Shown: positions 1-61,978 of the stretch, piece by piece
Position numbering within the stretch: position 1 is the first letter of the stretch
Layout of the letters: each line of letters begins with the position of its first letter
Assembly: GCA_020725105.1 (NCBI GenBank)
Contig: DYFQ01000008.1
Span: 22,794 to 84,771 of the forward strand
DNA: 61,978 bases
Reading direction: 5' to 3'
Source of the DNA: Symbiobacterium thermophilum
GTDB taxonomy: Bacteria; Bacillota; Sulfobacillia; DYFQ01
Notes under the pieces: generated by a model
What the model was told of the DNA's origin: nothing
Databases searched by the model: none
What the model saw: the letters and a program-made list of their open reading frames with translations, nothing else
Translations under genes and position numbers: made by a program

Positions 1-186
1 GCCGTCCGCGAAGCCGTCGAGCCGGACTCCGACGTACACGCCTCGGCGGCCTACCGCCGCCACCTGGCCGGGGTCCTGGCGGAGCGGGCCCTGGCCCTGG
101 CTGTCTCGCGGGCCTCGGGCGGCGGTGCCGCCGGCGCCTCGGCCGGCGGGCCGGCCGCGACCGGCCGGGAGGGAGGCGGGAGCTGA
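1..186 (+). CDS. Molybdenum hydroxylase FAD-binding (medium) subunit, C-terminal end only
   Basis: Only the last 61 codons lie in the window; the reading frame is open from base 1 to the TGA at 184-186. The fragment contains [20 protein letters not shown], which matches the C-terminal helix region of the CoxM/XDH FAD-binding subunit, where this segment ends the CO-dehydrogenase-like flavoprotein C-terminal domain. The last 25 or so residues are a Gly/Ala-rich tail. The stop overlaps the ATG of the [2Fe-2S] subunit (ATGA), so the order is medium, small, large subunit, as in cox-type operons. The FAD-binding motifs lie outside the window, so the subunit assignment rests on this short match and on gene order. 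Confidence 0.75.
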
Positions 187-704
187 TGGCCGCCACCAGG
201 ACCGTCCGGGTCAGGGTCAACGGCACCCTCCACGAGCGGGAAGTGGAGCCACGCCTGCTGCTTTCCGACTTCATCCGCCACGAACTCGGGCTCACCGGAA
301 CTCACGTGGGCTGCGAGCACGGGGTCTGCGGGGCCTGCACCATCCTGTGGAACGGCGAGCCCGTCCGCTCCTGCCTGGCGCTGGCCGTGCAGGCGGATGG
401 AGCCGAGCTCGAGACGGTCGAGGGCCTGGCCCCCGACGAGGAGCGGTTGCACCCGGTCCAGGCCGCGTTCGTCGAGCACCACGGGTTGCAGTGCGGTTTC
501 TGCACCCCCGGCTTCCTGATGACGGTCGTCGCGTTCCTGCGGGAGAACCCCGACCCCGACGAGGCCGAGATCCGCCGGGCCATCTCGGGGAACCTGTGTC
601 GCTGCACCGGGTACGTCAACATCGTCAAGGCCGTCAAGCACGCGGCCCGGTCCCTGCGGGCCCGCGCGCCCGCCGGGGCGTCGGCCGCCCCGGCGGGGAG
701 GTGA
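186..704 (+). CDS. Molybdenum hydroxylase [2Fe-2S] small subunit
   Basis: A 172-residue protein of usual length for CoxS/XdhC-type electron-transfer subunits. The N-terminal plant-ferredoxin-like fold carries [16 protein letters not shown] followed by RSC (first [2Fe-2S] cluster). The C-terminal helical domain carries QCGFCTPG and NLCRCTGY (second cluster, near the molybdopterin cytosine dinucleotide). The Ala/Pro-rich last 20 residues are not conserved. It passes electrons from the Mo centre in the next gene to the FAD subunit upstream. The ATG at 186 overlaps the preceding stop, implying translational coupling. Confidence 0.95.
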
Positions 705-711
705 GGGCACG

Positions 712-3048
712 GTGGTCACCCGGTACCTGGGAGCGCCCGTCAGGCGCAACGAGGACCCGAGGCTGCTCACCGGCCGCGGCAACTTCGTCGACGACATCCA
801 GATCCCCGGCATGCTGCACGGCGCCTTCGTCAGGAGCACCCACGCCCACGCCCGCCTGAAGCGGGTCGACGTGAGCCGGGCCCTGGCGGCGCCCGGCGTG
901 CACGCCGTCTACACCCACGGCGACCTGGGGCCGCTGGGCGACCCCCTGCCGCCCCTGATTCCGCACCCCACCCTCAAGCACCACAAGACCCAGTACGCCC
1001 TGGCCCCGGACAAGGTGCGGTACGTGGGCGAGCCGGTGGCCTTCGTGGTGGCCGACAGCCGCTACCTGGCTGAGGACGCCGCGGACCTGGTGGAGGTGGA
1101 GTACGAGCCGCTGCCGCCCGTGGTGGACCTGGAGGCGGCGGCCGAGCCCGGCGCGCCGCTGGTACACGAGGACGCCGGGACCAACGTGGCCGCCCACTAC
1201 ACCCAGCGGGTGGGCGAGCCCGACCGGGCCTTTGCCGAGGCGCCCCACGTGTTCACCGAGCGGCTGGTCATGGACCGGGGCTGCGCCCAGCCCATGGAGC
1301 CCCGGGGCGTGGTGGCCCACTGGGATCCCCGCCTCGAGACCCTCCTCATCTGGGACTCCACCCAGGCGCCGATTCCCATCCGCAACGGGCTGGCGCGCCT
1401 GTTCGGCCTGCCCGAGCGCGCCGTGCGGGTGATTGCCGGCGACGTGGGGGGCGGCTTCGGGCCCAAGATCATGATGTTCTACCCCGAGGAGATCATGGTG
1501 CCGCTGGCGGCGATGCGGCTGGGCCGGCCCGTCAAGTGGATCGAGGACCGCCGCGAGCACTTCTGGGCCACCAACCACGAGCGGGAGCAGATCCACGACG
1601 CGGCGATCGCCGTGGACGACCAGGGCCGGATCATCGCCGTGAGAACGGTGTTCCTGCACGACGCCGGCGCCTACATCCCCTACGGCCTGATCGTGCCCGT
1701 CGTGGCCTCGACGACCCTGCCCGGCCCCTACAAGATCCCCAACTACCACGCCGAGTTCAAGGCCGTCTTCACCAACAAGACCATTGTCAGCCCCTACCGC
1801 GGCGCCGGCCGGCCCCACGGCGTCTTCGTCATGGAGCGGCTGATGGACCGGGTCGCCCGGGAACTGGGCATCGACCGGGCGGAAGTCAGGCGGAGGAACC
1901 TGATCCAGCCCGACGAGTTCCCGTATGACGTGGGCCTGATCTACCAGGACTTCGCCCCGCTCATCTACGACTCGGGGAACTATCCCGCGGTGATGGACCG
2001 GGCTCTCGCGATGGTCGGCTACGACCGGTTTCCCGAGGAGCAGGCCAGGGCCCGCCGGGAGGGCCGGTACCTGGGCCTGGGCGTGGCCAACTACGTGGAG
2101 GGGACGGGCATCGGGCCGTACGAGGGGGCCAAGGTCCACGTGGAGCCGTCGGGGAAGGTGCTCCTGGCCACGGGCGTCGGGACCCAGGGCCAGGGCCACT
2201 ACACCTCCCTGGCCCAACTGGTGGCCGACCAGCTGGGCGTGGACGTCAAGGACGTTCACGTGGTGACCGGAGACACCGGCGAGTTCGCCTGGGGCACCGG
2301 CACCTTCGCCAGCCGGGCGGCGGTGGTGGCCGGCTCGGCGGTGTACCTGGCGGCCAGGGCGGTACGGGAGAAGGCGCTCGAGGTGGCGGCGCGGCTCCTG
2401 GAGGCCAGCAAGGAAGACCTGGAACTGGAGGGGGGCAGGGTGCTGGTCCGCGGCGCGCCCCAGCGGGCCGTCTCCCTGGGTGAGGTGGCCGTGGCGGCCA
2501 ACCCGCTGCGGGGCACCATTCCCGAGGGCGCGGAGCCCGGCCTGGAAGCCACCCGCTACTTCGGTCCGCCGAGGGGCAGCTTTGCCGCGGGGACTCACGC
2601 CGCCGTGGTGGAGGTGGACCCCGAGACGGGCATGCTGAAGATCCTGCGGTACGTGGTGGTCCACGACTGCGGCACGGTCATCAACCCCATGATCCTGGAA
2701 GGGCAGATCCACGGCGGCGTCGCCCAGGGCGTGGGCGGCGCTTACTACGAGAAGCTGGTGTATGATGAAGGCGGCCAGTTGCTGACGACAAGCTTCATGG
2801 ACTTCTTGATCCCGACGGCCATGGAGGTGCCGGACGTCGCCATCGGTCACGTGGAGACGCCGTCGCCCCTCAACCCGCTGGGAATCAAGGGGGCCGGGGA
2901 AGCGGGGGTCATTCCCGTGCCGGCGCTGGTTGCCCAGGCGGTGGAGGACGCGCTGGCCCCGTGGGGGGTCAGGGTACGGGAGATGCCCCTCAGCCCGGTC
3001 AAGGTGAGGGAGCTAGTTGAAGGGAGCAGGCGGGAGGCGCCGGCCTGA
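712..3048 (+). CDS. Molybdenum hydroxylase large (Mo-MCD) subunit, AYRGAGR-type, xanthine/aldehyde oxidase family
   Basis: A 778-residue catalytic subunit starting at GTG 712, 7 bases after the small-subunit stop. The N-terminal aldehyde oxidase a/b hammerhead domain begins at [10 protein letters not shown]; the MCD-binding domain follows, with GGGFGPK, the active-site loop [10 protein letters not shown], and near the C-terminus KGAGEAG, which holds the catalytic Glu of the family. True form I CO dehydrogenase has a Cys-containing AYXCSFR loop, which is absent, so this is a CoxL-like hydroxylase and not an aerobic CODH. The substrate cannot be read from sequence; the PucR and AllH neighbours favour a purine or related N-heterocycle. 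Its 3' end overlaps the next gene by 32 bases. Confidence 0.9.
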
Positions 3049-4381
3049 GGGCCCGCGCCACGGAGATCTGGCCCGGAACGTGGTGGCCTTTTGCCGGCTG
3101 CTGCGCCTGAACGGGCTGGTGCTGGGCCCTGGGGACGCGGTGGACGCCCTCAGGGCCCTTGAGCTGGTGGACCTGGGCGACCGGGCCGAGGTCTACTGGA
3201 CCCTTCGCGCGCTGCTGGTCCGCTCGGTGGATCAGGTGCCCACCTTCGATCTGGCCTACCGGCTTTTCTGGTCGGGCGTCGACGCCGGCCGGGGACGAGG
3301 CGGGCGGACGGGAACCGAAGGGCTCCAGTTGCCGAGCGACCAGCTTCCGCGCGGCCTTCCCCAGCGGCGGGCCGTGGAACCCGGTAGCCGCCGCCAGCCG
3401 GAGGACGGGGCGCCGGACCGGGACGGCGCCGAGGTCCGCCCGGCCGTCTACAGCCCCGTGGAGGTCCTGGGGCGGCTGGATTTTGCCGAGCTGGACCTGG
3501 CGGAGGTCGAGGCCATGCTCCGGGCCACCGCCGAACTGGCGCGCCGCCTGGCCACCCGGACGTCCAGGCGGACCCGGCCGGCCCGCCGGGGCGGCTCCGT
3601 CGACCTCCGGCGGAGCATGCGGCGGGCGCTCGGGACCGGCGGCGAAGTGCTGGAGTTGCGCCGCCGCCTGAAAAAGCTCCGGCGGACCACCATCGTGCTC
3701 TTGTGCGACGTGTCGGGCTCCATGAACATCTACAGCCGCTTCTTGCTCCACTTCATGTACGGGCTCCAGTTGAACCTGCGCCGCCTGGAGTCGTTTGTGT
3801 TCGCCACCAGGTTGACCCGGGTCACCGATTGCTTCCGGGGCAGGGACTCCCGCCGGGCCCTGGACGCCGTCGCCGAGGCGGTCACCGACTGGTCGGGCGG
3901 GACCAGGATCGGGGCGTGTCTCGCCCGGTTCAACCGGGACTTCGGCTCAAGCCTGCTGGGCCCCCGCACGGTGGTCCTCATCCTTTCCGACGGGCTGGAC
4001 ACGGGCGAGCCCGACCTGCTACGCCGGGAGATGGCCCGGCTGTCGCGGGGCGCCGGACAGGTGATCTGGCTCAATCCCCTGGCCGGTGACCCGCGGTACG
4101 AACCCCTCTGCCAGGGGATGCGGGCCGCGCTGCCGTACGTCGACGTGCTGGCCCCCGCCCACAGTCTCGAAAGCCTGCTGGCGCTCGACCGCCACCTGGG
4201 CACGCCCTCTGGCAGACCGGGCCAGCAGCGGCGCCGGGCGCTCCGGCTCACAGGTCGTGTTTGGGCCGCCGGCGGGGGCCCGGGCCGGACAGCCTCCGGC
4301 CGGCGCCGGGGCGATGTCCAGGGCCGACCGGAGGAAGGAGGCCGGCCTTGCACGAGGAGATTCGCAGGATCCAGGCCTTGA
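3017..4381 (+). CDS. coxE: VWA-domain protein, CoxE-like maturation factor
   Basis: A 454-residue protein; TTG 3017 is the start that keeps the conserved N-terminal helical region (LARNVVAFCRLLRLNGL). The C-terminal von Willebrand A domain shows an intact MIDAS start, LCDVSGSM, followed by ILSDGLDTGEPD. In cox operons CoxE works with the MoxR-type ATPase CoxD to insert or sulfurate metal in the Mo active site; this is family knowledge. A low-complexity Arg/Gly linker lies at about residues 90-140. The last 35 or so residues (from about 4270) have no clear family match and overlap the AAA gene, so the functional protein may effectively end near residue 405. Confidence 0.88.
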   Translation: MKGAGGRRRPEGPRHGDLARNVVAFCRLLRLNGLVLGPGDAVDALRALELVDLGDRAEVYWTLRALLVRSVDQVPTFDLAYRLFWSGVDAGRGRGGRTGTEGLQLPSDQLPRGLPQRRAVEPGSRRQPEDGAPDRDGAEVRPAVYSPVEVLGRLDFAELDLAEVEAMLRATAELARRLATRTSRRTRPARRGGSVDLRRSMRRALGTGGEVLELRRRLKKLRRTTIVLLCDVSGSMNIYSRFLLHFMYGLQLNLRRLESFVFATRLTRVTDCFRGRDSRRALDAVAEAVTDWSGGTRIGACLARFNRDFGSSLLGPRTVVLILSDGLDTGEPDLLRREMARLSRGAGQVIWLNPLAGDPRYEPLCQGMRAALPYVDVLAPAHSLESLLALDRHLGTPSGRPGQQRRRALRLTGRVWAAGGGPGRTASGRRRGDVQGRPEEGGRPCTRRFAGSRP

Positions 4382-5238
4382 TGGACCAGGAACGCTACGT
4401 GGCCGACCGGGCGGTGGCCACCGCCGTCTACCTGGCCACCGTGCTCGAAAAACCGCTGCTCATCGAGGGGCACGCCGGGGTGGGCAAGACCGAGGTGGCC
4501 AAGGTGCTGGCCCGGGTGCTGGGCACCAACCTGATCCGGCTGCAGTGCTACGAGGGGCTGGACGCCGCCACCACCCTCTACGAGTGGAACTACCCCAAGC
4601 AGATGCTGAGGATCCGGCTGGAGGAGGGCTCCGACCGGACGGTGGACGAGAAGGAGGGGACCATCTTCTCCGAGGCCTACCTCCTGAAACGGCCGCTGCT
4701 GCAAGCCATCACCCAGGAGGACGGGGCGCCGGTGCTCCTCGTCGACGAGATCGACCGGGCCGACATGGAACTCGAGAGCTTCCTCCTGGAGGTGCTGTCG
4801 GACTTCCAGGTGACCATCCCGGAACTGGGCACCATCGTCGCCCGCCACCGGCCCTACGTGGTGCTGACCTCCAACCGGACCCGCGAGCTCTCCGAGGCGC
4901 TCCGGCGCCGGTGCATCTACTGCTGGCTCGACTACCCGAGCTTTGAAAAGGAAGTGGAGATCGTCCGGAAAAAGGTTCCGGGCATCAACGAGCGCCTGGC
5001 CCGGCAGGTCGCCTCCTTCATGCGGGCTACTCGCCGCATGCCCCTGGACAAGGCTCCCGGGGTGGCGGAGACGCTGGACTGGGCGCGGGCCCTGGTGGCC
5101 CTGCACCGGGACTACCTGGACCGCGAGGTGGTCGAGGCGACCCTGGGCGTGCTCTTCAAGAGCCAGGACGACCTGGCCCGGGTCGCGGGGGAGCCGGTCG
5201 AGCGGGCGCTGGCCGAGGCTCTGGGAGCGGCGGACTAG
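4348..5238 (+). CDS. coxD: MoxR-family AAA ATPase, CoxD-like
   Basis: A 296-residue AAA+ ATPase. TTG 4348 is preferred because a GGAAGGAGG Shine-Dalgarno lies just upstream and the protein then starts at the conserved helix HEEIRRIQALMDQERYVAD. Walker A is GHAGVGKTE, Walker B is VLLVDEIDRAD, sensor 1 is VLTSNRTREL, and RRRCIYCWLDYP is the MoxR-type arginine region. It partners with the VWA protein encoded immediately upstream (34-base overlap) in maturation of the molybdenum hydroxylase. An in-frame GTG at 4261 would add an unconserved Arg/Pro-rich stretch and is not favoured. Confidence 0.92.
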   Translation: MHEEIRRIQALMDQERYVADRAVATAVYLATVLEKPLLIEGHAGVGKTEVAKVLARVLGTNLIRLQCYEGLDAATTLYEWNYPKQMLRIRLEEGSDRTVDEKEGTIFSEAYLLKRPLLQAITQEDGAPVLLVDEIDRADMELESFLLEVLSDFQVTIPELGTIVARHRPYVVLTSNRTRELSEALRRRCIYCWLDYPSFEKEVEIVRKKVPGINERLARQVASFMRATRRMPLDKAPGVAETLDWARALVALHRDYLDREVVEATLGVLFKSQDDLARVAGEPVERALAEALGAAD

Positions 5239-5250
5239 GAGGGACCGGCG

Positions 5251-6417
5251 GTGAAGGACCTCCACGCAATCTACCAGGCCATTTCCGGGCTGGGGCCCGA
5301 CGGCGGGGGCGCCGCCCTGGCCACCGTGGTCCGGGTGCGGGGTTCCGCCTATCGCCGCGAGGGAGCCAAGCTGCTGGTGGAGGCCGGCGGCCGGATGACG
5401 GGTATCGTCACCGGGGGCTGTCTGGAGTCGGACCTGGCCCTTCTGGCGGCCGAGGCCGTCGAGTCGAGGTCCCCCAGGCTGGCCCGGTACGACATGACCG
5501 CCGACGACGACATCGCCTGGGGCCTGGGCCTGGGATGCAACGGGACCGTGGACGTGCTGGTCGAGCCGGTATGCCTGGGCCTGGACCTGCACCGCCGGGT
5601 GGGCGAACTCCTGCGGAGCCGGGGACGGGCGGCGGTGGCGACGTTGCTCCCGCCCGAAGTGGAGTACAGGAGCGGTGGTGACGGCCCCGCGGCGCCGGCG
5701 GCTTCCCCGGCCGGCCACTGGCCGGCCGGCCGGCCCCTCCGCCGGGCGCTGGTGTTCCCGGACGGGCGGGCGGAGGGATCGCTCGGCGATCCGGGGCTGG
5801 ACCGGCGGGTGGCGGCCGACGCCAGGACGCTCCTCGAGGGCGGGGGTTCTGGGACCATTAGCTATGCCGAGGGCGACGTCTACCTGGAACTGGTGCAACC
5901 GCCCCCCCGGGTGGTGGTCTTCGGCGCCGGGCACGGCGCCGTCCCGGTGGTGTCGCTGGCCCGGGCGGTCGGGTTCGAGGTGACGGTGGTGGACGGCCGG
6001 CCGAAGTTTGCCACCGCCGAGCGTTTTCCCGACGCCGACGAGGTGGTGCTCGCCCGGCCGGAGGAGGCGGGGGAGCGGCCGCCGCTGGGTCCCCGCGACT
6101 ACGTCCTGGTGATGACCCACAACTTCCTGCACGACCTGGAACTCCTGGCCCGGCTGGCCCGGGCGCCCGTGCCCTACGTCGGCCTCCTGGGGCCCAGGGT
6201 CCGGACGGAAAAGCTCCTGGCGGAACTGGAACGGCGTGGCGAGGGCCCGGACCAGGCGGCCCTCGACCGGCTGTACGCGCCCATCGGCCTCGACATCGGC
6301 GGGGAGACGGCCGAGGAGATCGCCCTGGCGGCCCTCGCCGAGATCCAGGCCGTTCGCCACGGGCGGTCCGGCGGCTTTCTGCGGGAGAAGAAGGGGCCCA
6401 TCCACGCCCGGTCCTAG
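5251..6417 (+). CDS. XdhC/CoxI-family Mo-cofactor maturation protein
   Basis: A 388-residue XdhC-like protein starting at GTG 5251. The N-terminal XdhC_CoxI domain has GSAYRREGAKLLV and GIVTGGCLESD; the C-terminal Rossmann domain has VVVFGAGHGAVPVV and ends with GLDIGGETAEEIALAALAEI. XdhC proteins bind MCD and deliver the sulfurated cofactor to apo-hydroxylase. The region at about residues 140-190 is a Pro/Ala/Gly-rich linker. It is 12 bases downstream of the AAA gene and ends the forward operon; the converging gene downstream is the matching cytidylyltransferase. Confidence 0.92.
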   Translation: MKDLHAIYQAISGLGPDGGGAALATVVRVRGSAYRREGAKLLVEAGGRMTGIVTGGCLESDLALLAAEAVESRSPRLARYDMTADDDIAWGLGLGCNGTVDVLVEPVCLGLDLHRRVGELLRSRGRAAVATLLPPEVEYRSGGDGPAAPAASPAGHWPAGRPLRRALVFPDGRAEGSLGDPGLDRRVAADARTLLEGGGSGTISYAEGDVYLELVQPPPRVVVFGAGHGAVPVVSLARAVGFEVTVVDGRPKFATAERFPDADEVVLARPEEAGERPPLGPRDYVLVMTHNFLHDLELLARLARAPVPYVGLLGPRVRTEKLLAELERRGEGPDQAALDRLYAPIGLDIGGETAEEIALAALAEIQAVRHGRSGGFLREKKGPIHARS

Positions 6418-6423
6418 CCCCGG

Positions 6424-7116
6424 TCAGCCGGCGGTCTCCCCGGCCACCCGCCGGCGGACTTCGAGGTACGTCGCCCAGTCGTCCACGTCGACCAGGACGC
6501 CGGGGTCGTCGACTTCCAGGTGGAGTATCTCGCGGCGCAACTCGCGGAGGAGGCCCCTGGCTCCGGCATCGCCGGTGAGGGAACGCAGCGCGGGAAAGAG
6601 AGATCCATCGAACAGGACGGGATTTCCGGGTTGCCCGCGGTGGGTCGGCTGGACGATCCGGGCTCCGGAGCGCCGGTATTCCGCGGCCAGGGCGTCAAGG
6701 GTATCGGACCGCACCAGGGGCTGATCACCCAGGCCGAACACGGCGGCTGACACCCGTGGTGCCGGCCCGCCGGCGGCCTCCTCCGGTGCCAGGTGGTCCA
6801 GACCGGTCCTGAGCGAACTGGCCAGTCCCCGGGCGTAACCGCGGTTGACCGCCAGCCTGAAGCCTGCCCGGGGCAGCCGGAGGTGGCGGGCGATCCGCTC
6901 CGCGTCGTGACCCAGCACCAGCACGAGGGGGCGCAGGCGGGAGGCGACGAAGCGGTCCAGGGTCACCTGCAGGAGCACCCGGTCACCCAGCGGCAACAGC
7001 TGTTTGGGAAAACCCTCGGCGGCCGCTCCCGGGGGGAGGAGGCCGCTTGCCTCCGGCGGCGGGGCCAGCCGCTCCGACCGGCCGGCGGCCATGATGACGG
7101 CGCCCACAGCGCTCAT
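6424..7116 (-). CDS. MocA-like molybdenum cofactor cytidylyltransferase (NTP-transferase fold)
   Basis: A 230-residue protein. The ATG at 7116 fits the family start, with IMAAGRSERLA as the nucleotide-binding loop and FPKQLLPLGDR as the conserved Lys region. FGLGDQPLV is the acidic metal site, and QPGNPVLFDGSLFPAL is typical of MocA/MobA relatives. The expected reaction is CTP plus Mo-molybdopterin to MCD, the cofactor used by the adjacent hydroxylase and loaded by XdhC. It converges on xdhC with a 6-base gap. The reading frame stays open far upstream, but that extension runs antisense to the AllH gene and is not coding. Confidence 0.88.
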   Translation of the reverse strand: MSAVGAVIMAAGRSERLAPPPEASGLLPPGAAAEGFPKQLLPLGDRVLLQVTLDRFVASRLRPLVLVLGHDAERIARHLRLPRAGFRLAVNRGYARGLASSLRTGLDHLAPEEAAGGPAPRVSAAVFGLGDQPLVRSDTLDALAAEYRRSGARIVQPTHRGQPGNPVLFDGSLFPALRSLTGDAGARGLLRELRREILHLEVDDPGVLVDVDDWATYLEVRRRVAGETAG

Positions 7117-7266
7117 GCGGTGGCTCTTCAACCCGGGCGAACCCCGGCCCTGCCGCGGGCTGGCGGCGGCAGGAGGACAGGGAGGTTCAACGAAGCCAGT
7201 TCCAGCCGTATGGGAAGGTTCGCCACCTGGCGGCCGGGGAGGAGCATCGAACCGGAGGAGGACGCC

Positions 7267-8172
7267 TTGAGCCAGACTTCGGGATGGCACGCCCACTGCT
7301 GGTCGCTGGGCTGCTGGCTGGAAGACGCCTGGCGCCGGGGAAGCCTGGCCGGCCGGGTGCTGGCGGTCTTCTCCCGGTCGGCCTACGTCGAGACGCCGGC
7401 CGGCGACCTCTACTGCCTGGGCCGCCCGGAACTTGGCGAGGGCCCGCTGCAGCTGCTGGTGGCCCCGCTGCCTGACGGTTGGAACTGGGAGCTTGTGTTC
7501 CGGCCGGGCGAGCAGGTTCAGGCCGTCCGGGCCGGCCTCCGGCTGGAGGGCGCGGCGGACCGGCTCACCGTCGAGTTCGACGCCTTCCGGGTCTGGAGCC
7601 CCCGCTGGGTCCGCCCGCCGTCGCCGGCGGCCTGGCCGGAACTGGTCCGGCGGTTGCCCGGGATTCGCGCCGCGGTGACGGCCGGGGGCCCGGCCCCGGT
7701 GCTGGCTGGAGCAGGTGGCCTGCACCCGGTGATTCCCCGGCTCATCGACCGTTACGCGACCGCGGACCTCCCCGGGGCCGTGGAGGCCGCGACGGGCCTC
7801 ATTGGCCTGGGTCCAGGCCTGACCCCGGCGGGCGACGATTTCCTGGCCGGGTTCATGGCCGTCCTGCACTGGCTGGGGAGCGACCCTGCTTTCAGTCGCG
7901 GGGTGATGGCCCGGGCGGCCGGAGCCACCGGCCGCATCAGCCTCGGCCACCTGAAACCCGCCGCCGCGGGCCTGTTGAGCGCCAGGGCCCACCGGTTCCT
8001 GCAGGCGAGCGTGGTGCCTGGCCGCCCCCCCCTGGAGGAAGCCCTGTCGGACCTGGCGCGGGTGGGCCATACCTCGGGCCTGGACACCGCCCTCGGTATC
8101 TGGGCGGGGCTGGCGGCGGCGGCGGCGGCCCGCGGCTACGGTTCCGGTGACTCTGACGCGGTGGCGCCCTGA
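7267..8172 (+). CDS. allH: DUF2877 protein, AllH-type subunit of oxamate carbamoyltransferase
   Basis: A 301-residue protein starting at TTG 7267 after the Shine-Dalgarno CCGGAGGAGG. It matches DUF2877, with the diagnostic LGPGLTPAGDDFLAGFMAVL and a C-terminal GHTSGLDTALGIWAG. E. coli AllH (YlbF) is one of three proteins, with AllF (FdrA) and AllG (YlbE), that together form oxamic transcarbamylase, releasing carbamoyl phosphate in anaerobic allantoin use. AllF and AllG homologues are encoded at 20.3-23.4 kb, more than 12 kb away, so the complex is split between two loci here. It is followed at 15 bases by the PucR-type regulator. Confidence 0.85.
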   Translation: MSQTSGWHAHCWSLGCWLEDAWRRGSLAGRVLAVFSRSAYVETPAGDLYCLGRPELGEGPLQLLVAPLPDGWNWELVFRPGEQVQAVRAGLRLEGAADRLTVEFDAFRVWSPRWVRPPSPAAWPELVRRLPGIRAAVTAGGPAPVLAGAGGLHPVIPRLIDRYATADLPGAVEAATGLIGLGPGLTPAGDDFLAGFMAVLHWLGSDPAFSRGVMARAAGATGRISLGHLKPAAAGLLSARAHRFLQASVVPGRPPLEEALSDLARVGHTSGLDTALGIWAGLAAAAAARGYGSGDSDAVAP

Positions 8173-8186
8173 GGGAGGTGGAGCCG

Positions 8187-9926
8187 GTGCCCTACCCTGA
8201 ACTCGGGCTCAGCGTTCGCGACGCCCTGGCACTGCCGGCCTTGCGGGGGGCGCGGGTGGTGGCCGGCCACGAGGGTCTTGACCGCGTCATCCGGCGGGTG
8301 AACGTGATGGAGGTGCCCGACATCCTGGAGTGGGTCCGGGAGGGCGAGTTCCTCGTGACCACGGGGTATCCGATCCGCGACGACCCCGCCGCCCAGGCCC
8401 GGCTGATCCCCGAGCTCGACGCCCGGGGCGTGGCCGGGCTTGGCATCAAGCCCCGCCGCTACCTGCGGACCATCCCCGAGGTGATGCTGCGCCAGGCCGG
8501 GGAACTGGCTTTCCCCCTGCTGGAACTGCCGCTGGACCTTTCCTTCGCCGACGTCATCAACCCTGTGGCGGCCGAGATCCTGCAGCGCCAGACCTCCTTC
8601 TTGCACCAGTCGGAGGCGCTCCACTCCCGGCTGACCGAGGTGGTGCTGCGGGGCCGCGGGCTGGCCGCCCTGGCGGAAGGACTCTGGGACCTGACCGGCT
8701 GCCCGGTGCTAGTCCACAGCGCGGTGGCGCACGTCCAGGCCGCCGCGCCCGACACGCAACTGGTCGAGGCCCTGGCGGCCGCGCCGGAGGTCCCCGAGGC
8801 CGACGACGGGTCCCCGGCCGCGGACCCCATCGCTGCCCTGGAGCGGTTCAGGCTGTTTCGCCGCTCGCGGGTCCGGTGGCAGGGCCAGCTGGTGGGCCGG
8901 ATAACGGTGCCGGTCCTGTCGGGCGCCCAGACCTTCGGCTCGCTCTCGGTCTGGGAGACGGAGAAACCACTGGGCCGCCTGGGCTACCTGGCCCTGGAGC
9001 GTGCCACCACCATCGCCGCCTTCGAGATCGTCCGGCACCAGGCCATCTCCGAGGTGGAGCGCCGGTACCGCAACGTGTTCCTGGACCAGCTTCTGTCGGG
9101 GGCGCTCGAGTCCCGGGCGACGGCCCTGGAGCGCGCCAGGATGCTGGGCTGGCGGCTGGACGGGCCCCTGTCGGCCCTGGTGGTGGAGGCGATCGGGGCC
9201 CGGGGAGAAGGCGCCCGCCCCGAGGCAGCGGTTGACGTCTCCGGTCGCGAACTGTACGACTGCGTGGTCCAGGCGGTGTCGGGCGGCGGGCCGATGCCCG
9301 ACTGGCTGGTGGTGGGGGAGAAGGCCGGCCGCGTTGCCGTGCTGGTGCTCCAGACCCCGGCGGGCGGCGGCGCTCCCCGCTGCGCGCCGCGGGAGGTGGC
9401 GCGGAGGATTGCCCGGATGGCGCAGGCGGCCTTCCCGTCGGGGACGGTGCGGGTGGGCATCGGCCGGGAGGTCGACGACCCGCTGGCGGCGGGGCAGAGC
9501 TACCGTGAGGCCCTGCAGGCCCTGGCCACCAGCCGTCCCGGGCCCGGACAGCCGGCGGTCGTTCACTTCTCCGACCTCGGGGTCATGCGGCTCTTGCACC
9601 AGCTGGGCGACTCTCGGGAAGCGCTCAGCTTCTACCTGGACACCGTGGAGCCCGTCGCCCGGTACGACGCGGCCCACGGCACCCAGTTGCTCCAGACCCT
9701 CCAGGCGTTTCTGGAGTGTCACGGCAACGTCCGGGAGGCGGCCAGGCGCCTGTTCGTCCACTACAACACCGTGGTCTACCGGCTGTCCCGCATCCGGCAG
9801 ATCACCGGCTTCGACCTGGCCGACCCCGACGCCCGGCTGAGCCTGCAGGTGGGACTGAAGCTTGGGGCCGTTCTGGGCGAGGAGTCCCTCGGCGCGGAGA
9901 AGGCTAGGGGGCAGAGGGGGCGGTAG
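8187..9926 (+). CDS. PucR-family purine catabolism transcriptional regulator
   Basis: A 579-residue regulator. GTG 8187 is chosen over the in-frame GTG 8178 because GGGAGG lies directly before 8178 and is properly spaced only for 8187. The N-terminal PucR ligand-sensing domain contains LRGARVVAGHEGLDR and VNVMEVPDILEWVREGEFLV; a GAF-like or linker middle follows; the C-terminal HTH_30 domain has FLECHGNVREAARRLFVHYN and TVVYRLSRIRQITG. PucR proteins activate purine degradation genes in response to allantoin-type inducers. Its position between allH and the rest of the window fits local control of both molybdenum hydroxylase and oxamate loci. Repeated TTGGCAA boxes near 23.5 kb are possible targets. 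Confidence 0.9.
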   Translation: MPYPELGLSVRDALALPALRGARVVAGHEGLDRVIRRVNVMEVPDILEWVREGEFLVTTGYPIRDDPAAQARLIPELDARGVAGLGIKPRRYLRTIPEVMLRQAGELAFPLLELPLDLSFADVINPVAAEILQRQTSFLHQSEALHSRLTEVVLRGRGLAALAEGLWDLTGCPVLVHSAVAHVQAAAPDTQLVEALAAAPEVPEADDGSPAADPIAALERFRLFRRSRVRWQGQLVGRITVPVLSGAQTFGSLSVWETEKPLGRLGYLALERATTIAAFEIVRHQAISEVERRYRNVFLDQLLSGALESRATALERARMLGWRLDGPLSALVVEAIGARGEGARPEAAVDVSGRELYDCVVQAVSGGGPMPDWLVVGEKAGRVAVLVLQTPAGGGAPRCAPREVARRIARMAQAAFPSGTVRVGIGREVDDPLAAGQSYREALQALATSRPGPGQPAVVHFSDLGVMRLLHQLGDSREALSFYLDTVEPVARYDAAHGTQLLQTLQAFLECHGNVREAARRLFVHYNTVVYRLSRIRQITGFDLADPDARLSLQVGLKLGAVLGEESLGAEKARGQRGR

Positions 9927-9928
9927 CC

Positions 9929-10651
9929 ACGGCGACGGGCCAGCTCGTTGTCCTGGTCGAAGACGATCCAAGTCTGGTGGAACTGCTCAGCTATAACCTG
10001 GAGCAGGCCGGCTACCGGGTCGTTGCCGTCAACCGGGGCGACGCGGCCCTGGAGACGGTGCGCGCCCGCCGGCCGGACCTGGTCATCCTCGACCTGATGC
10101 TGCCAGGACTCGACGGGCTCGACGTCTGCCGGCTGATCAGGCGCGAGAGCCGGGTACCCATCCTGATGCTCACCGCCCGCCGGGAGGAGATGGACCGGGT
10201 CCTCGGGCTTGAACTCGGGGCCGACGATTACGTGACCAAGCCCTTTTCCGTCCGGGAACTGCTGGCCCGGGTGCGAGCCATCCTCCGCCGGTCAGAACCG
10301 GTGGCCGCCGAGTCGGGCGTCGTCCGCCACGGCGACCTGGAACTTGACCTGGAAGGTTACCGGGTGACGGTTGGCGGGCGGGAGGTGTCGCTCACGCCCA
10401 CCGAGTTCCGGCTGCTGGCGCTGCTGGCCACGGCGCCGGGCAAGGTCTTCACCCGGCAGGAGCTGCTGGAACACCTGTGGGGCTCAAGCGCCGCCGGGGA
10501 GTTGCGGACGGTGGACGTCCACGTCCGGCACCTCCGGGAAAAGCTCCGCGACGACCCGGCTGCCCCCCGGTTTGTCGAGACCGTGCGCGGCGTGGGATAC
10601 AGGTTCCGTGCCCCGCCGGGCCCCGGCCGGGGGCGGCCGCCCGCCCGCTGA
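9929..10651 (+). CDS. phoP: OmpR/PhoB-type response regulator (PhoP-like), apparent ACG start
   Basis: A response regulator with a receiver domain (acidic pair VEDDP, phospho-acceptor Asp in VILDLMLPGLDG, conserved Thr in MLTARREE, Lys in VTKPFSVREL) and a winged-helix domain (LTPTEFRLLALLA, VDVHVRHLREKL). The first standard in-frame start, GTG 9977, would delete strand 1 and the acidic pair. Upstream, the frame reads A-T-A-T-G-Q-L-V-V-L-V-E-D-D with no ATG, GTG or TTG back to the stop at 9905-9907. ACG 9929, 8 bases after AGGGGG, gives a perfect family N-terminus, so it is annotated as the start; an ATG-to-ACG change or base-call error is the alternative. The sensor kinase follows at 30 bases. 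Confidence 0.88.
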   Translation, partial: TATGQLVVLVEDDPSLVELLSYNLEQAGYRVVAVNRGDAALETVRARRPDLVILDLMLPGLDGLDVCRLIRRESRVPILMLTARREEMDRVLGLELGADDYVTKPFSVRELLARVRAILRRSEPVAAESGVVRHGDLELDLEGYRVTVGGREVSLTPTEFRLLALLATAPGKVFTRQELLEHLWGSSAAGELRTVDVHVRHLREKLRDDPAAPRFVETVRGVGYRFRAPPGPGRGRPPAR

Positions 10652-10681
10652 ACGGCGGGGCGGAAGGGAGGCGGGTCACGG

Positions 10682-11956
10682 GTGGGACTGATCCTGGGTC
10701 TGGTAGGCGGAGCGGCCGCGTTTTTGGCCGCTTACGCCCTGGCCGACCTGGTGGGGCAGATCCGCGCGGCGGCGGTCTTGCGCCGGGCCTTGCAGGCCGT
10801 GGTTGCCGGCGAGGAAGTCCCGGCGATCGACGTGCCCCTGCCCCCCCACTGGCGGCTCCTGGCGTCGGACCTGGCCGACGCCGGGAGAGCGCTCGGCCGC
10901 GAGCGGGCTGAAGCCCGCGACGAGATCAGGCGGCGCGACGCCGTGCTGGACCACCTGGTTGACGGCGTGGTGCTGGTCACCGGCCGCCGGCGGATCGCCT
11001 TCATGAACCGGGCCGCCGAGGCCTACCTGGGTGTTGAACTGGAGCGGGTCCGCGGGCGGTTTCACCTGGAGGCCCTGAGAAACCCCGCGCTCGACCAGGC
11101 GCTGGCCAGGGCCATGGAAGGGAGCGAGGCCGGCCGGGTGGAGTTCGAGACCCTCCTGCCTCCCGAACGCTACCTGGAGGCTCAGGTCGTGCCGGTGGCG
11201 GGCGCGGACCCGGCCGCCCTGGTGATCCTGCGCGACGTGAGCGAGCGCCGGGAGTTGCGCCGGATGCGCGCCGACTTCGTGGCCAACGTCTCGCACGAAC
11301 TCGGCACGCCGCTGGCCTCGGTGAGGGGATTCGCCGAGACCCTGCTGGCGGGTGCCCTTGAAGACCCCGGCCGGGCCCGCCGCTTCGTGGAACTCATCCT
11401 CTCCGAGGCCGAACGCCTGAGCAAGCTGGTTTCTGACCTGCTGGACCTGTCACAACTGGAATCCGGCCAGCTATCGTTGCATCTGGGCGAGGTTCAGCTC
11501 GAGGAGGTGATCCGGGGGGTGGCCAGGCGGATGCGGCCACGCTTTGAAGAGGCCGGCATCGCGCTGGAGTTGCGGCCTGACCCCGGCCTGCCCCCGGCGC
11601 GCGCCGACGAGGGCCGGCTGGAGCAGGTACTGTACAATCTCCTGGACAACGCGGTCAAGTTCACCCCCCGGGGCGGGGAGGTCGTGGTGGAACTGGCAGC
11701 GGCCGGTCCCGACCTCGAGGTGCGGGTCAGGGACACCGGACCCGGGCTTGACGAAGCGGAGCGAAAGCGCGTCTTCGAGCGCTTTTACCGGGCCGACCGG
11801 GGGCGGGCGCGTGATGCCGGGGGCTCGGGACTGGGGCTGGCCATCGTCCGGCACATCGTCGAGGCGCACGGGGGCCGGGTGGGTGTTGATCCCGCGCCGG
11901 GGGGCGGGGCCGCCTTCTGGTTCACCGTTCCCAGGTGGTCACCACCGGCGATTTAA
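10682..11956 (+). CDS. phoR: PhoR-like sensor histidine kinase
   Basis: A 424-residue kinase from GTG 10682. One hydrophobic N-terminal segment ([19 protein letters not shown]) anchors it; there is no large extracellular domain. A PAS domain (about residues 80-180) precedes the HisKA box [15 protein letters not shown] (phospho-acceptor His) and the ATPase domain with N box [17 protein letters not shown]1 [13 protein letters not shown] box FERFYRAD and G2 [19 protein letters not shown]. The HELGTP variant replaces the usual HELRTP or HELKTP. Paired with the regulator upstream and followed by pstB and phoU, it most likely senses phosphate limitation through PhoU/Pst. Confidence 0.92.
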
Positions 11957-12011
11957 TCAAATCGCAACCAAACGCCAACCGCTGCTGAACCGGTCGTGGC
12001 TCGACCGCTGC

Positions 12012-12017
12012 TATACT
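12012..12017 (+). promoter_or_regulatory. Possible -10 element (TATACT) upstream of pstB
   Basis: TATACT lies 52 bases before the pstB TTG in the 112-base phoR-pstB spacer. No good -35 is present at 17 bases, which would be expected of an activator-dependent Pho promoter. Upstream, GCAACC and GCCAACC form a short imperfect direct repeat (about 11963-11980) that could be a PhoP site; this is weak. Confidence 0.35.
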
Positions 12018-12068
12018 GGCCTCGGTGCCCGGTCGCCAGCTGGACCGGGGCCGGGGAGGGGCGAGCCG

Positions 12069-12875
12069 TTGGCTTTCCGGACCGGGGGCCCGCCGGTGGA
12101 GCCCGCGCCCGATCAGCCACCCAAGTACCAGATCAGGGGCCTGGACCTTTTCTACCACGGCGGGCGGACCCAGGTGCTGCACCGCGTCGGCGTGGACATC
12201 GGCCGGGGGCTGGTGACGGCGGTCATAGGCCCCTCCGGCTGCGGGAAATCCTCTTTTCTGCAGGTCCTCAACCGTATGGTGGACGAGATCCCCGGCTCCC
12301 GGGTGGAAGGCCTGGTCGAGCTGGACGGGGACAACCTGTACCGGGAGGATCTCGACGTGGTGGTGCTCCGCCGCCGGGTGGGGATGGTGTTCCAGGCGCC
12401 CAACCCGTTTCCCAGGTCGATATGGGACAACGTGGCTTTCGGGCCCCGGGTCCACGGTGTCCGCTCCCGCTCGCGGCTGAACGAGCTTGTCGAGGCGAGC
12501 CTGCGCCGGGCGGCCCTCTGGGACGAGGTCAAGGATCGCCTCCACCATCCGGCCCTCGGTCTCTCCGGCGGCCAGCAGCAACGGCTATGCATCGCCCGGG
12601 CCCTGGCGGTCGGGCCCGAGGTGCTCCTCATGGACGAGCCCTGCTCCGCCCTGGACCCGGCGGCCACCGCCAGGATTGAAGAACTCATCGGCGAACTCCG
12701 TGGACAGTTGACGGTGGTCATCGTCACCCATAACCTGCAGCAGGCGGCCCGGGTGGCGGACGTGACCGCGTTCTTTCTCCACGGCCAGGTGGTGGAAGTG
12801 GGGCCTACCGCCGAGTTCTTCACCCGGCCGCGGGACCGCCGCACCGAGGACTACGTCACCGGCCGCTACGGCTAG
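12069..12875 (+). CDS. pstB: PstB, phosphate ABC transporter ATP-binding protein
   Basis: A 268-residue ATPase starting at TTG 12069, about 7 bases after GGGGAGGGG. Walker A is [11 protein letters not shown], the Q-loop is [13 protein letters not shown] (NPFP is characteristic of PstB), the signature is [16 protein letters not shown] and Walker B is [13 protein letters not shown]. It energises high-affinity phosphate uptake and with PhoU transmits Pi status to PhoR. pstS, pstC and pstA are not in this window, so the channel must be encoded elsewhere, or this copy is mainly a signalling partner. The Cys after DEP (usually T or A) is a minor variation. Confidence 0.93.
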
Positions 12876-12878
12876 GCC

Positions 12879-12898
12879 GGGGGGGGGGGGGGGGGGGG
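12879..12898. repeat. Homopolymer tract of 20 G between pstB and phoU
   Basis: Twenty consecutive G residues start 3 bases after the pstB stop and end 9 bases before the phoU GTG, followed by AGGG, which completes the phoU Shine-Dalgarno. Such tracts slip during replication. Here a length change would alter spacing upstream of the ribosome-binding site without changing a reading frame. The exact length is also where sequencing is least reliable. Confidence 0.9.
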
Positions 12899-12907
12899 AG
12901 GGTTCCG

Positions 12908-13570
12908 GTGGCCGACACCCGCAGTTCATTCCACGCTCAGCTGCAGAACCTGCAGGACGCCATCGAGACGATGGCCGTCATGGTGGAGCAGGCCATTCAC
13001 CGCGCGGTGAAGGCGCTCAAGGACCGGGACCTGGCCCTGGCCCAGCAGGTCATCGACGAGGACCCGGCCATCAACCAGACGGAACTGGCCATCGAGCGCG
13101 AGTGCCTGCGGCTCATCGCCCTGCAGCAGCCCATGGCCCAGGACCTGCGGGCCGTGAGCACCGCGCTCAAGATCATCACCGACCTCGAACGCATGGCCGA
13201 CCACGCCCGCGACATCGCCAAGATCGTCTTGCGCATGGGGGGCCGGCCGCACGTGAAGCCCCTCATCGACATCCCCCGCATGGCCGAGGTGGGCCAGCGG
13301 ATGTTGAGACAGGCCATCGACGCCTATGTCCGGCGGGACGAGGCGCCCGCCCGCCAGCTGGTGGAGCTGGACGACGAGGTGGACCACCTGTACAATCAGG
13401 TCTTCCGGGAGTTGCTGACGTTCATGATCCAGGACCCCAGGCTGGTGCAGCCCGCCACCTACCTGATCTTCGTGGGCCTGCACCTGGAGCGCATCGCCGA
13501 TCACGCGACCAATCTCGGCGAGTGGGCCATCTACCTGATCACCGGTCAGCGGGAGGAGCTCAACCCCTGA
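12908..13570 (+). CDS. phoU: PhoU, phosphate signalling regulator
   Basis: A 220-residue protein of normal PhoU length with two related three-helix bundles. Repeat 1 has the metal-site motif ITDLERMADHARDIAKI and repeat 2 has LHLERIADHATNLGEWAIYL, the E-R-x-x-D-H pattern binding metal clusters. It links Pst activity to PhoR inhibition at the membrane. The start is GTG 12908 behind GAGGG, immediately 3' of the 20-G tract. The gene is 32 bases downstream of pstB. Confidence 0.95.
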   Translation: MADTRSSFHAQLQNLQDAIETMAVMVEQAIHRAVKALKDRDLALAQQVIDEDPAINQTELAIERECLRLIALQQPMAQDLRAVSTALKIITDLERMADHARDIAKIVLRMGGRPHVKPLIDIPRMAEVGQRMLRQAIDAYVRRDEAPARQLVELDDEVDHLYNQVFRELLTFMIQDPRLVQPATYLIFVGLHLERIADHATNLGEWAIYLITGQREELNP

Positions 13571-13592
13571 ACGCCGGCCGGCCGGCCGGTGA

Positions 13593-13820
13593 AACGGCGG
13601 GCCTTGGGCCTGCCGCGCCGCCCGCTGCCCGGCACCGCCGCCCGGCACGCAGCGGCTCCACTGGCCGCTTGAGGACCCGGCGGCCGCCGAGGGCTCCGAC
13701 GAGGAGGTCATGGCCGCCTTCCGGGCCGCCCGGGACGAACTGGTCCGGCGAATCCGCCACCTGCTCAAGGAGGAAGTGGGCGTCGCGTCCGGCGAAGCTG
13801 CTACCGACCGCGGGCTCTAG
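13593..13820 (+). pseudogene. arsC-like (LMW-phosphatase-type arsenate reductase) C-terminal remnant
   Basis: The frame from 13593 to the TAG at 13818-13820 reads a degenerate start, then GTQRLHWPLEDPAAAEGSDE and VMAAFRAARDELVRRIRHLL. This matches the end of thioredoxin-coupled ArsC proteins (HWxxxDPAxAxGxxEExxxxFRxxRDEIxxRI). The N-terminal catalytic CxxNSCRS loop and the middle are missing: a TGA lies at 13590-13592 just after phoU and there is no start codon before the ATG at about 13710. The remnant directly abuts phoU, so a deletion probably fused the region. Arsenate and phosphate genes often neighbour each other. Confidence 0.65.
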
Positions 13821-13835
13821 AACGGAGGGGACAGG

Positions 13836-14705
13836 TTGGCAGACCGGCGACCCGAACACGGCGGGCGCGAACTCCGGGTCGAGGTGGTGGCGGGCCCCGG
13901 GTCCGCGCTCCCCGCCCGATGGGTGCGGGCCGCCCTGGCCGTGCTACCCCCTGACGACCTTCGGGGGCTGGGGCGGGTGCTGGTCGAGGCATCGCCGTCT
14001 CCCGGCGGCGTTGCCGGCGAGTACCGGCTGGCCGGCGACGGGCGGGCGGCCGAGGTGCGCCTGTATCCGGCCAGCTTTCTCCGGCTGTCCGTCGAGCCGT
14101 GGGGCCGGTGGCTAGAGCCCTTCTTCCGCTACTGGGTGGCGGACGCCCTCTACCGACAGGTGGGCGAGCACCTGGTGACCGCGGCCGGGCGTCAGCGGCG
14201 GAGTGACCCCCGCCGCGGCGAGCAGGCGGCCGGCTACGCCACCGCTCAACTGGCGGCAGCCTTTCCGGTCATGACGCGGGTATTTGCGCCCTGGCGGGCC
14301 TTCGACCACTGGGTGGCCCGCCGCCAGGGCAAGCCCGTGGACCGTGCGGCGCCCGTTGCCTGGAGTGCCTACCTGTTGCTGTGGGCGGCGCTGATCCTGG
14401 TCGTGCTGGCCGGACGGGCCGCCGGCTACGACCTTCCGGCGGCGGCGGGGGCCGTCTGGGTCACCGCCTACTGGCTGTTGAGGGCCGGTACCCAGCCGGC
14501 CGCCCTCTGGTTTCTTGGCGCGGTCGGGCTGGCCGTCGGAGCCCCGCTGCAACTGGCCGGCACCGCAACCGGGGGCCTGAGCCTGGTCGCGGCGGGCAGA
14601 ATCCTGGGCCTGGCTGGGCTGGGCCTATCGGTGTACGCCCTCCTTCACCTGGAAGGGCTAATGGGCGGCGCTCGCCGTGGCGGTGGGCGCGGGCACGTTG
14701 CCTGA
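13836..14705 (+). CDS. Hypothetical membrane protein
   Basis: A 289-residue protein from TTG 13836 with GGAGGGG about 6 bases upstream. Residues 1 to about 165 are soluble-looking, with WVRAALAVLPPDDLRGLGRV and, in the middle, QRRSDPRRGEQAAGYATAQL, which vaguely recalls zincin-type peptidase segments but has no HExxH. The C-terminal 120 residues hold about four hydrophobic helices (SAYLLLWAALILVVLAG; AVWVTAYWLL; AALWFLGAVGLAVGAPLQL; ILGLAGLGLSVYALL). No family is recognised. It lies between the phosphate genes and a fluoride riboswitch; nothing ties it to either. Confidence 0.7.
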   Translation: MADRRPEHGGRELRVEVVAGPGSALPARWVRAALAVLPPDDLRGLGRVLVEASPSPGGVAGEYRLAGDGRAAEVRLYPASFLRLSVEPWGRWLEPFFRYWVADALYRQVGEHLVTAAGRQRRSDPRRGEQAAGYATAQLAAAFPVMTRVFAPWRAFDHWVARRQGKPVDRAAPVAWSAYLLLWAALILVVLAGRAAGYDLPAAAGAVWVTAYWLLRAGTQPAALWFLGAVGLAVGAPLQLAGTATGGLSLVAAGRILGLAGLGLSVYALLHLEGLMGGARRGGGRGHVA

Positions 14706-14814
14706 CCGGTGCGCGCGGTGGACTGCGCCGGCGGGCTTGGAACTGTGCGAAACGGGCGCGCCGTGTGTCGCGTTATGGTAAGATAAACTTAGAGTGTCCA
14801 GCTCGCCCTGTCCA

Positions 14815-14898
14815 GAAGATAAGGCGATGGAGCTCGCCTGAATCGCCGCCAGCGGCTGATAGCTCCTGCGTCGGCACCCACCGGCGCGGGAGTTTTTT
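14815..14898 (+). promoter_or_regulatory. Fluoride (crcB-motif) riboswitch with intrinsic terminator, orphaned
   Basis: The aptamer begins at GGCGATGG (14823-14830); the closing CTCGCC follows, then GCCGCCAGCGGCTGAT and AGCTCCTGCG (to 14870). These are the conserved fluoride-motif elements in order. CTCCTGCGTCGG (14863-14874) then pairs with CCGGCGCGGGAG (14881-14892), followed by six T (14893-14898): a rho-independent terminator sharing the aptamer's 3' strand, the classic fluoride ON-switch layout. The sequence downstream is an inward-facing, gutted IS605 element, not a fluoride exporter, so the regulated gene appears lost or displaced. The nearest forward genes start at 15417. Confidence 0.85.
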
Positions 14899-14969
14899 CG
14901 TTTGAGGCCGCTCCGAACGTTTGGTGGAGGGGAGTGTAGTGCTTTGACTTCCTCCGCGGGTGCGGATGC

Positions 14970-15321
14970 GCGGGAGGCGCTGACCTCTCTTCCTGTCCTT
15001 CCAGTAGCGGGGCGGTCGCGGCCTCTGCTCAAGCTTTCCCTGGAGATGAAGCCTCCTGCTGGCGAAAAAGGAGCGCCACGCGGCGGCAAGCTTCTTCAGG
15101 GTTTCCTGGGCCATGTCCGAAGGAAGGGAACGGTACGCCGGATGGGACACCAACTCCGAACACAAGACTTGATAACCCGGCACCCCGCCACCCTGCAAAC
15201 ACGCCTGCCGGCAGCGGTAGTTGGCGGCGTTCCACAGCGCGGCGGCGCGGTCGGCGAGGACGCCGAGGGTTGCCTGCTGGTCCTTGGTTGGGAGGAGGCG
15301 GCGAACACTTGTACGCCTCAT
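14970..15321 (-). pseudogene. tnpB (IS605 OrfB-like) N-terminal remnant
   Basis: The reverse frame from 15321 reads RLLPTKDQQATLGVLADRAA and ALWNAANYRCRQACLQGGGV, then LSSDMAQ-type and AAWRSFFA segments, ending near RYWKDRK. This is the N-terminal helix-turn-helix part of TnpB. The zinc ribbon and the RuvC D-E-D residues of the remaining 250-300 residues are missing. The frame stays open to 14773 only by reading antisense through the fluoride riboswitch, so the coding match ends near 14970. Confidence 0.8.
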
Positions 15322-15327
15322 GCTTCC

Positions 15328-15355
15328 ATTCTACACCCGGCCGCTCATCTGTCAA
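15328..15355 (-). promoter_or_regulatory. Sigma-A-type promoter of the tnpB remnant
   Basis: On the reverse strand TTGACA (15350-15355) is followed by a 16-base spacer and TAGAAT (15328-15333), 7 bases before the first tnpB codon. This is the best consensus promoter in the window and suggests a leaderless or very short 5' UTR transcript. Confidence 0.6.
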
Positions 15356-15416
15356 TGACCCCCAACCGCCCTTCCTCCCCGTGCCTGAAGGCAGGGGCTT
15401 CCGGGCGGTGGAAAGG

Positions 15417-15779
15417 GTGAATCGGGCGGTCAGATCGATTCAAGTCGAGGTGCCGGATGACGTCCACGCGCGCCTCGAGGCACTGGCCCGACGCAACGAG
15501 TGGGACGTGGAGATGGCCGTAGTGGCCGCAGTGGCGGCTGGCCTGGCCTGCCTCGAGGTGGAGAGCGCCGGCGAGGGGAAGCCGTCCGAAGCCGGTGACT
15601 TCAAGCTCAAGTGGGCCGAGTCCCAGGCGGCTTACGCGGCCCTCAAGTACAAGTACTACGAGGCGCTTCAGAACCTGAAGGTCGCCGACATGCACCTGGC
15701 CGGGATGCGGGCCGAGAATGAGAACCTCCGTCTGCTGGCCGAGCGGCTCCGGGCCGGGGCTGCCGAGGCGGAGAGATGA
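15417..15779 (+). CDS. Small coiled-coil protein, first gene of the dynamin operon
   Basis: A 120-residue protein with a likely GTG start at 15417; GTG 15408 is an in-frame alternative. The N-terminus, RSIQVEVPDDVHARLEALAR, resembles a short ribbon-helix-helix-like DNA-binding segment and is followed by an alanine-rich helix. The second half (residues 55-120), ending AENENLRLLAERLRAG, is predicted as a continuous charged coiled coil. The family is not recognised. Its stop overlaps the next ATG (ATGA), and that gene in turn overlaps the dynamin-like GTPase, so the three are translationally coupled. Confidence 0.6.
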   Translation: MNRAVRSIQVEVPDDVHARLEALARRNEWDVEMAVVAAVAAGLACLEVESAGEGKPSEAGDFKLKWAESQAAYAALKYKYYEALQNLKVADMHLAGMRAENENLRLLAERLRAGAAEAER

Positions 15780-16111
15780 CCTTGCGGCCAGGCGGCGCCA
15801 ACGACCCATTCACGAGGGCACGACTTCGCGGGAGCCTGGGTTTCTGTCCGATTCACGCGTGGCAGCCGGCCCGGTATCCGGACCGATTGGGAGTGGCCAT
15901 TCTTTATCGGGACTTTCTCCAGCACCTGCCACTGGAGATCAGTTCCCGGCCCAAGCAGCGCCCTCGCCGACCCAGGGGGCCGCAAGGTCAGTGTCCGGCC
16001 TGTGAGGCGGCAGACGCCGCGGTGGCCCGTTCGGTCCCCGCCCTCTTGAGCTGGCGACGAGCCATAGCCAAACTGGTAGGAGACCAGGTGGGGGTATCCG
16101 GCGATGCTTGA
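15776..16111 (+). CDS. Cys-containing protein resembling the C-terminal part of a CPxC zinc-ribbon family
   Basis: A 111-residue protein from ATG 15776, overlapping the preceding stop. It contains NDPFTRARLRGSLGFCPIHA, then LGVAILYRDFLQHL and CPACEAADAA. Related proteins usually begin with a further CPxC pair and about 40 more residues before the NDP segment; that front part is missing here, so the protein may be N-terminally truncated or use the upstream coiled-coil protein as its partner. It ends within the first codons of the GTPase gene (16104-16111 overlap). No enzymatic role can be proposed. Confidence 0.55.
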   Translation: MTLRPGGANDPFTRARLRGSLGFCPIHAWQPARYPDRLGVAILYRDFLQHLPLEISSRPKQRPRRPRGPQGQCPACEAADAAVARSVPALLSWRRAIAKLVGDQVGVSGDA

Positions 16112-17996
16112 GGAGTGGGCCCGGCGGCGGGCGGCGCTCGACGGGCTGCTCGGCCGGCTCTCGACCCTGGCCGACCGTGCGGGCGCGGGTGAGATCCGGG
16201 CCTTGACGGAGCAGAGGCGGTGCCGGCTCAGGGACGGCCGGCTGCACCTGCTGGTCCTCGGCCACTTCAAGCGCGGCAAATCCTCGCTGATCAACGCCCT
16301 GCTGGGAGAGGAGTTGCTGCCCGCGGGCGTGGTTCCGGTGACCGCCATACTGACCGAGGTCCGGTTTGCTTCCGTCCCGGAGGCCACCGTTGAATACGCC
16401 GACGGGTCGGTCGAACGCGTCCGGCCGGACGCTGTCGGGCGCTACGTTACCGAAAGCCAGAACCCGGAAAACAGGAAGGGCGTCCGGCGGGTGACGGTGG
16501 GGGTCCCCTCGCCGTTTCTCCGGGCCGGCTTGATCCTGGTGGACACGCCCGGCGTCGGCTCCGTTCACCGCCACAACACCAGCACTGCGGTGGCCAGCCT
16601 GCAGCAGGCCGACGCAGCCCTGGTCGTGCTCACGGTGGACCCACCGCTCGGCCAGGCCGAACTCGACTTTCTGGCTGAGGTCCGCCGGCACGTCTCCAGG
16701 TTCTTCTTCGTGCTCAACAAGACAGACCTGGTGGGGGGCGACGGGGCCCGGGAAGCGGCCGAGTTCTGCCGCCTGGTCCTGCGGGACCGGCTGGGACTGG
16801 GCGGAGTGCGGCTGTTCCCCGTCTCCGCGCGCCGGGGCCTCGAAGCGAAGCGCCGCCGCGACGACCGGCTACTGGCTGCCAGCGGGCTGCCGGACCTGGA
16901 ACGTCAACTGGAGGAGTTTCTCGCCCGGGAACGGGCCGCTCTGGTGCTGGAGCAGGCGGCCCGCGGGGGCCATGCTCTGGCGCAGGCGCTGGAACAGGAA
17001 CTCACCATCCGCCTGCGGGCTCTCAGGGCGCCCGTGTCGGTTCTGGAGCGGGCCATGGCCGAGGTCAAGCCGCGGCTGGAAGCGCTTCTCGCCCGGCGCG
17101 GGGAGGCGGTGCACCTGTTCAGGGCGAGCGTGGACGAACTGATGAACACGGTCGACGTCGAGCTGGAGGCGCTGAAAGGCCGGTTGACGCCACAGGTGGA
17201 AGCCACCCTGGAGCAGACCTTTCGCAACCACAAGGACCTTGGCGGCCCGGCCCTGGCCCGCAAGCTGGAAGCGGTTGCCCGCGGGGCCATCGAAGGCGCG
17301 CTCGAGGCCTGGCGCCGCCAGGAGGAAAGGATTCTTGAGACCGAGTTCTCAAAGCGGCTGCGCAGGTTCGTCGGGGAAGTCAACGGCTTGATCGAGGAAG
17401 TCAAGACCGGCCTCGCGGCCAGCCTGGGAGCGAGCATCCCCACCGTGGAGGTGGAGGAGGGGCTGACCACCGAGTCCGGCCTCTGGTACCACATGGAAGA
17501 TGTCCCGGGCTTTCTCGCCTCGGTGGACCCGGTGGCGGTAGCGAGCCTCCTTCCCGGCGGCATCGGCCGCCGGATGGCCCTCCGGCGCGTGCAGGTCCGC
17601 GCGGCTGAATGGGTTGACCTGAACTGCGGGCGCCTGCGGGCGGATTTCCTCGAGCGTCTGCGCAAGAGTCAGGATCAGTTCGTCTGGACCTGGACCCGCC
17701 GGATGGACGAGACGACGGAGCGGGCGCAGGCCATGCTCCGTGAAGCCCTAGCCCGTCGGGCCGAGGGCGAGCGGGCAATGGCCGCGGCGGAACAAGAGCT
17801 GGCCGAGCTGCTCTCGGAGGTAAGGGAGGTAAAGGGCGCCATCTCCGGCGCCCTGTCGCCCCCCGTCAGTCCGGGCCCCCCTCCGGGCTCCGGTACACCA
17901 GCACGGAGCAGGAAGCATAGCGGACCAGGGCGGCTGACACGGAGCCCAGGAGAAAGCGCCGCAAGGCGCTCATTCCCCGCGGACCGACGACGATGA
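16104..17996 (+). CDS. Dynamin-like GTPase
   Basis: A 630-residue bacterial dynamin-family protein. G1 is GHFKRGKSSLINALLG, G2 threonine region VPVTAILTEV, G3 DTPGVGS and G4 NKTDLV. After the GTPase domain (to about residue 270) long helical stretches form the stalk, and VDPVAVASLLPGGIGRR may be a membrane-contact paddle. Relatives remodel or protect membranes under stress. The C-terminal 45 residues (SPPVSPGPPPGSGTP onward) are basic and low-complexity and lie over the 3' end of the opposite-strand uspA gene (17866-17996), so an original stop near 17865 may have been lost. Coupled to two small upstream genes. Confidence 0.88.
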   Translation: MLEEWARRRAALDGLLGRLSTLADRAGAGEIRALTEQRRCRLRDGRLHLLVLGHFKRGKSSLINALLGEELLPAGVVPVTAILTEVRFASVPEATVEYADGSVERVRPDAVGRYVTESQNPENRKGVRRVTVGVPSPFLRAGLILVDTPGVGSVHRHNTSTAVASLQQADAALVVLTVDPPLGQAELDFLAEVRRHVSRFFFVLNKTDLVGGDGAREAAEFCRLVLRDRLGLGGVRLFPVSARRGLEAKRRRDDRLLAASGLPDLERQLEEFLARERAALVLEQAARGGHALAQALEQELTIRLRALRAPVSVLERAMAEVKPRLEALLARRGEAVHLFRASVDELMNTVDVELEALKGRLTPQVEATLEQTFRNHKDLGGPALARKLEAVARGAIEGALEAWRRQEERILETEFSKRLRRFVGEVNGLIEEVKTGLAASLGASIPTVEVEEGLTTESGLWYHMEDVPGFLASVDPVAVASLLPGGIGRRMALRRVQVRAAEWVDLNCGRLRADFLERLRKSQDQFVWTWTRRMDETTERAQAMLREALARRAEGERAMAAAEQELAELLSEVREVKGAISGALSPPVSPGPPPGSGTPARSRKHSGPGRLTRSPGESAARRSFPADRRR

Positions 17997-18315
17997 GGTC
18001 GCAGCCGTGCTGCTGCGCAAAACGGATGAGCGCGTCGGCGGGCTGCCCGACCAGCAGTTCTGTCTTGATGGCCGCGCCTCGCTCCTTTCCAAGCTCGCTG
18101 GCCCGCTCAAGGATCGCTTGAAAATGACGCCTGGCGTCGTCCATGGCCCCGTTGACCTCGTCGACCGTGCCAGCGTATTCCGGCAGGCGAGCCACGGCGG
18201 CGGCCGTCAGTTCCGCGCCGCATCGGGCCGCCAGGTCCACGGCGTGGAGCAGTGCGGCGGTCGCCGGCGCCGAGCCGTCGTAGCCCACCAGAATCTTTCG
18301 GTATGCCACTCTCAA
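17866..18315 (-). CDS. Universal stress protein UspA family
   Basis: A 149-residue single-domain Usp. The N-terminal ILVGYDGSAPATAAL and C-terminal VVGPRGMSALRRFLLGSVSA carry the ATP-binding G-x2-G-x9-G-(S/T) pattern, so it is probably an ATP-binding UspA. The start TTG 18315 overlaps the antiporter stop (TTGA), giving a two-gene operon with the antiporter under the fluoride riboswitch at 19.5 kb. A GTG at 18309 is an alternative start. Its 3' end overlaps the tail of the dynamin gene by 131 bases on the opposite strand. Confidence 0.92.
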   Translation of the reverse strand: MRVAYRKILVGYDGSAPATAALLHAVDLAARCGAELTAAAVARLPEYAGTVDEVNGAMDDARRHFQAILERASELGKERGAAIKTELLVGQPADALIRFAQQHGCDLIVVGPRGMSALRRFLLGSVSAALVRYASCSVLVYRSPEGGPD

Positions 18316-19502
18316 TCGTCTCCTTCGTCGGCCGTGCGCACCCGCACCGGCCCGGTCGCGCCGGATGGTTCAGGTAGCACGGACTCCTCCGTGGTCGGGC
18401 GGTAGAAGGCCTGGGCGACGAGGGTCGGCGCCACGGCGCTCAGGATGACCACCGTGACCAGGACCGTGTACTGGCCGGAATCGATGTAGCCGTGGGTCAG
18501 GCCGAACAGGGACGAAATGGTTCCGAAGGTGAGCCCGGTGGACATGAGCAGGGTCGTGTACATGCTCCGCCGGTGCCCGAACCCGAAGCCCATGGCCACC
18601 GGCCACACGCCCGCGAACTTGGCCCCAATCTTGACCAGGAGGAGCAACAGGACCAACAGGCCTGCCGACGCCAGGGCGGGCGCCGACACGAGCGAGCCGG
18701 CCTTCAGGAAGTAGAACGGGGTGAGGAGCCCGAAAGCGATGCTTCGCAGCCGGCGGAGGAGGTCCCGGTTGCGGATGAACTGGCTGGCCAGGGCCAGGCC
18801 GATCACGTACGCCGGGAGGACCGCCTCGCTCCGCGCCGCCACAGCCAGCCCTCCCAGGAGCGACAGCACCAGGAACACGTATTTGGCCTCGGGTTCGCTG
18901 ACCTTGTTGCCAAACTCCCTGAAGTACCAGGCCGTAAGCCGGGGCAGCAGCGCCACCGCCATCCCGGCCGCCAGGGCGAAGACAAGCAGGGTCGCGTCAA
19001 AGGTGGCAAAGAGGACGCCCAGGGCCAGGACGGTTCCCAGGTCGGTGATGAAGCACGCCGCCAGCAGCGTCTTACCCAGCTCGGTGCTGGTCAGCCCGGT
19101 TTCCACCATCACCGCGTAGACAACGGCGACGGAGGTGGTGGACAGGGCGATCCCCGCGATCATGGCCGCCTGGACCTCCCAGCCCGCCAGCCAGCGGGCA
19201 AAGGCCATGGCACCCAGAAACGGAAAGAGAAAGGACAGAAAACCCATGGCCGCGCTTTCCCTGAAGCGAGCCTTGAGGACGTCGGGGTCAATTTCGGCTC
19301 CGGCCAGGAAGGTGAGGAGCACGGCGCCGAAGGCGGCGACGGCGTCGATCCAGGGAAGCGGCCGGAGACCGAGAAAGTTCCCCGCCAGAGCGCCGGCGAC
19401 GATCTCGACGAGGGCCACGGATACGGCCAGGCGGATGGAGATGACGCTGGCGGCCAGGGCCAGGCCAAACCAGAGGGCCGCCGTGAACCATAGTTGCTCC
19501 AA
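18312..19502 (-). CDS. CPA2/Kef-type cation:proton antiporter, fluoride-riboswitch controlled
   Basis: A 396-residue membrane protein with about 11-12 hydrophobic helices of the Na+/H+ exchanger fold. Key parts are LVEIVAGALAGNFLGL, FLAGAEIDPDVLKARF, IALSTTSVAVVYAVM, the ACFITDLGTV segment carrying the conserved Asp of the transport site, and FYFLKAGSLVS. TTG 19502 is chosen because GAGGCGA sits about 8 bases upstream and the protein then begins LEQLWFTAALWFGLALAAS. Reading from TTG 19544 would place the start inside the riboswitch U-tract. Cation/proton antiporters are a known fluoride-riboswitch class, thought to relieve acid or ion load from HF entry. The product ends with a short charged tail. 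Confidence 0.9.
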   Translation of the reverse strand: MEQLWFTAALWFGLALAASVISIRLAVSVALVEIVAGALAGNFLGLRPLPWIDAVAAFGAVLLTFLAGAEIDPDVLKARFRESAAMGFLSFLFPFLGAMAFARWLAGWEVQAAMIAGIALSTTSVAVVYAVMVETGLTSTELGKTLLAACFITDLGTVLALGVLFATFDATLLVFALAAGMAVALLPRLTAWYFREFGNKVSEPEAKYVFLVLSLLGGLAVAARSEAVLPAYVIGLALASQFIRNRDLLRRLRSIAFGLLTPFYFLKAGSLVSAPALASAGLLVLLLLLVKIGAKFAGVWPVAMGFGFGHRRSMYTTLLMSTGLTFGTISSLFGLTHGYIDSGQYTVLVTVVILSAVAPTLVAQAFYRPTTEESVLPEPSGATGPVRVRTADEGDD

Positions 19503-19542
19503 CTGATGTCGCCTCACATGGCGGGGCCGGCGGCGAGGAGCC

Positions 19543-19630
19543 AAAAAACTCCTGCCACCACCCGTCGGTAGTGGCAGGAGCTATCAGCCATCTCGAGACG
19601 GCGGTTACGGCGAGCCCCATCGCCCTGTTG
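19543..19630 (-). promoter_or_regulatory. Fluoride (crcB-motif) riboswitch with terminator, upstream of the antiporter-uspA operon
   Basis: Read on the reverse strand, GGGCGATGGGGCTCGCC (about 19625-19609), then GATGGCTGATAGCTCCTGCC match the fluoride aptamer. CTCCTGCCACTA (19580-19569) pairs with TGGTGGCAGGAG (19560-19549), and six T follow (19548-19543). The design is the same as the copy at 14.8 kb: the terminator uses the 3' strand of the aptamer, so fluoride binding should allow transcription. The antiporter start lies about 40 bases beyond the terminator. Confidence 0.87.
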
Positions 19631-19741
19631 CCGCCAGCGGGGCCGGCAACCACGTACAGCATACGCGGCAAGCGCCCGGCAGTCAACGCCCTTCACGCCT
19701 CGGGGCACCCTGCTTCAGCCCCGGGACCTGCGGCCCAGACT

Positions 19742-20102
19742 TCAGGCCAGGCCCGGCAGCCAGCGGGCAATCCAGAAGTACAGCACCAGCCCCGTACCGT
19801 CGGCGATGGTGGTGATGACCGGGTTCGACACCACGGCCGGGTCCAGGCGCAGCCGCCGCGCCGCCAGGGGCAGCAGCGCCATGGAGCCGCCCAGGAAGAA
19901 TGCCCGGAGCAGGGCGGCTCCCGCCATGGCGGCGCCCAGGACCGTGCTGACCGCCACTTCGCGCCGGATCACCCTGGCCACGTCGTGGAGGCGAATCTCG
20001 CCCACGGCGGTCCGTCACGTAGACGTAGTAGGCCGTCTCGGGGTCAGGGTTCAGCCGGCGGGGGGTGGCCGGCACCGCGCCCACCGTCAGGTCGCAGTGC
20101 AA
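19742..20102 (-). pseudogene. mgtE (Mg2+ transporter) remnant
   Basis: Two pieces in different frames survive. Just after the M-box, one frame reads LTVGAVPATPRRLNPDPETA then YYVYVTD, matching the second CBS-domain entry of MgtE. A second frame (20005-19742) reads GEIRLHDVARVIRREVAVST, then DPAVVSNPVITTIADGTGL and VLYFWIARWL, matching the last transmembrane helices, including the Asp-containing pore helix end. The N domain, first CBS and first three or so membrane helices are gone. Together this is a frameshifted, internally deleted gene that cannot make a transporter. Confidence 0.75.
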
Positions 20103-20250
20103 AAGGTCTCGCCGGGCGGGAGACCACCGGGCCTTGGTCCGGCCCGGCCAGTTGACCCATGAGCGTCTCTCGACGGGCCTGGGCTGCGGCCGTCACCACG
20201 CGGTTGCCTCACCTAACGGGGACAACTTGCTTTCGAGCTGGCTGGAGCCG
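20085..20250 (-). promoter_or_regulatory. M-box (ykoK leader) Mg2+ riboswitch
   Basis: On the reverse strand the segment reads GTTAGGTGAGGC (20217-20206), CCGCGTGG, then CCGCAGCCC, GTCGAGAGACGC and ATGGGTCAAC (ending near 20152). These are the ordered conserved blocks of the M-box aptamer, including the GUnAGGUGAGGC and AUGGGUCAAC cores. GGTCTCCCGCC followed by GGCGAGACC and TTTT near 20104-20130 could serve as the terminator arm. M-boxes usually control mgtE, and mgtE remnants lie directly downstream here. The outer ends of the element are approximate. Confidence 0.8.
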
Positions 20251-20326
20251 TCTCCATCTTAAGCGCCGGCCTGTGTGGCCATTAACGGGCCTTGAGAGCT
20301 TTCCTCCGGGACGCCGCCGCCCTGCC

Positions 20327-21577
20327 CTAGCTCGCGGCCCCGGCCAGGGCGGCCAGGGCCTGCTCGAAGCAGGCCATCGGCGGGCGCACCAGCCCGGCAC
20401 CGATCTGCCCCACCCCGGGGTCCTTGTGGGCGATTCCTGTATTGATGCGGGGCGTGATCCCCGTCTCCACCACCAGCCGCACGTCGATGCCGGTGGGCGT
20501 GCCCCGGAAGTCAAGGTACGGGATGCCGAAGGCCGGGTTCTCGGCCACGGTGATCTCGTACATCTCCAGGGTGGCCTCCATGGCGTCCCGGGGCGTCCCG
20601 CTGACGAACTGGACGATGGCCGGGGCGGCGGCCATGGCGAAGGCGCCGATGCCGGCCGTTTCGGTGATGGTGCTGTCGCCGATGTCGCCGGCGGCGTCTT
20701 CTTCCGTGAAACCGGGGAAGTAGAGCCCGCGGGGCCGTTCCACCGGCGCGGTGAACCACCGGTCGCCCAGGCCGGAGACGCGGATGCCAAACTCCGTGCC
20801 GTTACGGGCCATGGTCGTCACCAGGCTGCTCCCCGGCACGCCATGGGCCGCGTCAAGGCCGGCCTTGCAGGCGGCCATCACCGGGTTCAGGATGGTCAGG
20901 TCGTTTTCCGCCATGAACCGCAACACCTTGACGGCGTCCCCGGCGGGCGTGGCCAGGTCGGCGGCGGCCTGGTGGAGGTGGGGGGCCATGACCCGGGCAA
21001 AGAGGCACGAGCCGGCCCGGTTCCGGTTGTGGCCCTCGTCACCCATCTGCAACGCCTGGGCGATGTGGTTCTTCATGTCGTAACCGCCCGAGATCTCCAG
21101 CGCCCGGGCCAAGAGCGGCGCCATCACCTCGGCTATCCAGCGCAGGCGGTCCAGCACGTCCGGGGCGTAGGCCCCGTAGCGGAGCACCTTGCCGTACCCC
21201 TCGTTGAGGGTGGAGAAGGTCCGGTTGCCGTGGGCCCGGTTCTCCACGACGTACACCGGCATGGAGGCGGTGGTCACGCCGGCCATGGGCCCGGCACAGC
21301 CGTGGTGGTGGCAGGGGGCGAAGTCCACCTCGCCGCTGCCCGCCAGTTCCTCGGCTTCCTCGGCCGTCCGGGCCAGCCCCTCGTACAGCAGGCCCCCGAT
21401 GACCGCGCCCCGCATCGGTCCGGACATCCGGTCCCAGGTGATGGGTGGACCCGCGTGCAGGATGAGGTTGCGGCGCATGCCGGGAATCACGTCGAGCGCG
21501 CGGCCGACGCCCACGAGCACCGGTCTTGCCGCCAGTAGCCGCTCGACCGCCTGCCGGTTGGCGGTGTCGATGTCCAT
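20327..21577 (-). CDS. allG: DUF1116 protein, AllG-type subunit of oxamate carbamoyltransferase
   Basis: A 416-residue protein from ATG 21577 with AGGAGGG just upstream. Diagnostic DUF1116 segments include DFAPCHHHGCAGPMAGVTTA, MGDEGHNRNRAGS and GARNGTEFGIRVSG-like VTTMARNGTEFGIRVSGLGD. In E. coli AllG (YlbE), AllF and AllH together convert oxamate and carbamoyl phosphate, the final energy-yielding step of anaerobic allantoin breakdown with carbamate kinase. The gene is 16 bases downstream of fdrA in the same orientation. The His/Cys cluster CHHHGC could bind metal; that is inference. Confidence 0.9.
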   Translation of the reverse strand: MDIDTANRQAVERLLAARPVLVGVGRALDVIPGMRRNLILHAGPPITWDRMSGPMRGAVIGGLLYEGLARTAEEAEELAGSGEVDFAPCHHHGCAGPMAGVTTASMPVYVVENRAHGNRTFSTLNEGYGKVLRYGAYAPDVLDRLRWIAEVMAPLLARALEISGGYDMKNHIAQALQMGDEGHNRNRAGSCLFARVMAPHLHQAAADLATPAGDAVKVLRFMAENDLTILNPVMAACKAGLDAAHGVPGSSLVTTMARNGTEFGIRVSGLGDRWFTAPVERPRGLYFPGFTEEDAAGDIGDSTITETAGIGAFAMAAAPAIVQFVSGTPRDAMEATLEMYEITVAENPAFGIPYLDFRGTPTGIDVRLVVETGITPRINTGIAHKDPGVGQIGAGLVRPPMACFEQALAALAGAAS

Positions 21578-21593
21578 TGGCTGGCCCTCCTGC

Positions 21594-23435
21594 CTACCCG
21601 TCCTGCCCGTCAGTCCCGACGGGCCTGCGGTCTGTCTCTAACCGGGTCAAGAGTTCGGCCAGGCGGAGGTTGCCGCCGGCCGGGGGCGACCAGGCCACGT
21701 GCACCACCTCCACGCCCTGGCTTTTCAGGCTGTCGGCGAAGCTCTCCAGGCCGACGTTGATCACCCGGAGCGGTTCCCCCAAGAGGCGAAGGAGATCGGG
21801 GTGGGCACCGGCGCGGGCGGTGGAGGCCGCACCGGCGCCACGGCCGTGCCGGCCGGGCGCCGGGTGATCGTCCCCGGAGTCGGGCACCGCGCCGCCGGCC
21901 AGCCGGGCGGCCAGCCGGGCGGCGGCGGCGTTGGTGGGCGCTACCAGGACCCCGGCGTCGCGGAGTTTTGCCACCTGCTCGGCGCGGGGCTGCGGATCCT
22001 GGTCGGTGCCACACACCGAGGCCACGAACACGGGGGGCCGGCCCCCGGCGGCCGTCCTGGCCTCGGCGATGGCCGGGAGCATGGCGCCGGCGGGGTCGGG
22101 GTGGGTGCCGTAACCGAGCACCACGTCGAAGAGGATAACTGCCACCTCGGGATCCCTGGCTTCCTCCACCAGGCGGCGGTTGCGCAGTTCCGGGTCGAGC
22201 ATGGGGTGGAGCCTGCCGGCAGTGAACTCGTCGGCCCCCAGGTCCAGCACGACGTGACCCCGCCCCCGCTCGGCCTCCGGCAGGGGCGGGGATCCGCCGC
22301 CGAGGTTCGAGCGGACCTCGCCCAGGGAGGCTGAGAGCAGCGCCAGGGCCTCGGCGGCCAGGGTGCCGCCGGCAAACAGGCCACGGACGTAGCGCCTGCC
22401 GCGGTCGGGGCACCCAACCGCTGGCGGCAGCGACGGTTCGACGAGCTCCTCGGGGCTATCCAACGGCCAGCCCAGCTGCGCCACCAGGCCGGCGGCCTGC
22501 CGGGCCGCGGCCTCCAGGGTGCCCACCACCGGCACCGCCGCGCCGGAAGCGCCGGCCGCCGCGCCGGTGCCGGCCCCCACGAAGGCGGCGATCACCGGCT
22601 TCGGGCCGCCGGCGGCCGCCGCCAGCACCTTCGTGGCCACTTCTGGATCGGGTGGCTTGGATACCAGCACCACGGCGGCGGTGGCCGGATCGGCCTGCAG
22701 CGCCGCCAGGCCCTGTAGCATGGTCCTGGCGCCCACGGCGGCGGACAGGTCCCGGCCGCCGGCCCCGATGGCATGGGAGACGCCGGTGCCCAAACGGTGC
22801 AAAAGGCAGCTCACTTCCTGCAGGCCGGTCCCGGCCGCGCCCACCAGCCCCACCGGGCCCCGGCGGACGGCGTTTGTGAAGCCCAGCGCGACTCCGCCTA
22901 GCAGGGCCGTGCCACAGTCGGGCCCCATCACCAGCCGTCCTCTGGCGATGGCGGCGTCCTTCAACGCCACCTCGTCCTCGAGAGGCACGTTATCGCTGAA
23001 CACGAACAGGTGCAGGCCGGCGCCGAGCGCCTGGTCGCACACGGTCCGGGCGAAGCGGCCGGCAACCGAGACCAGCGCCAGGTTGGCGCCGGGCAGCAGC
23101 CTGACGGCGGTGCGGATGCTCCGGGGCGCGTAGGCGCCCGGCCCGGCCGGCCGGGCCCGCGAGCGCTCAAGGAGGCTGTCGAGGGCCGCCAGGGCGGCCT
23201 CGGCCCGGGCCGGGTCGGTCGCCCGGACCACCACCACCAGGTCGTCAGGCCCGGCCGCCGCGGCCTCGGGCGCCAGAAGTCCCGACTGGCGGAGGAGGTC
23301 TTTGTTGGTGGGCGTGCCCATGACGGCCCCGGCGGCTTCGATGCCCTCGAGTCTGGTGAGGGCCTGCTGGAGCCGCATGAGGGTCACCGAGTCGTAGTAG
23401 GAACTCGCTCTGACCACCGCTCGAGTCACGGTCAC
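21594..23435 (-). CDS. fdrA: FdrA/AllF acyl-CoA synthetase-like subunit of oxamate carbamoyltransferase
   Basis: About 613 residues. GTG 23435 is preferred because GGGGGG lies 8 bases upstream and the product then starts VTVTRAVVRASSYYDSVTLM, the normal FdrA N-terminus; GTG 23468 would add 11 residues. Segment MGTPTNKDLLRQSGLL is typical. The central CoA-binding/Rossmann-like region has LVMGPDCGTALLGGVALGF and GLVGAAGTGLQEVSCLL, and the C-terminal succinyl-CoA-synthetase-like domain contains VILFDVVLGYGTHPDPAGAM. A Gly/Ala/Arg-rich insertion lies near residue 540. It is first in the reverse operon fdrA-allG and diverges from the cyclase gene. Confidence 0.92.
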   Translation of the reverse strand: MTVTRAVVRASSYYDSVTLMRLQQALTRLEGIEAAGAVMGTPTNKDLLRQSGLLAPEAAAAGPDDLVVVVRATDPARAEAALAALDSLLERSRARPAGPGAYAPRSIRTAVRLLPGANLALVSVAGRFARTVCDQALGAGLHLFVFSDNVPLEDEVALKDAAIARGRLVMGPDCGTALLGGVALGFTNAVRRGPVGLVGAAGTGLQEVSCLLHRLGTGVSHAIGAGGRDLSAAVGARTMLQGLAALQADPATAAVVLVSKPPDPEVATKVLAAAAGGPKPVIAAFVGAGTGAAAGASGAAVPVVGTLEAAARQAAGLVAQLGWPLDSPEELVEPSLPPAVGCPDRGRRYVRGLFAGGTLAAEALALLSASLGEVRSNLGGGSPPLPEAERGRGHVVLDLGADEFTAGRLHPMLDPELRNRRLVEEARDPEVAVILFDVVLGYGTHPDPAGAMLPAIAEARTAAGGRPPVFVASVCGTDQDPQPRAEQVAKLRDAGVLVAPTNAAAARLAARLAGGAVPDSGDDHPAPGRHGRGAGAASTARAGAHPDLLRLLGEPLRVINVGLESFADSLKSQGVEVVHVAWSPPAGGNLRLAELLTRLETDRRPVGTDGQDG

Positions 23436-23495
23436 GGCCGTGCCCCCCGAACTACCAGTCGCCGCCACGGCTATTCACAGCCCCGGCCGCCGGCC

Positions 23496-23551
23496 CCTTT
23501 GGCAATCCCCGCTAAAAGCAGGGCCCGGGTTTTGGCGGGCTTGCCCAAAGG
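23496..23551. repeat. Long imperfect inverted repeat in the fdrA/cyclase divergent spacer
   Basis: CCTTTGGCAA (23496-23505) pairs with TTGCCCAAAGG (23541-23551), and CCCGCTAAAA (23508-23517) pairs with TTTTGGCGGG (23530-23539), giving about 20 base pairs around a 12-base GC loop. A third related box, TTGCCAAGG, lies at about 23635-23643. The 220-base spacer therefore holds three TTGGCAA-like boxes, which could be operators for the divergent genes or an RNA hairpin in either transcript. Confidence 0.6.
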
Positions 23552-23655
23552 AGAACATCTGATCCCGACAGAAAGCCCCGGTCAAAGTTATCTCTCCGCG
23601 TGGGAGAACGCCCGGGAGACGGCTGTAACCGGTTGCCAAGGGGGGAGGGCCCATC

Positions 23656-24486
23656 GTGCACGCGCCAGTGGACCTGTCCAGGGTGAAGGTCCTGGACCTG
23701 TCGCAGAACTTCAGCACCAACTCTCCGGCTTTCGCCCGCTACGAAGGGCCGACCATCAAGTGGGTCAAGCGGATCGCCTTTGAAGGCGTGAACGCGCAGT
23801 ACCTCGGATCCACCATCCACCTGTCGACCCATCTCGACTCGCCGTGGCACTTCTACGACCCCGGCCCCGACGTCGCCGGGATTCCCATCGACCGGCTGTT
23901 CGGCCCGGCGGTGGTGGTGGACCTCGAGCAGTTCGGCATCGGCGACTTCGACGTCTACGGCCCGGAGCACTTCGAGGCCTGGGAGAAGAAGTACGGCATC
24001 AAGATCGAGCGGGGAGACATCCTCGTCATCCACACCGGCTTTCACAAGTACTACAACGAGGAATGGTCCGAGAGCACCCTGCGCAAGCACCCCGACGCCA
24101 AGCCCGACCTGCCCCGGTACTTCCTGAACCAGCCCGGCCCCACCCGCGCCTTTGCCGAGTGGGTGCTCGACCGGGGCATCAACTGGCTGGCCGTGGATGC
24201 CATGTCCACCGACCACCCCTTCGACACGGTGGTCCGCGACGTGCGGCCCGACGTGGCCAGGCAGGTCGAGAGGCACCTGGGCAAGTCCCTCGACGAGGTC
24301 TGGCCGAAAGAAGACTACCAGCTTACCCACACGCTCCTGTTCCCTCACGGGGTCTTCCACGTGGAGAACGTCGGCGGCCAGATCGACGACATCCTCGACC
24401 AGCGGGTATGGATCGGCTGCTTCCCCTTCCGGTTCAAGGGCGGGGAGGCTGCCTGGTGCCGGATGGTAGCCTTTGTCGAGAAGTAG
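23656..24486 (+). CDS. Cyclase-family (kynurenine formamidase-like) metal-dependent hydrolase
   Basis: A 276-residue protein from GTG 23656 with GGGGGGAGGG upstream. It carries the family metal-binding motif as STIHLSTHLDSPWHFY (H-x-x-T-H-x-D-x-P-x-H pattern), and later VDAMSTDHPFDTVV and GVFHVENVGG, with the conserved late Glu. Members hydrolyse cyclic or formylated amides, for example N-formylkynurenine or isatin. Its position between fdrA and an NCS2 permease suggests an amide or ureide substrate made during purine ring breakdown, but this cannot be decided from sequence. It starts the forward cluster cyclase, permease. Confidence 0.88.
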   Translation: MHAPVDLSRVKVLDLSQNFSTNSPAFARYEGPTIKWVKRIAFEGVNAQYLGSTIHLSTHLDSPWHFYDPGPDVAGIPIDRLFGPAVVVDLEQFGIGDFDVYGPEHFEAWEKKYGIKIERGDILVIHTGFHKYYNEEWSESTLRKHPDAKPDLPRYFLNQPGPTRAFAEWVLDRGINWLAVDAMSTDHPFDTVVRDVRPDVARQVERHLGKSLDEVWPKEDYQLTHTLLFPHGVFHVENVGGQIDDILDQRVWIGCFPFRFKGGEAAWCRMVAFVEK

Positions 24487-24611
24487 CGGGGCCGGGGACG
24501 GCCCGGTGGCCCCGACCGGCCGGCCCCCGCTTCAGGGGAGGTGAGCCTGCGGGCTGGGGGGAGACCCCTTGGGGCAGAGGTAGACTCCGTCAGGTGAAAG
24601 GAGGCGACGGT

Positions 24612-26057
24612 ATGGCTGTCAACGCCCAGGCGGCCGGGGTGATCTACGGCATGGACGACGTCCCCAAGCCGTTTCTCAGGGCGCTCGGCCTGGGGATCCA
24701 GCACGTGCTGACCATGTTTGGCGCCACCGTGTCGGTGCCGCTGCTCCTGGGGCCGGCCATGGGCATGTCGCCCGAGGAGCTGGCCATCCTGGTAAGCTCG
24801 GTGATGATCTGCTCGGGTATCGCCACGGCCCTCCAGGTGAACCTGGGGACCCGGCTGCCCATCATCCAGGGCGTGTCCTTTTCCTTCCTGGGGCCGTTCT
24901 TCGCCATCATCGCCGCCACGAGCGCCCAGGGCGCGCCCACGGTGATGCAGTACATCGCCGGGGCCATCATCTCGGGCGCCCTGGTGGAGATGGCCGTCGG
25001 CTGGGGTGGGCTCATCGGGCGGTTCCGCCGCTTCATTACCCCGGTGGTCATCGGGCCGGTCATCGCCCTCATCGGCCTGGCCCTCTTCGAGGTGGGGGCA
25101 CCCATGGCGGGCTTGAACTGGTTTCTCGGCGGACTCACCATCGCGCTGGCCTTCATCTTCTCTCTGGTCCTGGCTCCCAGGAACACCTTCTTCCGCCTGT
25201 TTCCCATCCTGCTCGCCGTGGTGTGCGTCTACGCCGTGGCGCTGCTGCTCAGCCTGGCCGGGGTCTTTGCCCCGGGCAGCCCGGGCTACGTGGACTTCGG
25301 CCGGGTTGTCGCGGCGCCCTGGTTCCGGAACCCCGCGGGCATCGTGTTTCCGTGGGGCCTGCCCAAGTTCAGCCTGGCCTTTTTCCTGGCCACCCTGGCC
25401 GGCTACCTGGCGTCCATGATCGAGTCCTTCGGGGACTACCACGCCGTGGCCCGGGTGTCGGGCGCCGGGATGCCCACCGAGCGTCAGATCAACCGGGGCA
25501 TCGGCGCCGAGGGGCTGGGCTGCTTGTTCACGGGGGTGTTGGGCGGCTTCGCCAGCACCAGCTACTCGGAGAACATCGGCCTGGTCGGCCTGACCCGGGT
25601 GGCCAGCCGGTACGTGGTGAACCTCGCCGCCGTCGTCCTGGTGATCCTCGGGCTCTTCTCCAAGTTCGGGGCGCTGGTGGCCACCATCCCGGCGCCGGTG
25701 GTCGGCGGGCTGTACTGCACCCTGTTCGGGCTCATCTCGGCGGTGGGCCTCTCGGTTCTGATGCGGGCGGACATGTCGTCCCAGCGGAACCAGCTGATCG
25801 TGGGCTTCTCCCTGTTCATGGGCCTGAGCCTGCCGGCCTTTTTCAAGGGCGTGCCGGGGCTGGGGTTTGATCCCCACCCGGTGACCATCGCCGGTGCCCA
25901 GTGGCTGGGTGACATCATCACCATCGTCGGTAAAACCGGGATGGCGGTGGCGGCCATCTTCGGGCTGGTGCTGGACAACTGGATCCCCGGTTCCGACGTG
26001 GAGCGCGGGCTGGTCGAGGCACCGCCGGCCGCGGGGGTGCCGGCGGCGGGCGGCTAG
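24612..26057 (+). CDS. NCS2-family xanthine/uracil permease
   Basis: A 481-residue transporter. ATG 24612 follows GAAAGGAGGCGACGGT, giving MAVNAQAAGVIYGMDDVPKP. About 14 membrane spans are present. The NCS2 substrate region shows MIESFGDYHAVARVSG and the signature ASTSYSENIGLVGLTRVASR, equivalent to the UraA/UapA TM10 region. Next to oxamate, carbamate kinase and molybdenum hydroxylase genes, a purine (xanthine, urate or hypoxanthine) substrate is more likely than uracil. It lies 125 bases after the cyclase gene; that spacer has GC-rich inverted repeats but no riboswitch I can name. Confidence 0.93.
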   Translation: MAVNAQAAGVIYGMDDVPKPFLRALGLGIQHVLTMFGATVSVPLLLGPAMGMSPEELAILVSSVMICSGIATALQVNLGTRLPIIQGVSFSFLGPFFAIIAATSAQGAPTVMQYIAGAIISGALVEMAVGWGGLIGRFRRFITPVVIGPVIALIGLALFEVGAPMAGLNWFLGGLTIALAFIFSLVLAPRNTFFRLFPILLAVVCVYAVALLLSLAGVFAPGSPGYVDFGRVVAAPWFRNPAGIVFPWGLPKFSLAFFLATLAGYLASMIESFGDYHAVARVSGAGMPTERQINRGIGAEGLGCLFTGVLGGFASTSYSENIGLVGLTRVASRYVVNLAAVVLVILGLFSKFGALVATIPAPVVGGLYCTLFGLISAVGLSVLMRADMSSQRNQLIVGFSLFMGLSLPAFFKGVPGLGFDPHPVTIAGAQWLGDIITIVGKTGMAVAAIFGLVLDNWIPGSDVERGLVEAPPAAGVPAAGG

Positions 26058-26111
26058 CCTGCCAGACTGCTGCCGGCCCGGTTGCGGCGGGATGCCCTCC
26101 GGAAGGCTCGA

Positions 26112-26141
26112 GAGGCCGGGCGTCCGGCCTCGCCCGCTTTT
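26112..26141 (+). terminator. Probable terminator after the permease
   Basis: GAGGCCGG (26112-26119) pairs with CCGGCCTC (26124-26131) around a four-base loop; TTTT follows after a short GC spacer (26138-26141). The T-tract is short, so termination may be partial. It abuts the carbamate kinase promoter. Confidence 0.5.
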
Positions 26142-26167
26142 GCCCGGACGTGGCGAAGTGTTACACT
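26140..26167 (+). promoter_or_regulatory. Probable promoter of the carbamate kinase operon
   Basis: TTGCCC (26140-26145), a 16-base spacer and TACACT (26162-26167) lie about 50 bases before the kinase ATG, in a spacer that starts with a terminator-like hairpin. Confidence 0.5.
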
Positions 26168-26218
26168 ACCCTTGTGCTCGGTGACCGTCGAGCAGCTGGC
26201 CGGGAGGAACCAACCACT

Positions 26219-27157
26219 ATGGAGACTGTCGTCGTCGCCCTCGGCGGCAACGCCATCCTGAAGCCGGGTCAGGCGGGGACTTTCGAGGAGCAGTACGCCA
26301 ACGTGGTGGACACCGCCCGGCAACTGGTGGCCATGACCGCTCAGGGCTTCCGCCTGGTCGTCACCCACGGCAACGGCCCGCAGGTGGGCAACCTGCTCAT
26401 CCAGAACGAGGAGGCTGCCGCCACCGTGCCGCCCATGCCCCTGCACGTCCTGGGAGCCGAGAGCCAGGGCCTGCTGGGCTACATGATCCAGCAGGCCCTG
26501 CAGAACGCCTTTGCCGCCCGGGGACTGGACATACCTGTGAGCACCGTTTTGACCCAGGTGGTGGTAGCCCGGGACGATCCCGCCTTCGGGCGCCCCACCA
26601 AGCCCGTGGGCCCCTTCTTCACCGAGGCGCGGGCCAGGCGGCTCATGGCCGAGCGGGGCTACGTGATGCGGGAAGACGCCGGCCGCGGCTGGCGCCGGGT
26701 GGTTCCCTCTCCCGACCCGGTTGCCATCCGGGAACTGGAAGTCATCTCCCGGCTGGTGGACTCCGGGAGCGTGGTGGTGGCCTGCGGCGGCGGCGGCATC
26801 CCGGTGGTGCAGGACGGGCCGGGGGTGCTGGAGGGGGTGGACGCGGTCATCGACAAGGACCTGGCGTCGGCCTGCCTGGCGCGGGGCCTGGGGGCGGACG
26901 TGCTCCTCATCCTCACCGATGTGAAGGCGGTGGCGGTGAACTACCGCAAACCGGACGAGCGCCGGCTGGGCGGGGTCACCGCGTCGGAACTCCGGGCCTA
27001 CCACCAGGCGGGGCATTTCCCGCCCGGCAGCATGGGGCCCAAGGTGGAGGCGGCCCTTCGGTTCGTCGAGGGCGGCGGCCGGCGGGCGGTCATCGCCTCC
27101 CTCGAGGACGCCCTGGCGGCCCTCGGCGGCGAGCAGGGGACGCAGGTGGTTCCATGA
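26219..27157 (+). CDS. arcC: Carbamate kinase
   Basis: A 312-residue amino-acid-kinase-family enzyme of normal length. ATG 26219 follows GGGAGGA. Motifs include VVALGGNAIL, VTHGNGPQVGN, VACGGGGIPVV, DKDLASA and GHFPPGSMGPKVEAAL. It makes ATP from ADP and carbamoyl phosphate, releasing carbamate. No arginine deiminase or ornithine carbamoyltransferase gene is present, whereas oxamate carbamoyltransferase genes are, so it probably has the AllK role in ureide fermentation. Its end overlaps the enoyl-CoA hydratase start (ATGA). Confidence 0.95.
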   Translation: METVVVALGGNAILKPGQAGTFEEQYANVVDTARQLVAMTAQGFRLVVTHGNGPQVGNLLIQNEEAAATVPPMPLHVLGAESQGLLGYMIQQALQNAFAARGLDIPVSTVLTQVVVARDDPAFGRPTKPVGPFFTEARARRLMAERGYVMREDAGRGWRRVVPSPDPVAIRELEVISRLVDSGSVVVACGGGGIPVVQDGPGVLEGVDAVIDKDLASACLARGLGADVLLILTDVKAVAVNYRKPDERRLGGVTASELRAYHQAGHFPPGSMGPKVEAALRFVEGGGRRAVIASLEDALAALGGEQGTQVVP

Positions 27158-27969
27158 GGCGTTCGGCCGGCGCGGCCGGGGGGCGGATCGACCGGCGGAA
27201 CGATGGGCCCATCGCCGTCCTGACCATCGACAGGCCGGCCCTGCGCAACGCCATCGACTACGCGATGTGGGTGGCGCTCGGAGAGCAGCTTGACCGGCTG
27301 GCATCGGAAGCGGCCACCGGGACGGTCCGTGCCGTCGTGATCCGGGGCGCGGGCGGGGAAGCGTTCTCGTCAGGTTCGGACCTCCGGGAGTTCGAGCGGA
27401 TGAGCATCCCGCAGGTCCGCCACTGCTTTCTCACGATGGAGGAAACCATCTCCCGGGTCGAGCGGCTACCACTTCCGGTGATCGCCTGCCTGAACGGCTA
27501 TGCTCTGGGTTCAGCTTTTGAACTGGCGTGCGCCTGCGACATCCAGGTGGCGTCGGACACCGCGATGATGGGCATGCCCGTCGCCAGGCTGGGTATCATG
27601 CTCAGTCCGGAGTTCGCCAAGCGGTTGGTCGCGACGCTGGGACCGAACCGGACCAAGGATCTTCTGTTCACCGGCCGCATGCTCACGGCGCAGCAGGCCC
27701 TCGACGCGGGGCTCGTGAACTACGTCGTGCCCGGGGGCGTACTGGAGGAGTTCACCCGGCAGCTGGCCCTGGGCATCGCGAGCCAGTCGCCCCACGCCGT
27801 CGCGGCCGCCAAGGACGCCGTCTTCCGGGCCGTGGCGCCGCCGGTGCCCGACCCGGCTGCCGACCCACCGTACTTCATTCACGAGGCCGACTTCCGTGAA
27901 GGAGTTCGGGCCTTCCTGGAAAAGCGGGCCCCCAGGTTCGGCGGGCGCGGCCGCGGCGAGGCCCGCTGA
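27154..27969 (+). CDS. Enoyl-CoA hydratase/isomerase family protein
   Basis: A 271-residue crotonase-fold protein from ATG 27154. Motifs: LTIDRPALRNAID, GAGGEAFSSGSDLREF (first oxyanion segment) and LNGYALGSAFELACACDIQV (second oxyanion segment, with SAFE in place of the usual GGGxE). The loop MGMPVARLGIMLSPEF lacks the canonical first catalytic Glu of hydratases, so it may be an isomerase, a hydrolase or a divergent member. The tail is Arg/Gly-rich. It is translationally coupled to carbamate kinase, but no CoA step is obvious in oxamate metabolism. Confidence 0.88.
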   Translation: MRRSAGAAGGRIDRRNDGPIAVLTIDRPALRNAIDYAMWVALGEQLDRLASEAATGTVRAVVIRGAGGEAFSSGSDLREFERMSIPQVRHCFLTMEETISRVERLPLPVIACLNGYALGSAFELACACDIQVASDTAMMGMPVARLGIMLSPEFAKRLVATLGPNRTKDLLFTGRMLTAQQALDAGLVNYVVPGGVLEEFTRQLALGIASQSPHAVAAAKDAVFRAVAPPVPDPAADPPYFIHEADFREGVRAFLEKRAPRFGGRGRGEAR

Positions 27970-28042
27970 CGGGCGTCACACCGGCCTGGTGACCCGGCGC
28001 CCGCTGCGGGCGGGTTGTCAGCAGCCGCCCATGCCGCCATAG

Positions 28043-28138
28043 GCGGAGGCACAGAAGGCAGCGGTCAGCCGCGCCGTCAAGCGGCTGGAGGCACTCGGCT
28101 ACAAGGTGACCCTTGAGAAGGTGGATGCCGCCGCCTGA
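28043..28138 (+). pseudogene. Possible transposase C-terminal scrap
   Basis: A 31-codon frame following a TAG ends AVKRLEALGYKVTLEKVDAA and has no start codon. The A-x-x-R-L-x-A-L-G-Y-x-V-T-L-E ending is often seen at the end of IS transposases. It sits in the 443-base spacer between the hydratase and the cytochrome gene. No IS ends were recognised. Confidence 0.3.
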
Positions 28139-28200
28139 GAGTCCGGTATTTTCAGGGGGGAGTTCAGGCATTTCATGGGTGTTCAGAGGCATCAATGCGA

Positions 28201-28229
28201 TCGACAGGCAAGCGCTTGTTCGCTATACT
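28201..28229 (+). promoter_or_regulatory. Promoter upstream of the cytochrome c gene
   Basis: TCGACA (28201-28206), a 17-base spacer and TATACT (28224-28229) form a good sigma-A promoter. The roughly 180-base leader that follows contains a GTGCCGC/GCGGCAC hairpin and a CGGAA/TTCCG hairpin; no known riboswitch was recognised. Confidence 0.55.
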
Positions 28230-28412
28230 AAACGAGGACTTGGCTGCAGCCCGTGCCGCTTGCGGCACCCGCCCGGAACCTGCAAGGATTCCGCGCGGCA
28301 TGTGCAGTGGCTTGCCGGACTGATCATCCGGGACCGGGGCTCTAGCCATGTCCCAAGAGCGGCCCTCCGAGGGCGTCCCAGGCAGGGGGGCGGCCGTTGA
28401 CGGGGCAGGGAG

Positions 28413-28901
28413 GTGACGGGCACGCTCGAACGGACCATCTACGCCGGAGCCCTCGCGGTGCTGGCCGGGCTCATCTTTGCCGGCGGCTTTCTCGCGGGGT
28501 TCAGCTTCAGCCCGTGGGGGCCGCCGCCGGCGCCGGCGGCGGCGCCTGGCCCGGAGCCGGGCCGGGGCGAGCCCCCTCTCCCGGCCGCGCCCCCACCCCC
28601 GGCCACGGCGAGCCAGGACGCCCGGGTCGCCAGGGGCAAGGCCCTCTTCCTGGCCTCCTGCGCCGCCTGCCACGGCCAGGACGCCCGGGGCATCCCGGGT
28701 ATCGGCAAGGACCTGGTGGGCGGGGAGTTCGCCCGGACCGCCACCGACGGGGCTTTCTTCGAGGTGGTGGCGAAGGGGCGCGCGGTAGACGATCCAGGCA
28801 ACACCACCGGGTTGCCCATGCCGCCGCGGGGCGGCAATCCAAACCTCACCGACGACGACATCCGGGCCATCATCGCGTACCTGCGTTCGCTCGGCAACTA
28901 G
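28413..28901 (+). CDS. Membrane-anchored class I cytochrome c
   Basis: A 162-residue protein from GTG 28413 with GGGAGG close upstream. The N-terminal hydrophobic segment (IYAGALAVLAGLIFAGGFLA) probably remains as an anchor. A Pro/Ala/Gly-rich linker (residues 35-65) leads to a c-type domain with heme motif CAACH and a likely axial Met in GLPMPPRGGN, ending LTDDDIRAIIAYLRSLGN. It acts outside the membrane in respiratory electron transfer. It is alone between a promoter and a strong hairpin; whether it serves the adjacent molybdenum hydroxylase is unknown. Confidence 0.92.
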   Translation: MTGTLERTIYAGALAVLAGLIFAGGFLAGFSFSPWGPPPAPAAAPGPEPGRGEPPLPAAPPPPATASQDARVARGKALFLASCAACHGQDARGIPGIGKDLVGGEFARTATDGAFFEVVAKGRAVDDPGNTTGLPMPPRGGNPNLTDDDIRAIIAYLRSLGN

Positions 28902-28920
28902 GCCCGATTCCCCGGCGTTT

Positions 28921-28949
28921 TGGTCCGCCGCCTCCGGCGGGCCGGACCA
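28921..28949. terminator. Hairpin after the cytochrome c gene
   Basis: TGGTCCG and CGGACCA close a second stem, CCGCC/GGCGG, around a three-base loop. There is no forward T-run, and TTTT precedes it, so it would work better as an intrinsic terminator for reverse transcription. For the cytochrome it may act mainly as a 3' stabilising hairpin. Confidence 0.45.
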
Positions 28950-28959
28950 CCGCCGCGGA

Positions 28960-29100
28960 TATACTCAGGGTAGGCGGAGGCGCCACGACGGGAGTGAGCC
29001 TCCCCTGGCCGCTTGTGCCCCGACGGTGAAGGGGACGTCAGCCCCTTCGAAGAAATGGCTTGCGGGACCGGACCCCGGGGGGCAACCCCCGGGGTCCCCA
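28960..29100 (+). promoter_or_regulatory. -10 element and structured leader of the second molybdenum hydroxylase operon
   Basis: TATACT (28960-28965) begins a leader of about 190 bases rich in structure. GACG and CGTC (about 29022-29040) form a stem whose loop, GTGAAGGGGA, can pair with the downstream GCCCCTTC, giving an H-type pseudoknot. The same GGGG can alternatively pair with the upstream CCCC. Then GGACCCCGGGGG (29070-29081), loop GCAA and CCCCCGGGGTCC (29086-29097) form a perfect 12-bp hairpin, and GGCCGG/CCGGCC follows. I could not match it to a named riboswitch class. Confidence 0.45.
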
Positions 29101-29159
29101 CTGGGGCCGGTCGAAGCCGGCCTCGGGATTCAGGTGGGAGGTTCTGGTGGAGGATGAGC

Positions 29160-29690
29160 ATGGAGCGGCGCGGACCCGGACCGGTTCCGGTGCGGATGAC
29201 GGTCAACGGGGTCACGTACGAACTCACCGTCCCGCCCCGGCGGACCCTACTGGATGCCCTCCGCGAAGACCTGGGCCTCACCGGCGCCAAACGGGTGTGC
29301 GATGAGGGGACCTGTGGGGCGTGCACCGTGTCCCTGGACGGCCAGGCCGTGTACAGTTGCCTGGTGCTGGCCGTGGAGTGCGAGGGCCGAACGGTGGAGA
29401 CCGTCGAGGGGCTGATCAGGGACGGAGAGCTTCACCCGGTGCAGGAAGCCTTCATCGAACACGACGCGGCGCAGTGCGGCTTCTGCACCCCCGGACAGAT
29501 CATGGCCCTCAAAGCGCTCCTGGATCAGAACCCCCGGGCGAGCCTGGAAGACATCCGCCAGACCGTTGCGGGCAACCTGTGTCGTTGCGGGGCCTACCCG
29601 AAGATCATCGCCGCCGGCCTGACCGCCGCCGGCGTGGTGGCGGCCAGGGCGGCCGCCAAGGCGCCCGAGGACGGTGGGGCAGGTGCCTGA
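29160..29690 (+). CDS. Molybdenum hydroxylase [2Fe-2S] small subunit (second operon)
   Basis: A 176-residue protein. ATG 29160 has GGAGG six bases upstream; ATG 29154 touches the Shine-Dalgarno and is less likely. The first cluster motif is VCDEGTCGACTVSLDG plus YSC; the second is [11 protein letters not shown] and NLCRCGAYPK. An Ala-rich tail follows. Order here is small, large, FAD, different from the medium-small-large order at the left edge, so these are two separate enzymes rather than a recent duplication. Confidence 0.95.
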   Translation: MERRGPGPVPVRMTVNGVTYELTVPPRRTLLDALREDLGLTGAKRVCDEGTCGACTVSLDGQAVYSCLVLAVECEGRTVETVEGLIRDGELHPVQEAFIEHDAAQCGFCTPGQIMALKALLDQNPRASLEDIRQTVAGNLCRCGAYPKIIAAGLTAAGVVAARAAAKAPEDGGAGA

Positions 29691-32172
29691 GCTCAGGAAG
29701 ACCGTTGTCGAGATCGAGGGCCGGCTGCACGAGGAGTACGTCGTGGTCGACGGGGAGGACCTGCCGGCCTGGCCGGAGGACCGGGTTCTCTCCCGGGTGG
29801 GTCAGCCGCTGCCACGGGTGGACGCCCGGGCCAAGGTGACCGGCACGGCGCGGTTCACCCACGACATACAGCTTCCGGGGATGCTTCACGCCCGGATCCT
29901 GAGGAGTCCCCATCCCCACGCCAGGCTTAGGCGGATCGACGTGTCCGGAGCCCTGGCCGTGCCGGGAGTGCTGGCGGTACTGACCCACGAGAACGTGCCT
30001 GAACTGGGGTGGCCGGGCCGGCCCCTGTTCGATACCGTCCTCCGTTACCAGGGGGCCGAGGTGGCGGCGGTGGTCGCCGTCGACGAGGCGGCCGCCACGG
30101 ACGCCCTGGACAAGATCTCGGTGGAGTACGAGCCGCTGCCCTTCGTGGTGGACCTTGAGGCGGCCGTGGAGCCCGACGCGCCGCGCGTGTACCCCGAAGG
30201 CAACGTCTCCGCCGACGAGGCCAGCGTCTACGTCCGGGGCGACACCGACCAGGGTTTCGCCGAGGCCGACGTGGTCGTGGAGGCCAACTTCAGGACGGCG
30301 GCCCAGTTGCACAACTGCTTCGAGACTCACGGCTCGGTCTGCTCGTGGGACGGCGGCCGGTTGACGGTGTGGGACTCGACCCAGCACGTGTTCGGCGTCC
30401 GGAAAACCCTGGCCCAGGCCTTCGGCCTGCCCATGCACGACGTCAGGGTGATCAAGCAGTTCATGGGCGGCGGGTTTGGTTCCAAGGGCGGCACCGGGCG
30501 CTACACGGTGATCGCGGCGCTTCTGGCCCGCCAGACGGGCCGCCCCGTCAAGTTGTTGCTTGACCGGCGGGAGGAGAACCTGGCCACCGGCCACCGCCAC
30601 AACACCCTGCAATACATCAAGCTGGGCGCCCGGTCGGACGGAACCCTGACCGCCATCTACCACCAGGTCTTCGCGGGGGTTGGCGCCTGGGGCTGGGTCG
30701 CGCCGGTGGGCGGTCCGGCCCGGGAACTTTACCGCTGTCCCAACGTGAAGACCGAGGAGTACGCGGTGTGCCTGAACCTGGGGCCCGACTCGGCGTTCCG
30801 GGCCCCGGGCTACGTGGAGGGCACGGTGGCGCTGGAAGGGGCCATGGACGACCTGGCCGTGGCCCTGGGCATGGATCCCATTGAACTGCGGCTCAGAAAC
30901 TACGCCGACACCAACCAGCCCCGCAACCTCCCGTACTCCGGCAAGGGGCTGCGGGAGGCATACCGGATCGGCGCGGAGTTGATGGGCTGGCACCTGCGGG
31001 AAACCACCGGCTACCTCCCGCGCAAGCGGACCATCCTGGCCACCCTCGGTGGAGGGGGGAACCATTCCCCGGAGGGGGAGCAGCCCCCGGCCGGGCCGGG
31101 CGGGGTGGAAGACCTGGTCTGCTGGCCGGGCACCCAGCCCGAGGACCTGCCACCCCACCGCCGGCGGGGCCTGGGCATGGCCAGCCAGATCTGGGGCGGC
31201 GGCGGGGGGCCGCCGGCCCACGCCGAGGTGCGAGTCAACCCCGACGCCACCGTCACCGTGGCCACGGGGACCCAGGACATCGGCACGGGGACCCGGACCG
31301 TGCTGGCCCAGGTGGCCGCGGAAGAACTCTCGATTCCCGTGGAACACGTGAGGGTGCTCCTGGGCGATACCGAGGCCGGACCCTACGGGCCCATCTCGGC
31401 GGGCAGCCTGACCGTGGCCTCGGTCGGGCCGGCCGTCAGGGCGGCAGCCGCCGACGCCCGGCGGCAACTGGTGGAACTGGCCGCTTCCCTGCTGGACGCA
31501 AAGGTCGAGGAGCTGATCCTCAAGGACGGCCGGGTGGAGGTGGCAGGTTCGCCCGAACGCGGCATCGCCCTGCGGGAACTCACGGCCAGGCTCGGCAACT
31601 TCATGGTCACCGGCCACGGCTCCCGGGGACCCAACCCCGAGGACGTGGCGGTGCACACCTTCGGCGCCCAGTTCGCCGAGGTGGAGGTGGACCTGGAGAC
31701 GGGGGCGGTCGAGGTGACCCGGATCGTGGCGGTGCACGACTCCGGCCGGATCATCAACCCCCTCACCACCTCCAGCCAGGTGGAAGGCGGCGTCATCCAG
31801 GGGCTGGGGTTTGCCCTCAGCGAGGAGCGGGCGGTGGACCCCCAGACCGGCCGGGTGCTGTCGGCCGACCTGGAGAACTACCGGATTCCCACGGCGCTGG
31901 ACGTTCCCATCATCGATCACGTGATGGTGCCCGGCGCCGACCTCGCCGCCAACAACCTGGGGGCCAAGGGCGTGGGGGAGCCGCCCATCATCCCGACCGC
32001 CGCGGCCGTGGCCAACGCAGTTTACGACGCGCTGGGGATCAGGCCGACGGACCTGCCCCTTACCCGGCCGCGAGTGCTGGCCGCCATCAAGCGGCTCGAG
32101 GAGGCCGCCCAGGCGGTCGAGGCGGGGGCGGAGAGCGGCAAGGAGCAGGCCGGGGAGGGGGGAACGCGGTGA
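29674..32172 (+). CDS. Molybdenum hydroxylase large (Mo-MCD) subunit (second operon)
   Basis: An 832-residue catalytic subunit from GTG 29674, overlapping the small subunit by 17 bases. An additional N-terminal segment of about 45 residues precedes the hammerhead domain (VTGTARFTHDIQLPGMLHAR). MCD-binding features are FMGGGFGSKGG, the loop SAFRAPGYVEG (the FRAPG type of xanthine dehydrogenase and aldehyde oxidoreductases), TGTQDIGTGTRT and the C-terminal GAKGVGEPPIIPT with the catalytic Glu. A Gly/Pro-rich insertion sits around residues 450-485. The substrate is unproven; purine or aldehyde are the leading options. Confidence 0.93.
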   Translation: MGQVPELRKTVVEIEGRLHEEYVVVDGEDLPAWPEDRVLSRVGQPLPRVDARAKVTGTARFTHDIQLPGMLHARILRSPHPHARLRRIDVSGALAVPGVLAVLTHENVPELGWPGRPLFDTVLRYQGAEVAAVVAVDEAAATDALDKISVEYEPLPFVVDLEAAVEPDAPRVYPEGNVSADEASVYVRGDTDQGFAEADVVVEANFRTAAQLHNCFETHGSVCSWDGGRLTVWDSTQHVFGVRKTLAQAFGLPMHDVRVIKQFMGGGFGSKGGTGRYTVIAALLARQTGRPVKLLLDRREENLATGHRHNTLQYIKLGARSDGTLTAIYHQVFAGVGAWGWVAPVGGPARELYRCPNVKTEEYAVCLNLGPDSAFRAPGYVEGTVALEGAMDDLAVALGMDPIELRLRNYADTNQPRNLPYSGKGLREAYRIGAELMGWHLRETTGYLPRKRTILATLGGGGNHSPEGEQPPAGPGGVEDLVCWPGTQPEDLPPHRRRGLGMASQIWGGGGGPPAHAEVRVNPDATVTVATGTQDIGTGTRTVLAQVAAEELSIPVEHVRVLLGDTEAGPYGPISAGSLTVASVGPAVRAAAADARRQLVELAASLLDAKVEELILKDGRVEVAGSPERGIALRELTARLGNFMVTGHGSRGPNPEDVAVHTFGAQFAEVEVDLETGAVEVTRIVAVHDSGRIINPLTTSSQVEGGVIQGLGFALSEERAVDPQTGRVLSADLENYRIPTALDVPIIDHVMVPGADLAANNLGAKGVGEPPIIPTAAAVANAVYDALGIRPTDLPLTRPRVLAAIKRLEEAAQAVEAGAESGKEQAGEGGTR

Positions 32173-33185
32173 AGCCCTTCGCCTACACCGCCGCCACCAG
32201 CCTGGACCAGGCCCAGGAGATCCTGTCGGAGGAGTGGGGCTCCCGGCTCTACGCCGGCGGGACGGACCTTCTGACCTTGACGAAGCGGGGAACCGTCAGC
32301 CCCGACCACCTGGTGGACATCAAGGGTCTTGCCGACTTCCGCTACCTGAGACACCTGACCGGGGGCGGCCTGGCCATCGGCGCCCTGACCACCCTGGCTG
32401 AACTGGAGGCGAACCGGACGGTCCACCGGCGCTTCCCGGCGCTGGCCCGGTCCATCGCCGTCACCGGCACGCCGCAACTGCGGAACCGGGCGACCGTCGG
32501 GGGAAACCTGTGTCAGCAGCCCCGGTGCTGGTACTACCGGGGCGACTTCCCCTGCCTGCTCCACGGTGACGAGGTGTGCGGCGCGGCCAAGGGGGAAAAC
32601 GCCTACCACGCCCTGTTCGGTTACGAATCGGCCGACGGCAACCGCTGCGTGGCGGTCCACCCTTCCGATCCCGCCGTCGCGCTCTCGGCGCTGGAGGCCG
32701 AGGTGGTGGTGGCCGTACCGGGGGAGGCGCCCGTGAACTGGGAAGCCACGCCCATCGACGACCTGTTCCAGCAGCCGACGAAGGACTTTCCGGGGACCAC
32801 TATCCTGAACCCCGGCGACGTGGTGGTGGAGATCAGGGTGCCGGAGCAACCCAAGGGCAGCCGCCAGGTCTACCTCAAGGCCATGGACCGCGCCGCCTGG
32901 GCCTTTGCCCTGGTCTCGGTGGCCGCCGTCGCCACCCTGGACGGCAACCGCCTGGCCGACCTGCGGCTGGCGCTGGGCGGGGTGGCCTACAAGCCCTGGC
33001 GGGCCCGGCACGCCGAGGAGATCGCCCGGGGCCACGTTGTCAGTCCGGAACTGGTGGACGAGATCGTGGAACTGGCCGCCGAGGGGGCCATGCCCCTGGG
33101 GGCCAACGAATACAAGGTGCCGCTGCTGAAGGGACTGGTACGCCAGGCGCTGAGGGCCGTCACCGACGAGTCCCGGGGGATCTAG
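32169..33185 (+). CDS. Molybdenum hydroxylase FAD-binding subunit with extra Cys cluster (second operon)
   Basis: A 338-residue FAD subunit from GTG 32169, overlapping the large-subunit stop. FAD motifs are LYAGGTDLL and NRATVGGNLCQ. Between residues 115 and 137 four Cys occur (115, 120, 129, 137, in NLCQQPRCWYY, FPCLL and EVCGA). This position holds a [4Fe-4S] cluster in 4-hydroxybenzoyl-CoA reductase beta and in E. coli PaoB, so a third type of Fe-S site is likely in this enzyme. The C-terminal CO-dehydrogenase flavoprotein domain ends ALRAVTDES. Confidence 0.93.
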   Translation: MKPFAYTAATSLDQAQEILSEEWGSRLYAGGTDLLTLTKRGTVSPDHLVDIKGLADFRYLRHLTGGGLAIGALTTLAELEANRTVHRRFPALARSIAVTGTPQLRNRATVGGNLCQQPRCWYYRGDFPCLLHGDEVCGAAKGENAYHALFGYESADGNRCVAVHPSDPAVALSALEAEVVVAVPGEAPVNWEATPIDDLFQQPTKDFPGTTILNPGDVVVEIRVPEQPKGSRQVYLKAMDRAAWAFALVSVAAVATLDGNRLADLRLALGGVAYKPWRARHAEEIARGHVVSPELVDEIVELAAEGAMPLGANEYKVPLLKGLVRQALRAVTDESRGI

Positions 33186-33198
33186 GCGGTCGAGGGCC

Positions 33199-33627
33199 AT
33201 GATGGACCTGGAGGCCTTCACCCGGCTGGCCGACCGACTCGCCGACCGGATCCCGCCCGAACTGGTGGAAGGCCTCAACGGCGGCATCGTCATTTCGGAA
33301 GAAGCGCGACGCCGGGAGGGCGACCCTCCCGGCGTCTACATCCTGGGCGAGCACATCACCGACGAGCACCTCGGTGCCTTCATCGTCCTCTACTACGGGT
33401 CGTTTGCCCGGCTGTTCGCCGGCGCGCCCCGGGCCGCCGTCGAGGCCGAGGTCTGGGAGACCCTCCGCCACGAGGTACGGCACCACATCGAGGCCCGGGC
33501 CGGCGTGAAGGACCTGGACCGCAAAGACCTGGAAGAACTGGAACGCCTGTGGGCCGAGGCCCTGCGGGAGGGGACCGCGACGCCGGACGACGGCTCCGGT
33601 TTCGGCGAGCCGACCGACACCGAGTAG
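33199..33627 (+). CDS. Zincin-like metallopeptidase family protein
   Basis: A 142-residue minimal gluzincin-like protein from ATG 33199. The zinc motif HExxH is present in LRHEVRHHIEARAG, preceded by GVYILGEHITDE, which matches the PF06262 family. It has no signal peptide and is cytosolic. Its role is unknown in the family; it lies 13 bases after the FAD subunit and may simply be co-transcribed. The C-terminal 25 residues are acidic and variable. Confidence 0.88.
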   Translation: MMDLEAFTRLADRLADRIPPELVEGLNGGIVISEEARRREGDPPGVYILGEHITDEHLGAFIVLYYGSFARLFAGAPRAAVEAEVWETLRHEVRHHIEARAGVKDLDRKDLEELERLWAEALREGTATPDDGSGFGEPTDTE

Positions 33628-33642
33628 GGACGGCCGCCCGGC

Positions 33643-34884
33643 TCAGGCCTCCGGCAGCCCGCTCTGCAGGAAGCGGCGCGCCACCTCGGCAAAGAGGGCC
33701 ACGCCCACCGGCATGGCGGCCTCGTCGAAGGTGTAAAAGGGGCTATGGCCGGGGGCGGTGATGCCCTCGGCCTCGTTGCGGGCCCCCAGCCCGAACATGC
33801 ACCCCGGCGCCGCCTGGGCGAAGTAGGCGAAGTCCTCGGCGCCCATGCCGGGCTCGTCACGGACGGTCACCCGGTCCTTGCCGAAGAGGGCCGCCGCCGT
33901 GTCCTCCACCAGCCGGCAAAGCCGTGGGTCGTTCACCAGGCTCGGGTAGCCCCCTACGTACTCCACGTCGCCCTCGGCCCGCAGGGCCTCGCAGACGCCC
34001 TTGACGATCCTGGTGATCCGCTCGGGCATGGCGGCCCGGGTCTCCCGCTTCAGGGTGCGCACGGTGGCCTCCATCCGGACCTCGTCGGCGATGACGTTGT
34101 TGGCGTAGCCCCCGCGGATGGTGCCGATGGTGAAGACCACCGGGTCCAGGGGCGCCATCTCCCGGCTCACCAGAGTCTGCAAGGCGACGATGACGTGCCC
34201 GGCGGCGGTGATGGCGTCCACGCCGTTGTGCGGCCAGGCGCCGTGGGCGCCGGTGCCCCGGATGGTCAGGATGGCCGTGTCGGCGGCGGCCGTGGACGGC
34301 CCGTACTTCAGGCTGAGCTGGCCCGTGGGCTGGATGGTGTTCAGGTGCAGCGCGATGACGGCGTCCACCCGGGGGTTCTCCATCACTCCGGCCCTGATCA
34401 TCGGGTCGGCGCCGCCGTCAGCTTCCTCGGCCGGCTGGAAAAAGAACTTGACGTTACCGGATAGCTGGGACCGCATGCCGGCCAGCAGGGTGGCCGTGCC
34501 CAGCGAGATGGCGGTGTGGCCGTCGTGGCCGCACGCGTGCATCTTGCCGGGGTGCCGGGAGGCAAACGGCAAGCCCGTCTTTTCCTGGATGGGCAGGCAA
34601 TCCATGTCCGCCCGGATGCCGATGGTGCGAACCGGCCGCGAGGCGTCCCGGGGTCCGGTTCCTTCCAGCAGTCCCACCACGCCGGTGGGCGTGCCGGTAG
34701 CTTCGGGACCCGCCCGGACCTTGAGTCCAAGGTCGTTCAGCACCCGCTGGACCAGAGCGGAAGTCTCGAATTCCTCGTTGGCCAGTTCGGGGTACTGGTG
34801 CAGGTGGCGCCGCCACCGGACGAGCTGGGGCATGAGGTGTCGGGCCCTGGCGAGCACGTCTCTGGCCTGAGCGGGAACGGACAT
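33643..34884 (-). CDS. M20-family amidohydrolase (hippurate/IAA-amino-acid hydrolase type)
   Basis: A 413-residue M20D peptidase-fold enzyme from ATG 34884 with GGGAGGG upstream. Di-metal ligands are visible in IRADMDCLPIQE, HACGHDGHTAISLG, FQPAEEADGG and EPGMGAEDFAYF. Typical activities are hydrolysis of N-acyl amino acids or N-carbamoyl compounds. The latter would fit a ureide pathway, but allantoate amidohydrolases belong to a different M20 subgroup, so acyl-amino acid hydrolase is the safer name. It converges on the zincin gene and diverges from the creatininase gene; the 169-base divergent spacer shows no clear promoter. Confidence 0.92.
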   Translation of the reverse strand: MSVPAQARDVLARARHLMPQLVRWRRHLHQYPELANEEFETSALVQRVLNDLGLKVRAGPEATGTPTGVVGLLEGTGPRDASRPVRTIGIRADMDCLPIQEKTGLPFASRHPGKMHACGHDGHTAISLGTATLLAGMRSQLSGNVKFFFQPAEEADGGADPMIRAGVMENPRVDAVIALHLNTIQPTGQLSLKYGPSTAAADTAILTIRGTGAHGAWPHNGVDAITAAGHVIVALQTLVSREMAPLDPVVFTIGTIRGGYANNVIADEVRMEATVRTLKRETRAAMPERITRIVKGVCEALRAEGDVEYVGGYPSLVNDPRLCRLVEDTAAALFGKDRVTVRDEPGMGAEDFAYFAQAAPGCMFGLGARNEAEGITAPGHSPFYTFDEAAMPVGVALFAEVARRFLQSGLPEA

Positions 34885-35053
34885 GAAAACCCTCCCCTGG
34901 ACACGGCATTTCCCGGGCTGACCGGCCCCGCCGGGCGGTCGCCGTCCCGGCGCCGAGTCGACGCCGCCCCGACCGTCCTTCGGGCGCCCTCTTCTAGCGA
35001 GGAAATTGCACTCCCCGACCGCGAAATCCTACGGCCGGCTGGAGGTGGTTCGA

Positions 35054-35815
35054 GTGTCCGACGAACCCAGGGCTTACGTTCTGGCGGAGATGACCTGGCC
35101 CGAGTTCCGGGACGCCCTGTCCGCCATCGAGGTGGCGCTCATCCCGGTGGGATCCACCGAGCAACACGGGCCCGGCGGCACCTTCGGCGTGGACCACGGC
35201 CGCGCGGAGGCCTTCGCCCGCCGCCTGGCGGCGCGGCTGTATCCCCGGGCGGTGTCGGTGCCGGCGGTGCCGTACGGGGTCAGTCCGCACCACATGCGCT
35301 TCCCCGGCACCATCACCCTGACCCCGGACGTGTTCATCGCCGTGTGCGAACAGATAGTGGACTCCCTGTACGCCCACGGTCTCAGGCGGTTCTTCTTCCT
35401 GAACGGCCACGGCGGCAACCGGGCGTCCCTTGGCGTGCTCCTGCAGAAGCTGATGGTGAAGTACGAGGACGCCAGGGCGGCGTGGACCTCGTTTACCACC
35501 CTGGCCCCCCAGGCCCTGGCGGCGCACGTCAGGTCACCCGTGAGCGGCCACGCCTGCGAGGGTGAGCTCTCCCAGGCCATGGTCCTGGCCCCCTGGGCGG
35601 TCCGGGAGGGCGCGGCCGGCCCCGGGAGGGTGCTGGCCGGGGTCGAACCTCTTGGCCGGCAGCCAGCCATTGAGGTTAGCAGGCGGTTCGACGAGATCAC
35701 CGCCGACGGGGCGCTGGGCAACGGCGCCCTCGCCAGCCGGGAGATCGGCGATGCCATCGTGGAAGAGGCCCTGGCGGGGGCGGCCGGCTTTCTCGAGCGG
35801 TGGCTGGCCGGTTGA
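35054..35815 (+). CDS. Creatininase-family amidohydrolase
   Basis: A 253-residue protein from GTG 35054, six bases after GGAGGTGG. Family motifs: IPVGSTEQHGPGGTFGVDHG (metal Glu, His, Asp), FFFLNGHGGNRASLG, and the late metal Glu in HACEGELSQAM. Relatives open cyclic amides (creatininase) or act on formamides in cofactor and pterin biosynthesis. In this setting a ring-opening or amide hydrolysis step on a purine product is possible but unproven. Confidence 0.9.
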   Translation: MSDEPRAYVLAEMTWPEFRDALSAIEVALIPVGSTEQHGPGGTFGVDHGRAEAFARRLAARLYPRAVSVPAVPYGVSPHHMRFPGTITLTPDVFIAVCEQIVDSLYAHGLRRFFFLNGHGGNRASLGVLLQKLMVKYEDARAAWTSFTTLAPQALAAHVRSPVSGHACEGELSQAMVLAPWAVREGAAGPGRVLAGVEPLGRQPAIEVSRRFDEITADGALGNGALASREIGDAIVEEALAGAAGFLERWLAG

Positions 35816-35915
35816 CCGGCTCCTCCCTTTACGTTTCGCCACTCTGACTGATATCCTTACCGTTGATGGCCTGACGGCTGATAACCGTTCTCAAAGTCCG
35901 CGGAGGTGACGTGAG

Positions 35916-36164
35916 GTGGCCGACCGGAACCGCGTCAGCATCGAGTACTGCAACGCGTGAGGGTACTTCCCTCGCGCCGTCCGGGTGACGGAGGAACTGC
36001 TCAATTCGGATCTGGTGGGGCGCATCGGGGAACTGACCCTCATTCCGTCCAGCGGCGGGGTCTTCGAGGTGGCCGTCAACGGGAAGCTGGTCTTCTCCAA
36101 GAAAGAACTGCGGCGGTTTCCCGAGGAGGGCGAGGTCGGCCGCCTGGTCCAGGGTGAGCTTTAA
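35916..36164 (+). CDS. SelW/Rdx-family selenoprotein with in-frame TGA (CxxU)
   Basis: From GTG 35916, eight bases after GGAGGT, the frame reads MADRNRVSIEYCNA, then TGA (35958-35960), then GYFPRAVRVTEELLNSDLVG, IGELTLIPSSGGVFEVAVNG and KLVFSKKELRRFPEEGEV to TAA 36164: 82 residues with one recoded codon. The C-x-x-U site at residues 12-15, the thioredoxin-like beta-alpha-beta start and the SGGVFEV and KLVxSKKExxRFP segments are hallmarks of the SelW/SelT/SelH (Rdx) family, where the TGA position is Cys or Sec. A hairpin fitting a bacterial SECIS follows. Standard gene calling would split this gene. A redox role is expected from the family; the partner is unknown. Confidence 0.85.
35959..35991 (+). 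promoter_or_regulatory. Bacterial SECIS-like hairpin inside the selenoprotein gene
   Basis: CCGTC (35977-35981) and GACGG (35987-35991) form a perfect stem with loop CGGGT. The loop begins 22 bases after the TGA and has G at its second position, matching the usual rules for SelB-binding bacterial SECIS elements. A second small stem, GAGGG/CCCTC (35959-35963 with 35969-35973), starts in the TGA itself and could form a stacked base. Confidence 0.6.
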
Positions 36165-36220
36165 CCCCCTCCGGGACCTGAGGTTCCTCTGGCGCCTCCT
36201 CGACCGTGACGGCGGCCCGT

Positions 36221-36226
36221 TATAAT
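36221..36226 (+). promoter_or_regulatory. -10 element (TATAAT) of the CDGSH gene
   Basis: A consensus TATAAT lies 57 bases before the CDGSH start. The upstream TCGACC is too close (15-base spacing) to be a strong -35, so promoter strength is uncertain. Confidence 0.45.
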
Positions 36227-36282
36227 GTCGGGTGGCGGCGGGACGCCTCGCCGCCGGACCGCACGAGGAGGAGGGGATCGCC

Positions 36283-36495
36283 ATGGCACGGCTCGTCCGG
36301 CACGACCGGAACCGGCCGTACAAGATTGAGCAGACCGAGGTTACCAGGTTTCCGATCTGGGTCTGCGCCTGCGGGCTCTCTGATAACAAGCCCTTCTGCG
36401 ACGGGTCTCACAAGCGGACCAACGACGAGGCCCCCGACGCGCTGTACCTGTATGACGATGAGGGCCGGGCGAAGGTGGAGCCGGAGTACCTGTGA
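36283..36495 (+). CDS. CDGSH-type [2Fe-2S] protein
   Basis: A 70-residue protein from ATG 36283 behind GAGGAGGAGGGG. It contains the complete CDGSH ligand set, WVCACGLSDNKPFCDGSHKR (C-x-C-x-S-x3-P-x-C-D-G-S-x-H), binding a [2Fe-2S] cluster through three Cys and one His. It is cytosolic with a redox or cluster-transfer role in the family. It follows the selenoprotein in the same orientation with its own promoter-like element. Confidence 0.92.
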   Translation: MARLVRHDRNRPYKIEQTEVTRFPIWVCACGLSDNKPFCDGSHKRTNDEAPDALYLYDDEGRAKVEPEYL

Positions 36496-37063
36496 GCACC
36501 AGCTGAGGTCCGGGGCCGTGGCAGGTAGGGCCGGGGTCAGATGTCCCGGCCCGCTTTGCCTGCCCCAGCCACAGGCGGGACGCAAAGGCCAGGCAGGTCA
36601 CCTCGCCGCACTGCCCGCAGTTGCCGTAGCCGTGAGGGAGCCAGTGGTAGAGGTCCAGCGCCGACGGCCGGCGTCTCGCCTCGTGCCTGGGCGCCAGGCG
36701 GGCACGGGTCCGGGCTGTCTCGTTGATGAGGTCTCTGAGCCAGTCAACGGACTGGTAGGCGTCGGTGACGCTCAGGGCCTTGCCCAGGGTCATCCAGGTG
36801 GGGTAAAGGGCGAACAACCTCGGCCCCCGGGTGAAGCTCAGGCTCCTTGCGGAGTGAACGTAGACCGCGTTGGGCAGCACAGAGTTGAGGTAGGGGAACA
36901 GGTCCCCGACGTCCCGCGAGAACTCGGCCTTGAGCCGCATCATGGAGTCGTCCAGCAGGCACGGTTCCATGAACACGATGTCGATGCGGTCGAGATACGG
37001 ACCGCCCGGTCCGGGCTGTCCGCCGCCGGCGGCGGTCCGGTCCCCGAATTCCGTTGCCGTCAC
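36341..37063 (-). CDS. Fe-S protein with a CxxCxxxxC (FeS, PF04060-type) domain; extended 3' end
   Basis: From GTG 37063, overlapping the cysteine desulfurase stop. The conserved body holds DIVFMEPCLLDDSMMRLKAE, DLFPYLNSVLPNAVYVHSAR and LYPTWMTLGKAL, and a C-terminal motif YGNCGQCGEVTCLAFASRLW like the 4Fe-4S domain of corrinoid and acetyl-CoA-pathway proteins. The expected fourth Cys could be the one in DPGPTC, but its spacing is too long. The frame then runs about 50 residues of Arg/Gly-rich sequence antisense to the CDGSH gene (36341-36495). The true end is probably near 36500, and a 3' frameshift is likely. Confidence 0.7.
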   Translation of the reverse strand: MTATEFGDRTAAGGGQPGPGGPYLDRIDIVFMEPCLLDDSMMRLKAEFSRDVGDLFPYLNSVLPNAVYVHSARSLSFTRGPRLFALYPTWMTLGKALSVTDAYQSVDWLRDLINETARTRARLAPRHEARRRPSALDLYHWLPHGYGNCGQCGEVTCLAFASRLWLGQAKRAGTSDPGPTCHGPGPQLVLTGTPAPPSPGPHRHTGTARRGPRRWSACETRRRRACYQRARRRRPRSETW

Positions 37064-37776
37064 TGGGCCAGTTCCTCCAGGGCCCTGGCCAGGGCGTCCA
37101 CGTCCGAATCGTCGTTGAACGGGCCGAAACTGGCCCGGACCGTACCCCGCTCAAGGGTGCCGATGGTCCGGTGGGCCGAGGGAGAGCAGTGCAGTCCGGC
37201 CCGGACCATGATTCCGGGCCCGGTGTCCAGTCGGTGGGCCACCTCGGCCGCCGGTCGGCCGGTGAGGCTGAACGCGATCACCGCCACCTGGCGGTCGGGG
37301 TCGCGGGGTCCGTAGATCTCGAGACCGGGGATGGCGCTGAGGCGCTCGAGGGCCAGGGCGGTGAGGTCTCGCTCGTGCCGGCGGACGTTCTCCACCCCCT
37401 GTTCCAGCAGGAAGTCGACGGCCGCGCCGAGGCCGACGATGCCGGCCACGTTGAGGGTGCCGGCCTCGTAACGGTCGGGCATGGTCCTGGGCTGATACTC
37501 GACGGCCGACTCGCTGCCCGTACCCCCTTCCACCAGCGGCCTGGGGTCCAGCCCCTCCCGGATGTAGAGGCCGCCGGTCCCCTGCGGGCCCAGGAGACCC
37601 TTGTGTCCGGTGAAGGCCAGAAGGTCAATGCCCATCGCCTCCGCGTCAACAGGGTAGGCGCCGGCCGTCTGGGCGGCGTCCACCAGGAGCGGCACCCCCG
37701 CCGACCGGGTCGTGGCAGCAACTTCGGCCACCGGCATCAGGGTCCCCGTGACGTTGGAGGCGTGGCCCACCCGCGG
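37060..37776 (-). pseudogene. Cysteine desulfurase-like (class V aminotransferase) gene, 5'-truncated
   Basis: The frame is homologous from HASNVTGTLMPVAEVAATTR to the TGA at 37060. The PLP-lysine is in LLAFTGHKGLLGPQGTGG and the catalytic Cys region is VRAGLHCSPSAHRTIG, followed by GTVRASFGPFND. About 160 N-terminal residues expected for the family (the YLDNAATS start and PLP-phosphate loop) are absent. Upstream of about 37776 the frame becomes antisense to the HAD gene. Members of this group (the EF2568 type) are found beside selD and labile-selenium molybdenum hydroxylase genes, which is suggestive next to a selenoprotein and two such hydroxylases. Confidence 0.8.
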
Positions 37777-37839
37777 TTGTGGAGCGCAGGAAGTCGGCCG
37801 CCGGCCAGGTAATGGAGAGTCGGCAGGGAGGGCAGAGAG

Positions 37840-38685
37840 TTGAACGCCGGTTCCATCGCCGACCAGTACGACGCCTTCTTCTTCGATCTGGACGGAGTGC
37901 TTTACACGGGAGAGGTGGCGGTTGCCGGTGCCCCCGAGACCCTGGCCGTTCTCCGGTCCCGGCACAAGCAAGTCCGCTTTCTGACCAACAATCCGTGGCG
38001 GACGCGGGACGAGTTCGCCCGGAAGCTGGCCGGCCTCGGGTTTCAGGCTTCGCCCGACGAGATTGTCACCTCCGTGGCCGCCCTCGGCCACCTCCTGGCC
38101 GCCGCGCCGGACCTCCGTGGACAAACGGCCCTGGTGATCGGTTCCGACGCCCTGCGGGCGGCGGTCGTCGGGGCCGGCCTGCGGCTGACGGAGGACCCGG
38201 AAGCCCGGGACGCCGACGTGGTGGTGGTGGGCAGTCACGCCGGGTTTCACTACGGCGAACTGCGCGCCGCCTGCCAGGCCCTTCGTCGCGGCGCCCGGTG
38301 CTTTGCCACCAACCGGGACCCGACCTTTCCCATGCCCGACGGCCCCTGGCCGGGCACGGGCGCCGTCCTGGCCGCGGTGGAGGTGGCCGGGGGCTCCCGG
38401 GCGGAGGTGGCGGGAAAACCGGAACCCCACATGTTCGCCGCCGCCAGGGCGACGTTACCTCGCGGAGCCCGGGTGGTGGTGGTGGGCGACCGCCTGGACA
38501 CCGACATCGCCGGCGGCATCCGGGCCGGCCTGGCGACCGTGCTGGTTTTCTCCGGCGTGACCGCCCCGGGAGACGTGGCGTCAAGCCCGTACCGGCCGGA
38601 CCACGCCATCACGTCGGTGACGGACCTCCTGACGGAGCCGGCTCCCGTGTGGCGCCCCGGGCCGGATGCCGCCGGGGGAGGATGA
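37840..38685 (+). CDS. HAD-IIA family phosphatase (NagD/phosphoglycolate phosphatase type)
   Basis: A 281-residue protein from TTG 37840, nine bases after GGGAGGGC. HAD motif I is FFFDLDGVLY, motif II is RFLTNNPWRT, the C2A cap follows, and motif III/IV appear as VAGKPEPHMF and VVVGDRLDTDIAGGIRAGLA. It hydrolyses small phosphate esters in the cytosol; the substrate is not determinable. It diverges from the truncated desulfurase; the breakpoint of that deletion lies in the 60 or so bases between them. Confidence 0.9.
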   Translation: MNAGSIADQYDAFFFDLDGVLYTGEVAVAGAPETLAVLRSRHKQVRFLTNNPWRTRDEFARKLAGLGFQASPDEIVTSVAALGHLLAAAPDLRGQTALVIGSDALRAAVVGAGLRLTEDPEARDADVVVVGSHAGFHYGELRAACQALRRGARCFATNRDPTFPMPDGPWPGTGAVLAAVEVAGGSRAEVAGKPEPHMFAAARATLPRGARVVVVGDRLDTDIAGGIRAGLATVLVFSGVTAPGDVASSPYRPDHAITSVTDLLTEPAPVWRPGPDAAGGG

Positions 38686-38692
38686 GGTCCGG

Positions 38693-40150
38693 GTGAGGGC
38701 CGCGATAGGTCTGGGCCTGGTGAACGCCTGGCGGAATCTCGGTTCCAGCGTGGTCGCCATCATGGCCATGGCGGTGGCCGCCGGCAGCCTGAGCCTGTCG
38801 CTGGCGGTGTCCCGCGGTCTGCCCGGCCGGGCGTCGCAGCCGGTGCGCGCCCTGGTCGGCGGGGACATCCTGGTCATCCCCGGTCAGGTGACCGTCAGCC
38901 CTCAGCGGGTCTGGGCGGCTGCGGCGGGGCAGTCGCTGGGGCTGGAACAGGTTCCCCTCGACCTGGTGACTGACCTGGTCAGCCTCCTGCCGTCGGTCTA
39001 CGGCCAGGGCTACCTCGCTCCGGCGGGAGGGGCCGCGCGGTGGGTGCCGGCCCGGGAGATTGTCCGCGCCCTCGCCGGCCGCCCCGGCGTGGCGGCGGTT
39101 CGGCCCGGGCTGTTGCTCCCGGCGGAAGAAGTTCACCTATTTCCCGAGGCGGGGCGCGGCCCGGTCCGCCTGCCGACGGTGTTGCGGGGCTACGCGGGAC
39201 CGCCCTTTGGCCCCGGGGGGCCCGCCGGCGGGCTGGAACCGTGGGTGGTGGAGGGCCGCTTCTTCACGGCCGCCGACGCCGGCCGGCTGGTGGCGCTGGT
39301 GGCGGCGGACCGTGCGGGGGCGTCCGTGCCGGGGGCGCCGGGCGGCCACCCGCTGGTACCCGTCGGGCAGGCGGTGACCCTGCGGCTGCCGGCCCTGCGA
39401 ACCGACGGCGAAGGGGTCTGGTTTGATTACCCGGCGGGGACCGAGTGGCGGTTGGAAGTCATAGGCCACTACCTGTTGGGCGACCCGCAGCCTCCGCGGC
39501 GGCTTCCCGGCGGGCGGGGCCCTTCAGGCCCCGGGCCCACGCCCTACGTGGTGGTTCCGGCGGCCACCTTCGAGCGGTTGTTCGAGGCGGCCAGCGGTGG
39601 GCGCGAGTTGCTGGTTCCCCAGGCGTCGGTGACGGTAGCGCAACCGTGGCGCCTGGAGCGGACGGCCGACGCCCTTCGGCGGGCCCTGCCCGAATATACC
39701 GTGTACTCCGTGCCGCACCTGGTGGCGGCCGCCGGAAGGCCCTGGCCGGCCGTGGTTCCCCTGGGGCTCGGCCACACGTTGGCGGTTCTGATCTACGGCA
39801 TGGCCGCAGTCCTGCTGGCCACCAACCTCTGGGTGTTGCTGATCCGGCGCCGCGCCGAGATCGGCGCGCTGAAGGCGCTGGGAGCCGGGCCGCGGGAGGT
39901 CTTTACCCTCGTGTTGACCGAGGCCGTGCTCCTGGCGTTAATAGGCGCTGCCGTCGGCTTTCTCGCCGTGCGTGGCGTGGCCGGTTGGGCCCGGCCCGCG
40001 GAGGGCGCGGACCGGGCGCAGCTGGTGGCCATGGCCCTGGCGGACGGGGGAATCGTTCTGGCGCTCACCGTCGGCCTGGCCCTGGTCTTCGCGGCGGTGC
40101 CCGCCGCCAGGGCCGCCCTCGCCCCGCCCATGGAAGTGATCCGCCGGTGA
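38693..40150 (+). CDS. FtsX-like ABC transporter permease (MacB/LolC type)
   Basis: A 485-residue protein. GTG 38693 follows GGGGGAGGATGAGG; ATG 38666 would overlap the HAD gene. One N-terminal membrane helix (VVAIMAMAVAAGSLSLSLAV) is followed by a roughly 320-residue extracytoplasmic domain and three C-terminal helices (AVLIYGMAAVLLATNLWVLL; VFTLVLTEAVLLALIGAAVG; IVLALTVGLALVFAAVPAAR) containing RRRAEIGALKALGAGPREV, the FtsX coupling segment. It needs an ABC ATPase, and none of the MacB type lies adjacent. Its stop overlaps the next gene's start. Confidence 0.85.
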   Translation: MRAAIGLGLVNAWRNLGSSVVAIMAMAVAAGSLSLSLAVSRGLPGRASQPVRALVGGDILVIPGQVTVSPQRVWAAAAGQSLGLEQVPLDLVTDLVSLLPSVYGQGYLAPAGGAARWVPAREIVRALAGRPGVAAVRPGLLLPAEEVHLFPEAGRGPVRLPTVLRGYAGPPFGPGGPAGGLEPWVVEGRFFTAADAGRLVALVAADRAGASVPGAPGGHPLVPVGQAVTLRLPALRTDGEGVWFDYPAGTEWRLEVIGHYLLGDPQPPRRLPGGRGPSGPGPTPYVVVPAATFERLFEAASGGRELLVPQASVTVAQPWRLERTADALRRALPEYTVYSVPHLVAAAGRPWPAVVPLGLGHTLAVLIYGMAAVLLATNLWVLLIRRRAEIGALKALGAGPREVFTLVLTEAVLLALIGAAVGFLAVRGVAGWARPAEGADRAQLVAMALADGGIVLALTVGLALVFAAVPAARAALAPPMEVIRR

Positions 40151-41463
40151 CCTGGTCGATGCTCCTGGTGATCGCCCTCCTGCGGCTCCGCCGGCACGTG
40201 CTGCTGTACGGCCTGTTCGGGTGCCTGGTGGGGTTGGGCGTGGCGGCGTACCTTGCTGCCGCACCCCTAACCGGCGGGGCCGTGGAGCGGGCGACGGCCG
40301 CAGTGAAGCCTCTCCCGCTACCGGCTACCGCCGTAGTCGAGTTGCCCTACGAGTTCGTTCGCCTCATCATCCTGGGCGACCCGGAAGCTCAGGAGGCCCC
40401 GCGCACCGAGCGCCGGCTGGAGTGTCTTTACAGCGAGGAGGCCATGGCCGGCTGGCGGGGCCTCCCCTGGGTAAAGCGGGTGGAACTCGGGCGGCTGGCC
40501 CCCGTCACGAGTCCGTGGGGCCGCCTCTGGACCCTGGCCGTGCCTCCCGGTTCGTGGGTGCTGGAAGGAAAGGTGCGGCTGGAGTCCGGGCGGCTGCCGG
40601 CGGCGAGCGACGAGGTCCTGATGCCCGCGGCGCTGGCAGCCCGCCCCGGAGCGGCCGTCGGCGACCGGGTCGCACTGGGCTACCTGAGTCCCGGTCCGAA
40701 CCCGGCCAGCCATGTTTTCACGGAGACGTCCTTCCTGGTGGTGGGCACCTTTCGTGCGGAGCTTTCGTTTCTCGACCGGCCGCTCCTGGCCATCGCCGGC
40801 GAGGGCTGGCCGTGCCCCGGGCTGCCCGACCCCTCGCGGCCGCTGACCAGCGCCGGGCCCAATATCCTCTTCTTCCAGCTAAAGGACGGCTACCCGCCCG
40901 CCGCCTTCCGTGCGTGGCTGACCGAGCCCGACCGCCGGGAGGGGCACCGGGTGTATCCGGGGCCCCGTTACCCGGTAGGCCAGTTCTGGAGCGTGGACAC
41001 CCCACGGGAGCTGGCCAGGCTCCTGGTGGGCTGGGCCTTTTTCCCGGCGACCCAGGCGACCCTCGGGGCCTTCGGCTTTCTGGGCTTCGGCCTGTTTGCC
41101 GTCATGCTGGGCGCCTTCCTGGAACGGCGGCGAGAGCTGGCCGTGCTGAAGGCCGTGGGCTTTGACGCCGCTCTGGTCGGGCGGCTGCTGGCGCTGGAGA
41201 CGGCGCTGGTCGGTGCGGCCGGCGCCACCGCCGGCCTGGCGCTGGGAGGGTGGCTCACCGCCTTTCTGACGCCCTGGTACCCGCCGGGAGCGGGCCTGAC
41301 CCCTCGAAGCGCGGTGGAAGCGCTGGCGTACGCCGGGTTGACCCTGAGCGTGGCGGTGGCCTTCCCGGTAGCCCTGGCCAGGGTGGCCACGGTCAACCAG
41401 CTGCTGCTGAACCAACCCATCTACCTGGCCCGGCGCGAGATCCGGCGGGAGTACCGGGGGTAG
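40147..41463 (+). CDS. FtsX-like ABC transporter permease, second subunit
   Basis: A 438-residue protein from GTG 40147 (GTGA overlap). It shares the architecture of its neighbour: an N-terminal helix (LLYGLFGCLVGLGVAAYLAA), a large extracytoplasmic domain, and C-terminal helices around ERRRELAVLKAVGFDAALVG. The end is YLARREIRREYRG. The pair probably forms a heterodimeric mechanotransmission-type exporter, with the ATPase encoded elsewhere. The 416 bases that follow hold the promoter and leader of the next ABC operon. Confidence 0.85.
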   Translation: MTWSMLLVIALLRLRRHVLLYGLFGCLVGLGVAAYLAAAPLTGGAVERATAAVKPLPLPATAVVELPYEFVRLIILGDPEAQEAPRTERRLECLYSEEAMAGWRGLPWVKRVELGRLAPVTSPWGRLWTLAVPPGSWVLEGKVRLESGRLPAASDEVLMPAALAARPGAAVGDRVALGYLSPGPNPASHVFTETSFLVVGTFRAELSFLDRPLLAIAGEGWPCPGLPDPSRPLTSAGPNILFFQLKDGYPPAAFRAWLTEPDRREGHRVYPGPRYPVGQFWSVDTPRELARLLVGWAFFPATQATLGAFGFLGFGLFAVMLGAFLERRRELAVLKAVGFDAALVGRLLALETALVGAAGATAGLALGGWLTAFLTPWYPPGAGLTPRSAVEALAYAGLTLSVAVAFPVALARVATVNQLLLNQPIYLARREIRREYRG

Positions 41464-41536
41464 GGGCCAGGGCCCGAGCACCGGTTGGGGTCGCCAGGCG
41501 GCAAAACAGAGCATCAAGAAGATTTGCCCGGTGGGC

Positions 41537-41566
41537 TTGCCGGGCGGGCAGGCCAGGTGGTATAAT
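41537..41566 (+). promoter_or_regulatory. Promoter of the leader-peptide/ABC exporter operon
   Basis: TTGCCG (41537-41542), an 18-base spacer and a consensus TATAAT (41561-41566). Transcription should start near 41573, about 20 bases before the leader-peptide Shine-Dalgarno. Confidence 0.65.
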
Positions 41567-41603
41567 CTGGCGGGTTTCCCGGGCTCCGAAGGGAGGTGCA
41601 GGC

Positions 41604-41684
41604 ATGATCCGGCTGAGGATCCGGTCCGCCATCCGGCTTGCAAGTGCCTGCATCTCCGCGGGTGGTCCCTGGGACATTCGTTGA
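41604..41684 (+). CDS. 26-residue leader peptide with Arg-Leu-Arg stalling motif
   Basis: The ORF begins at ATG 41604, five to six bases after a strong GGGAGGTG, and ends at TGA 41684. The peptide starts MIRLRIRSAIRLASACIS and finishes with GGPWDIR. R-L-R and R-I-R match the Arg-x-Arg pattern at which macrolides and ketolides arrest the ribosome in ErmD-type and mefA/msrD-type leaders. It lies downstream of a good promoter and just before GC-rich hairpins and an ABC-2 exporter operon, so it is interpreted as a regulatory leader. Too short for homology-based calling. Confidence 0.65.
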   Translation: MIRLRIRSAIRLASACISAGGPWDIR

Positions 41685-41710
41685 ATTGAATCGATAACGC
41701 ATAGGCATTC

Positions 41711-41790
41711 GCCGGGGCCGGAACCGGCCCGGCATCCCAGGTTGAGAGAGGACCACGCGGGGGGCAACACGCGGCTCCCGGTGGTCCTTT
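41711..41790 (+). promoter_or_regulatory. Attenuator-like hairpins before the ABC exporter
   Basis: GCCGGGGCCGG with CCGGCCCGGC (41711-41733) forms a first hairpin around AA. AGAGGACCAC (41747-41756) with GTGGTCCTTT (41781-41790) forms a second, ending in a short T run, so it is a possible intrinsic terminator. They lie 27-106 bases after the leader-peptide stop and 90 bases before the ATPase gene. The T-tract is weak, so termination efficiency is uncertain. Confidence 0.5.
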
Positions 41791-41879
41791 CCGCGTTCCA
41801 TGGATATTTATCGCCGGCTGGACCGACGGGGCACGCGACAAGACTCCAGTGGACCGTCTCAGGATGGGGGAGAAGGCGT

Positions 41880-43076
41880 ATGTCGACTTCGGAAACCAGG
41901 TTCCAGGTTGACCACCGGCCGCGGCCCGCCGGCCTGGCCATCCGGACCGAGAATCTGAGCCGCGTTTTCCAGGTCAGGCGGTCGCGGAAATGGCCCCGGG
42001 GCCGCCGGGTGGTGGCCCTGGACGGGGTCAACCTGGAGGTAGCCGAGGGAGAACTCTTTGGCCTGCTGGGCCCGAACGGCGCAGGCAAGACGACCCTCAT
42101 CAAGATCCTTTCGACGCTGCTCTTGCCCACGTCGGGCCGGGCGTTTGTCTCGGGCATCGACGTGGCCAGGGACCCGTTCGGGGTGAAACAGCGCATCAAC
42201 ATCGTCTCCGGCGGCGAGTCGGGGGGCTACGGCATCCTTTCGGTGCGGGAGAGCCTGTGGATGTTTTCTCAGCTCTACGGGGTGTCCAACCGGATCGCCC
42301 TGGACCGGATCGACCGCATGCTGAAGCTGGTGGGCCTGGAGGACGACGCCGGGACCCTCATCTCCAAGCTGTCCACGGGTATGCGGCAGAAGATGAACTT
42401 CGTCAGGGGCTTTCTCAGCGACCCGGACGTCCTGTTCCTCGACGAGCCAACCCTGGGCCTGGACGTCACCACCGCGCGGACCCTCCGGAAGTTCGTCCGG
42501 GAGTGGATGGCCGAGCGCCCGGGCCGCACCGTGCTCCTGACCACCCACTACATGGCCGAGGCCGACGAACTCTGCGACCGGGTGGCCATCATCGACCGCG
42601 GCCGGATCCTGGCCTGCGACACGCCGGCCAGTCTGAAGCGGCAGATCGCCCGGCAGGCCGTGCTCCGGCTCGAGGTCTCGAGTTCGGACGGCGCCGGGCT
42701 GAGCCAGGCCGACCTGGCCAGGCTCAAGGACCAGCCCGGGGTTCGCGAGGTGGCTGCCCGGTGGCGGCCCGAGGCGGGTCGGACCGTGCTCACCGCCATC
42801 CTGGAGGCCGACGGCGCCATCCCGGGGCTGGTGGGAGGTCTTTCCGGGCTTGGCCTGGTGGTGCACTCGCTGGCCAAGGAAGAGCCGACGCTGGAGGACG
42901 TCTTCGTGAAGCTGGTCGGCCGCACCCTGGCCGAGGACACGCCAACCAACAACGGCGATCACGACAGCAGGAACGGGACCCTGCCTGGCGACGGCCCGGA
43001 AGTCGGCGTGGGCGGCGCCGGCGACGGCGAAGCCGCGGCCGGGGGAGGTGCAGCCGATGAAAGCGCCGCCCGGTAG
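41880..43076 (+). CDS. ABC-2 type exporter ATP-binding protein (DrrA/NatA-like)
   Basis: A 398-residue ATPase from ATG 41880. Walker A GPNGAGKTTLI, Q-loop SGGESGGYGILSVRESLW, signature LSTGMRQKMNFVRG, Walker B VLFLDEPTLGLD and the H-loop His in TTHYMAEADEL. After about residue 250 a C-terminal DrrA-like extension follows, ending in a Gly/Asp-rich tail (about 40 residues) with no homology. With two ABC-2 permeases it forms a complete exporter, probably for a drug, glycan or lipid. The upstream leader peptide suggests induction by a ribosome-targeting drug. Confidence 0.92.
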   Translation: MSTSETRFQVDHRPRPAGLAIRTENLSRVFQVRRSRKWPRGRRVVALDGVNLEVAEGELFGLLGPNGAGKTTLIKILSTLLLPTSGRAFVSGIDVARDPFGVKQRINIVSGGESGGYGILSVRESLWMFSQLYGVSNRIALDRIDRMLKLVGLEDDAGTLISKLSTGMRQKMNFVRGFLSDPDVLFLDEPTLGLDVTTARTLRKFVREWMAERPGRTVLLTTHYMAEADELCDRVAIIDRGRILACDTPASLKRQIARQAVLRLEVSSSDGAGLSQADLARLKDQPGVREVAARWRPEAGRTVLTAILEADGAIPGLVGGLSGLGLVVHSLAKEEPTLEDVFVKLVGRTLAEDTPTNNGDHDSRNGTLPGDGPEVGVGGAGDGEAAAGGGAADESAAR

Positions 43077-43941
43077 CCCGGCCCGGGCCTGGTGGGACTG
43101 GAAGTACGTACGCTGGCTGCTGGAGCTGAACCTCCGCGCCGTGCGGGCCCGGGCCTACGTCCGGGTGGTGGCGACCGGAAGGGAGATCATGTGGCTGTTG
43201 TGGGAGGTCCTCCTGCCCTTCATGGCCACCGCCGCCTACGTCTTCATCTACCGGGCGCTGAACGCTCCCCCGGCGTACCTGGGCTTCGTCATCCTGGGAG
43301 GCGCCATGACGGCCTTCTGGATGAACGTGCTCTGGGCCATGGCCAGCCAGTTCTACTGGGAACGTTACTCCGGCCAGCTCGAGCTGTTCTTTGCCTCGCC
43401 GGCGTCCCTGATGGCCATTCTGCTGGGGATGAGCGCGGGCGGGATGTTCATGACCAGCGTCCGGGCCATCGGTGTGCTGGTCCTGGGCAGCATGGTCTTC
43501 CGGGTGGAGTACGCGGTGGCCCATCCCTGGCTGCTGGCCTACACCTTCCTGGTGACCCTGTGGGCCCTGTACGGGCTGGGCATGCTGCTGGCCTCGGTGT
43601 TCCTGCTGTACGGGCGCGAGGCCTGGCACACCTCCAACCTGTTGCAGGAACCGGTGTACCTGGTCTCGGGGTTCTACTTCCCCGTGCGGGCGCTGGGGTT
43701 CTGGGTGGCGGCCGGCGCCACCGTCATCCCGCTCACCCTGGGCCTGGACGCCATGCGGCAGCTGGCCTTCGGCGGCTCCCCGTGGGCCATCGCCCCGGAC
43801 GCCGTGGGCCTGTTCCCTCCGGGGTACGAGGCCACGGCCCTGACCGGGATGGCGGTCCTGTTCATCGGGGCTGCCTACAAGGCGCTGGGCCGGATGATGT
43901 GGGCGGCCAAGGTGGCCGGGACGCTGGCGCTCAAGCACTGA
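43057..43941 (+). CDS. ABC-2 type permease
   Basis: A 294-residue membrane protein. ATG 43057 is nine bases after GGGGGAGG; GTG 43048 would be too close. Six hydrophobic helices are predicted (for example LLWEVLLPFMATAAYVFIYR, LAYTFLVTLWALYGLGMLLA and ATALTGMAVLFIGAAYKALG), with the ABC-2 signature-like LLQEPVYLVSGFYFPVRAL. It overlaps the ATPase gene by 20 bases and pairs with the next gene. Confidence 0.9.
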   Translation: MKAPPGSPARAWWDWKYVRWLLELNLRAVRARAYVRVVATGREIMWLLWEVLLPFMATAAYVFIYRALNAPPAYLGFVILGGAMTAFWMNVLWAMASQFYWERYSGQLELFFASPASLMAILLGMSAGGMFMTSVRAIGVLVLGSMVFRVEYAVAHPWLLAYTFLVTLWALYGLGMLLASVFLLYGREAWHTSNLLQEPVYLVSGFYFPVRALGFWVAAGATVIPLTLGLDAMRQLAFGGSPWAIAPDAVGLFPPGYEATALTGMAVLFIGAAYKALGRMMWAAKVAGTLALKH

Positions 43942-44016
43942 CGGGGAGGCGCCCCGGCAGCGGCGCGGTGCAGGCGGTGGTCGGGTCAGGCGGCCGGTAG
44001 ACTGGGAGGCGGCAGG

Positions 44017-44901
44017 GTGACAACGAGCGAAGCGGCGCTTGAGGGTAAGCGGCGGACCGCCGTCGGGGAAGGGGTCCGCATCTTCAAGATGGCGGCCTGG
44101 CTTGGCTGGCAGGCCGAGTCCAACTGGACCGACCCCTGGCTGTTCGTCATTTACTCGGTGATCAAGCCGGTGGCCGGAACGCTCATCCTCGTGCTCATGT
44201 TCGCCGTGGCGGGGCGGGGGAGCGCGCCGGAGCTGTTCTGGGCGAGTTACGTCGGGAACGCCTTCTACATCTACGTCGGCCAGTTGCTGTGGGGCATCAG
44301 CTGGGTGGTGTTGGGCGACCGGGAGCACTTCCAGACGCTGAAGTACATGTACATCGTCTCGCCCAGCATGGGCTGGTACCTGGTGGGCCGCGCGGCGGCC
44401 AAGTTCTTCGTGGCCACCATCGCCGTCCTCATCGTGCTCGGTTTCGGCGCCTGGGCCCTGGGGATTCCGGTGACCGTGCGAGGCGTCGACTGGGCTCTGT
44501 TCTGGCCCGTGTTCCTGCTGGGCATCGTGTCCACGGCGGCCCTGGGGATCCTCCTGGCGGGCGTGAGTCTGATCAGTTCCAACCACGGGGCGATGGCGGC
44601 AGAAAGCCTGTCCGGCGCCCTTTACCTGCTCGCCGGGGTGGTCTTCCCCGTGGACGTGCTGCCCGGGTGGTTGCAGCCCGTTTCACTGGCGCTGCCCCAT
44701 ACCTACTGGATGGAGGCCGTCCGGCGGGCCGTGCTGGGCCACGGCATCAGCCCCATGCTGCAGCAGGTGTCCGAAGGCCAGATCCTCCTGATCCTGGCTC
44801 TGACGACCGCCGGGATGGTGCTGGCCGGAGGCGGCTTCTACCGCTGGGCGGAGACTCTGGCCAGGCGGCGGGGTCTCATCGACCAGGTGACCTGGAACTG
44901 A
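44017..44901 (+). CDS. ABC-2 type permease, second subunit
   Basis: A 294-residue protein from GTG 44017 with GGGAGGCGGCAGG upstream. Six or so spans; LYLLAGVVFPVDVLPGWLQP is the ABC-2 signature region, and YTYSWMEAVRRA-like PHTYWMEAVRRAVLG follows. It is the heterodimer partner of the preceding permease. A 270-base spacer follows, containing a GGGACG/CGTCCC hairpin and no other signal I can name. Confidence 0.9.
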   Translation: MTTSEAALEGKRRTAVGEGVRIFKMAAWLGWQAESNWTDPWLFVIYSVIKPVAGTLILVLMFAVAGRGSAPELFWASYVGNAFYIYVGQLLWGISWVVLGDREHFQTLKYMYIVSPSMGWYLVGRAAAKFFVATIAVLIVLGFGAWALGIPVTVRGVDWALFWPVFLLGIVSTAALGILLAGVSLISSNHGAMAAESLSGALYLLAGVVFPVDVLPGWLQPVSLALPHTYWMEAVRRAVLGHGISPMLQQVSEGQILLILALTTAGMVLAGGGFYRWAETLARRRGLIDQVTWN

Positions 44902-45171
44902 GGCGGGCAAGCGGGTTATGCCGTGCGTACGGGCCGGGCGGTCCGGGCCGTTCCCGCCACCCACCTCTCATCAGGGGACGCAGGCGTCCCTCGCTGCCCG
45001 TCGCGGGCGCCTGCTCCCCGGTACCGCATTGGGTTGACGCAGGATTTCCCGTCCGCCCGGGTGAACATGTGTGGGGTGCGCGCCGGCGGCCGCCCGGATT
45101 CGCGACGGCCTGGCGGCGGCGAGCCGGCCGAGCCGGCGGCCGCGCGCCCACGACGGGAGGTGGAAGCGGAC

Positions 45172-46326
45172 GTGCCCGAGAGGGTCGCCATCGTCGGCGT
45201 CGGCTTCTCGGACCTGCGCTCGTGCACCCCGGGGGTCTCGTACAAGGAGATGATGTTCGAGGCCGCCACCCGGGCCTATCACGACGCGGGGGTTGACCCA
45301 AGAAAGGACGTTCACAGTTTCGTCTGCGTTTCCGAGGACTTCTGGGAAGGCACCAGCATCTTCGACGAGTACGTCCCCGACCAGCTAGGCGCGGCGTTGC
45401 GCCCGGTCCAGACCATCACCGGCGACGGCATCCAGGCGCTGTGCTGCGCGGCCATGCTCATCCGCACCGGCACCGCCCGGGTGGTGGTGGTGGAGGGGCA
45501 CTCGAAGTATTCCGACATGCGGACCCCCCACCACATCCAGCAGTTCGCCATGGACCCCATCCTCAACCGGCCGCTGGGCGCCCACGCCAACCTGGTCGCG
45601 GGGCTGGAGATGAGCCGCTATCTCTACGAGTCCGGTAACACCCGGGAGCAGTGCGCCATGGTGGTGGCCAAGAACCGCCACCAGGCGCTGCTGAACCCCC
45701 TGGCGGCCTACGGCGCCCGGATCACCCCCGACGACGTGCTGGCGGCGCCGCCCACCTTCTTTCCCCTGGGCGAGCTCGACGCCGCCCGGCCGGCCGACGG
45801 CTGCTTCGTGATGGTGCTGGCCGCCGAGTCAGCGGTCCGGGACATGGCGGGGCAACCGGTCTGGATCGCGGGCTACGGCTGGTGCACCGACGCGCCGTCC
45901 CTCGAGAGCCGGGAGTGGGGCGAGGCCGCTTACGCCCGGCTGGCGGCGGAGCAGGCCTACCGGATGGCGGGCATCGCCTCGCCCCTCAGGGATCTGGACT
46001 TCGCCGAGCTCGACGACGCCTTCTCCTACAAGGAACTCCAGCACATGGAGGCGCTGCGCCTCTGCCGGCCGGGTGAGGCCGGGGAGTGGGTGGAGGACGG
46101 CGTCACCCGCCTGGACGGTGAGTTCCCGGTGAACCCCTCGGGCGGCAGCCTCGGGGTGGGCCACCTCCTGGAGGCCACCGGGCTCCACCGGGTCTACGAG
46201 ACGGTGCTGCAACTCCGGGGCGAGGCGGGGCCGCGGCAGGTGCCCGGCGCCCGGCGGGGCCTGGCCCAGTCGTGGCGCCACGTGCCCACCACCACCGGTG
46301 CCGTCATCATCCTGGAGCGGGAGTGA
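45172..46326 (+). CDS. Thiolase-like (SCP-x type) protein, first subunit
   Basis: A 384-residue thiolase-fold protein. GTG 45172 follows CGGGAGG at 11 bases and gives VPERVAIVGVGFSDLRS, the normal N-terminus. The position of the nucleophile is TGDGIQALCCAAMLIRTG, with two Cys, and the C-terminal glycine loop PSGGSLGVGHLLEATGLHRV keeps the catalytic His. The segment AELDDAFSYKELQHME replaces the classical HEAF motif. It heads a four-gene set, thiolase, thiolase, DUF35, DUF35, of the kind used in acyl-CoA chain cleavage or condensation (compare BbsAB-type thiolases). Confidence 0.88.
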   Translation: MPERVAIVGVGFSDLRSCTPGVSYKEMMFEAATRAYHDAGVDPRKDVHSFVCVSEDFWEGTSIFDEYVPDQLGAALRPVQTITGDGIQALCCAAMLIRTGTARVVVVEGHSKYSDMRTPHHIQQFAMDPILNRPLGAHANLVAGLEMSRYLYESGNTREQCAMVVAKNRHQALLNPLAAYGARITPDDVLAAPPTFFPLGELDAARPADGCFVMVLAAESAVRDMAGQPVWIAGYGWCTDAPSLESREWGEAAYARLAAEQAYRMAGIASPLRDLDFAELDDAFSYKELQHMEALRLCRPGEAGEWVEDGVTRLDGEFPVNPSGGSLGVGHLLEATGLHRVYETVLQLRGEAGPRQVPGARRGLAQSWRHVPTTTGAVIILERE

Positions 46327-46336
46327 GGGAAGGGAC

Positions 46337-47494
46337 ATGGGCAAGGTAGCCGTGGTCGGCGCCGGGATGACCCGCTTTGTCCGGCGCGCCCAGGAAACCG
46401 GCAAGGAACTTTCTTACCTGGCGGCCAGAATGGCCCTGGACTCCTGCGGCCTCACCCTCAAGGACGTCGACGCCGTGGTGGTTGGTTCGGCGCCCGACGC
46501 CTTCGACGGGGTCCACATGAAGGGCGAGTACCTGGCCGACGGCTCGGGGGGCTGGCAAAAGCCCACCCTCCGCTGCTTCGTCGGGGGCGCCACGGGGGTC
46601 TTCGCCCCCATCGTGGGCTGGTACCACGTCGCGTCGGGCCAGTTCGACACGGTGCTGGTGGTTTGCGAGGAGAAGATGTCCTCCTGCCACCCGCATCCAC
46701 AGGGCGCCTTCCTGACCATCTTCGACCACACCACCGAGCGGGCGCTGGGGCCGAACCTCCTCTGGATCTTCGCCCTGGAGATGAACCGCTACATGACGGT
46801 CCACGGCATCACCAAGGAAGAGATCGCGCTGGTGGCCGTGAAGAACAAGAAGAACGCGCTGGACCATCCCTGCGCCCATCTGGGGTCCGAGATCACCGTG
46901 GACGACGTGCTCAACTCCGAGGTCATGGCCTGGCCGGTGAACCGGCTTGACGTGTCGCCGGCGTCGGACGGGGCCGCGGCAATCGTCATGTGCTCCGAAC
47001 GCGTGGCCAAGCGGGTGTCGGACCGGCCGGTGTGGGTGGAAGGGGTCGGCTGGCACCTGGACACCGCCTACTGGACCAACCGCGACCTCTACTACCCGCG
47101 CTACGTGGAGTACGCGGCGCGGATGGCCTACGACATGGCCGGCATCAAGGAGCCCAGAAAGGAGATCAACATCGTCGAGCCCTACGATCCGTTTGACTAC
47201 AAGGAACTCCACCACCTGGAGGGGCTGCTCTTCTGCAAACCCGGAGAGGCGGCCAAGCTCACCGTGGACGGGGTGACCGCCCGCGACGGCGACCTGCCGG
47301 TGTGCCCCTCCGGCGGGCTGTTGGGAGTGGGCAACCCCATCGCCGCGGCCGGGCTCATGAAGGTGTGCGAGCTTTTCTGGCAGCTTCGCGGTGAGGCCGG
47401 CAGGCGGCAGGTGCCCGGCCAGCCCCGCAGAGGCCTGGCCCAGGCCTGGGGCGACCTGATGCAGGTGGGCACCGTGGTCATCCTGGGGATCTAG
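46337..47494 (+). CDS. Thiolase-like protein, second subunit, lacking the catalytic Cys and His
   Basis: A 385-residue paralogue of the preceding gene, from ATG 46337 behind GAGGGAAGGGAC. The nucleophile region reads RCFVGGATGVFAPIVGWYHV with no Cys at the family position, and the C-terminal loop reads PSGGLLGVGNPIAAAGLMKV with Asn in place of His. It is therefore probably an inactive partner subunit. The fold is otherwise well preserved (VAVVGAGMTRFVRRAQETGK; SPASDGAAAIVMCSERVAK). Confidence 0.87.
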   Translation: MGKVAVVGAGMTRFVRRAQETGKELSYLAARMALDSCGLTLKDVDAVVVGSAPDAFDGVHMKGEYLADGSGGWQKPTLRCFVGGATGVFAPIVGWYHVASGQFDTVLVVCEEKMSSCHPHPQGAFLTIFDHTTERALGPNLLWIFALEMNRYMTVHGITKEEIALVAVKNKKNALDHPCAHLGSEITVDDVLNSEVMAWPVNRLDVSPASDGAAAIVMCSERVAKRVSDRPVWVEGVGWHLDTAYWTNRDLYYPRYVEYAARMAYDMAGIKEPRKEINIVEPYDPFDYKELHHLEGLLFCKPGEAAKLTVDGVTARDGDLPVCPSGGLLGVGNPIAAAGLMKVCELFWQLRGEAGRRQVPGQPRRGLAQAWGDLMQVGTVVILGI

Positions 47495-47505
47495 GGGGAA
47501 CTGCC

Positions 47506-48024
47506 ATGAGCGTGAAGATCACCCACTGGCCGGGCACGTCGCTGTCCAGCGCGGACTTTGCCGAGGGCCGCGTGCTCACGGTGAGGGGCGGGGTGAAGGC
47601 CGAGTATGCCTGGGACGCCGGCGTGGCCATCGGCAGGTACCTGGAGGAGCTGAAGCGCGGCCGCCTGGTGGCCCGCCGCTGCGACGGCTGCCGGCGGGTG
47701 CTGGTCCCGCCGCGGATGTTCTGCGAGGAGTGCTTCCGGCCGACCGACGCCTGGGTTCGGCTGGCCGACACCGGCACCGTCCAGACCTTCTCCATCTCCT
47801 ACGTCCGGTGGGACATGGTCCGGTTGACGGAGCCGGAGATTCCCGCGGTCATCGCCATCGACGGCGCCTCGCCCGGTTACGGCATCCTGCACCTGCTGGG
47901 CGAGGTCGACCCGAAAGAGGTCCGGGTGGGCATGCGGGTGAAGGCGGTCTGGAAGGACCCGGCCGAGCGCCGGGGTGCCATCACCGACATCAGGTACTGG
48001 GCGCCCATCCGGGAGGGGGGCTAG
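47506..48024 (+). CDS. DUF35 Zn-ribbon/OB-fold protein, first copy
   Basis: A 172-residue protein from ATG 47506, eleven bases after the thiolase stop. The zinc ribbon is ARRCDGCRRVLVPPRMFCEE with C in ECF (C-x2-C...C-x2-C), followed by an OB-fold domain (TGTVQTFSISYVRWD). DUF35 proteins bridge CoA-handling thiolase enzymes; BbsA and archaeal HMG-CoA pathway proteins are characterised cases. Confidence 0.9.
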   Translation: MSVKITHWPGTSLSSADFAEGRVLTVRGGVKAEYAWDAGVAIGRYLEELKRGRLVARRCDGCRRVLVPPRMFCEECFRPTDAWVRLADTGTVQTFSISYVRWDMVRLTEPEIPAVIAIDGASPGYGILHLLGEVDPKEVRVGMRVKAVWKDPAERRGAITDIRYWAPIREGG

Positions 48025-48029
48025 ACACC

Positions 48030-48497
48030 GTGCGGGAGAAGATCACCAACCCGGACGCCATCCGCACCTGGCCCGGCAAGGTCCCCGTCGAGTACGTCTA
48101 CACGGTGGGGGTGGCGTCCGAACCCTTTTTCAGGGCGCTCATGGAACGGGGCCGGCTGCTGGCGTCGCCCTGCCCCGAGTGCGGGGTCAGGTATCTGCCG
48201 CCCAGGCTCTTCTGCGAGCGGTGCTTTTCGCGACTGGAGGCCAGCCTGGAACTGGAACCCCGGGGGACCCTGGAAGCCTTCACCGTGGTCCACGTGGACC
48301 TGGACGGCAACCGGCTCGACGAGCCGCAGGCCTACGGACTGGTGCGGATCCACGGCGCCGACACGGCCCTGGTGCACCGGCTGGCGGCGTCCGACGCTGA
48401 TGAGCCTGAGGTCGGCATGGAGGTAGAGGCCGTCCTGCTGCCCCCGGCCGAGCGGACCGGCTCGATCCTTGACATCCGGCACTTCAGGCCCGTCTGA
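48030..48497 (+). CDS. DUF35 Zn-ribbon/OB-fold protein, second copy
   Basis: A 155-residue protein from GTG 48030, six bases after the previous stop, with GGGAGGGGGG upstream. The zinc ribbon is ASPCPECGVRYLPPRLFCER with ERC, then an OB-fold (GTLEAFTVVHVDLDGNRLD). Two DUF35 copies with two thiolase-like subunits suggest a four-component complex or two matched pairs. Its 3' end overlaps the reverse-strand gene by 14 bases. Confidence 0.9.
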   Translation: MREKITNPDAIRTWPGKVPVEYVYTVGVASEPFFRALMERGRLLASPCPECGVRYLPPRLFCERCFSRLEASLELEPRGTLEAFTVVHVDLDGNRLDEPQAYGLVRIHGADTALVHRLAASDADEPEVGMEVEAVLLPPAERTGSILDIRHFRPV

Positions 48498-48816
48498 GGG
48501 CGAAGGCCACCACCAGCAGGGCGGAAAATGCGGTCTCCAGCCAGCCGACCCGCTTGAACACGACCCGGGAGGGCACGTGGAGGATCCCGGCCGCCAGGGC
48601 CGCGGCCTTCCGCCTGGCGGCCGGGCGGGCCGCGGACCGCCGCAGGCTTTCCCTGGCCAGGAAAGCTATCACTACCAGGGCTGCCCAGAGCAGGGCGGCA
48701 AGACCCGGCCGCCCGCCCGCCACGAGGCCGACCAGGTAGCCCGCGGCCAGCATGACCCAGGCGCCGTGTTCGCGGGGGACGGCCAGTGGTTCGGCGCGGG
48801 GCTGTTCCTTACTCAT
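48484..48816 (-). CDS. Short YwiC-like membrane protein, probably internally deleted
   Basis: A 110-residue protein from ATG 48816. The N-terminus VPREHGAWVMLAAGYLVGLV resembles the opening of YwiC-like membrane proteins, and the end resembles their last helix (VGWLETAFSALLVVAFALRR), but the family is about 240 residues with more spans in between. Three hydrophobic segments remain. An in-frame internal deletion is the simplest explanation. Function is unknown. Confidence 0.5.
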   Translation of the reverse strand: MSKEQPRAEPLAVPREHGAWVMLAAGYLVGLVAGGRPGLAALLWAALVVIAFLARESLRRSAARPAARRKAAALAAGILHVPSRVVFKRVGWLETAFSALLVVAFALRRA

Positions 48817-48958
48817 GCTATGCCACCTCCGTCCGGACAGGCAGCCGGATTCGGTTCCGGCCGCGGCATTCCCTCCCCGGCCCCGGCGTCACGGCTGAGC
48901 GCGCGGGCCGGCGCGCGAGTCGGCGCGTGAACGGCCCACGAGAACCGACTCGCGAGAC

Positions 48959-49011
48959 TTGACGCGCCGCGGCCAACCAGTTTATGCTATTAACAGTACC
49001 CGGGTAGGGTA
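48959..49011 (+). promoter_or_regulatory. Promoter with CsoR-type operator
   Basis: TTGACG (48959-48964), an 18-base spacer and TATGCT (48983-48988) are followed at the likely start site by TACCCGGGTAGGGTA (48997-49011), in which TACCC and GGGTA half-sites match copper-repressor CsoR operators. It precedes the copA remnant, copZ and csoR, so autoregulation by CsoR is expected. Confidence 0.6.
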
Positions 49012-49074
49012 TTTGTAGCCGGGCGTTGACGGCCGCGAGCGCGGCCGGAAGGGACGGATCGGCCGCTTGGGATC

Positions 49075-49383
49075 GTGGCCGCCCTGCGGCTGTCGCGGGC
49101 CACCATCCGCAAGATCAAGCAGAACCTGTTCTGGGCGTTCGTCTACAACACCCTGGGTCTCCCCCTGGCGGCCCTGGGTTATCTGTCGCCGATCCTGGCC
49201 GGGGCGGCAACGGCCCTCAGTTCCGTCTCGGTGACGACCAACGCCACCCTGCTGAAGCGGTTGATCCGCTGGCCGGCCTTGACGCGCCGCCGGTTATGGG
49301 CCGGCCGCGGCCCGCGGCCGCCTCGACCGGGGGTGGCGGCCGGTAGGCACCGCCAAGGCCGGACCAGCAGAGCCTGGAGGTGA
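49075..49383 (+). pseudogene. copA (Cu+ P1B-ATPase) C-terminal remnant
   Basis: The frame from GTG 49075 reads [40 protein letters not shown] and [20 protein letters not shown]. This is the last two transmembrane helices of CopA-type ATPases, including the conserved Tyr-Asn and Met/Ser-Ser sites of the copper path (YN and SSVSV). The metal-binding domain, the CPC helix and the DKTG phosphorylation loop are missing, and about 38 unmatched residues follow. The fragment sits between the CsoR-type promoter and copZ, so a deletion removed most of the pump and left the operon ends. Confidence 0.8.
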
Positions 49384-49388
49384 GAGCC

Positions 49389-49598
49389 GTGAGTCGCGAG
49401 CGGACGTATCGGGTGCGGGGCATGAGCTGCGAGCACTGCCGGGCGGCGGTTGCCCGAGCGGTGCAGGGTGTTTCCGGGGTCCGGGCCGTCCAGGTCGACC
49501 TGGCGTCGGGTGCGGTGCGGGTGAGCTATGCCGGCGAGCCGGTTCCCGAGGGCCAGGTCAAGGAAGCGATCCGGGACGCCGGCTACGACGTGGATTGA
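49389..49598 (+). CDS. copZ: CopZ-like copper chaperone (HMA domain)
   Basis: A 69-residue heavy-metal-associated domain from GTG 49389, five bases after GGAGGTGA. The metal site is RGMSCEHCRAAVARAV (M-x-C-x2-C), followed by AVQVDLASGAVRVSY and the C-terminal AIRDAGYDVD. It delivers Cu+ in the cytosol, normally to CopA, which is not functional in this locus. Confidence 0.93.
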   Translation: MSRERTYRVRGMSCEHCRAAVARAVQGVSGVRAVQVDLASGAVRVSYAGEPVPEGQVKEAIRDAGYDVD

Positions 49599-49641
49599 GG
49601 CCGTCCCCGGCCGGGAGCGGCCCGTAGCGAAAGGGGGTGGG

Positions 49642-49995
49642 TTGCCCGTGGGCAAGCATCCGCCCGCCGTCCACGTGGGCGATACCGCGGCCGGTCAGGA
49701 ACACGGCCCTCTCGGGGCGTTGCACGCCTCGCCCAGGGCCAAGGCCGACCTGATGGCCCGGCTGGACCGCATCGAGGGCCAGATCCGCGGTTTGAAGCGG
49801 ATGATTGAAAGCGACCGCTACTGCGTGGACATCCTGGTACAGATTGCCGCGGTTCGGGCCGCCCTGAACCAGGTGGGACTGTCGCTCCTGGACGCCCACA
49901 CCCGGGGCTGCGTGTCCAACGCCATTCGCCAGGGTTCAGCCGACGCCGCCATCGACGAACTGATCGAGGCCGTCGGCCGGTTCGTCAAGAGCTAG
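49642..49995 (+). CDS. csoR: CsoR-family copper-sensing repressor
   Basis: A 117-residue DUF156/CsoR protein; TTG 49642 follows AAGGGGGTGGG, and GTG 49648 is an alternative. The core is RLDRIEGQIRGLKRMIESDR. The Cu+ ligand set is complete: Cys in RYCVDILVQ, then His and Cys in LDAHTRGCVSNAI. The N-terminal extension of about 30 residues with His is longer than usual. It represses the copper operon through the operator at 48997-49011 and releases it on Cu+ binding. Confidence 0.93.
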   Translation: MPVGKHPPAVHVGDTAAGQEHGPLGALHASPRAKADLMARLDRIEGQIRGLKRMIESDRYCVDILVQIAAVRAALNQVGLSLLDAHTRGCVSNAIRQGSADAAIDELIEAVGRFVKS

Positions 49996-50019
49996 GTCCT
50001 GCCCGGACCGCACAAGGAC

Positions 50020-50475
50020 TCAGTGGAGCGGCCGGCGCGGCGCGTTGCACGCCGGCCTCAAGGCGGGCGCGCCTTTGGCCCGCCCGCCGGCCTTCTGGAC
50101 CAGGCTGGACACCCTTTGTTCCCATCCCAGCCCCAGCACCAGGTCGAGGCAGATGTCCAGTCCCTGCCTGACCACCCCGGGTAATCGCCAGGCCAGTTCC
50201 AGCACCGTTTCGGCAAAACCGTAGAGGAGAAATGCCTGGCGCAACCCCTCCGGCGGCGGCGGGCGCCGGATCCGGTCCGGGTCGAACCCGGCGTCGGCAA
50301 GGCCTTTGAGACAGCGGCTGGCTTCCTGGAAGCGGCCGGCCACGTCGCCCGGGAGGAAGGCCGGGGCGCGGTTGGCCCAGGCCTCCAGCTGGCGGTACCA
50401 GGCCGACGTGCGGGCCCGCCGCACGAATTCCCTCGTCTCCCTCGGCGGCAGCCGGCTCGGGGGCGGGTCGGCCAT
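50020..50475 (-). CDS. Hypothetical protein, no recognised family
   Basis: A 151-residue frame from ATG 50475 with GGAGGTG ten bases upstream. It is Arg/Ala/Pro-rich with PRETREFVRRARTSAWYRQL and GFAETVLELAWRLPGVVRQG, mostly helical, soluble, with a basic C-terminus. It converges on csoR and diverges from the ECF operon. Support is the Shine-Dalgarno, the clean intergenic fit and the absence of a better opposite-strand frame. Confidence 0.6.
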   Translation of the reverse strand: MADPPPSRLPPRETREFVRRARTSAWYRQLEAWANRAPAFLPGDVAGRFQEASRCLKGLADAGFDPDRIRRPPPPEGLRQAFLLYGFAETVLELAWRLPGVVRQGLDICLDLVLGLGWEQRVSSLVQKAGGRAKGAPALRPACNAPRRPLH

Positions 50476-50667
50476 GCGTTCTTGACACCTCCACCACCGG
50501 GCGCCAGAGACGCCCGTGGTTCCACTGTATGCGGCAGGCGGGGAGGGCGGACGTGCCGCGCGCTGCGGTCCAGCAGGAAACGGGCCCGCGGGAGCGAAGC
50601 GCCGACACAGATCGCCACCGGGCCCAGCGGGCCCGCCGTCGGGTGGCTGAACGGAGGGGGGATTATC

Positions 50668-51450
50668 GTGTCGGAACCGGTCGTCAGAACGGTGGCCCAG
50701 GAGGCTCGGCGCGCCCCCGTCGCCTGGATCACCCTGTTTGGCGCGCTGACCGGAGTGATGGCCCTGGTGCCCATCTTTCCCTACGTCGGGGGCGGCGGTT
50801 ACGTGCCACTGCTGGTACCGTTTTCGGCCATCGCCCCGCTGCTCCTGGGGACCGCCGGGGGCATCGGGGCCGCGGTGATCGGTGGGTTCATCGGGATGTT
50901 CCTGGCGCCGGCGGCCTTTCCCCTGGGCGTGGTGGACGTCCTCCTCACCGGGGTGCTGCCGGCGGTCTGCGTGGCGCTGTTTGTCAACAACGACCGGTAC
51001 TTCGCGTGGGCGGCCGCCGCCGTCCTGGCCAACGGGGTGTTTTCCTTCCTGTTTCCCTTTTACGTGCCCGGCCAGGCGGCCGGTTTCGCCGCCCCGCCCG
51101 AACCCCTTTACAGCGTCCTGGGAGCCTACTACTGGCTGCCGCCGGTGATCGTGGCGCTCTCGCCCATCGGCCGCCGGCTGGTGCCGGGCTGGTCGCGGGC
51201 CGCCGATCGGAAGGTGAAGTACGCCGGCATCTACGTGGCCATCCTGATGGGCCTGTTCGTGTGGTGGAACCCGTGGAGCCGGCCGTACTGGTACATCCTG
51301 AAGTACGCGCCCGGCCTGGCCGTGACGACCCTCATCGGCTACTCCTGGTGGGTTCCCGCCCTCGCCGCGGTGATCACCGTCATCACCCTGCCCATCCTTG
51401 AGGCGCTGAACCGGAGCGGGCTGCCGAAGGTCAGCGAGGGATTGTGGTAG
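50668..51450 (+). CDS. ECF transporter S-component-like membrane protein
   Basis: A 260-residue protein from GTG 50668, seven bases after GGAGGGGG. Six or seven hydrophobic helices; the N-terminal half (WITLFGALTGVMALVPIFPY, LGTAGGIGAAVIGGFIGMFL) resembles substrate-binding S components. It is directly followed by the duplicated-ATPase and T components, so it supplies specificity. The substrate is unknown; the 190-base upstream spacer contains GC-rich inverted repeats but no recognisable thiamine, cobalamin or folate riboswitch. Confidence 0.8.
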   Translation: MSEPVVRTVAQEARRAPVAWITLFGALTGVMALVPIFPYVGGGGYVPLLVPFSAIAPLLLGTAGGIGAAVIGGFIGMFLAPAAFPLGVVDVLLTGVLPAVCVALFVNNDRYFAWAAAAVLANGVFSFLFPFYVPGQAAGFAAPPEPLYSVLGAYYWLPPVIVALSPIGRRLVPGWSRAADRKVKYAGIYVAILMGLFVWWNPWSRPYWYILKYAPGLAVTTLIGYSWWVPALAAVITVITLPILEALNRSGLPKVSEGLW

Positions 51451-51478
51451 CGCCGGCACGCCTGGCGGAAGTGGTCGG

Positions 51479-53293
51479 GTGACGGAGCAGGCCGTGGAGC
51501 AGGTAGAGCAGTCAAAGTCGCGCGGTCCGGTCCCCGGGGCCGCCCCCGTGGACCGGACCGTGGTCCGGGTGGAACAGGTTGGCTTCGCCTACCAGGAGAC
51601 GCCGCCGGTCCTGGAGGGGCTGGACTTTCGCCTGGAAGAGGGCGACTTCCTGGTGGTCTTCGGCGCCAACGGCGCCGGGAAGACCACCCTCTGTTACCTC
51701 CTGAGCGGCGTCATCCCCCACATCTGGGCCGGCACCCGCCGCGGCGAGGTAAGCGTTTGCGGCCTTGACCCCTGGTCGGTGCCCATGCACCGGCTGGCAA
51801 GCCACGTGGGGATCGTGCTGCAGGACCCCGAGGCGCAGCTGGCCATGCCCAACGTCCGGCTGGAACTGGCCTTTGGCCCGGCCAACCTGGGTCTGCCGCG
51901 CGAGGAGATCTTCGCCCGCATACCCCAGGCCCTGGCCGCCGTGGGGCTCGAGGGCTTCGAGGCGCGCGGCACCGCGGCGCTGTCGGGCGGCCAGAAGCAG
52001 CGGGTGGCGCTGGCGAGCGCGCTCATGCTGGCGCCGCGCCTCTTGATCCTGGACGAGCCCACCTCCCAGCTGGACCCGCTTGGCAACGCCGAGGTGCTGG
52101 AAGCCCTCCGCCGCATCCAGGGGCGGGAGGGGCTGACCGTGCTGATGACCACCCACAACACCCAGGACATTCTCGACCTCGGCCTCGGGACGGCCGCCCT
52201 GGTGCTGGACCGCGGCCGCGTGGCGGCCTGGGGCCCGGTGGACGAGGTGCTGGCCCAGGTGGAACTGCTGGAACGGGTGGGCGTGCAACCCCCGCCGCTC
52301 CAGAAGATCTGGGCCGCGGTAGCCCCGGACCTGAACGGCCGGGCCGAAGCGGCCGCAAGCGTGGCCTGCCTGGCGGCGGCCATCAGGGGCGGGCTGGAGG
52401 CCGGCCGGCTCCGGGTGAGGGAGATCGCGCGCCCGGGGGAAGACGGGGGTGGCGCCGGTGCGGCGGGGGCGGCGGAACCGCCCCTGCTGGAGGTGGACGG
52501 GCTTTCCTTCGCCTACCCGGGCGACCCGCCCGTGCAGGCCCTGCGGGACGTGGACCTGACGGTACGGGCCGGCGAGTTCGTGGGGCTCATCGGCCAGAAC
52601 GGGTCTGGCAAGTCCACCCTGGTTCGCTGCCTGGTCGGGGTACTCCGGCCGCAGCAGGGCGCCGTCCGCTTTCGTGGCAAGGACATCGCCCGGTTCCGGG
52701 TGGGCCAGCTGTCCACGCGCATCGGCCTGGTGCTGCAGAACCCCGACTACCAGCTCTTCAGCATCTCCGCCGAGGAAGAGGTGCTGTTCGGCCTGCGGAA
52801 CCTCGGCGTTCCGCCTGAGGAAGCGGCCCGGCGGACCCGGGCGGCCCTGGCCGAGGTCGGGCTTGGCGAGGTCCGGGACGTGTTTCCCTTCCGGTTGAGC
52901 TTCGGTGACCGGCGCAAGCTGGCCGTCGCCAGCGTGCTGGCCATGGGGCCCGAGCTGCTCATCCTTGACGAGCCCACCACGGCCCAGGACTATCACGGCC
53001 GGTACCTCCTGGCGGAACTGGCGGAACGCCTGCGGGCAGCCGGCAAGACCATCCTCATGATCACCCACGACATGGACCTGATCGCCCGGTATGCCCGGCG
53101 GCTGGTGGTGATGCGGGACGGGGAAGTGGTCCTGGACGGCCCGACGCGGGACGTGTTCGCCGAAGGCGAGGTTCTGGCCGCCACCAAGCTGCGGGCGCCC
53201 CTGGCTTTCCGGCTGGGTCAGGAGCTGGGCGTCTGGGAACCGTTGCCGCTCACGGTAGACGACGTCCTGGCCGGCCTGGGGCCGGCCGGCTGA
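51479..53293 (+). CDS. ECF transporter ATPase, fused EcfA-EcfA' (two ATP-binding domains)
   Basis: A 604-residue protein from GTG 51479 containing two complete ABC ATPase domains. Domain 1: Walker A GANGAGKTTLC, signature LSGGQKQRVALAS, Walker B LLILDEPTSQLDP. Domain 2: Walker A GQNGSGKSTLV, signature LSFGDRRKLAVAS (G-D-R in place of G-Q), Walker B LLILDEPTTAQD. The linker, about residues 270-335, is Ala/Gly-rich. It powers the S and T components encoded on either side. Confidence 0.93.
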   Translation: MTEQAVEQVEQSKSRGPVPGAAPVDRTVVRVEQVGFAYQETPPVLEGLDFRLEEGDFLVVFGANGAGKTTLCYLLSGVIPHIWAGTRRGEVSVCGLDPWSVPMHRLASHVGIVLQDPEAQLAMPNVRLELAFGPANLGLPREEIFARIPQALAAVGLEGFEARGTAALSGGQKQRVALASALMLAPRLLILDEPTSQLDPLGNAEVLEALRRIQGREGLTVLMTTHNTQDILDLGLGTAALVLDRGRVAAWGPVDEVLAQVELLERVGVQPPPLQKIWAAVAPDLNGRAEAAASVACLAAAIRGGLEAGRLRVREIARPGEDGGGAGAAGAAEPPLLEVDGLSFAYPGDPPVQALRDVDLTVRAGEFVGLIGQNGSGKSTLVRCLVGVLRPQQGAVRFRGKDIARFRVGQLSTRIGLVLQNPDYQLFSISAEEEVLFGLRNLGVPPEEAARRTRAALAEVGLGEVRDVFPFRLSFGDRRKLAVASVLAMGPELLILDEPTTAQDYHGRYLLAELAERLRAAGKTILMITHDMDLIARYARRLVVMRDGEVVLDGPTRDVFAEGEVLAATKLRAPLAFRLGQELGVWEPLPLTVDDVLAGLGPAG

Positions 53294-53307
53294 GGGGGGC
53301 TGGCTCA

Positions 53308-54117
53308 GTGCAGAGCGCCTTTCAGTACGTGGAGCGAGCCACCTTCATGCACCGGCTGCACCCGGTGGTGAAGATCGTCCACCTCTTCGCCACCCTGGCC
53401 CTGGTGCTCTTGCCCTACCGGCCCACCCTCCGGGACCTGGCCAGCGCCGCCATCTGGGTGGCCCTCGGGGCGTGCCTCTGGGCGCTGGGTCGGGTCGGAG
53501 TCCGCCAGTTCGGCTTCCTCATCAAGTTCTTGACGGCCATCTTCGTGTTTCTCATCGTCACTCAGGGTCTGCTGTACCAGAGCGAGGGGCCGGTCCTCAT
53601 CCACATCGGGCACCTGGAGTTCTGGGGAAGCGACCTGGGCACGGTCACCGTTGAGGGGCTCTTCTTCGGGGCGGTGCTGTCCGTCCGGATCATCGCGGCC
53701 GCCATGGCCCTGCCCCTCCTGGTGACCACGACGTCTGCTTCCCAGTTGATGGCCACCCTGCGCACCCTGCGGCTGCCGCCCCGCCTGACCTTCATGTTCG
53801 TCAGTTCGCTGAGCTTCACCCACCTGGTCATCCAGATGTGGCAGAACATCCTGGAGGCCCAGAAGCTCCGGGGCTTTGACATCGAGGCCATGAGCGTCTG
53901 GCAGCGGGCCCGGCGGGCCTACGTGCCGGTGCTGACGCCCCTCATCCTGCTGCTCTTCCGCAAGGGGAACGACCTGCAGGTCGCGCTGGAGTCCAAGGGG
54001 TTCGGCTCGACGGGGCCCAAGACCGAGATCGAGGTGCTGCCTTTTTTGCCGCGCGACGCCGCCGCGGCGGCCGTGGTGCTCGCGGTCTTTGCCCTTACCC
54101 TGTGGGTCAAGTTCTAG
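53308..54117 (+). CDS. ecfT: ECF transporter T component (EcfT)
   Basis: A 269-residue membrane protein from GTG 53308, 14 bases after the ATPase gene. It has five or six helices and the coupling motif in QARGF-type form AQKLRGFDIEA (A-x-x-x-R-G) plus the second ATPase-contact segment VALESKGFGSTG. It joins the S component to the EcfAA' ATPases and ends this operon. Confidence 0.93.
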   Translation: MQSAFQYVERATFMHRLHPVVKIVHLFATLALVLLPYRPTLRDLASAAIWVALGACLWALGRVGVRQFGFLIKFLTAIFVFLIVTQGLLYQSEGPVLIHIGHLEFWGSDLGTVTVEGLFFGAVLSVRIIAAAMALPLLVTTTSASQLMATLRTLRLPPRLTFMFVSSLSFTHLVIQMWQNILEAQKLRGFDIEAMSVWQRARRAYVPVLTPLILLLFRKGNDLQVALESKGFGSTGPKTEIEVLPFLPRDAAAAAVVLAVFALTLWVKF

Positions 54118-54154
54118 CCGAGCAGAGCCGGACGCGCGGCCGGGGAACTGGGTC

Positions 54155-55084
54155 TCACGAAGGTTCGTCGAAGGGAACGCCACGGTGGATCCCGAGGCGC
54201 TCCGCCTCGGCCACGGCCTTGCGGTATTCGGCCTCGGTGATGGGCCGGGCGATTTCCGGGTAGTCCCAGGCTCTGAGCGCCGGGCGGTACTGGGCCATCA
54301 GGTTCACCCACGAGTCGGGGGACAGGTCCCGGGCGATGAACTCGAGCACCCGCCGGGTGCCCGCCACGCCGCCGGGCATGACCAGGTGCCGGATGAGGAC
54401 GCCCCGCCGGGCCAGGCCGTCTTCCACCCGTAGCGGCCCCACCTGCCGGTGCATCTCCCGGAGGGCGGTCCGGGCCACGGTCCAGTAGCGGGGGGCCTCG
54501 GTATACCGGGCGGCGGATTCCGGGTCGCTGAACTTCAGGTCCGGCATGTAGATGTCCACCACGCCGTCCAGCAGCCGCAGCGCCGGCAGGGCGTCATAGC
54601 CCGATGAGTTGTAGACCAGGGGCAGGCGCAAACCACGAGGGATGCCTTCCACCAGCGCCTCCAGGATCTGGGGTACCACGTGGCTGGGCGTGACCAGGTT
54701 CACGTTGTGGCACCCCGCCCGCTGGACGCTGAGGAATACCCCGGCCAGCCGCCGGGCGTCCAGGGCCAGGCCCTGCCTCCAGTGGCTGATCGTGTAGTTC
54801 TGGCAGAACACGCAGCGCAGGTTGCAGCCGCCGAAGAAGACGGTGCCCGAGCCGTGGGTCCCCCTGAGCACCCGCTCTTCCCCGTGGTGGGGGCCGAAGG
54901 AACTGACCAGGGCGTGGCGGCCGACGCCGCATTCGCCGGCCTCGCCGGCCAGGCGGTTCCTCCGGCACGCGCGCGGGCACATGGTGCAGGCTACCATGCC
55001 CTCCGCGGCCCGTCGGGCACGGGACGCCAGTTCTCCCGCCTCCCACAGGGCCATGTAGGCCGGGTAGGTGGCCGGTGTTCCGAT
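54155..55084 (-). CDS. PflA-like radical SAM protein (AmmeMemoRadiSam-associated family)
   Basis: About 309 residues. An N-terminal Cys cluster, CTMCPRACRRNRLAGEAGEC, precedes the radical SAM motif in FGGCNLRCVFCQNYTISHW (C-x3-C-x2-C), followed by YNSSGYDALPALRLLDG and IYMPDLKFSDPES. The family contributes to radical chemistry with AMMECR1 and Memo proteins, neither of which is here. The start is unclear: the conserved beginning TYPAYMALWEAGEL lies upstream of the first good ATG (55054), and only a GGAGGTGAT box (55091-55099) with an ATC at 55084 fits. The frame is open to 55198. Confidence 0.85.
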   Translation of the reverse strand: MGTPATYPAYMALWEAGELASRARRAAEGMVACTMCPRACRRNRLAGEAGECGVGRHALVSSFGPHHGEERVLRGTHGSGTVFFGGCNLRCVFCQNYTISHWRQGLALDARRLAGVFLSVQRAGCHNVNLVTPSHVVPQILEALVEGIPRGLRLPLVYNSSGYDALPALRLLDGVVDIYMPDLKFSDPESAARYTEAPRYWTVARTALREMHRQVGPLRVEDGLARRGVLIRHLVMPGGVAGTRRVLEFIARDLSPDSWVNLMAQYRPALRAWDYPEIARPITEAEYRKAVAEAERLGIHRGVPFDEPS

Positions 55085-55270
55085 GCGGTCATCACCTCCG
55101 CCTTGGCGGTCGACCGCCGACAAACCGAGGATAGGGCACCGGCCGGTCACCGTCAGTGACCCCGGTTCCACCGCCATCCCGGCAGGACACGGCGCCAAGC
55201 CCCGAGCGGCCTGGCATAACCTGGTGATCGGGCCAGGTGGTAAAACTCAAGGTTCCGGGAGGTAACTCTG

Positions 55271-55918
55271 GTGGCGCAGTTAGATTCAGGATTCCAGGTC
55301 GGGTGCGAGGAGGAAGAGGTGCTGGTCCGGCGGGCGCAGGCCGGGGACAGGGCGGCCTTCGAGGTCCTGTTCCGGCGCTACCGGCCCGTGATCCGCCGGC
55401 TGGCCGCCCGGTATTTCGTGAGCGGCGGCGACCGCGAAGACCTGGTCCAGGAAGCGGGTGTCGGTTTCTTCAAGGCCGTCCGGGACTACAGACCAGGCTT
55501 TCTCACCCGGTTCTCCGGGTTTGCCCGCATGTGCGTGGTCCGCCAGGTCATCTCGGCGGTCAAGGCGTCTACGCGGGCCAAGCACAGCCCGCTCAACGGA
55601 TATGTCTCCCTGTACGCGGCGGGCCCCGGGGCCGATTCCCGTGCCCTCTTCGAAGAGGTGGCCGACCCCCGCTGCCTCTCGCCCGAGGAGCTGCTGGTGG
55701 AGAAGGAGGACGCGGCGGCCCGGGCCGCGGCGCTGCGGGGCTCCCTGTCGCACCTGGAACGCCGGGTGCTGGAGCTGTACCTCAGCGAGGCGTCCTACCG
55801 GACCATAGCCTGGGTCCTGAACCGAAGTCCAAAGGCGGTGGACAACGCCCTGGCCAGGATCAAGCGGAAGCTGCGCCGGGGCCAGCCGGGGCGCGGGACC
55901 GGCCCCGACCCGCCCTAG
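55271..55918 (+). CDS. sigH: RNA polymerase sigma factor SigH (sporulation/stationary phase, Spo0H type)
   Basis: A 215-residue sigma-70 family factor from GTG 55271 behind GGGAGGTAAC. Region 2 is FEVLFRRYRPVIRRLAARYF with EDLVQEAGVGFFKAVRDYRP, then KHSPLNGYVSLY, a segment characteristic of SigH. Region 4 is LSHLERRVLELYLSEASYRT with KAVDNALARIKRKLR. It directs early sporulation and competence genes in spore-forming Bacillota and is the best taxonomic marker in the window. Confidence 0.93.
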   Translation: MAQLDSGFQVGCEEEEVLVRRAQAGDRAAFEVLFRRYRPVIRRLAARYFVSGGDREDLVQEAGVGFFKAVRDYRPGFLTRFSGFARMCVVRQVISAVKASTRAKHSPLNGYVSLYAAGPGADSRALFEEVADPRCLSPEELLVEKEDAAARAAALRGSLSHLERRVLELYLSEASYRTIAWVLNRSPKAVDNALARIKRKLRRGQPGRGTGPDPP

Positions 55919-56039
55919 CTACGACCCGGCCTCAAAGCTTCGGGAGAGCTGTTCGCCCGCCGTCCTGACGGGAAAGGAACGGCAGGAATCCGGGCGCCGG
56001 AGAGAAAATGGAGCCTGCCGGCAGCGGTGGGGCGGGGAG

Positions 56040-56612
56040 GTGCTGGCTACGGCGGCGGGCTGGTTGGGCTGGATCCTGGGCACCGGCGCGGTGGCCATCG
56101 CGGCCTGGATCACCTGGACGGCTACCCGGGGGGGCGCGTGGAGCCCCGTGCCCGGTCACGTGGTCCGCCGGATGCTGGAACTGGCGGAGTTGCGGCCGGG
56201 AGAGGTGCTGTGCGACCTGGGGGCCGGCGACGGCCGGATTCTCGTGACTGCGGCGAGGGATCTCGGCGCCCGGGCGGTCGGGTTCGAACTGGACCCCCTT
56301 CGGGGGCTGGTTGCCGCGTGGCGGGCCCGGCTGGCCCGGGTGGGGGACCGGGTCTCCGTGGTCCGCGCCGACTTCTTCACAAGCCCCCTTCCCGACCCGG
56401 ACGTGGTCACGATCTGGCTCTCCCAGGCGGCGTTGAACCGGCTGGAGCCGATCCTGCTCGACTCGCTCCGTCCCGGCGCCAGGGTGGTGGCCTACCGGCG
56501 CCAGTTTCCCACCTGGGTCCCGGCGGCGACAGACCCTGCCCACGGCCTTTTCCTCTGGGTCGTGCCCGACCGGCGGCCCGCCGACTCCCAGATGCGGAAG
56601 ATGATAGGTTAA
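56040..56612 (+). CDS. Membrane-anchored SAM-dependent methyltransferase
   Basis: A 190-residue protein from GTG 56040 with GGGGCGGGGAG upstream. A single N-terminal membrane helix (AAGWLGWILGTGAVAIAAWI) precedes a class I methyltransferase core with SAM loop LCDLGAGDGRILVTAA and the acidic strand end VGFELDPLRGL. The substrate is unknown. It stands alone between sigH and the peptide-transport operon. Confidence 0.85.
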   Translation: MLATAAGWLGWILGTGAVAIAAWITWTATRGGAWSPVPGHVVRRMLELAELRPGEVLCDLGAGDGRILVTAARDLGARAVGFELDPLRGLVAAWRARLARVGDRVSVVRADFFTSPLPDPDVVTIWLSQAALNRLEPILLDSLRPGARVVAYRRQFPTWVPAATDPAHGLFLWVVPDRRPADSQMRKMIG

Positions 56613-56689
56613 CAGGAGATTCGGGCTCCGTGTGGAACATTGACGACTGCGGTTTGACTCGCGGCAAACCGAAAGGAGGAATGAGTGTC

Positions 56690-58273
56690 ATGGGAAGCTG
56701 GCGTTCCCGGAGGGGCGCGGCTGCGCTGGCGGTCGTGATCGCGGCTCTCGTGCTGGTCGCGGGCTGCGCCCCCAGGGCCCAGGAGCCGGCCGCGCCAGGG
56801 CAGCCCGGGCCTCCGGAACCCAAGGTCCTCACCATCGTCACGGGGACCGACATCGAGAGCCTTGACGTGCACGTGGTCACGTCCTCACCGTCGTTCTCGG
56901 TCCTGGAGCACATCTTCGAGAGCCTCTTTTACATCAACCCCGAGGGCAAGATCCAGCCGCTCCTGGCGGAGTCCTTCACGGTGGAGCCCGAGGGCAACGT
57001 CTACACGATCAAGCTCAGGCGGGGCATCAGTTTCACCGACGGCACGCCTTTTGACGCCGAGGCGGTCAAGCTCAACTTCGAGCGGGTGCTGAACCCCGAG
57101 AACAAGGCCGCCTTCCGGAACCTGATCAACACGGTGACCGATATCCGGGTGGTGGACTCCCATACCATCCAGCTGGTGACGGAGAAGCCGTTCGGTCCCA
57201 TGCTGACTCACCTGACCCACCAGGGTCTGGCCATCATCAGCCCGGCCGTGCTGCGGCAGGGCCCCGAGGCCATCGCCCGTAACCCGGTGGGAACCGGGCC
57301 GTTTGTGTTCAAGGAATGGCGGCAGGGCGAGTACGTGAGCCTGGTCAAGAACGACAACTACTGGGGTGACAAGGCCAAGCTCGACGAGGTCGTCTTCAAG
57401 GTGGTCAAGGAGGACGGCGCCCGGCTGGTGGAGATCGAGGCCGGCACGGCCGACGTGGCGGTCCGGGTGCCGCCCACCGAGGCGACCCGGCTGCGGGCCA
57501 GCCCCAACATCGTGGTGGACACCACGCCCGGCCTGCGGACCATCTACGTCTACTTCAACGTGACCAAGAAGCCGTTTGACGACGTCAGGGTCCGGCAGGC
57601 CTTCAACTACGCCGTTGACAAAGAGGCCATCGTGAAGAACCTGCTCCTGGGCGCCGCCCGGGTCTCCGACGCGCCCATCGCCCCGCCGGTCTTCGGCTAC
57701 TCGGCCCAGACGCCCTACAGGCGGGACGTGGAGAAGGCCAGACAGTTGTTGAAGGAGGCGGGCTACGAGTCCGGGCTGCGGGTCGTCTTCCACCACCCGA
57801 CCGGCCGGTACGTGCAGGACGCGCGGATCGCCGACGCCATCCGGGCGCAACTGGCCGAGGTCGGGGTGACGGCGGAACTCAAGACCCTGGAGTGGGCGCA
57901 GTACCTGGACTTCATCCGCAAGCCCCTGGACCAGAACGAAGTTCAGATGGCGCTCCTGGGCTGGGGCACGGTGACCATGGACGCCGACTACGGGCTGCAC
58001 GCGCTGTTCCACTCCGGCCAGTGGGCACCCTCATTCAACCTGGGCTTTTACAAGAACGAGCAGGTTGACCAACTGCTGGCGGAGGCCCGGAACGTGGCGG
58101 AGGCCAACCGGCGCCTCCAGCTGTACGCCGAGGCCCAGAAGCTCATCTGGGAGGACGCGCCGTGGCTGTTCCTCCACAGCGAGGTGCAGTTGACGGGCAT
58201 CCGCAAGAACGTCAAGGGCTTCGTGGTGCACCCGACCGAGCGGCTCATCGCCAGGTGGGCCGACAAGGAGTGA
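56690..58273 (+). CDS. Peptide/nickel-type ABC transporter substrate-binding lipoprotein
   Basis: A 527-residue SBP family 5 protein. ATG 56690 lies nine bases after AAAGGAGGA; ATG 56681 touches it. The signal peptide (GAAALAVVIAALVLVAGC) ends in lipobox LVAGC, so the mature protein is lipid-anchored. Family segments are SFTVEPEGNVYTIKLRRGIS, FTDGTPFDAEAVKLNFER, NPVGTGPFVFKEW and VRQAFNYAVDKEAIVKNLLL. A CGGTTTG/CAAACCG hairpin just before the Shine-Dalgarno (about 56650-56672) may influence translation. It partners with the two permeases downstream; the ATPases are not in the window. Confidence 0.93.
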   Translation: MGSWRSRRGAAALAVVIAALVLVAGCAPRAQEPAAPGQPGPPEPKVLTIVTGTDIESLDVHVVTSSPSFSVLEHIFESLFYINPEGKIQPLLAESFTVEPEGNVYTIKLRRGISFTDGTPFDAEAVKLNFERVLNPENKAAFRNLINTVTDIRVVDSHTIQLVTEKPFGPMLTHLTHQGLAIISPAVLRQGPEAIARNPVGTGPFVFKEWRQGEYVSLVKNDNYWGDKAKLDEVVFKVVKEDGARLVEIEAGTADVAVRVPPTEATRLRASPNIVVDTTPGLRTIYVYFNVTKKPFDDVRVRQAFNYAVDKEAIVKNLLLGAARVSDAPIAPPVFGYSAQTPYRRDVEKARQLLKEAGYESGLRVVFHHPTGRYVQDARIADAIRAQLAEVGVTAELKTLEWAQYLDFIRKPLDQNEVQMALLGWGTVTMDADYGLHALFHSGQWAPSFNLGFYKNEQVDQLLAEARNVAEANRRLQLYAEAQKLIWEDAPWLFLHSEVQLTGIRKNVKGFVVHPTERLIARWADKE

Positions 58274-58314
58274 CCCGAACCTCCCTGGCGTTCAGGACAA
58301 TGTGAGACGGCAGA

Positions 58315-58360
58315 ACGGGGGCGGGGCGGCCCCGTCCCGCCCCCGGCCGCCTTGTTTTGA
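58315..58360 (+). terminator. Strong hairpin between the binding-protein gene and the permease genes
   Basis: GGGGGCGGG and CCCGCCCCC pair around a GCGGCCCCGT-type loop (about 58317-58345), followed by CTTGTTTT. The T-run is interrupted, so it likely acts as a partial terminator or 3'-end block, raising binding-protein mRNA over permease mRNA as in many SBP operons. Confidence 0.5.
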
Positions 58361-58372
58361 CGAGGGGAAAAC

Positions 58373-59317
58373 TTGCTGAGTTACATTGCTCGCCGCCTGA
58401 TGCTGGTCGTGCCGACGCTGATCGGGGCATCGTTCCTGGTCTTCGCGGCGGTGCGGATCATCCCCGGAGACCCGGCAACGGCGATTGCCGGGGAGCACGC
58501 CACGCCGGAGATGATCGAGCAGGTCAGGAAGGACCTGGGTCTCGACCAGCCCTTGTTCACCCAGTACGGCCGGTTCGTGCTGGCGGCGGTCCAAGGGGAC
58601 CTGGGCAAGTCGGTGCGCACCAAGCTGCCGGTGGCCGACGAGGTCTTCCGGCGGCTGCCCCGCACGCTGGAACTGGCCGTGTACAGTCTTCTCCTGGCGG
58701 CGGCGGTGGGCATCGCGGCCGGGGTGCTGTCGGCCACCCGGCCGTACTCGGTGGCGGACAATTCCAGCATGGTCCTGGCGCTGCTCGGGGTGTCGGTTCC
58801 CGTGTTCTGGCTCGGACTCATGCTGATGCTGGTCTTTGCGGTGGAGTTACCCAGGCTGCTGGGGCTGTCGGGACCCATCCTGCCGCCCACCGGCGCGGGC
58901 AGCTGGCGGCACCTGGTGATGCCCACGCTGACCCTGGCGGCCTATTCCACGGCCATCATCGCCCGGATGACCCGGTCGTCCATGCTGGAGGTGGTCCGGC
59001 GCGACTACATCCGGACCGCCCGGGCCAAAGGGCTCATGGAGCGTACGGTCATCTATCGCCACGCCCTGAAAAACGCCCTCATCCCGGTGGTTACGGTGGT
59101 GGGGCTTCAGTTCGGCGCGCTGCTGGGCGGAGCGGTGCTCACGGAGACGGTGTTCAGCTGGCCGGGGGTGGGGCGGTTTCTCGTCGAGGCCATCGGTTAC
59201 CGGGACTACCCGGTGGTCCAGGGGACGGTGCTGGTGGTGGCCACCGGCTTCATTCTGGTGAACCTGGTGGTGGACCTGGTCTATGCCTTCCTCGACCCGC
59301 GCATCCGCTACACCTGA
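58373..59317 (+). CDS. DppB/OppB-type ABC permease
   Basis: A 314-residue permease from TTG 58373 with GAGGGGAAA upstream. It begins LLSYIARRLMLVVPTLIGAS, the usual DppB start, has six spans, and carries the EAA coupling loop as RTARAKGLMERTVIYRHALK and the end motif VDLVYAFLDPRIRY. It imports peptides or a related solute with the next gene. Confidence 0.94.
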   Translation: MLSYIARRLMLVVPTLIGASFLVFAAVRIIPGDPATAIAGEHATPEMIEQVRKDLGLDQPLFTQYGRFVLAAVQGDLGKSVRTKLPVADEVFRRLPRTLELAVYSLLLAAAVGIAAGVLSATRPYSVADNSSMVLALLGVSVPVFWLGLMLMLVFAVELPRLLGLSGPILPPTGAGSWRHLVMPTLTLAAYSTAIIARMTRSSMLEVVRRDYIRTARAKGLMERTVIYRHALKNALIPVVTVVGLQFGALLGGAVLTETVFSWPGVGRFLVEAIGYRDYPVVQGTVLVVATGFILVNLVVDLVYAFLDPRIRYT

Positions 59318-60221
59318 CGCCGGAGCGGTGGCCGCCGGCGGCGCGGCCGGGCACCGGTGGTGGGCCGTCGCACCGGTCCTGCGGTCACTGGGCGGCTTTG
59401 TCCGCCGCATCCGCCGCCGGCCGGCCGCCGTGTTCGGCCTGGCGGTGGTGGCCGTGTTCCTGCTTTTTGCCCTGGCCGCGCCGCTCCTGGCGCCCCACCA
59501 TCCCGACCGCCCCGACTTCACCCGGGCGCTGCAGGGTCCGTCGCGCGATCACTGGCTGGGCACCGACGAACTGGGACGGGACCTCCTCTCCCGGCTCATC
59601 TACGGGGCCCGCATCTCCATGCTGATCGGAGTCATCTCGGTGAGCATCGGCGTGGGTGCCGGCGTGCCCATGGGCCTGGTGTCGGGCTACTACGGCGGTT
59701 CCGTGGACAACCTCTTGATGCGGTTGACCGACATCATGCTGGCCTTCCCCAGCATCCTGCTGGCCATCCTGCTGGTGGCCATCCTGGGCGCCGGACTGAA
59801 CAACGCCATGATCGCCATCGGGGTGGTGTCGATCCCGGTCTACACCCGGTTGGTACGGGGGTCGGTCCTTGCCGTCAAGGAAGAGGACTTCGTGGCGGCG
59901 GCGCGGGCGGCCGGGGCGACGGACCCCAGGATTCTGCGGGCTCACGTGCTGCCCCAGTGCGTGGCGCCCATCCTGGTCCAGTCGACGTTGCAGGTGGCGG
60001 CGGCCATCCTGGCCGCGGCCGGGCTCGGCTTTCTGGGCCTGGGGGCGCCGCCCGACGTGCCGGAATGGGGCACCATGCTCTCCAAGGGCCGGACCTACGT
60101 CTTCTCCGCGCCACACGTGACCACGTTCCCGGGCCTGGCCGTCGTCCTGGTGGTGCTGGGCTTCAACCTCTTCGGCGACGGCCTCCGCGATGCCCTTGAC
60201 CCCAGACTGCGGGGGAGCTAG
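59283..60221 (+). CDS. DppC/OppC-type ABC permease
   Basis: A 312-residue permease from ATG 59283, overlapping dppB by 35 bases. After a roughly 40-residue Ala-rich N-terminus come a membrane helix (AVFGLAVVAVFLLFALAAPL) and the motif HWLGTDELGRDLLSRLIYGA. The EAA loop is AARAAGATDPRILRAHVLPQ and the end FNLFGDGLRDALDPRLRG. No ATPase genes follow, so the importer must recruit ATPases encoded elsewhere. Confidence 0.94.
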   Translation: MPSSTRASATPDAGAVAAGGAAGHRWWAVAPVLRSLGGFVRRIRRRPAAVFGLAVVAVFLLFALAAPLLAPHHPDRPDFTRALQGPSRDHWLGTDELGRDLLSRLIYGARISMLIGVISVSIGVGAGVPMGLVSGYYGGSVDNLLMRLTDIMLAFPSILLAILLVAILGAGLNNAMIAIGVVSIPVYTRLVRGSVLAVKEEDFVAAARAAGATDPRILRAHVLPQCVAPILVQSTLQVAAAILAAAGLGFLGLGAPPDVPEWGTMLSKGRTYVFSAPHVTTFPGLAVVLVVLGFNLFGDGLRDALDPRLRGS

Positions 60222-60308
60222 GGCCGGTCCCGGTCCTCAAGCCGGCCCCCGGCACCCTTGCGCCGCCCGCGGCACCCTGCCTTCCCCGTGCGGGAGCGAG
60301 GATCGATG

Positions 60309-60372
60309 GATTTCGACGCCGTTCACTATACTGGTAGCCACAGCCAGGAATCAATCGGCTCGCGTCGAAATC
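60309..60372. repeat. 11-bp perfect inverted repeat around a TATACT element
   Basis: GATTTCGACGC (60309-60319) and GCGTCGAAATC (60362-60372) are exact inverted copies 42 bases apart; GTTCAC (60321) and GTGAAC (60383) form a second, offset pair. TATACT (60327-60332) lies inside without a recognisable -35. It sits in the 216-base spacer before the small gene at 60438. Confidence 0.5.
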
Positions 60373-60437
60373 GTGCACCGATGTGAACGATCTGGCGGCC
60401 GCGGCACGGGAGCGGCCCGCCGAGAGGGAGGATCCCG

Positions 60438-60710
60438 GTGGCCGACGCCATGACGAAGCCGGCCGGGGGCAATCCAGCGAAGTCCGGCCGGGGCCCGGTG
60501 CCGTGGACGTTCTGGCTGCCCGCCGCCGACGCTCCGGGAGCAGGGTTCTACGGCCTGGACGTCGACTGGCTCGGCGAAGAGAGGGTGGCGCTGCTGGCCG
60601 AGTTACAGGGCCTGGTGGCCGAGATGGAGGCACGCCTGAACCGGGCTCGTCCGCCCGCCCCGAGTTCGACCACGGTTCCCCGGTCGGGCTCTCAGATTTC
60701 ATCCCCGTGA
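60438..60710 (+). CDS. Small hypothetical protein
   Basis: A 90-residue frame from GTG 60438 with GGGAGGA seven bases upstream. The middle, WTFWLPAADAPGAGFYGLDV followed by LLAELQGLVAEMEARLNRAR, looks like a short structured segment and an amphipathic helix; the last 20 residues are Ser/Pro-rich and may be a frameshifted tail. No family is recognised. The following 150 bases to the SDR gene hold a TTCCCGCCT/AGGCAGGGAA hairpin (about 60796-60816), possibly an IS605-type end, and nothing else seen. Confidence 0.45.
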   Translation: MADAMTKPAGGNPAKSGRGPVPWTFWLPAADAPGAGFYGLDVDWLGEERVALLAELQGLVAEMEARLNRARPPAPSSTTVPRSGSQISSP

Positions 60711-60868
60711 TCCCCAGCGTCATTGGCTTGGTTGATCCTCAGCCGGCGGCAAACAGCCAACACCACATTTCGCTCCGACCCGCCACGAAAGGTTCCCGCC
60801 TCCAGGCAGGGAATATCTAGCTCCGTGTCCCAGCCTTCAGTCACGCCGGCCGGAAGGGGAGGGGACCG

Positions 60869-61693
60869 TTGAAGGACCTGGTGGTCGTGCTGACCGGGGC
60901 CTCCAGCGGCATCGGACGAGCCGCGGCACTGGCCCTGGCCGCCGAGGGAGCAACGGTAATCGGGGTGGCCCGCCGGGCGGGCCTGCTGGAGGAAGTGGCC
61001 GGGGAGGCCGCCGGCGTGCCCGGGCGCATCGTGCCCATGGCGGCCGACGTCACCGAGGCGGAGCAGGCCCTGCAGGTCGCGGCGGCGGTGGAGGCCCGGT
61101 TCGGCCCGGCCGAGGTCCTGATCTACAGCGCCGGAGTGTATCACCCGGGTCCCGTGGCCGAAGCGGCCATGGAACGACTGGGGGAACTCGTCTCCGTCAA
61201 CCTTGCCGGAGCCTACTTCTGGAGCAGGGCCTTCTTGCCCGGGATGATCCGCCGGGGGCGGGGCCACCTCATCTTCGTGTCCTCGCTGGCGGGCAAGTTC
61301 CCGCTGGGGACCATCGCCCCTTACTGCGGCACCAAGAGCGGGCTGATCGCCTTCGCCAACGGCCTGCGGATGGAGGTCCGGCCGCTCGGCATCGCGGTGA
61401 CCACGGTGTGTCCCCGGGTGGTGGAGACCCCCCTCGTGGCCGGCCACCGGGATGATCTCGTTGCCCACCTCACCCGCGACTTCGGCGTCAGCCGGCCGGA
61501 GGCCACCGCCCGGCAGCTCGTGTGGGCCGTCCGCCACCGGCCGCGGGAGGTGGTGGACGCGGGCTGGGCGAAACCCGCCATGGCGCTGGCGTCGGCGTGG
61601 CCCGGCCTGGTGGACTGGTTTTACGCCTACAAGCGCTCTGCCTGGGCCAGACGGTCCGCATCCCGGTCTCGGCCAGGGGAAGACGGGGCCTAG
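60869..61693 (+). CDS. Short-chain dehydrogenase/reductase
   Basis: A 274-residue classical SDR from TTG 60869 behind GGGGAGGGGACC. The cofactor motif is LTGASSGIGRAAA (TGxxxGIG), the NAG-type motif appears as YSAGVYHPG, the catalytic Ser is in FVSSLAGKFP and the Tyr/Lys are in PYCGTKSG. The C-terminal extension (VDWFYAYKRSAWARR) is basic and may be membrane-associated. The substrate is unknown. Confidence 0.92.
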   Translation: MKDLVVVLTGASSGIGRAAALALAAEGATVIGVARRAGLLEEVAGEAAGVPGRIVPMAADVTEAEQALQVAAAVEARFGPAEVLIYSAGVYHPGPVAEAAMERLGELVSVNLAGAYFWSRAFLPGMIRRGRGHLIFVSSLAGKFPLGTIAPYCGTKSGLIAFANGLRMEVRPLGIAVTTVCPRVVETPLVAGHRDDLVAHLTRDFGVSRPEATARQLVWAVRHRPREVVDAGWAKPAMALASAWPGLVDWFYAYKRSAWARRSASRSRPGEDGA

Positions 61694-61731
61694 GAAGGCG
61701 CGGGCGGCGGAGGCAGCCGCCCCGGCGCTTC
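61694..61731. terminator. Bidirectional hairpin between convergent genes
   Basis: AAGGCGC pairs with GCGCTT and GGCGGC pairs with GCCGCC around GGAGGCA between the SDR stop and the convergent membrane gene. It is symmetric enough to serve both, but there is no long T-run. Confidence 0.4.
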
Positions 61732-61978
61732 AGTAGCCCATGTCCTTCAGCATCGCGTGGAGCCGCCTCATCACGGGCACGGCCGCCACGATGATGATCG
61801 CTTCGCTCAACAACACCGACAGCCACAGAGTTCCGAACGGGAGCCCGGTCAGAACGGTCAGCATGAGGGCGACCGCGGCTGCCGTCGTGACGGCATACAG
61901 CAACGCTCCGGCGTAGAGCAGCCGCGCGGCAACGATAGCGGCCAGCACGCCCCCACCAGAGTCCGTAAGCGGCATCCA
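61730..61978 (-). CDS. Small membrane protein, may extend beyond the window
   Basis: The frame runs from the window edge (first Met at 61975) to the stop at 61730, 81 residues in view. Two hydrophobic segments are visible (LLYAVTTAAAVALMLTVLTG and LWLSVLLSEAIIIVAAVPVM), followed by a short basic tail, RRLHAMLKDMGY. The N-terminus may be cut by the edge. No family is recognised. Confidence 0.55.
   Translation of the reverse strand, partial: WMPLTDSGGGVLAAIVAARLLYAGALLYAVTTAAAVALMLTVLTGLPFGTLWLSVLLSEAIIIVAAVPVMRRLHAMLKDMGY

Follow-up and report, generated by a model that had tools for sequence, protein, structure and literature searches.

A SelW-like (Rdx family) gene whose in-frame TGA is almost certainly read as selenocysteine in a draft genome of Symbiobacterium thermophilum

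The analyzed window, a contiguous stretch of 61,978 nucleotides from Symbiobacterium thermophilum (contig DYFQ01000008.1), carries on its forward strand a selW-like gene of the Rdx family at 35916-36164. The frame runs from a GTG start codon at 35916 to a TAA stop codon at 36162-36164, comprises 82 residues and contains a single in-frame TGA at 35958-35960, which is codon 15. A Shine-Dalgarno-like sequence, GGAGGTGA, was read at 35902-35909 (+), 6 nt 5′ of the start codon. Together with the TGC codon of Cys12 (35949-35951), the TGA delimits a CxxU redox motif at 35949-35960 (+), which translates to C12-N-A-U15 if the TGA is taken as selenocysteine (Sec). The read-through product would be VADRNRVSIEYCNAUGYFPRAVRVTEELLNSDLVGRIGELTLIPSSGGVFEVAVNGKLVFSKKELRRFPEEGEVGRLVQGEL, and the frame stays intact for 67 further residues after the TGA. 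Within this part of the coding sequence lies a bacterial SECIS apical hairpin, CCGTC-CGGGT-GACGG, at 35977-35991 (+). Simple gene finding would overlook this gene with a TGA in its middle.

The translated product matched the Pfam Rdx family PF10262 with 75.2 bits (cut-off 22.6), the NCBIfam model NF041051, 'SelT/SelW/SelH family (seleno)protein', with 92.4 bits (cut-off 88) and TIGR02174 with 60.4 bits (cut-off 34.2). It was the sole Rdx match in the whole source genome, an assembly of 2.74 Mb in 73 contigs that is 96.8% complete. The AlphaFold model reached a pLDDT of 90.5 and predicted a thioredoxin-like SelW fold; its top structure matches were bacterial SelW-related crystal structures with TM scores of 0.83-0.91, and thioredoxins followed lower in the list. 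The initial annotation had described an 82-codon frame with a good Shine-Dalgarno sequence, a TGA at the C-x-x-U position and Rdx/SelW sequence on both sides of it, and each of these claims was borne out.

With regard to codon 15 in relatives, 11 homologous frames were found in 10 of 60 other genomes of the class, each with exactly one TGA, and one TGA was present in 28 of the 31 matches from a phylum sample of 398 genomes. A scan of one genome per species yielded 80 loci from many phyla. These loci and those of the class form a set of 95 homologous frames, including the window's own gene and a few duplicates, in which codon 15 is TGA in 92 frames, TGC in two and TGT in one. Both CxxU positions are invariant in alignment A2 (with TGA read as C), and the identity of the protein to the relatives found is at most about 65%. 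Both the position of the TGA and the signal from the comparison are far beyond chance, as the initial annotation had already supposed for a TGA at just this residue. The counts of 92 TGA to three Cys codons also agree with published work, according to which Cys-type homologues of SelW-like selenoproteins are very rare or absent in organisms that use Sec (PMC1794560).

The Rdx gene of Thermomicrobium roseum contains the TGA too. On its plasmid NC_011961.1 (L129:301-543), the 'Rdx family protein' annotated in PLSDB begins 3′ of the TGA, and both the Sec codon and the CxxU motif are cut off. Tandem pairs of selW-like genes were observed in two genomes (L033:1528-1899 on G054:C36, and L085:3714-4081), where each copy has its own TGA and its own hairpin.

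The hairpin of the window's gene consists of CCGTC (35977-35981), the loop CGGGT (35982-35986) and GACGG (35987-35991). Counted from the TGA, base 17 is the first of the stem and base 22 the first of the loop, and the entire hairpin covers nt 17-31. The stem and loop had been named correctly before, but the stem had been placed 22 bases after the TGA, where in fact the loop starts. The bSECIS model allows an upper stem of 4-16 bp and a loop of 3-9 nt with G in the first two loop positions, located 16-37 nt after the UGA (model quoted in PMC13188914). With 5 bp, the loop CGGGT and 21 nt between UGA and loop, the selW hairpin fits this model and lies within the bacterial SECIS distance range, as previously claimed. 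In the single sequence, the hairpin is weak evidence and by itself not significant. Among synonymous recodings with the window's codon usage, a 5-bp hairpin carrying a G near the start of its loop arose somewhere in 38.7%, and in 14.5% a hairpin of this type stood at the exact place; the fold z-score of the short hairpin stretch was unremarkable (-0.5 to -1). When the sequence was folded by itself, the structure of lowest energy had the apical hairpin in a different register, TCCG-GGTGA-CGGA, and contained in addition a strong hairpin of 9 bp, GCGTGAGGG/CCCTCGCGC, pairing 35955-35963 with 35969-35977. This second hairpin would bury the UGA, overlaps the 5′ arm of the SECIS by one base and may be a by-product of the high G+C content. 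Folding of the sequence alone lent the SECIS hairpin no useful support.

Strong evidence for the putative SECIS comes from the comparison of 89 TGA-containing homologues in a gap-free alignment. Since no helix common to the whole set of 89 emerged from RNAalifold, the named five-pair structure was counted. Its pairs are formed in 82.7% of the cells, compared to 70.7 ± 1.2 in shuffles, and both sides were changed in 61 cells, compared to 14.1 ± 3.3. The covariation score was 0.416 against 0.224 ± 0.020 after shuffling, and it did not exceed 0.265 in any slid register. The shuffles break relatedness, the slid registers keep it, and the shuffle comparisons are not probabilities. Compensatory changes occur in four of the five pairs, and the distance from the TGA is fixed. 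All five pairs are formed in 55 of the 89 homologues, mostly with a loop of the type nGnnT; the stems seen include CCGCC/GGCGG, CCGTC/GACGG, CGGTC/GACCG, CTGCC/GGCAG, CTTCC/GGAAG, CGGCC/GGCCG, CCACC/GGTGG and CTGCG/CGCAG, and the main loops are GGTCT, AGGTT, CGTGT, AGTTT, AGTCT and CGGGT. None of the nine Cys homologues, which are also more distant, had all five pairs.

The remaining 34 homologues have another register or lack a helix. Many of them, chiefly from Tissierellia/Clostridia, form a different hairpin with the loop AGTT approximately 4 bases nearer to the TGA; such loci are L040, L049, L056, L063 and further Tissierellia/Clostridia loci of alignment A1. Tentatively, and at somewhat less than an even chance, the SelW SECIS may exist in two registers four nt apart, each with a G at loop position 2: nGnnU at nt 22-26 after the UGA in most lineages and AGUU at about nt 18-21 in Tissierellia/Clostridia. 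If true, this would point to a lineage-specific co-evolution of SelB and SECIS, by which residues 22 and 25 of the protein would be constrained as well.

The initial annotation had further implied that the organism possesses SelA, SelB, SelC and SelD, and all four genes were located in the source genome. Those of its proposed checks that were carried out all spoke in its favor. selA lies on contig C12 (603.8 bits), selB on C67 as an open frame of 657 residues (364.9 bits, two pieces of the match summed), selD on C17 (403 bits) and tRNA-Sec with the anticodon UCA on C48 (76.9 bits with Rfam, in agreement with ARAGORN). Besides the selW-like gene, two genes of this genome contain a TGA: selD, whose own frame is interrupted in ...SSKAG-U-GCKIGP, and an FdhA-like frame on C21, with a TGA in ...HQARI-U-HSSTVAG... 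followed by the hairpin TCGCC-GGTCT-GGCGA.

A tRNA-Sec-like tRNA with a GCA anticodon was observed as well, at 15153-15249 (-) of contig C42 (L008:1501-1597). It has U73, 8/4 acceptor/T stems and a long variable arm and was missed by ARAGORN, and a canonical tRNA-Cys is encoded separately on C31. The C42 tRNA fits the selC* tRNA-Cys class, which was reported in Firmicutes and others (PMC7609411). No selB* partner for it was found in the source genome, which yielded a single selB.

Could codon 15 be something other than a Sec codon? If the TGA were a sequencing error, or if a Cys-type Rdx gene had recently acquired a nonsense mutation, the gene would be a pseudogene or its protein would end at 14 residues, and it takes one base change to turn TGC or TGT into TGA. 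Cys homologues do exist, and the assembly is fragmented into 73 contigs. However, this explanation is contradicted by the 92 homologous frames, out of 95, that share the TGA at codon 15, by the frame that continues intact for 67 more residues, by the Sec machinery of the genome and by the covarying hairpin, and we consider it extremely improbable. Very improbable, too, is a TGA decoded as a different amino acid such as Cys or Trp, whether through a variant code or a suppressor tRNA. The Sec-like tRNA-Cys of C42 could be thought to deliver Cys in this manner, but its anticodon is GCA and not UCA, selA, selB, selD and a UCA tRNA-Sec are all present, and TGA serves as the stop codon of further genes in the window. 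We rejected both explanations.

The TGA at codon 15 is, judging from the sequence comparisons, almost certainly read as selenocysteine. When bacteria decode Sec, a complex of SelB, GTP and Sec-tRNA-Sec sits on the apical hairpin while the UGA occupies the A site, and Sec enters the growing chain. For the selW-like gene, SelD would supply selenophosphate and SelA would make Sec on tRNA-Sec, SelB with Sec-tRNA-Sec would bind the hairpin at nt 17-31 downstream of the UGA, and codon 15 would be translated as Sec rather than terminate the chain. The product would be a small thioredoxin-like protein in which Cys12-x-x-Sec15 most likely serves as a selenol/thiol redox center with a reversible selenenylsulfide, and this center is the likely active site. 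The gene, its TGA, the family, the predicted fold, the complete Sec machinery and the conserved covarying hairpin are established by computation; actual Sec insertion, redox activity and a physiological partner are what we infer. In our view it is very likely that the gene truly encodes a bacterial selenoprotein of the SelW-like (Rdx) family, with the proposed SelB/SECIS decoding and redox role. A selenol/thiol redox role is also the putative physiological function of the family as a whole; literature on the 'Rdx family' added nothing on its bacterial function.

Bacterial SelW-like selenoproteins have been known since 2005-2006, Symbiobacterium included (PMC1088965, PMC1794560). SelW-like proteins with Sec ranked first in abundance among the families of the Sargasso Sea selenoproteome (PMC1088965), and the list of 2006 names Symbiobacterium thermophilum, Desulfotalea, Geobacter, Alkaliphilus and others (PMC1794560). 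The product described here resembles these proteins (PF10262; NF041051/TIGR02174) in the CxxU motif, length, SGGVFEV core, TGA and downstream SECIS hairpin and differs in sequence detail only, as expressed by the maximum identity given above. Its predicted fold is also that of the bacterial Cys-type Rdx structures (2fa8, 3dex, 2obk, 2oka, 2p0g, 2ojl), although these solved proteins are more distant, with 28-43% identity. In the plasmid-borne Cys-type forms that were checked, the motif is followed by W (CRWMLRA, CNWLLRA), and the hairpin does not form. Mammalian selenoprotein W (2npb) shares the CxxU motif, the thioredoxin-like fold and the family, but uses a eukaryotic SECIS in the 3′ UTR (PMC1088965), whereas the window's element lies in the coding sequence right after the UGA. 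New here are only one more family member, the quantified SECIS covariation and the register shift in Tissierellia/Clostridia homologues. With this work a draft genome gains one selenoprotein gene in its correct reading, and a clean alignment of 89 TGA-containing relatives is provided for a coding-region SECIS with compensatory changes, while the picture of the SelW-like family stays as it was. The case also recalls that annotation drops or truncates selenoprotein genes, as with the Thermomicrobium roseum Rdx gene; in Epsilonproteobacteria, SelW genes overlooked by annotation were reported in 2015 (PMC4607533).

Conserved neighbors beside selW (creatininase, CDGSH, amidohydrolase, cysteine desulfurase-like and HAD genes) were sought in relatives and not found. 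In the window, a CDGSH iron-sulfur protein gene at 36283-36495 (+) lies directly downstream of the selW-like gene, a gene absent beside selW in the relatives checked. A cysteine-desulfurase-like frame at 37060-38430 (-) matches only the last two thirds of its family (profile 143-376) and adjoins the HAD gene at 37840; since its N-terminal third is missing, it is a truncated gene or an assembly join. Further upstream, two fluoride riboswitches (Rfam RF01734) are located within 5 kb, at 14814-14875 (+) and 19568-19633 (-).
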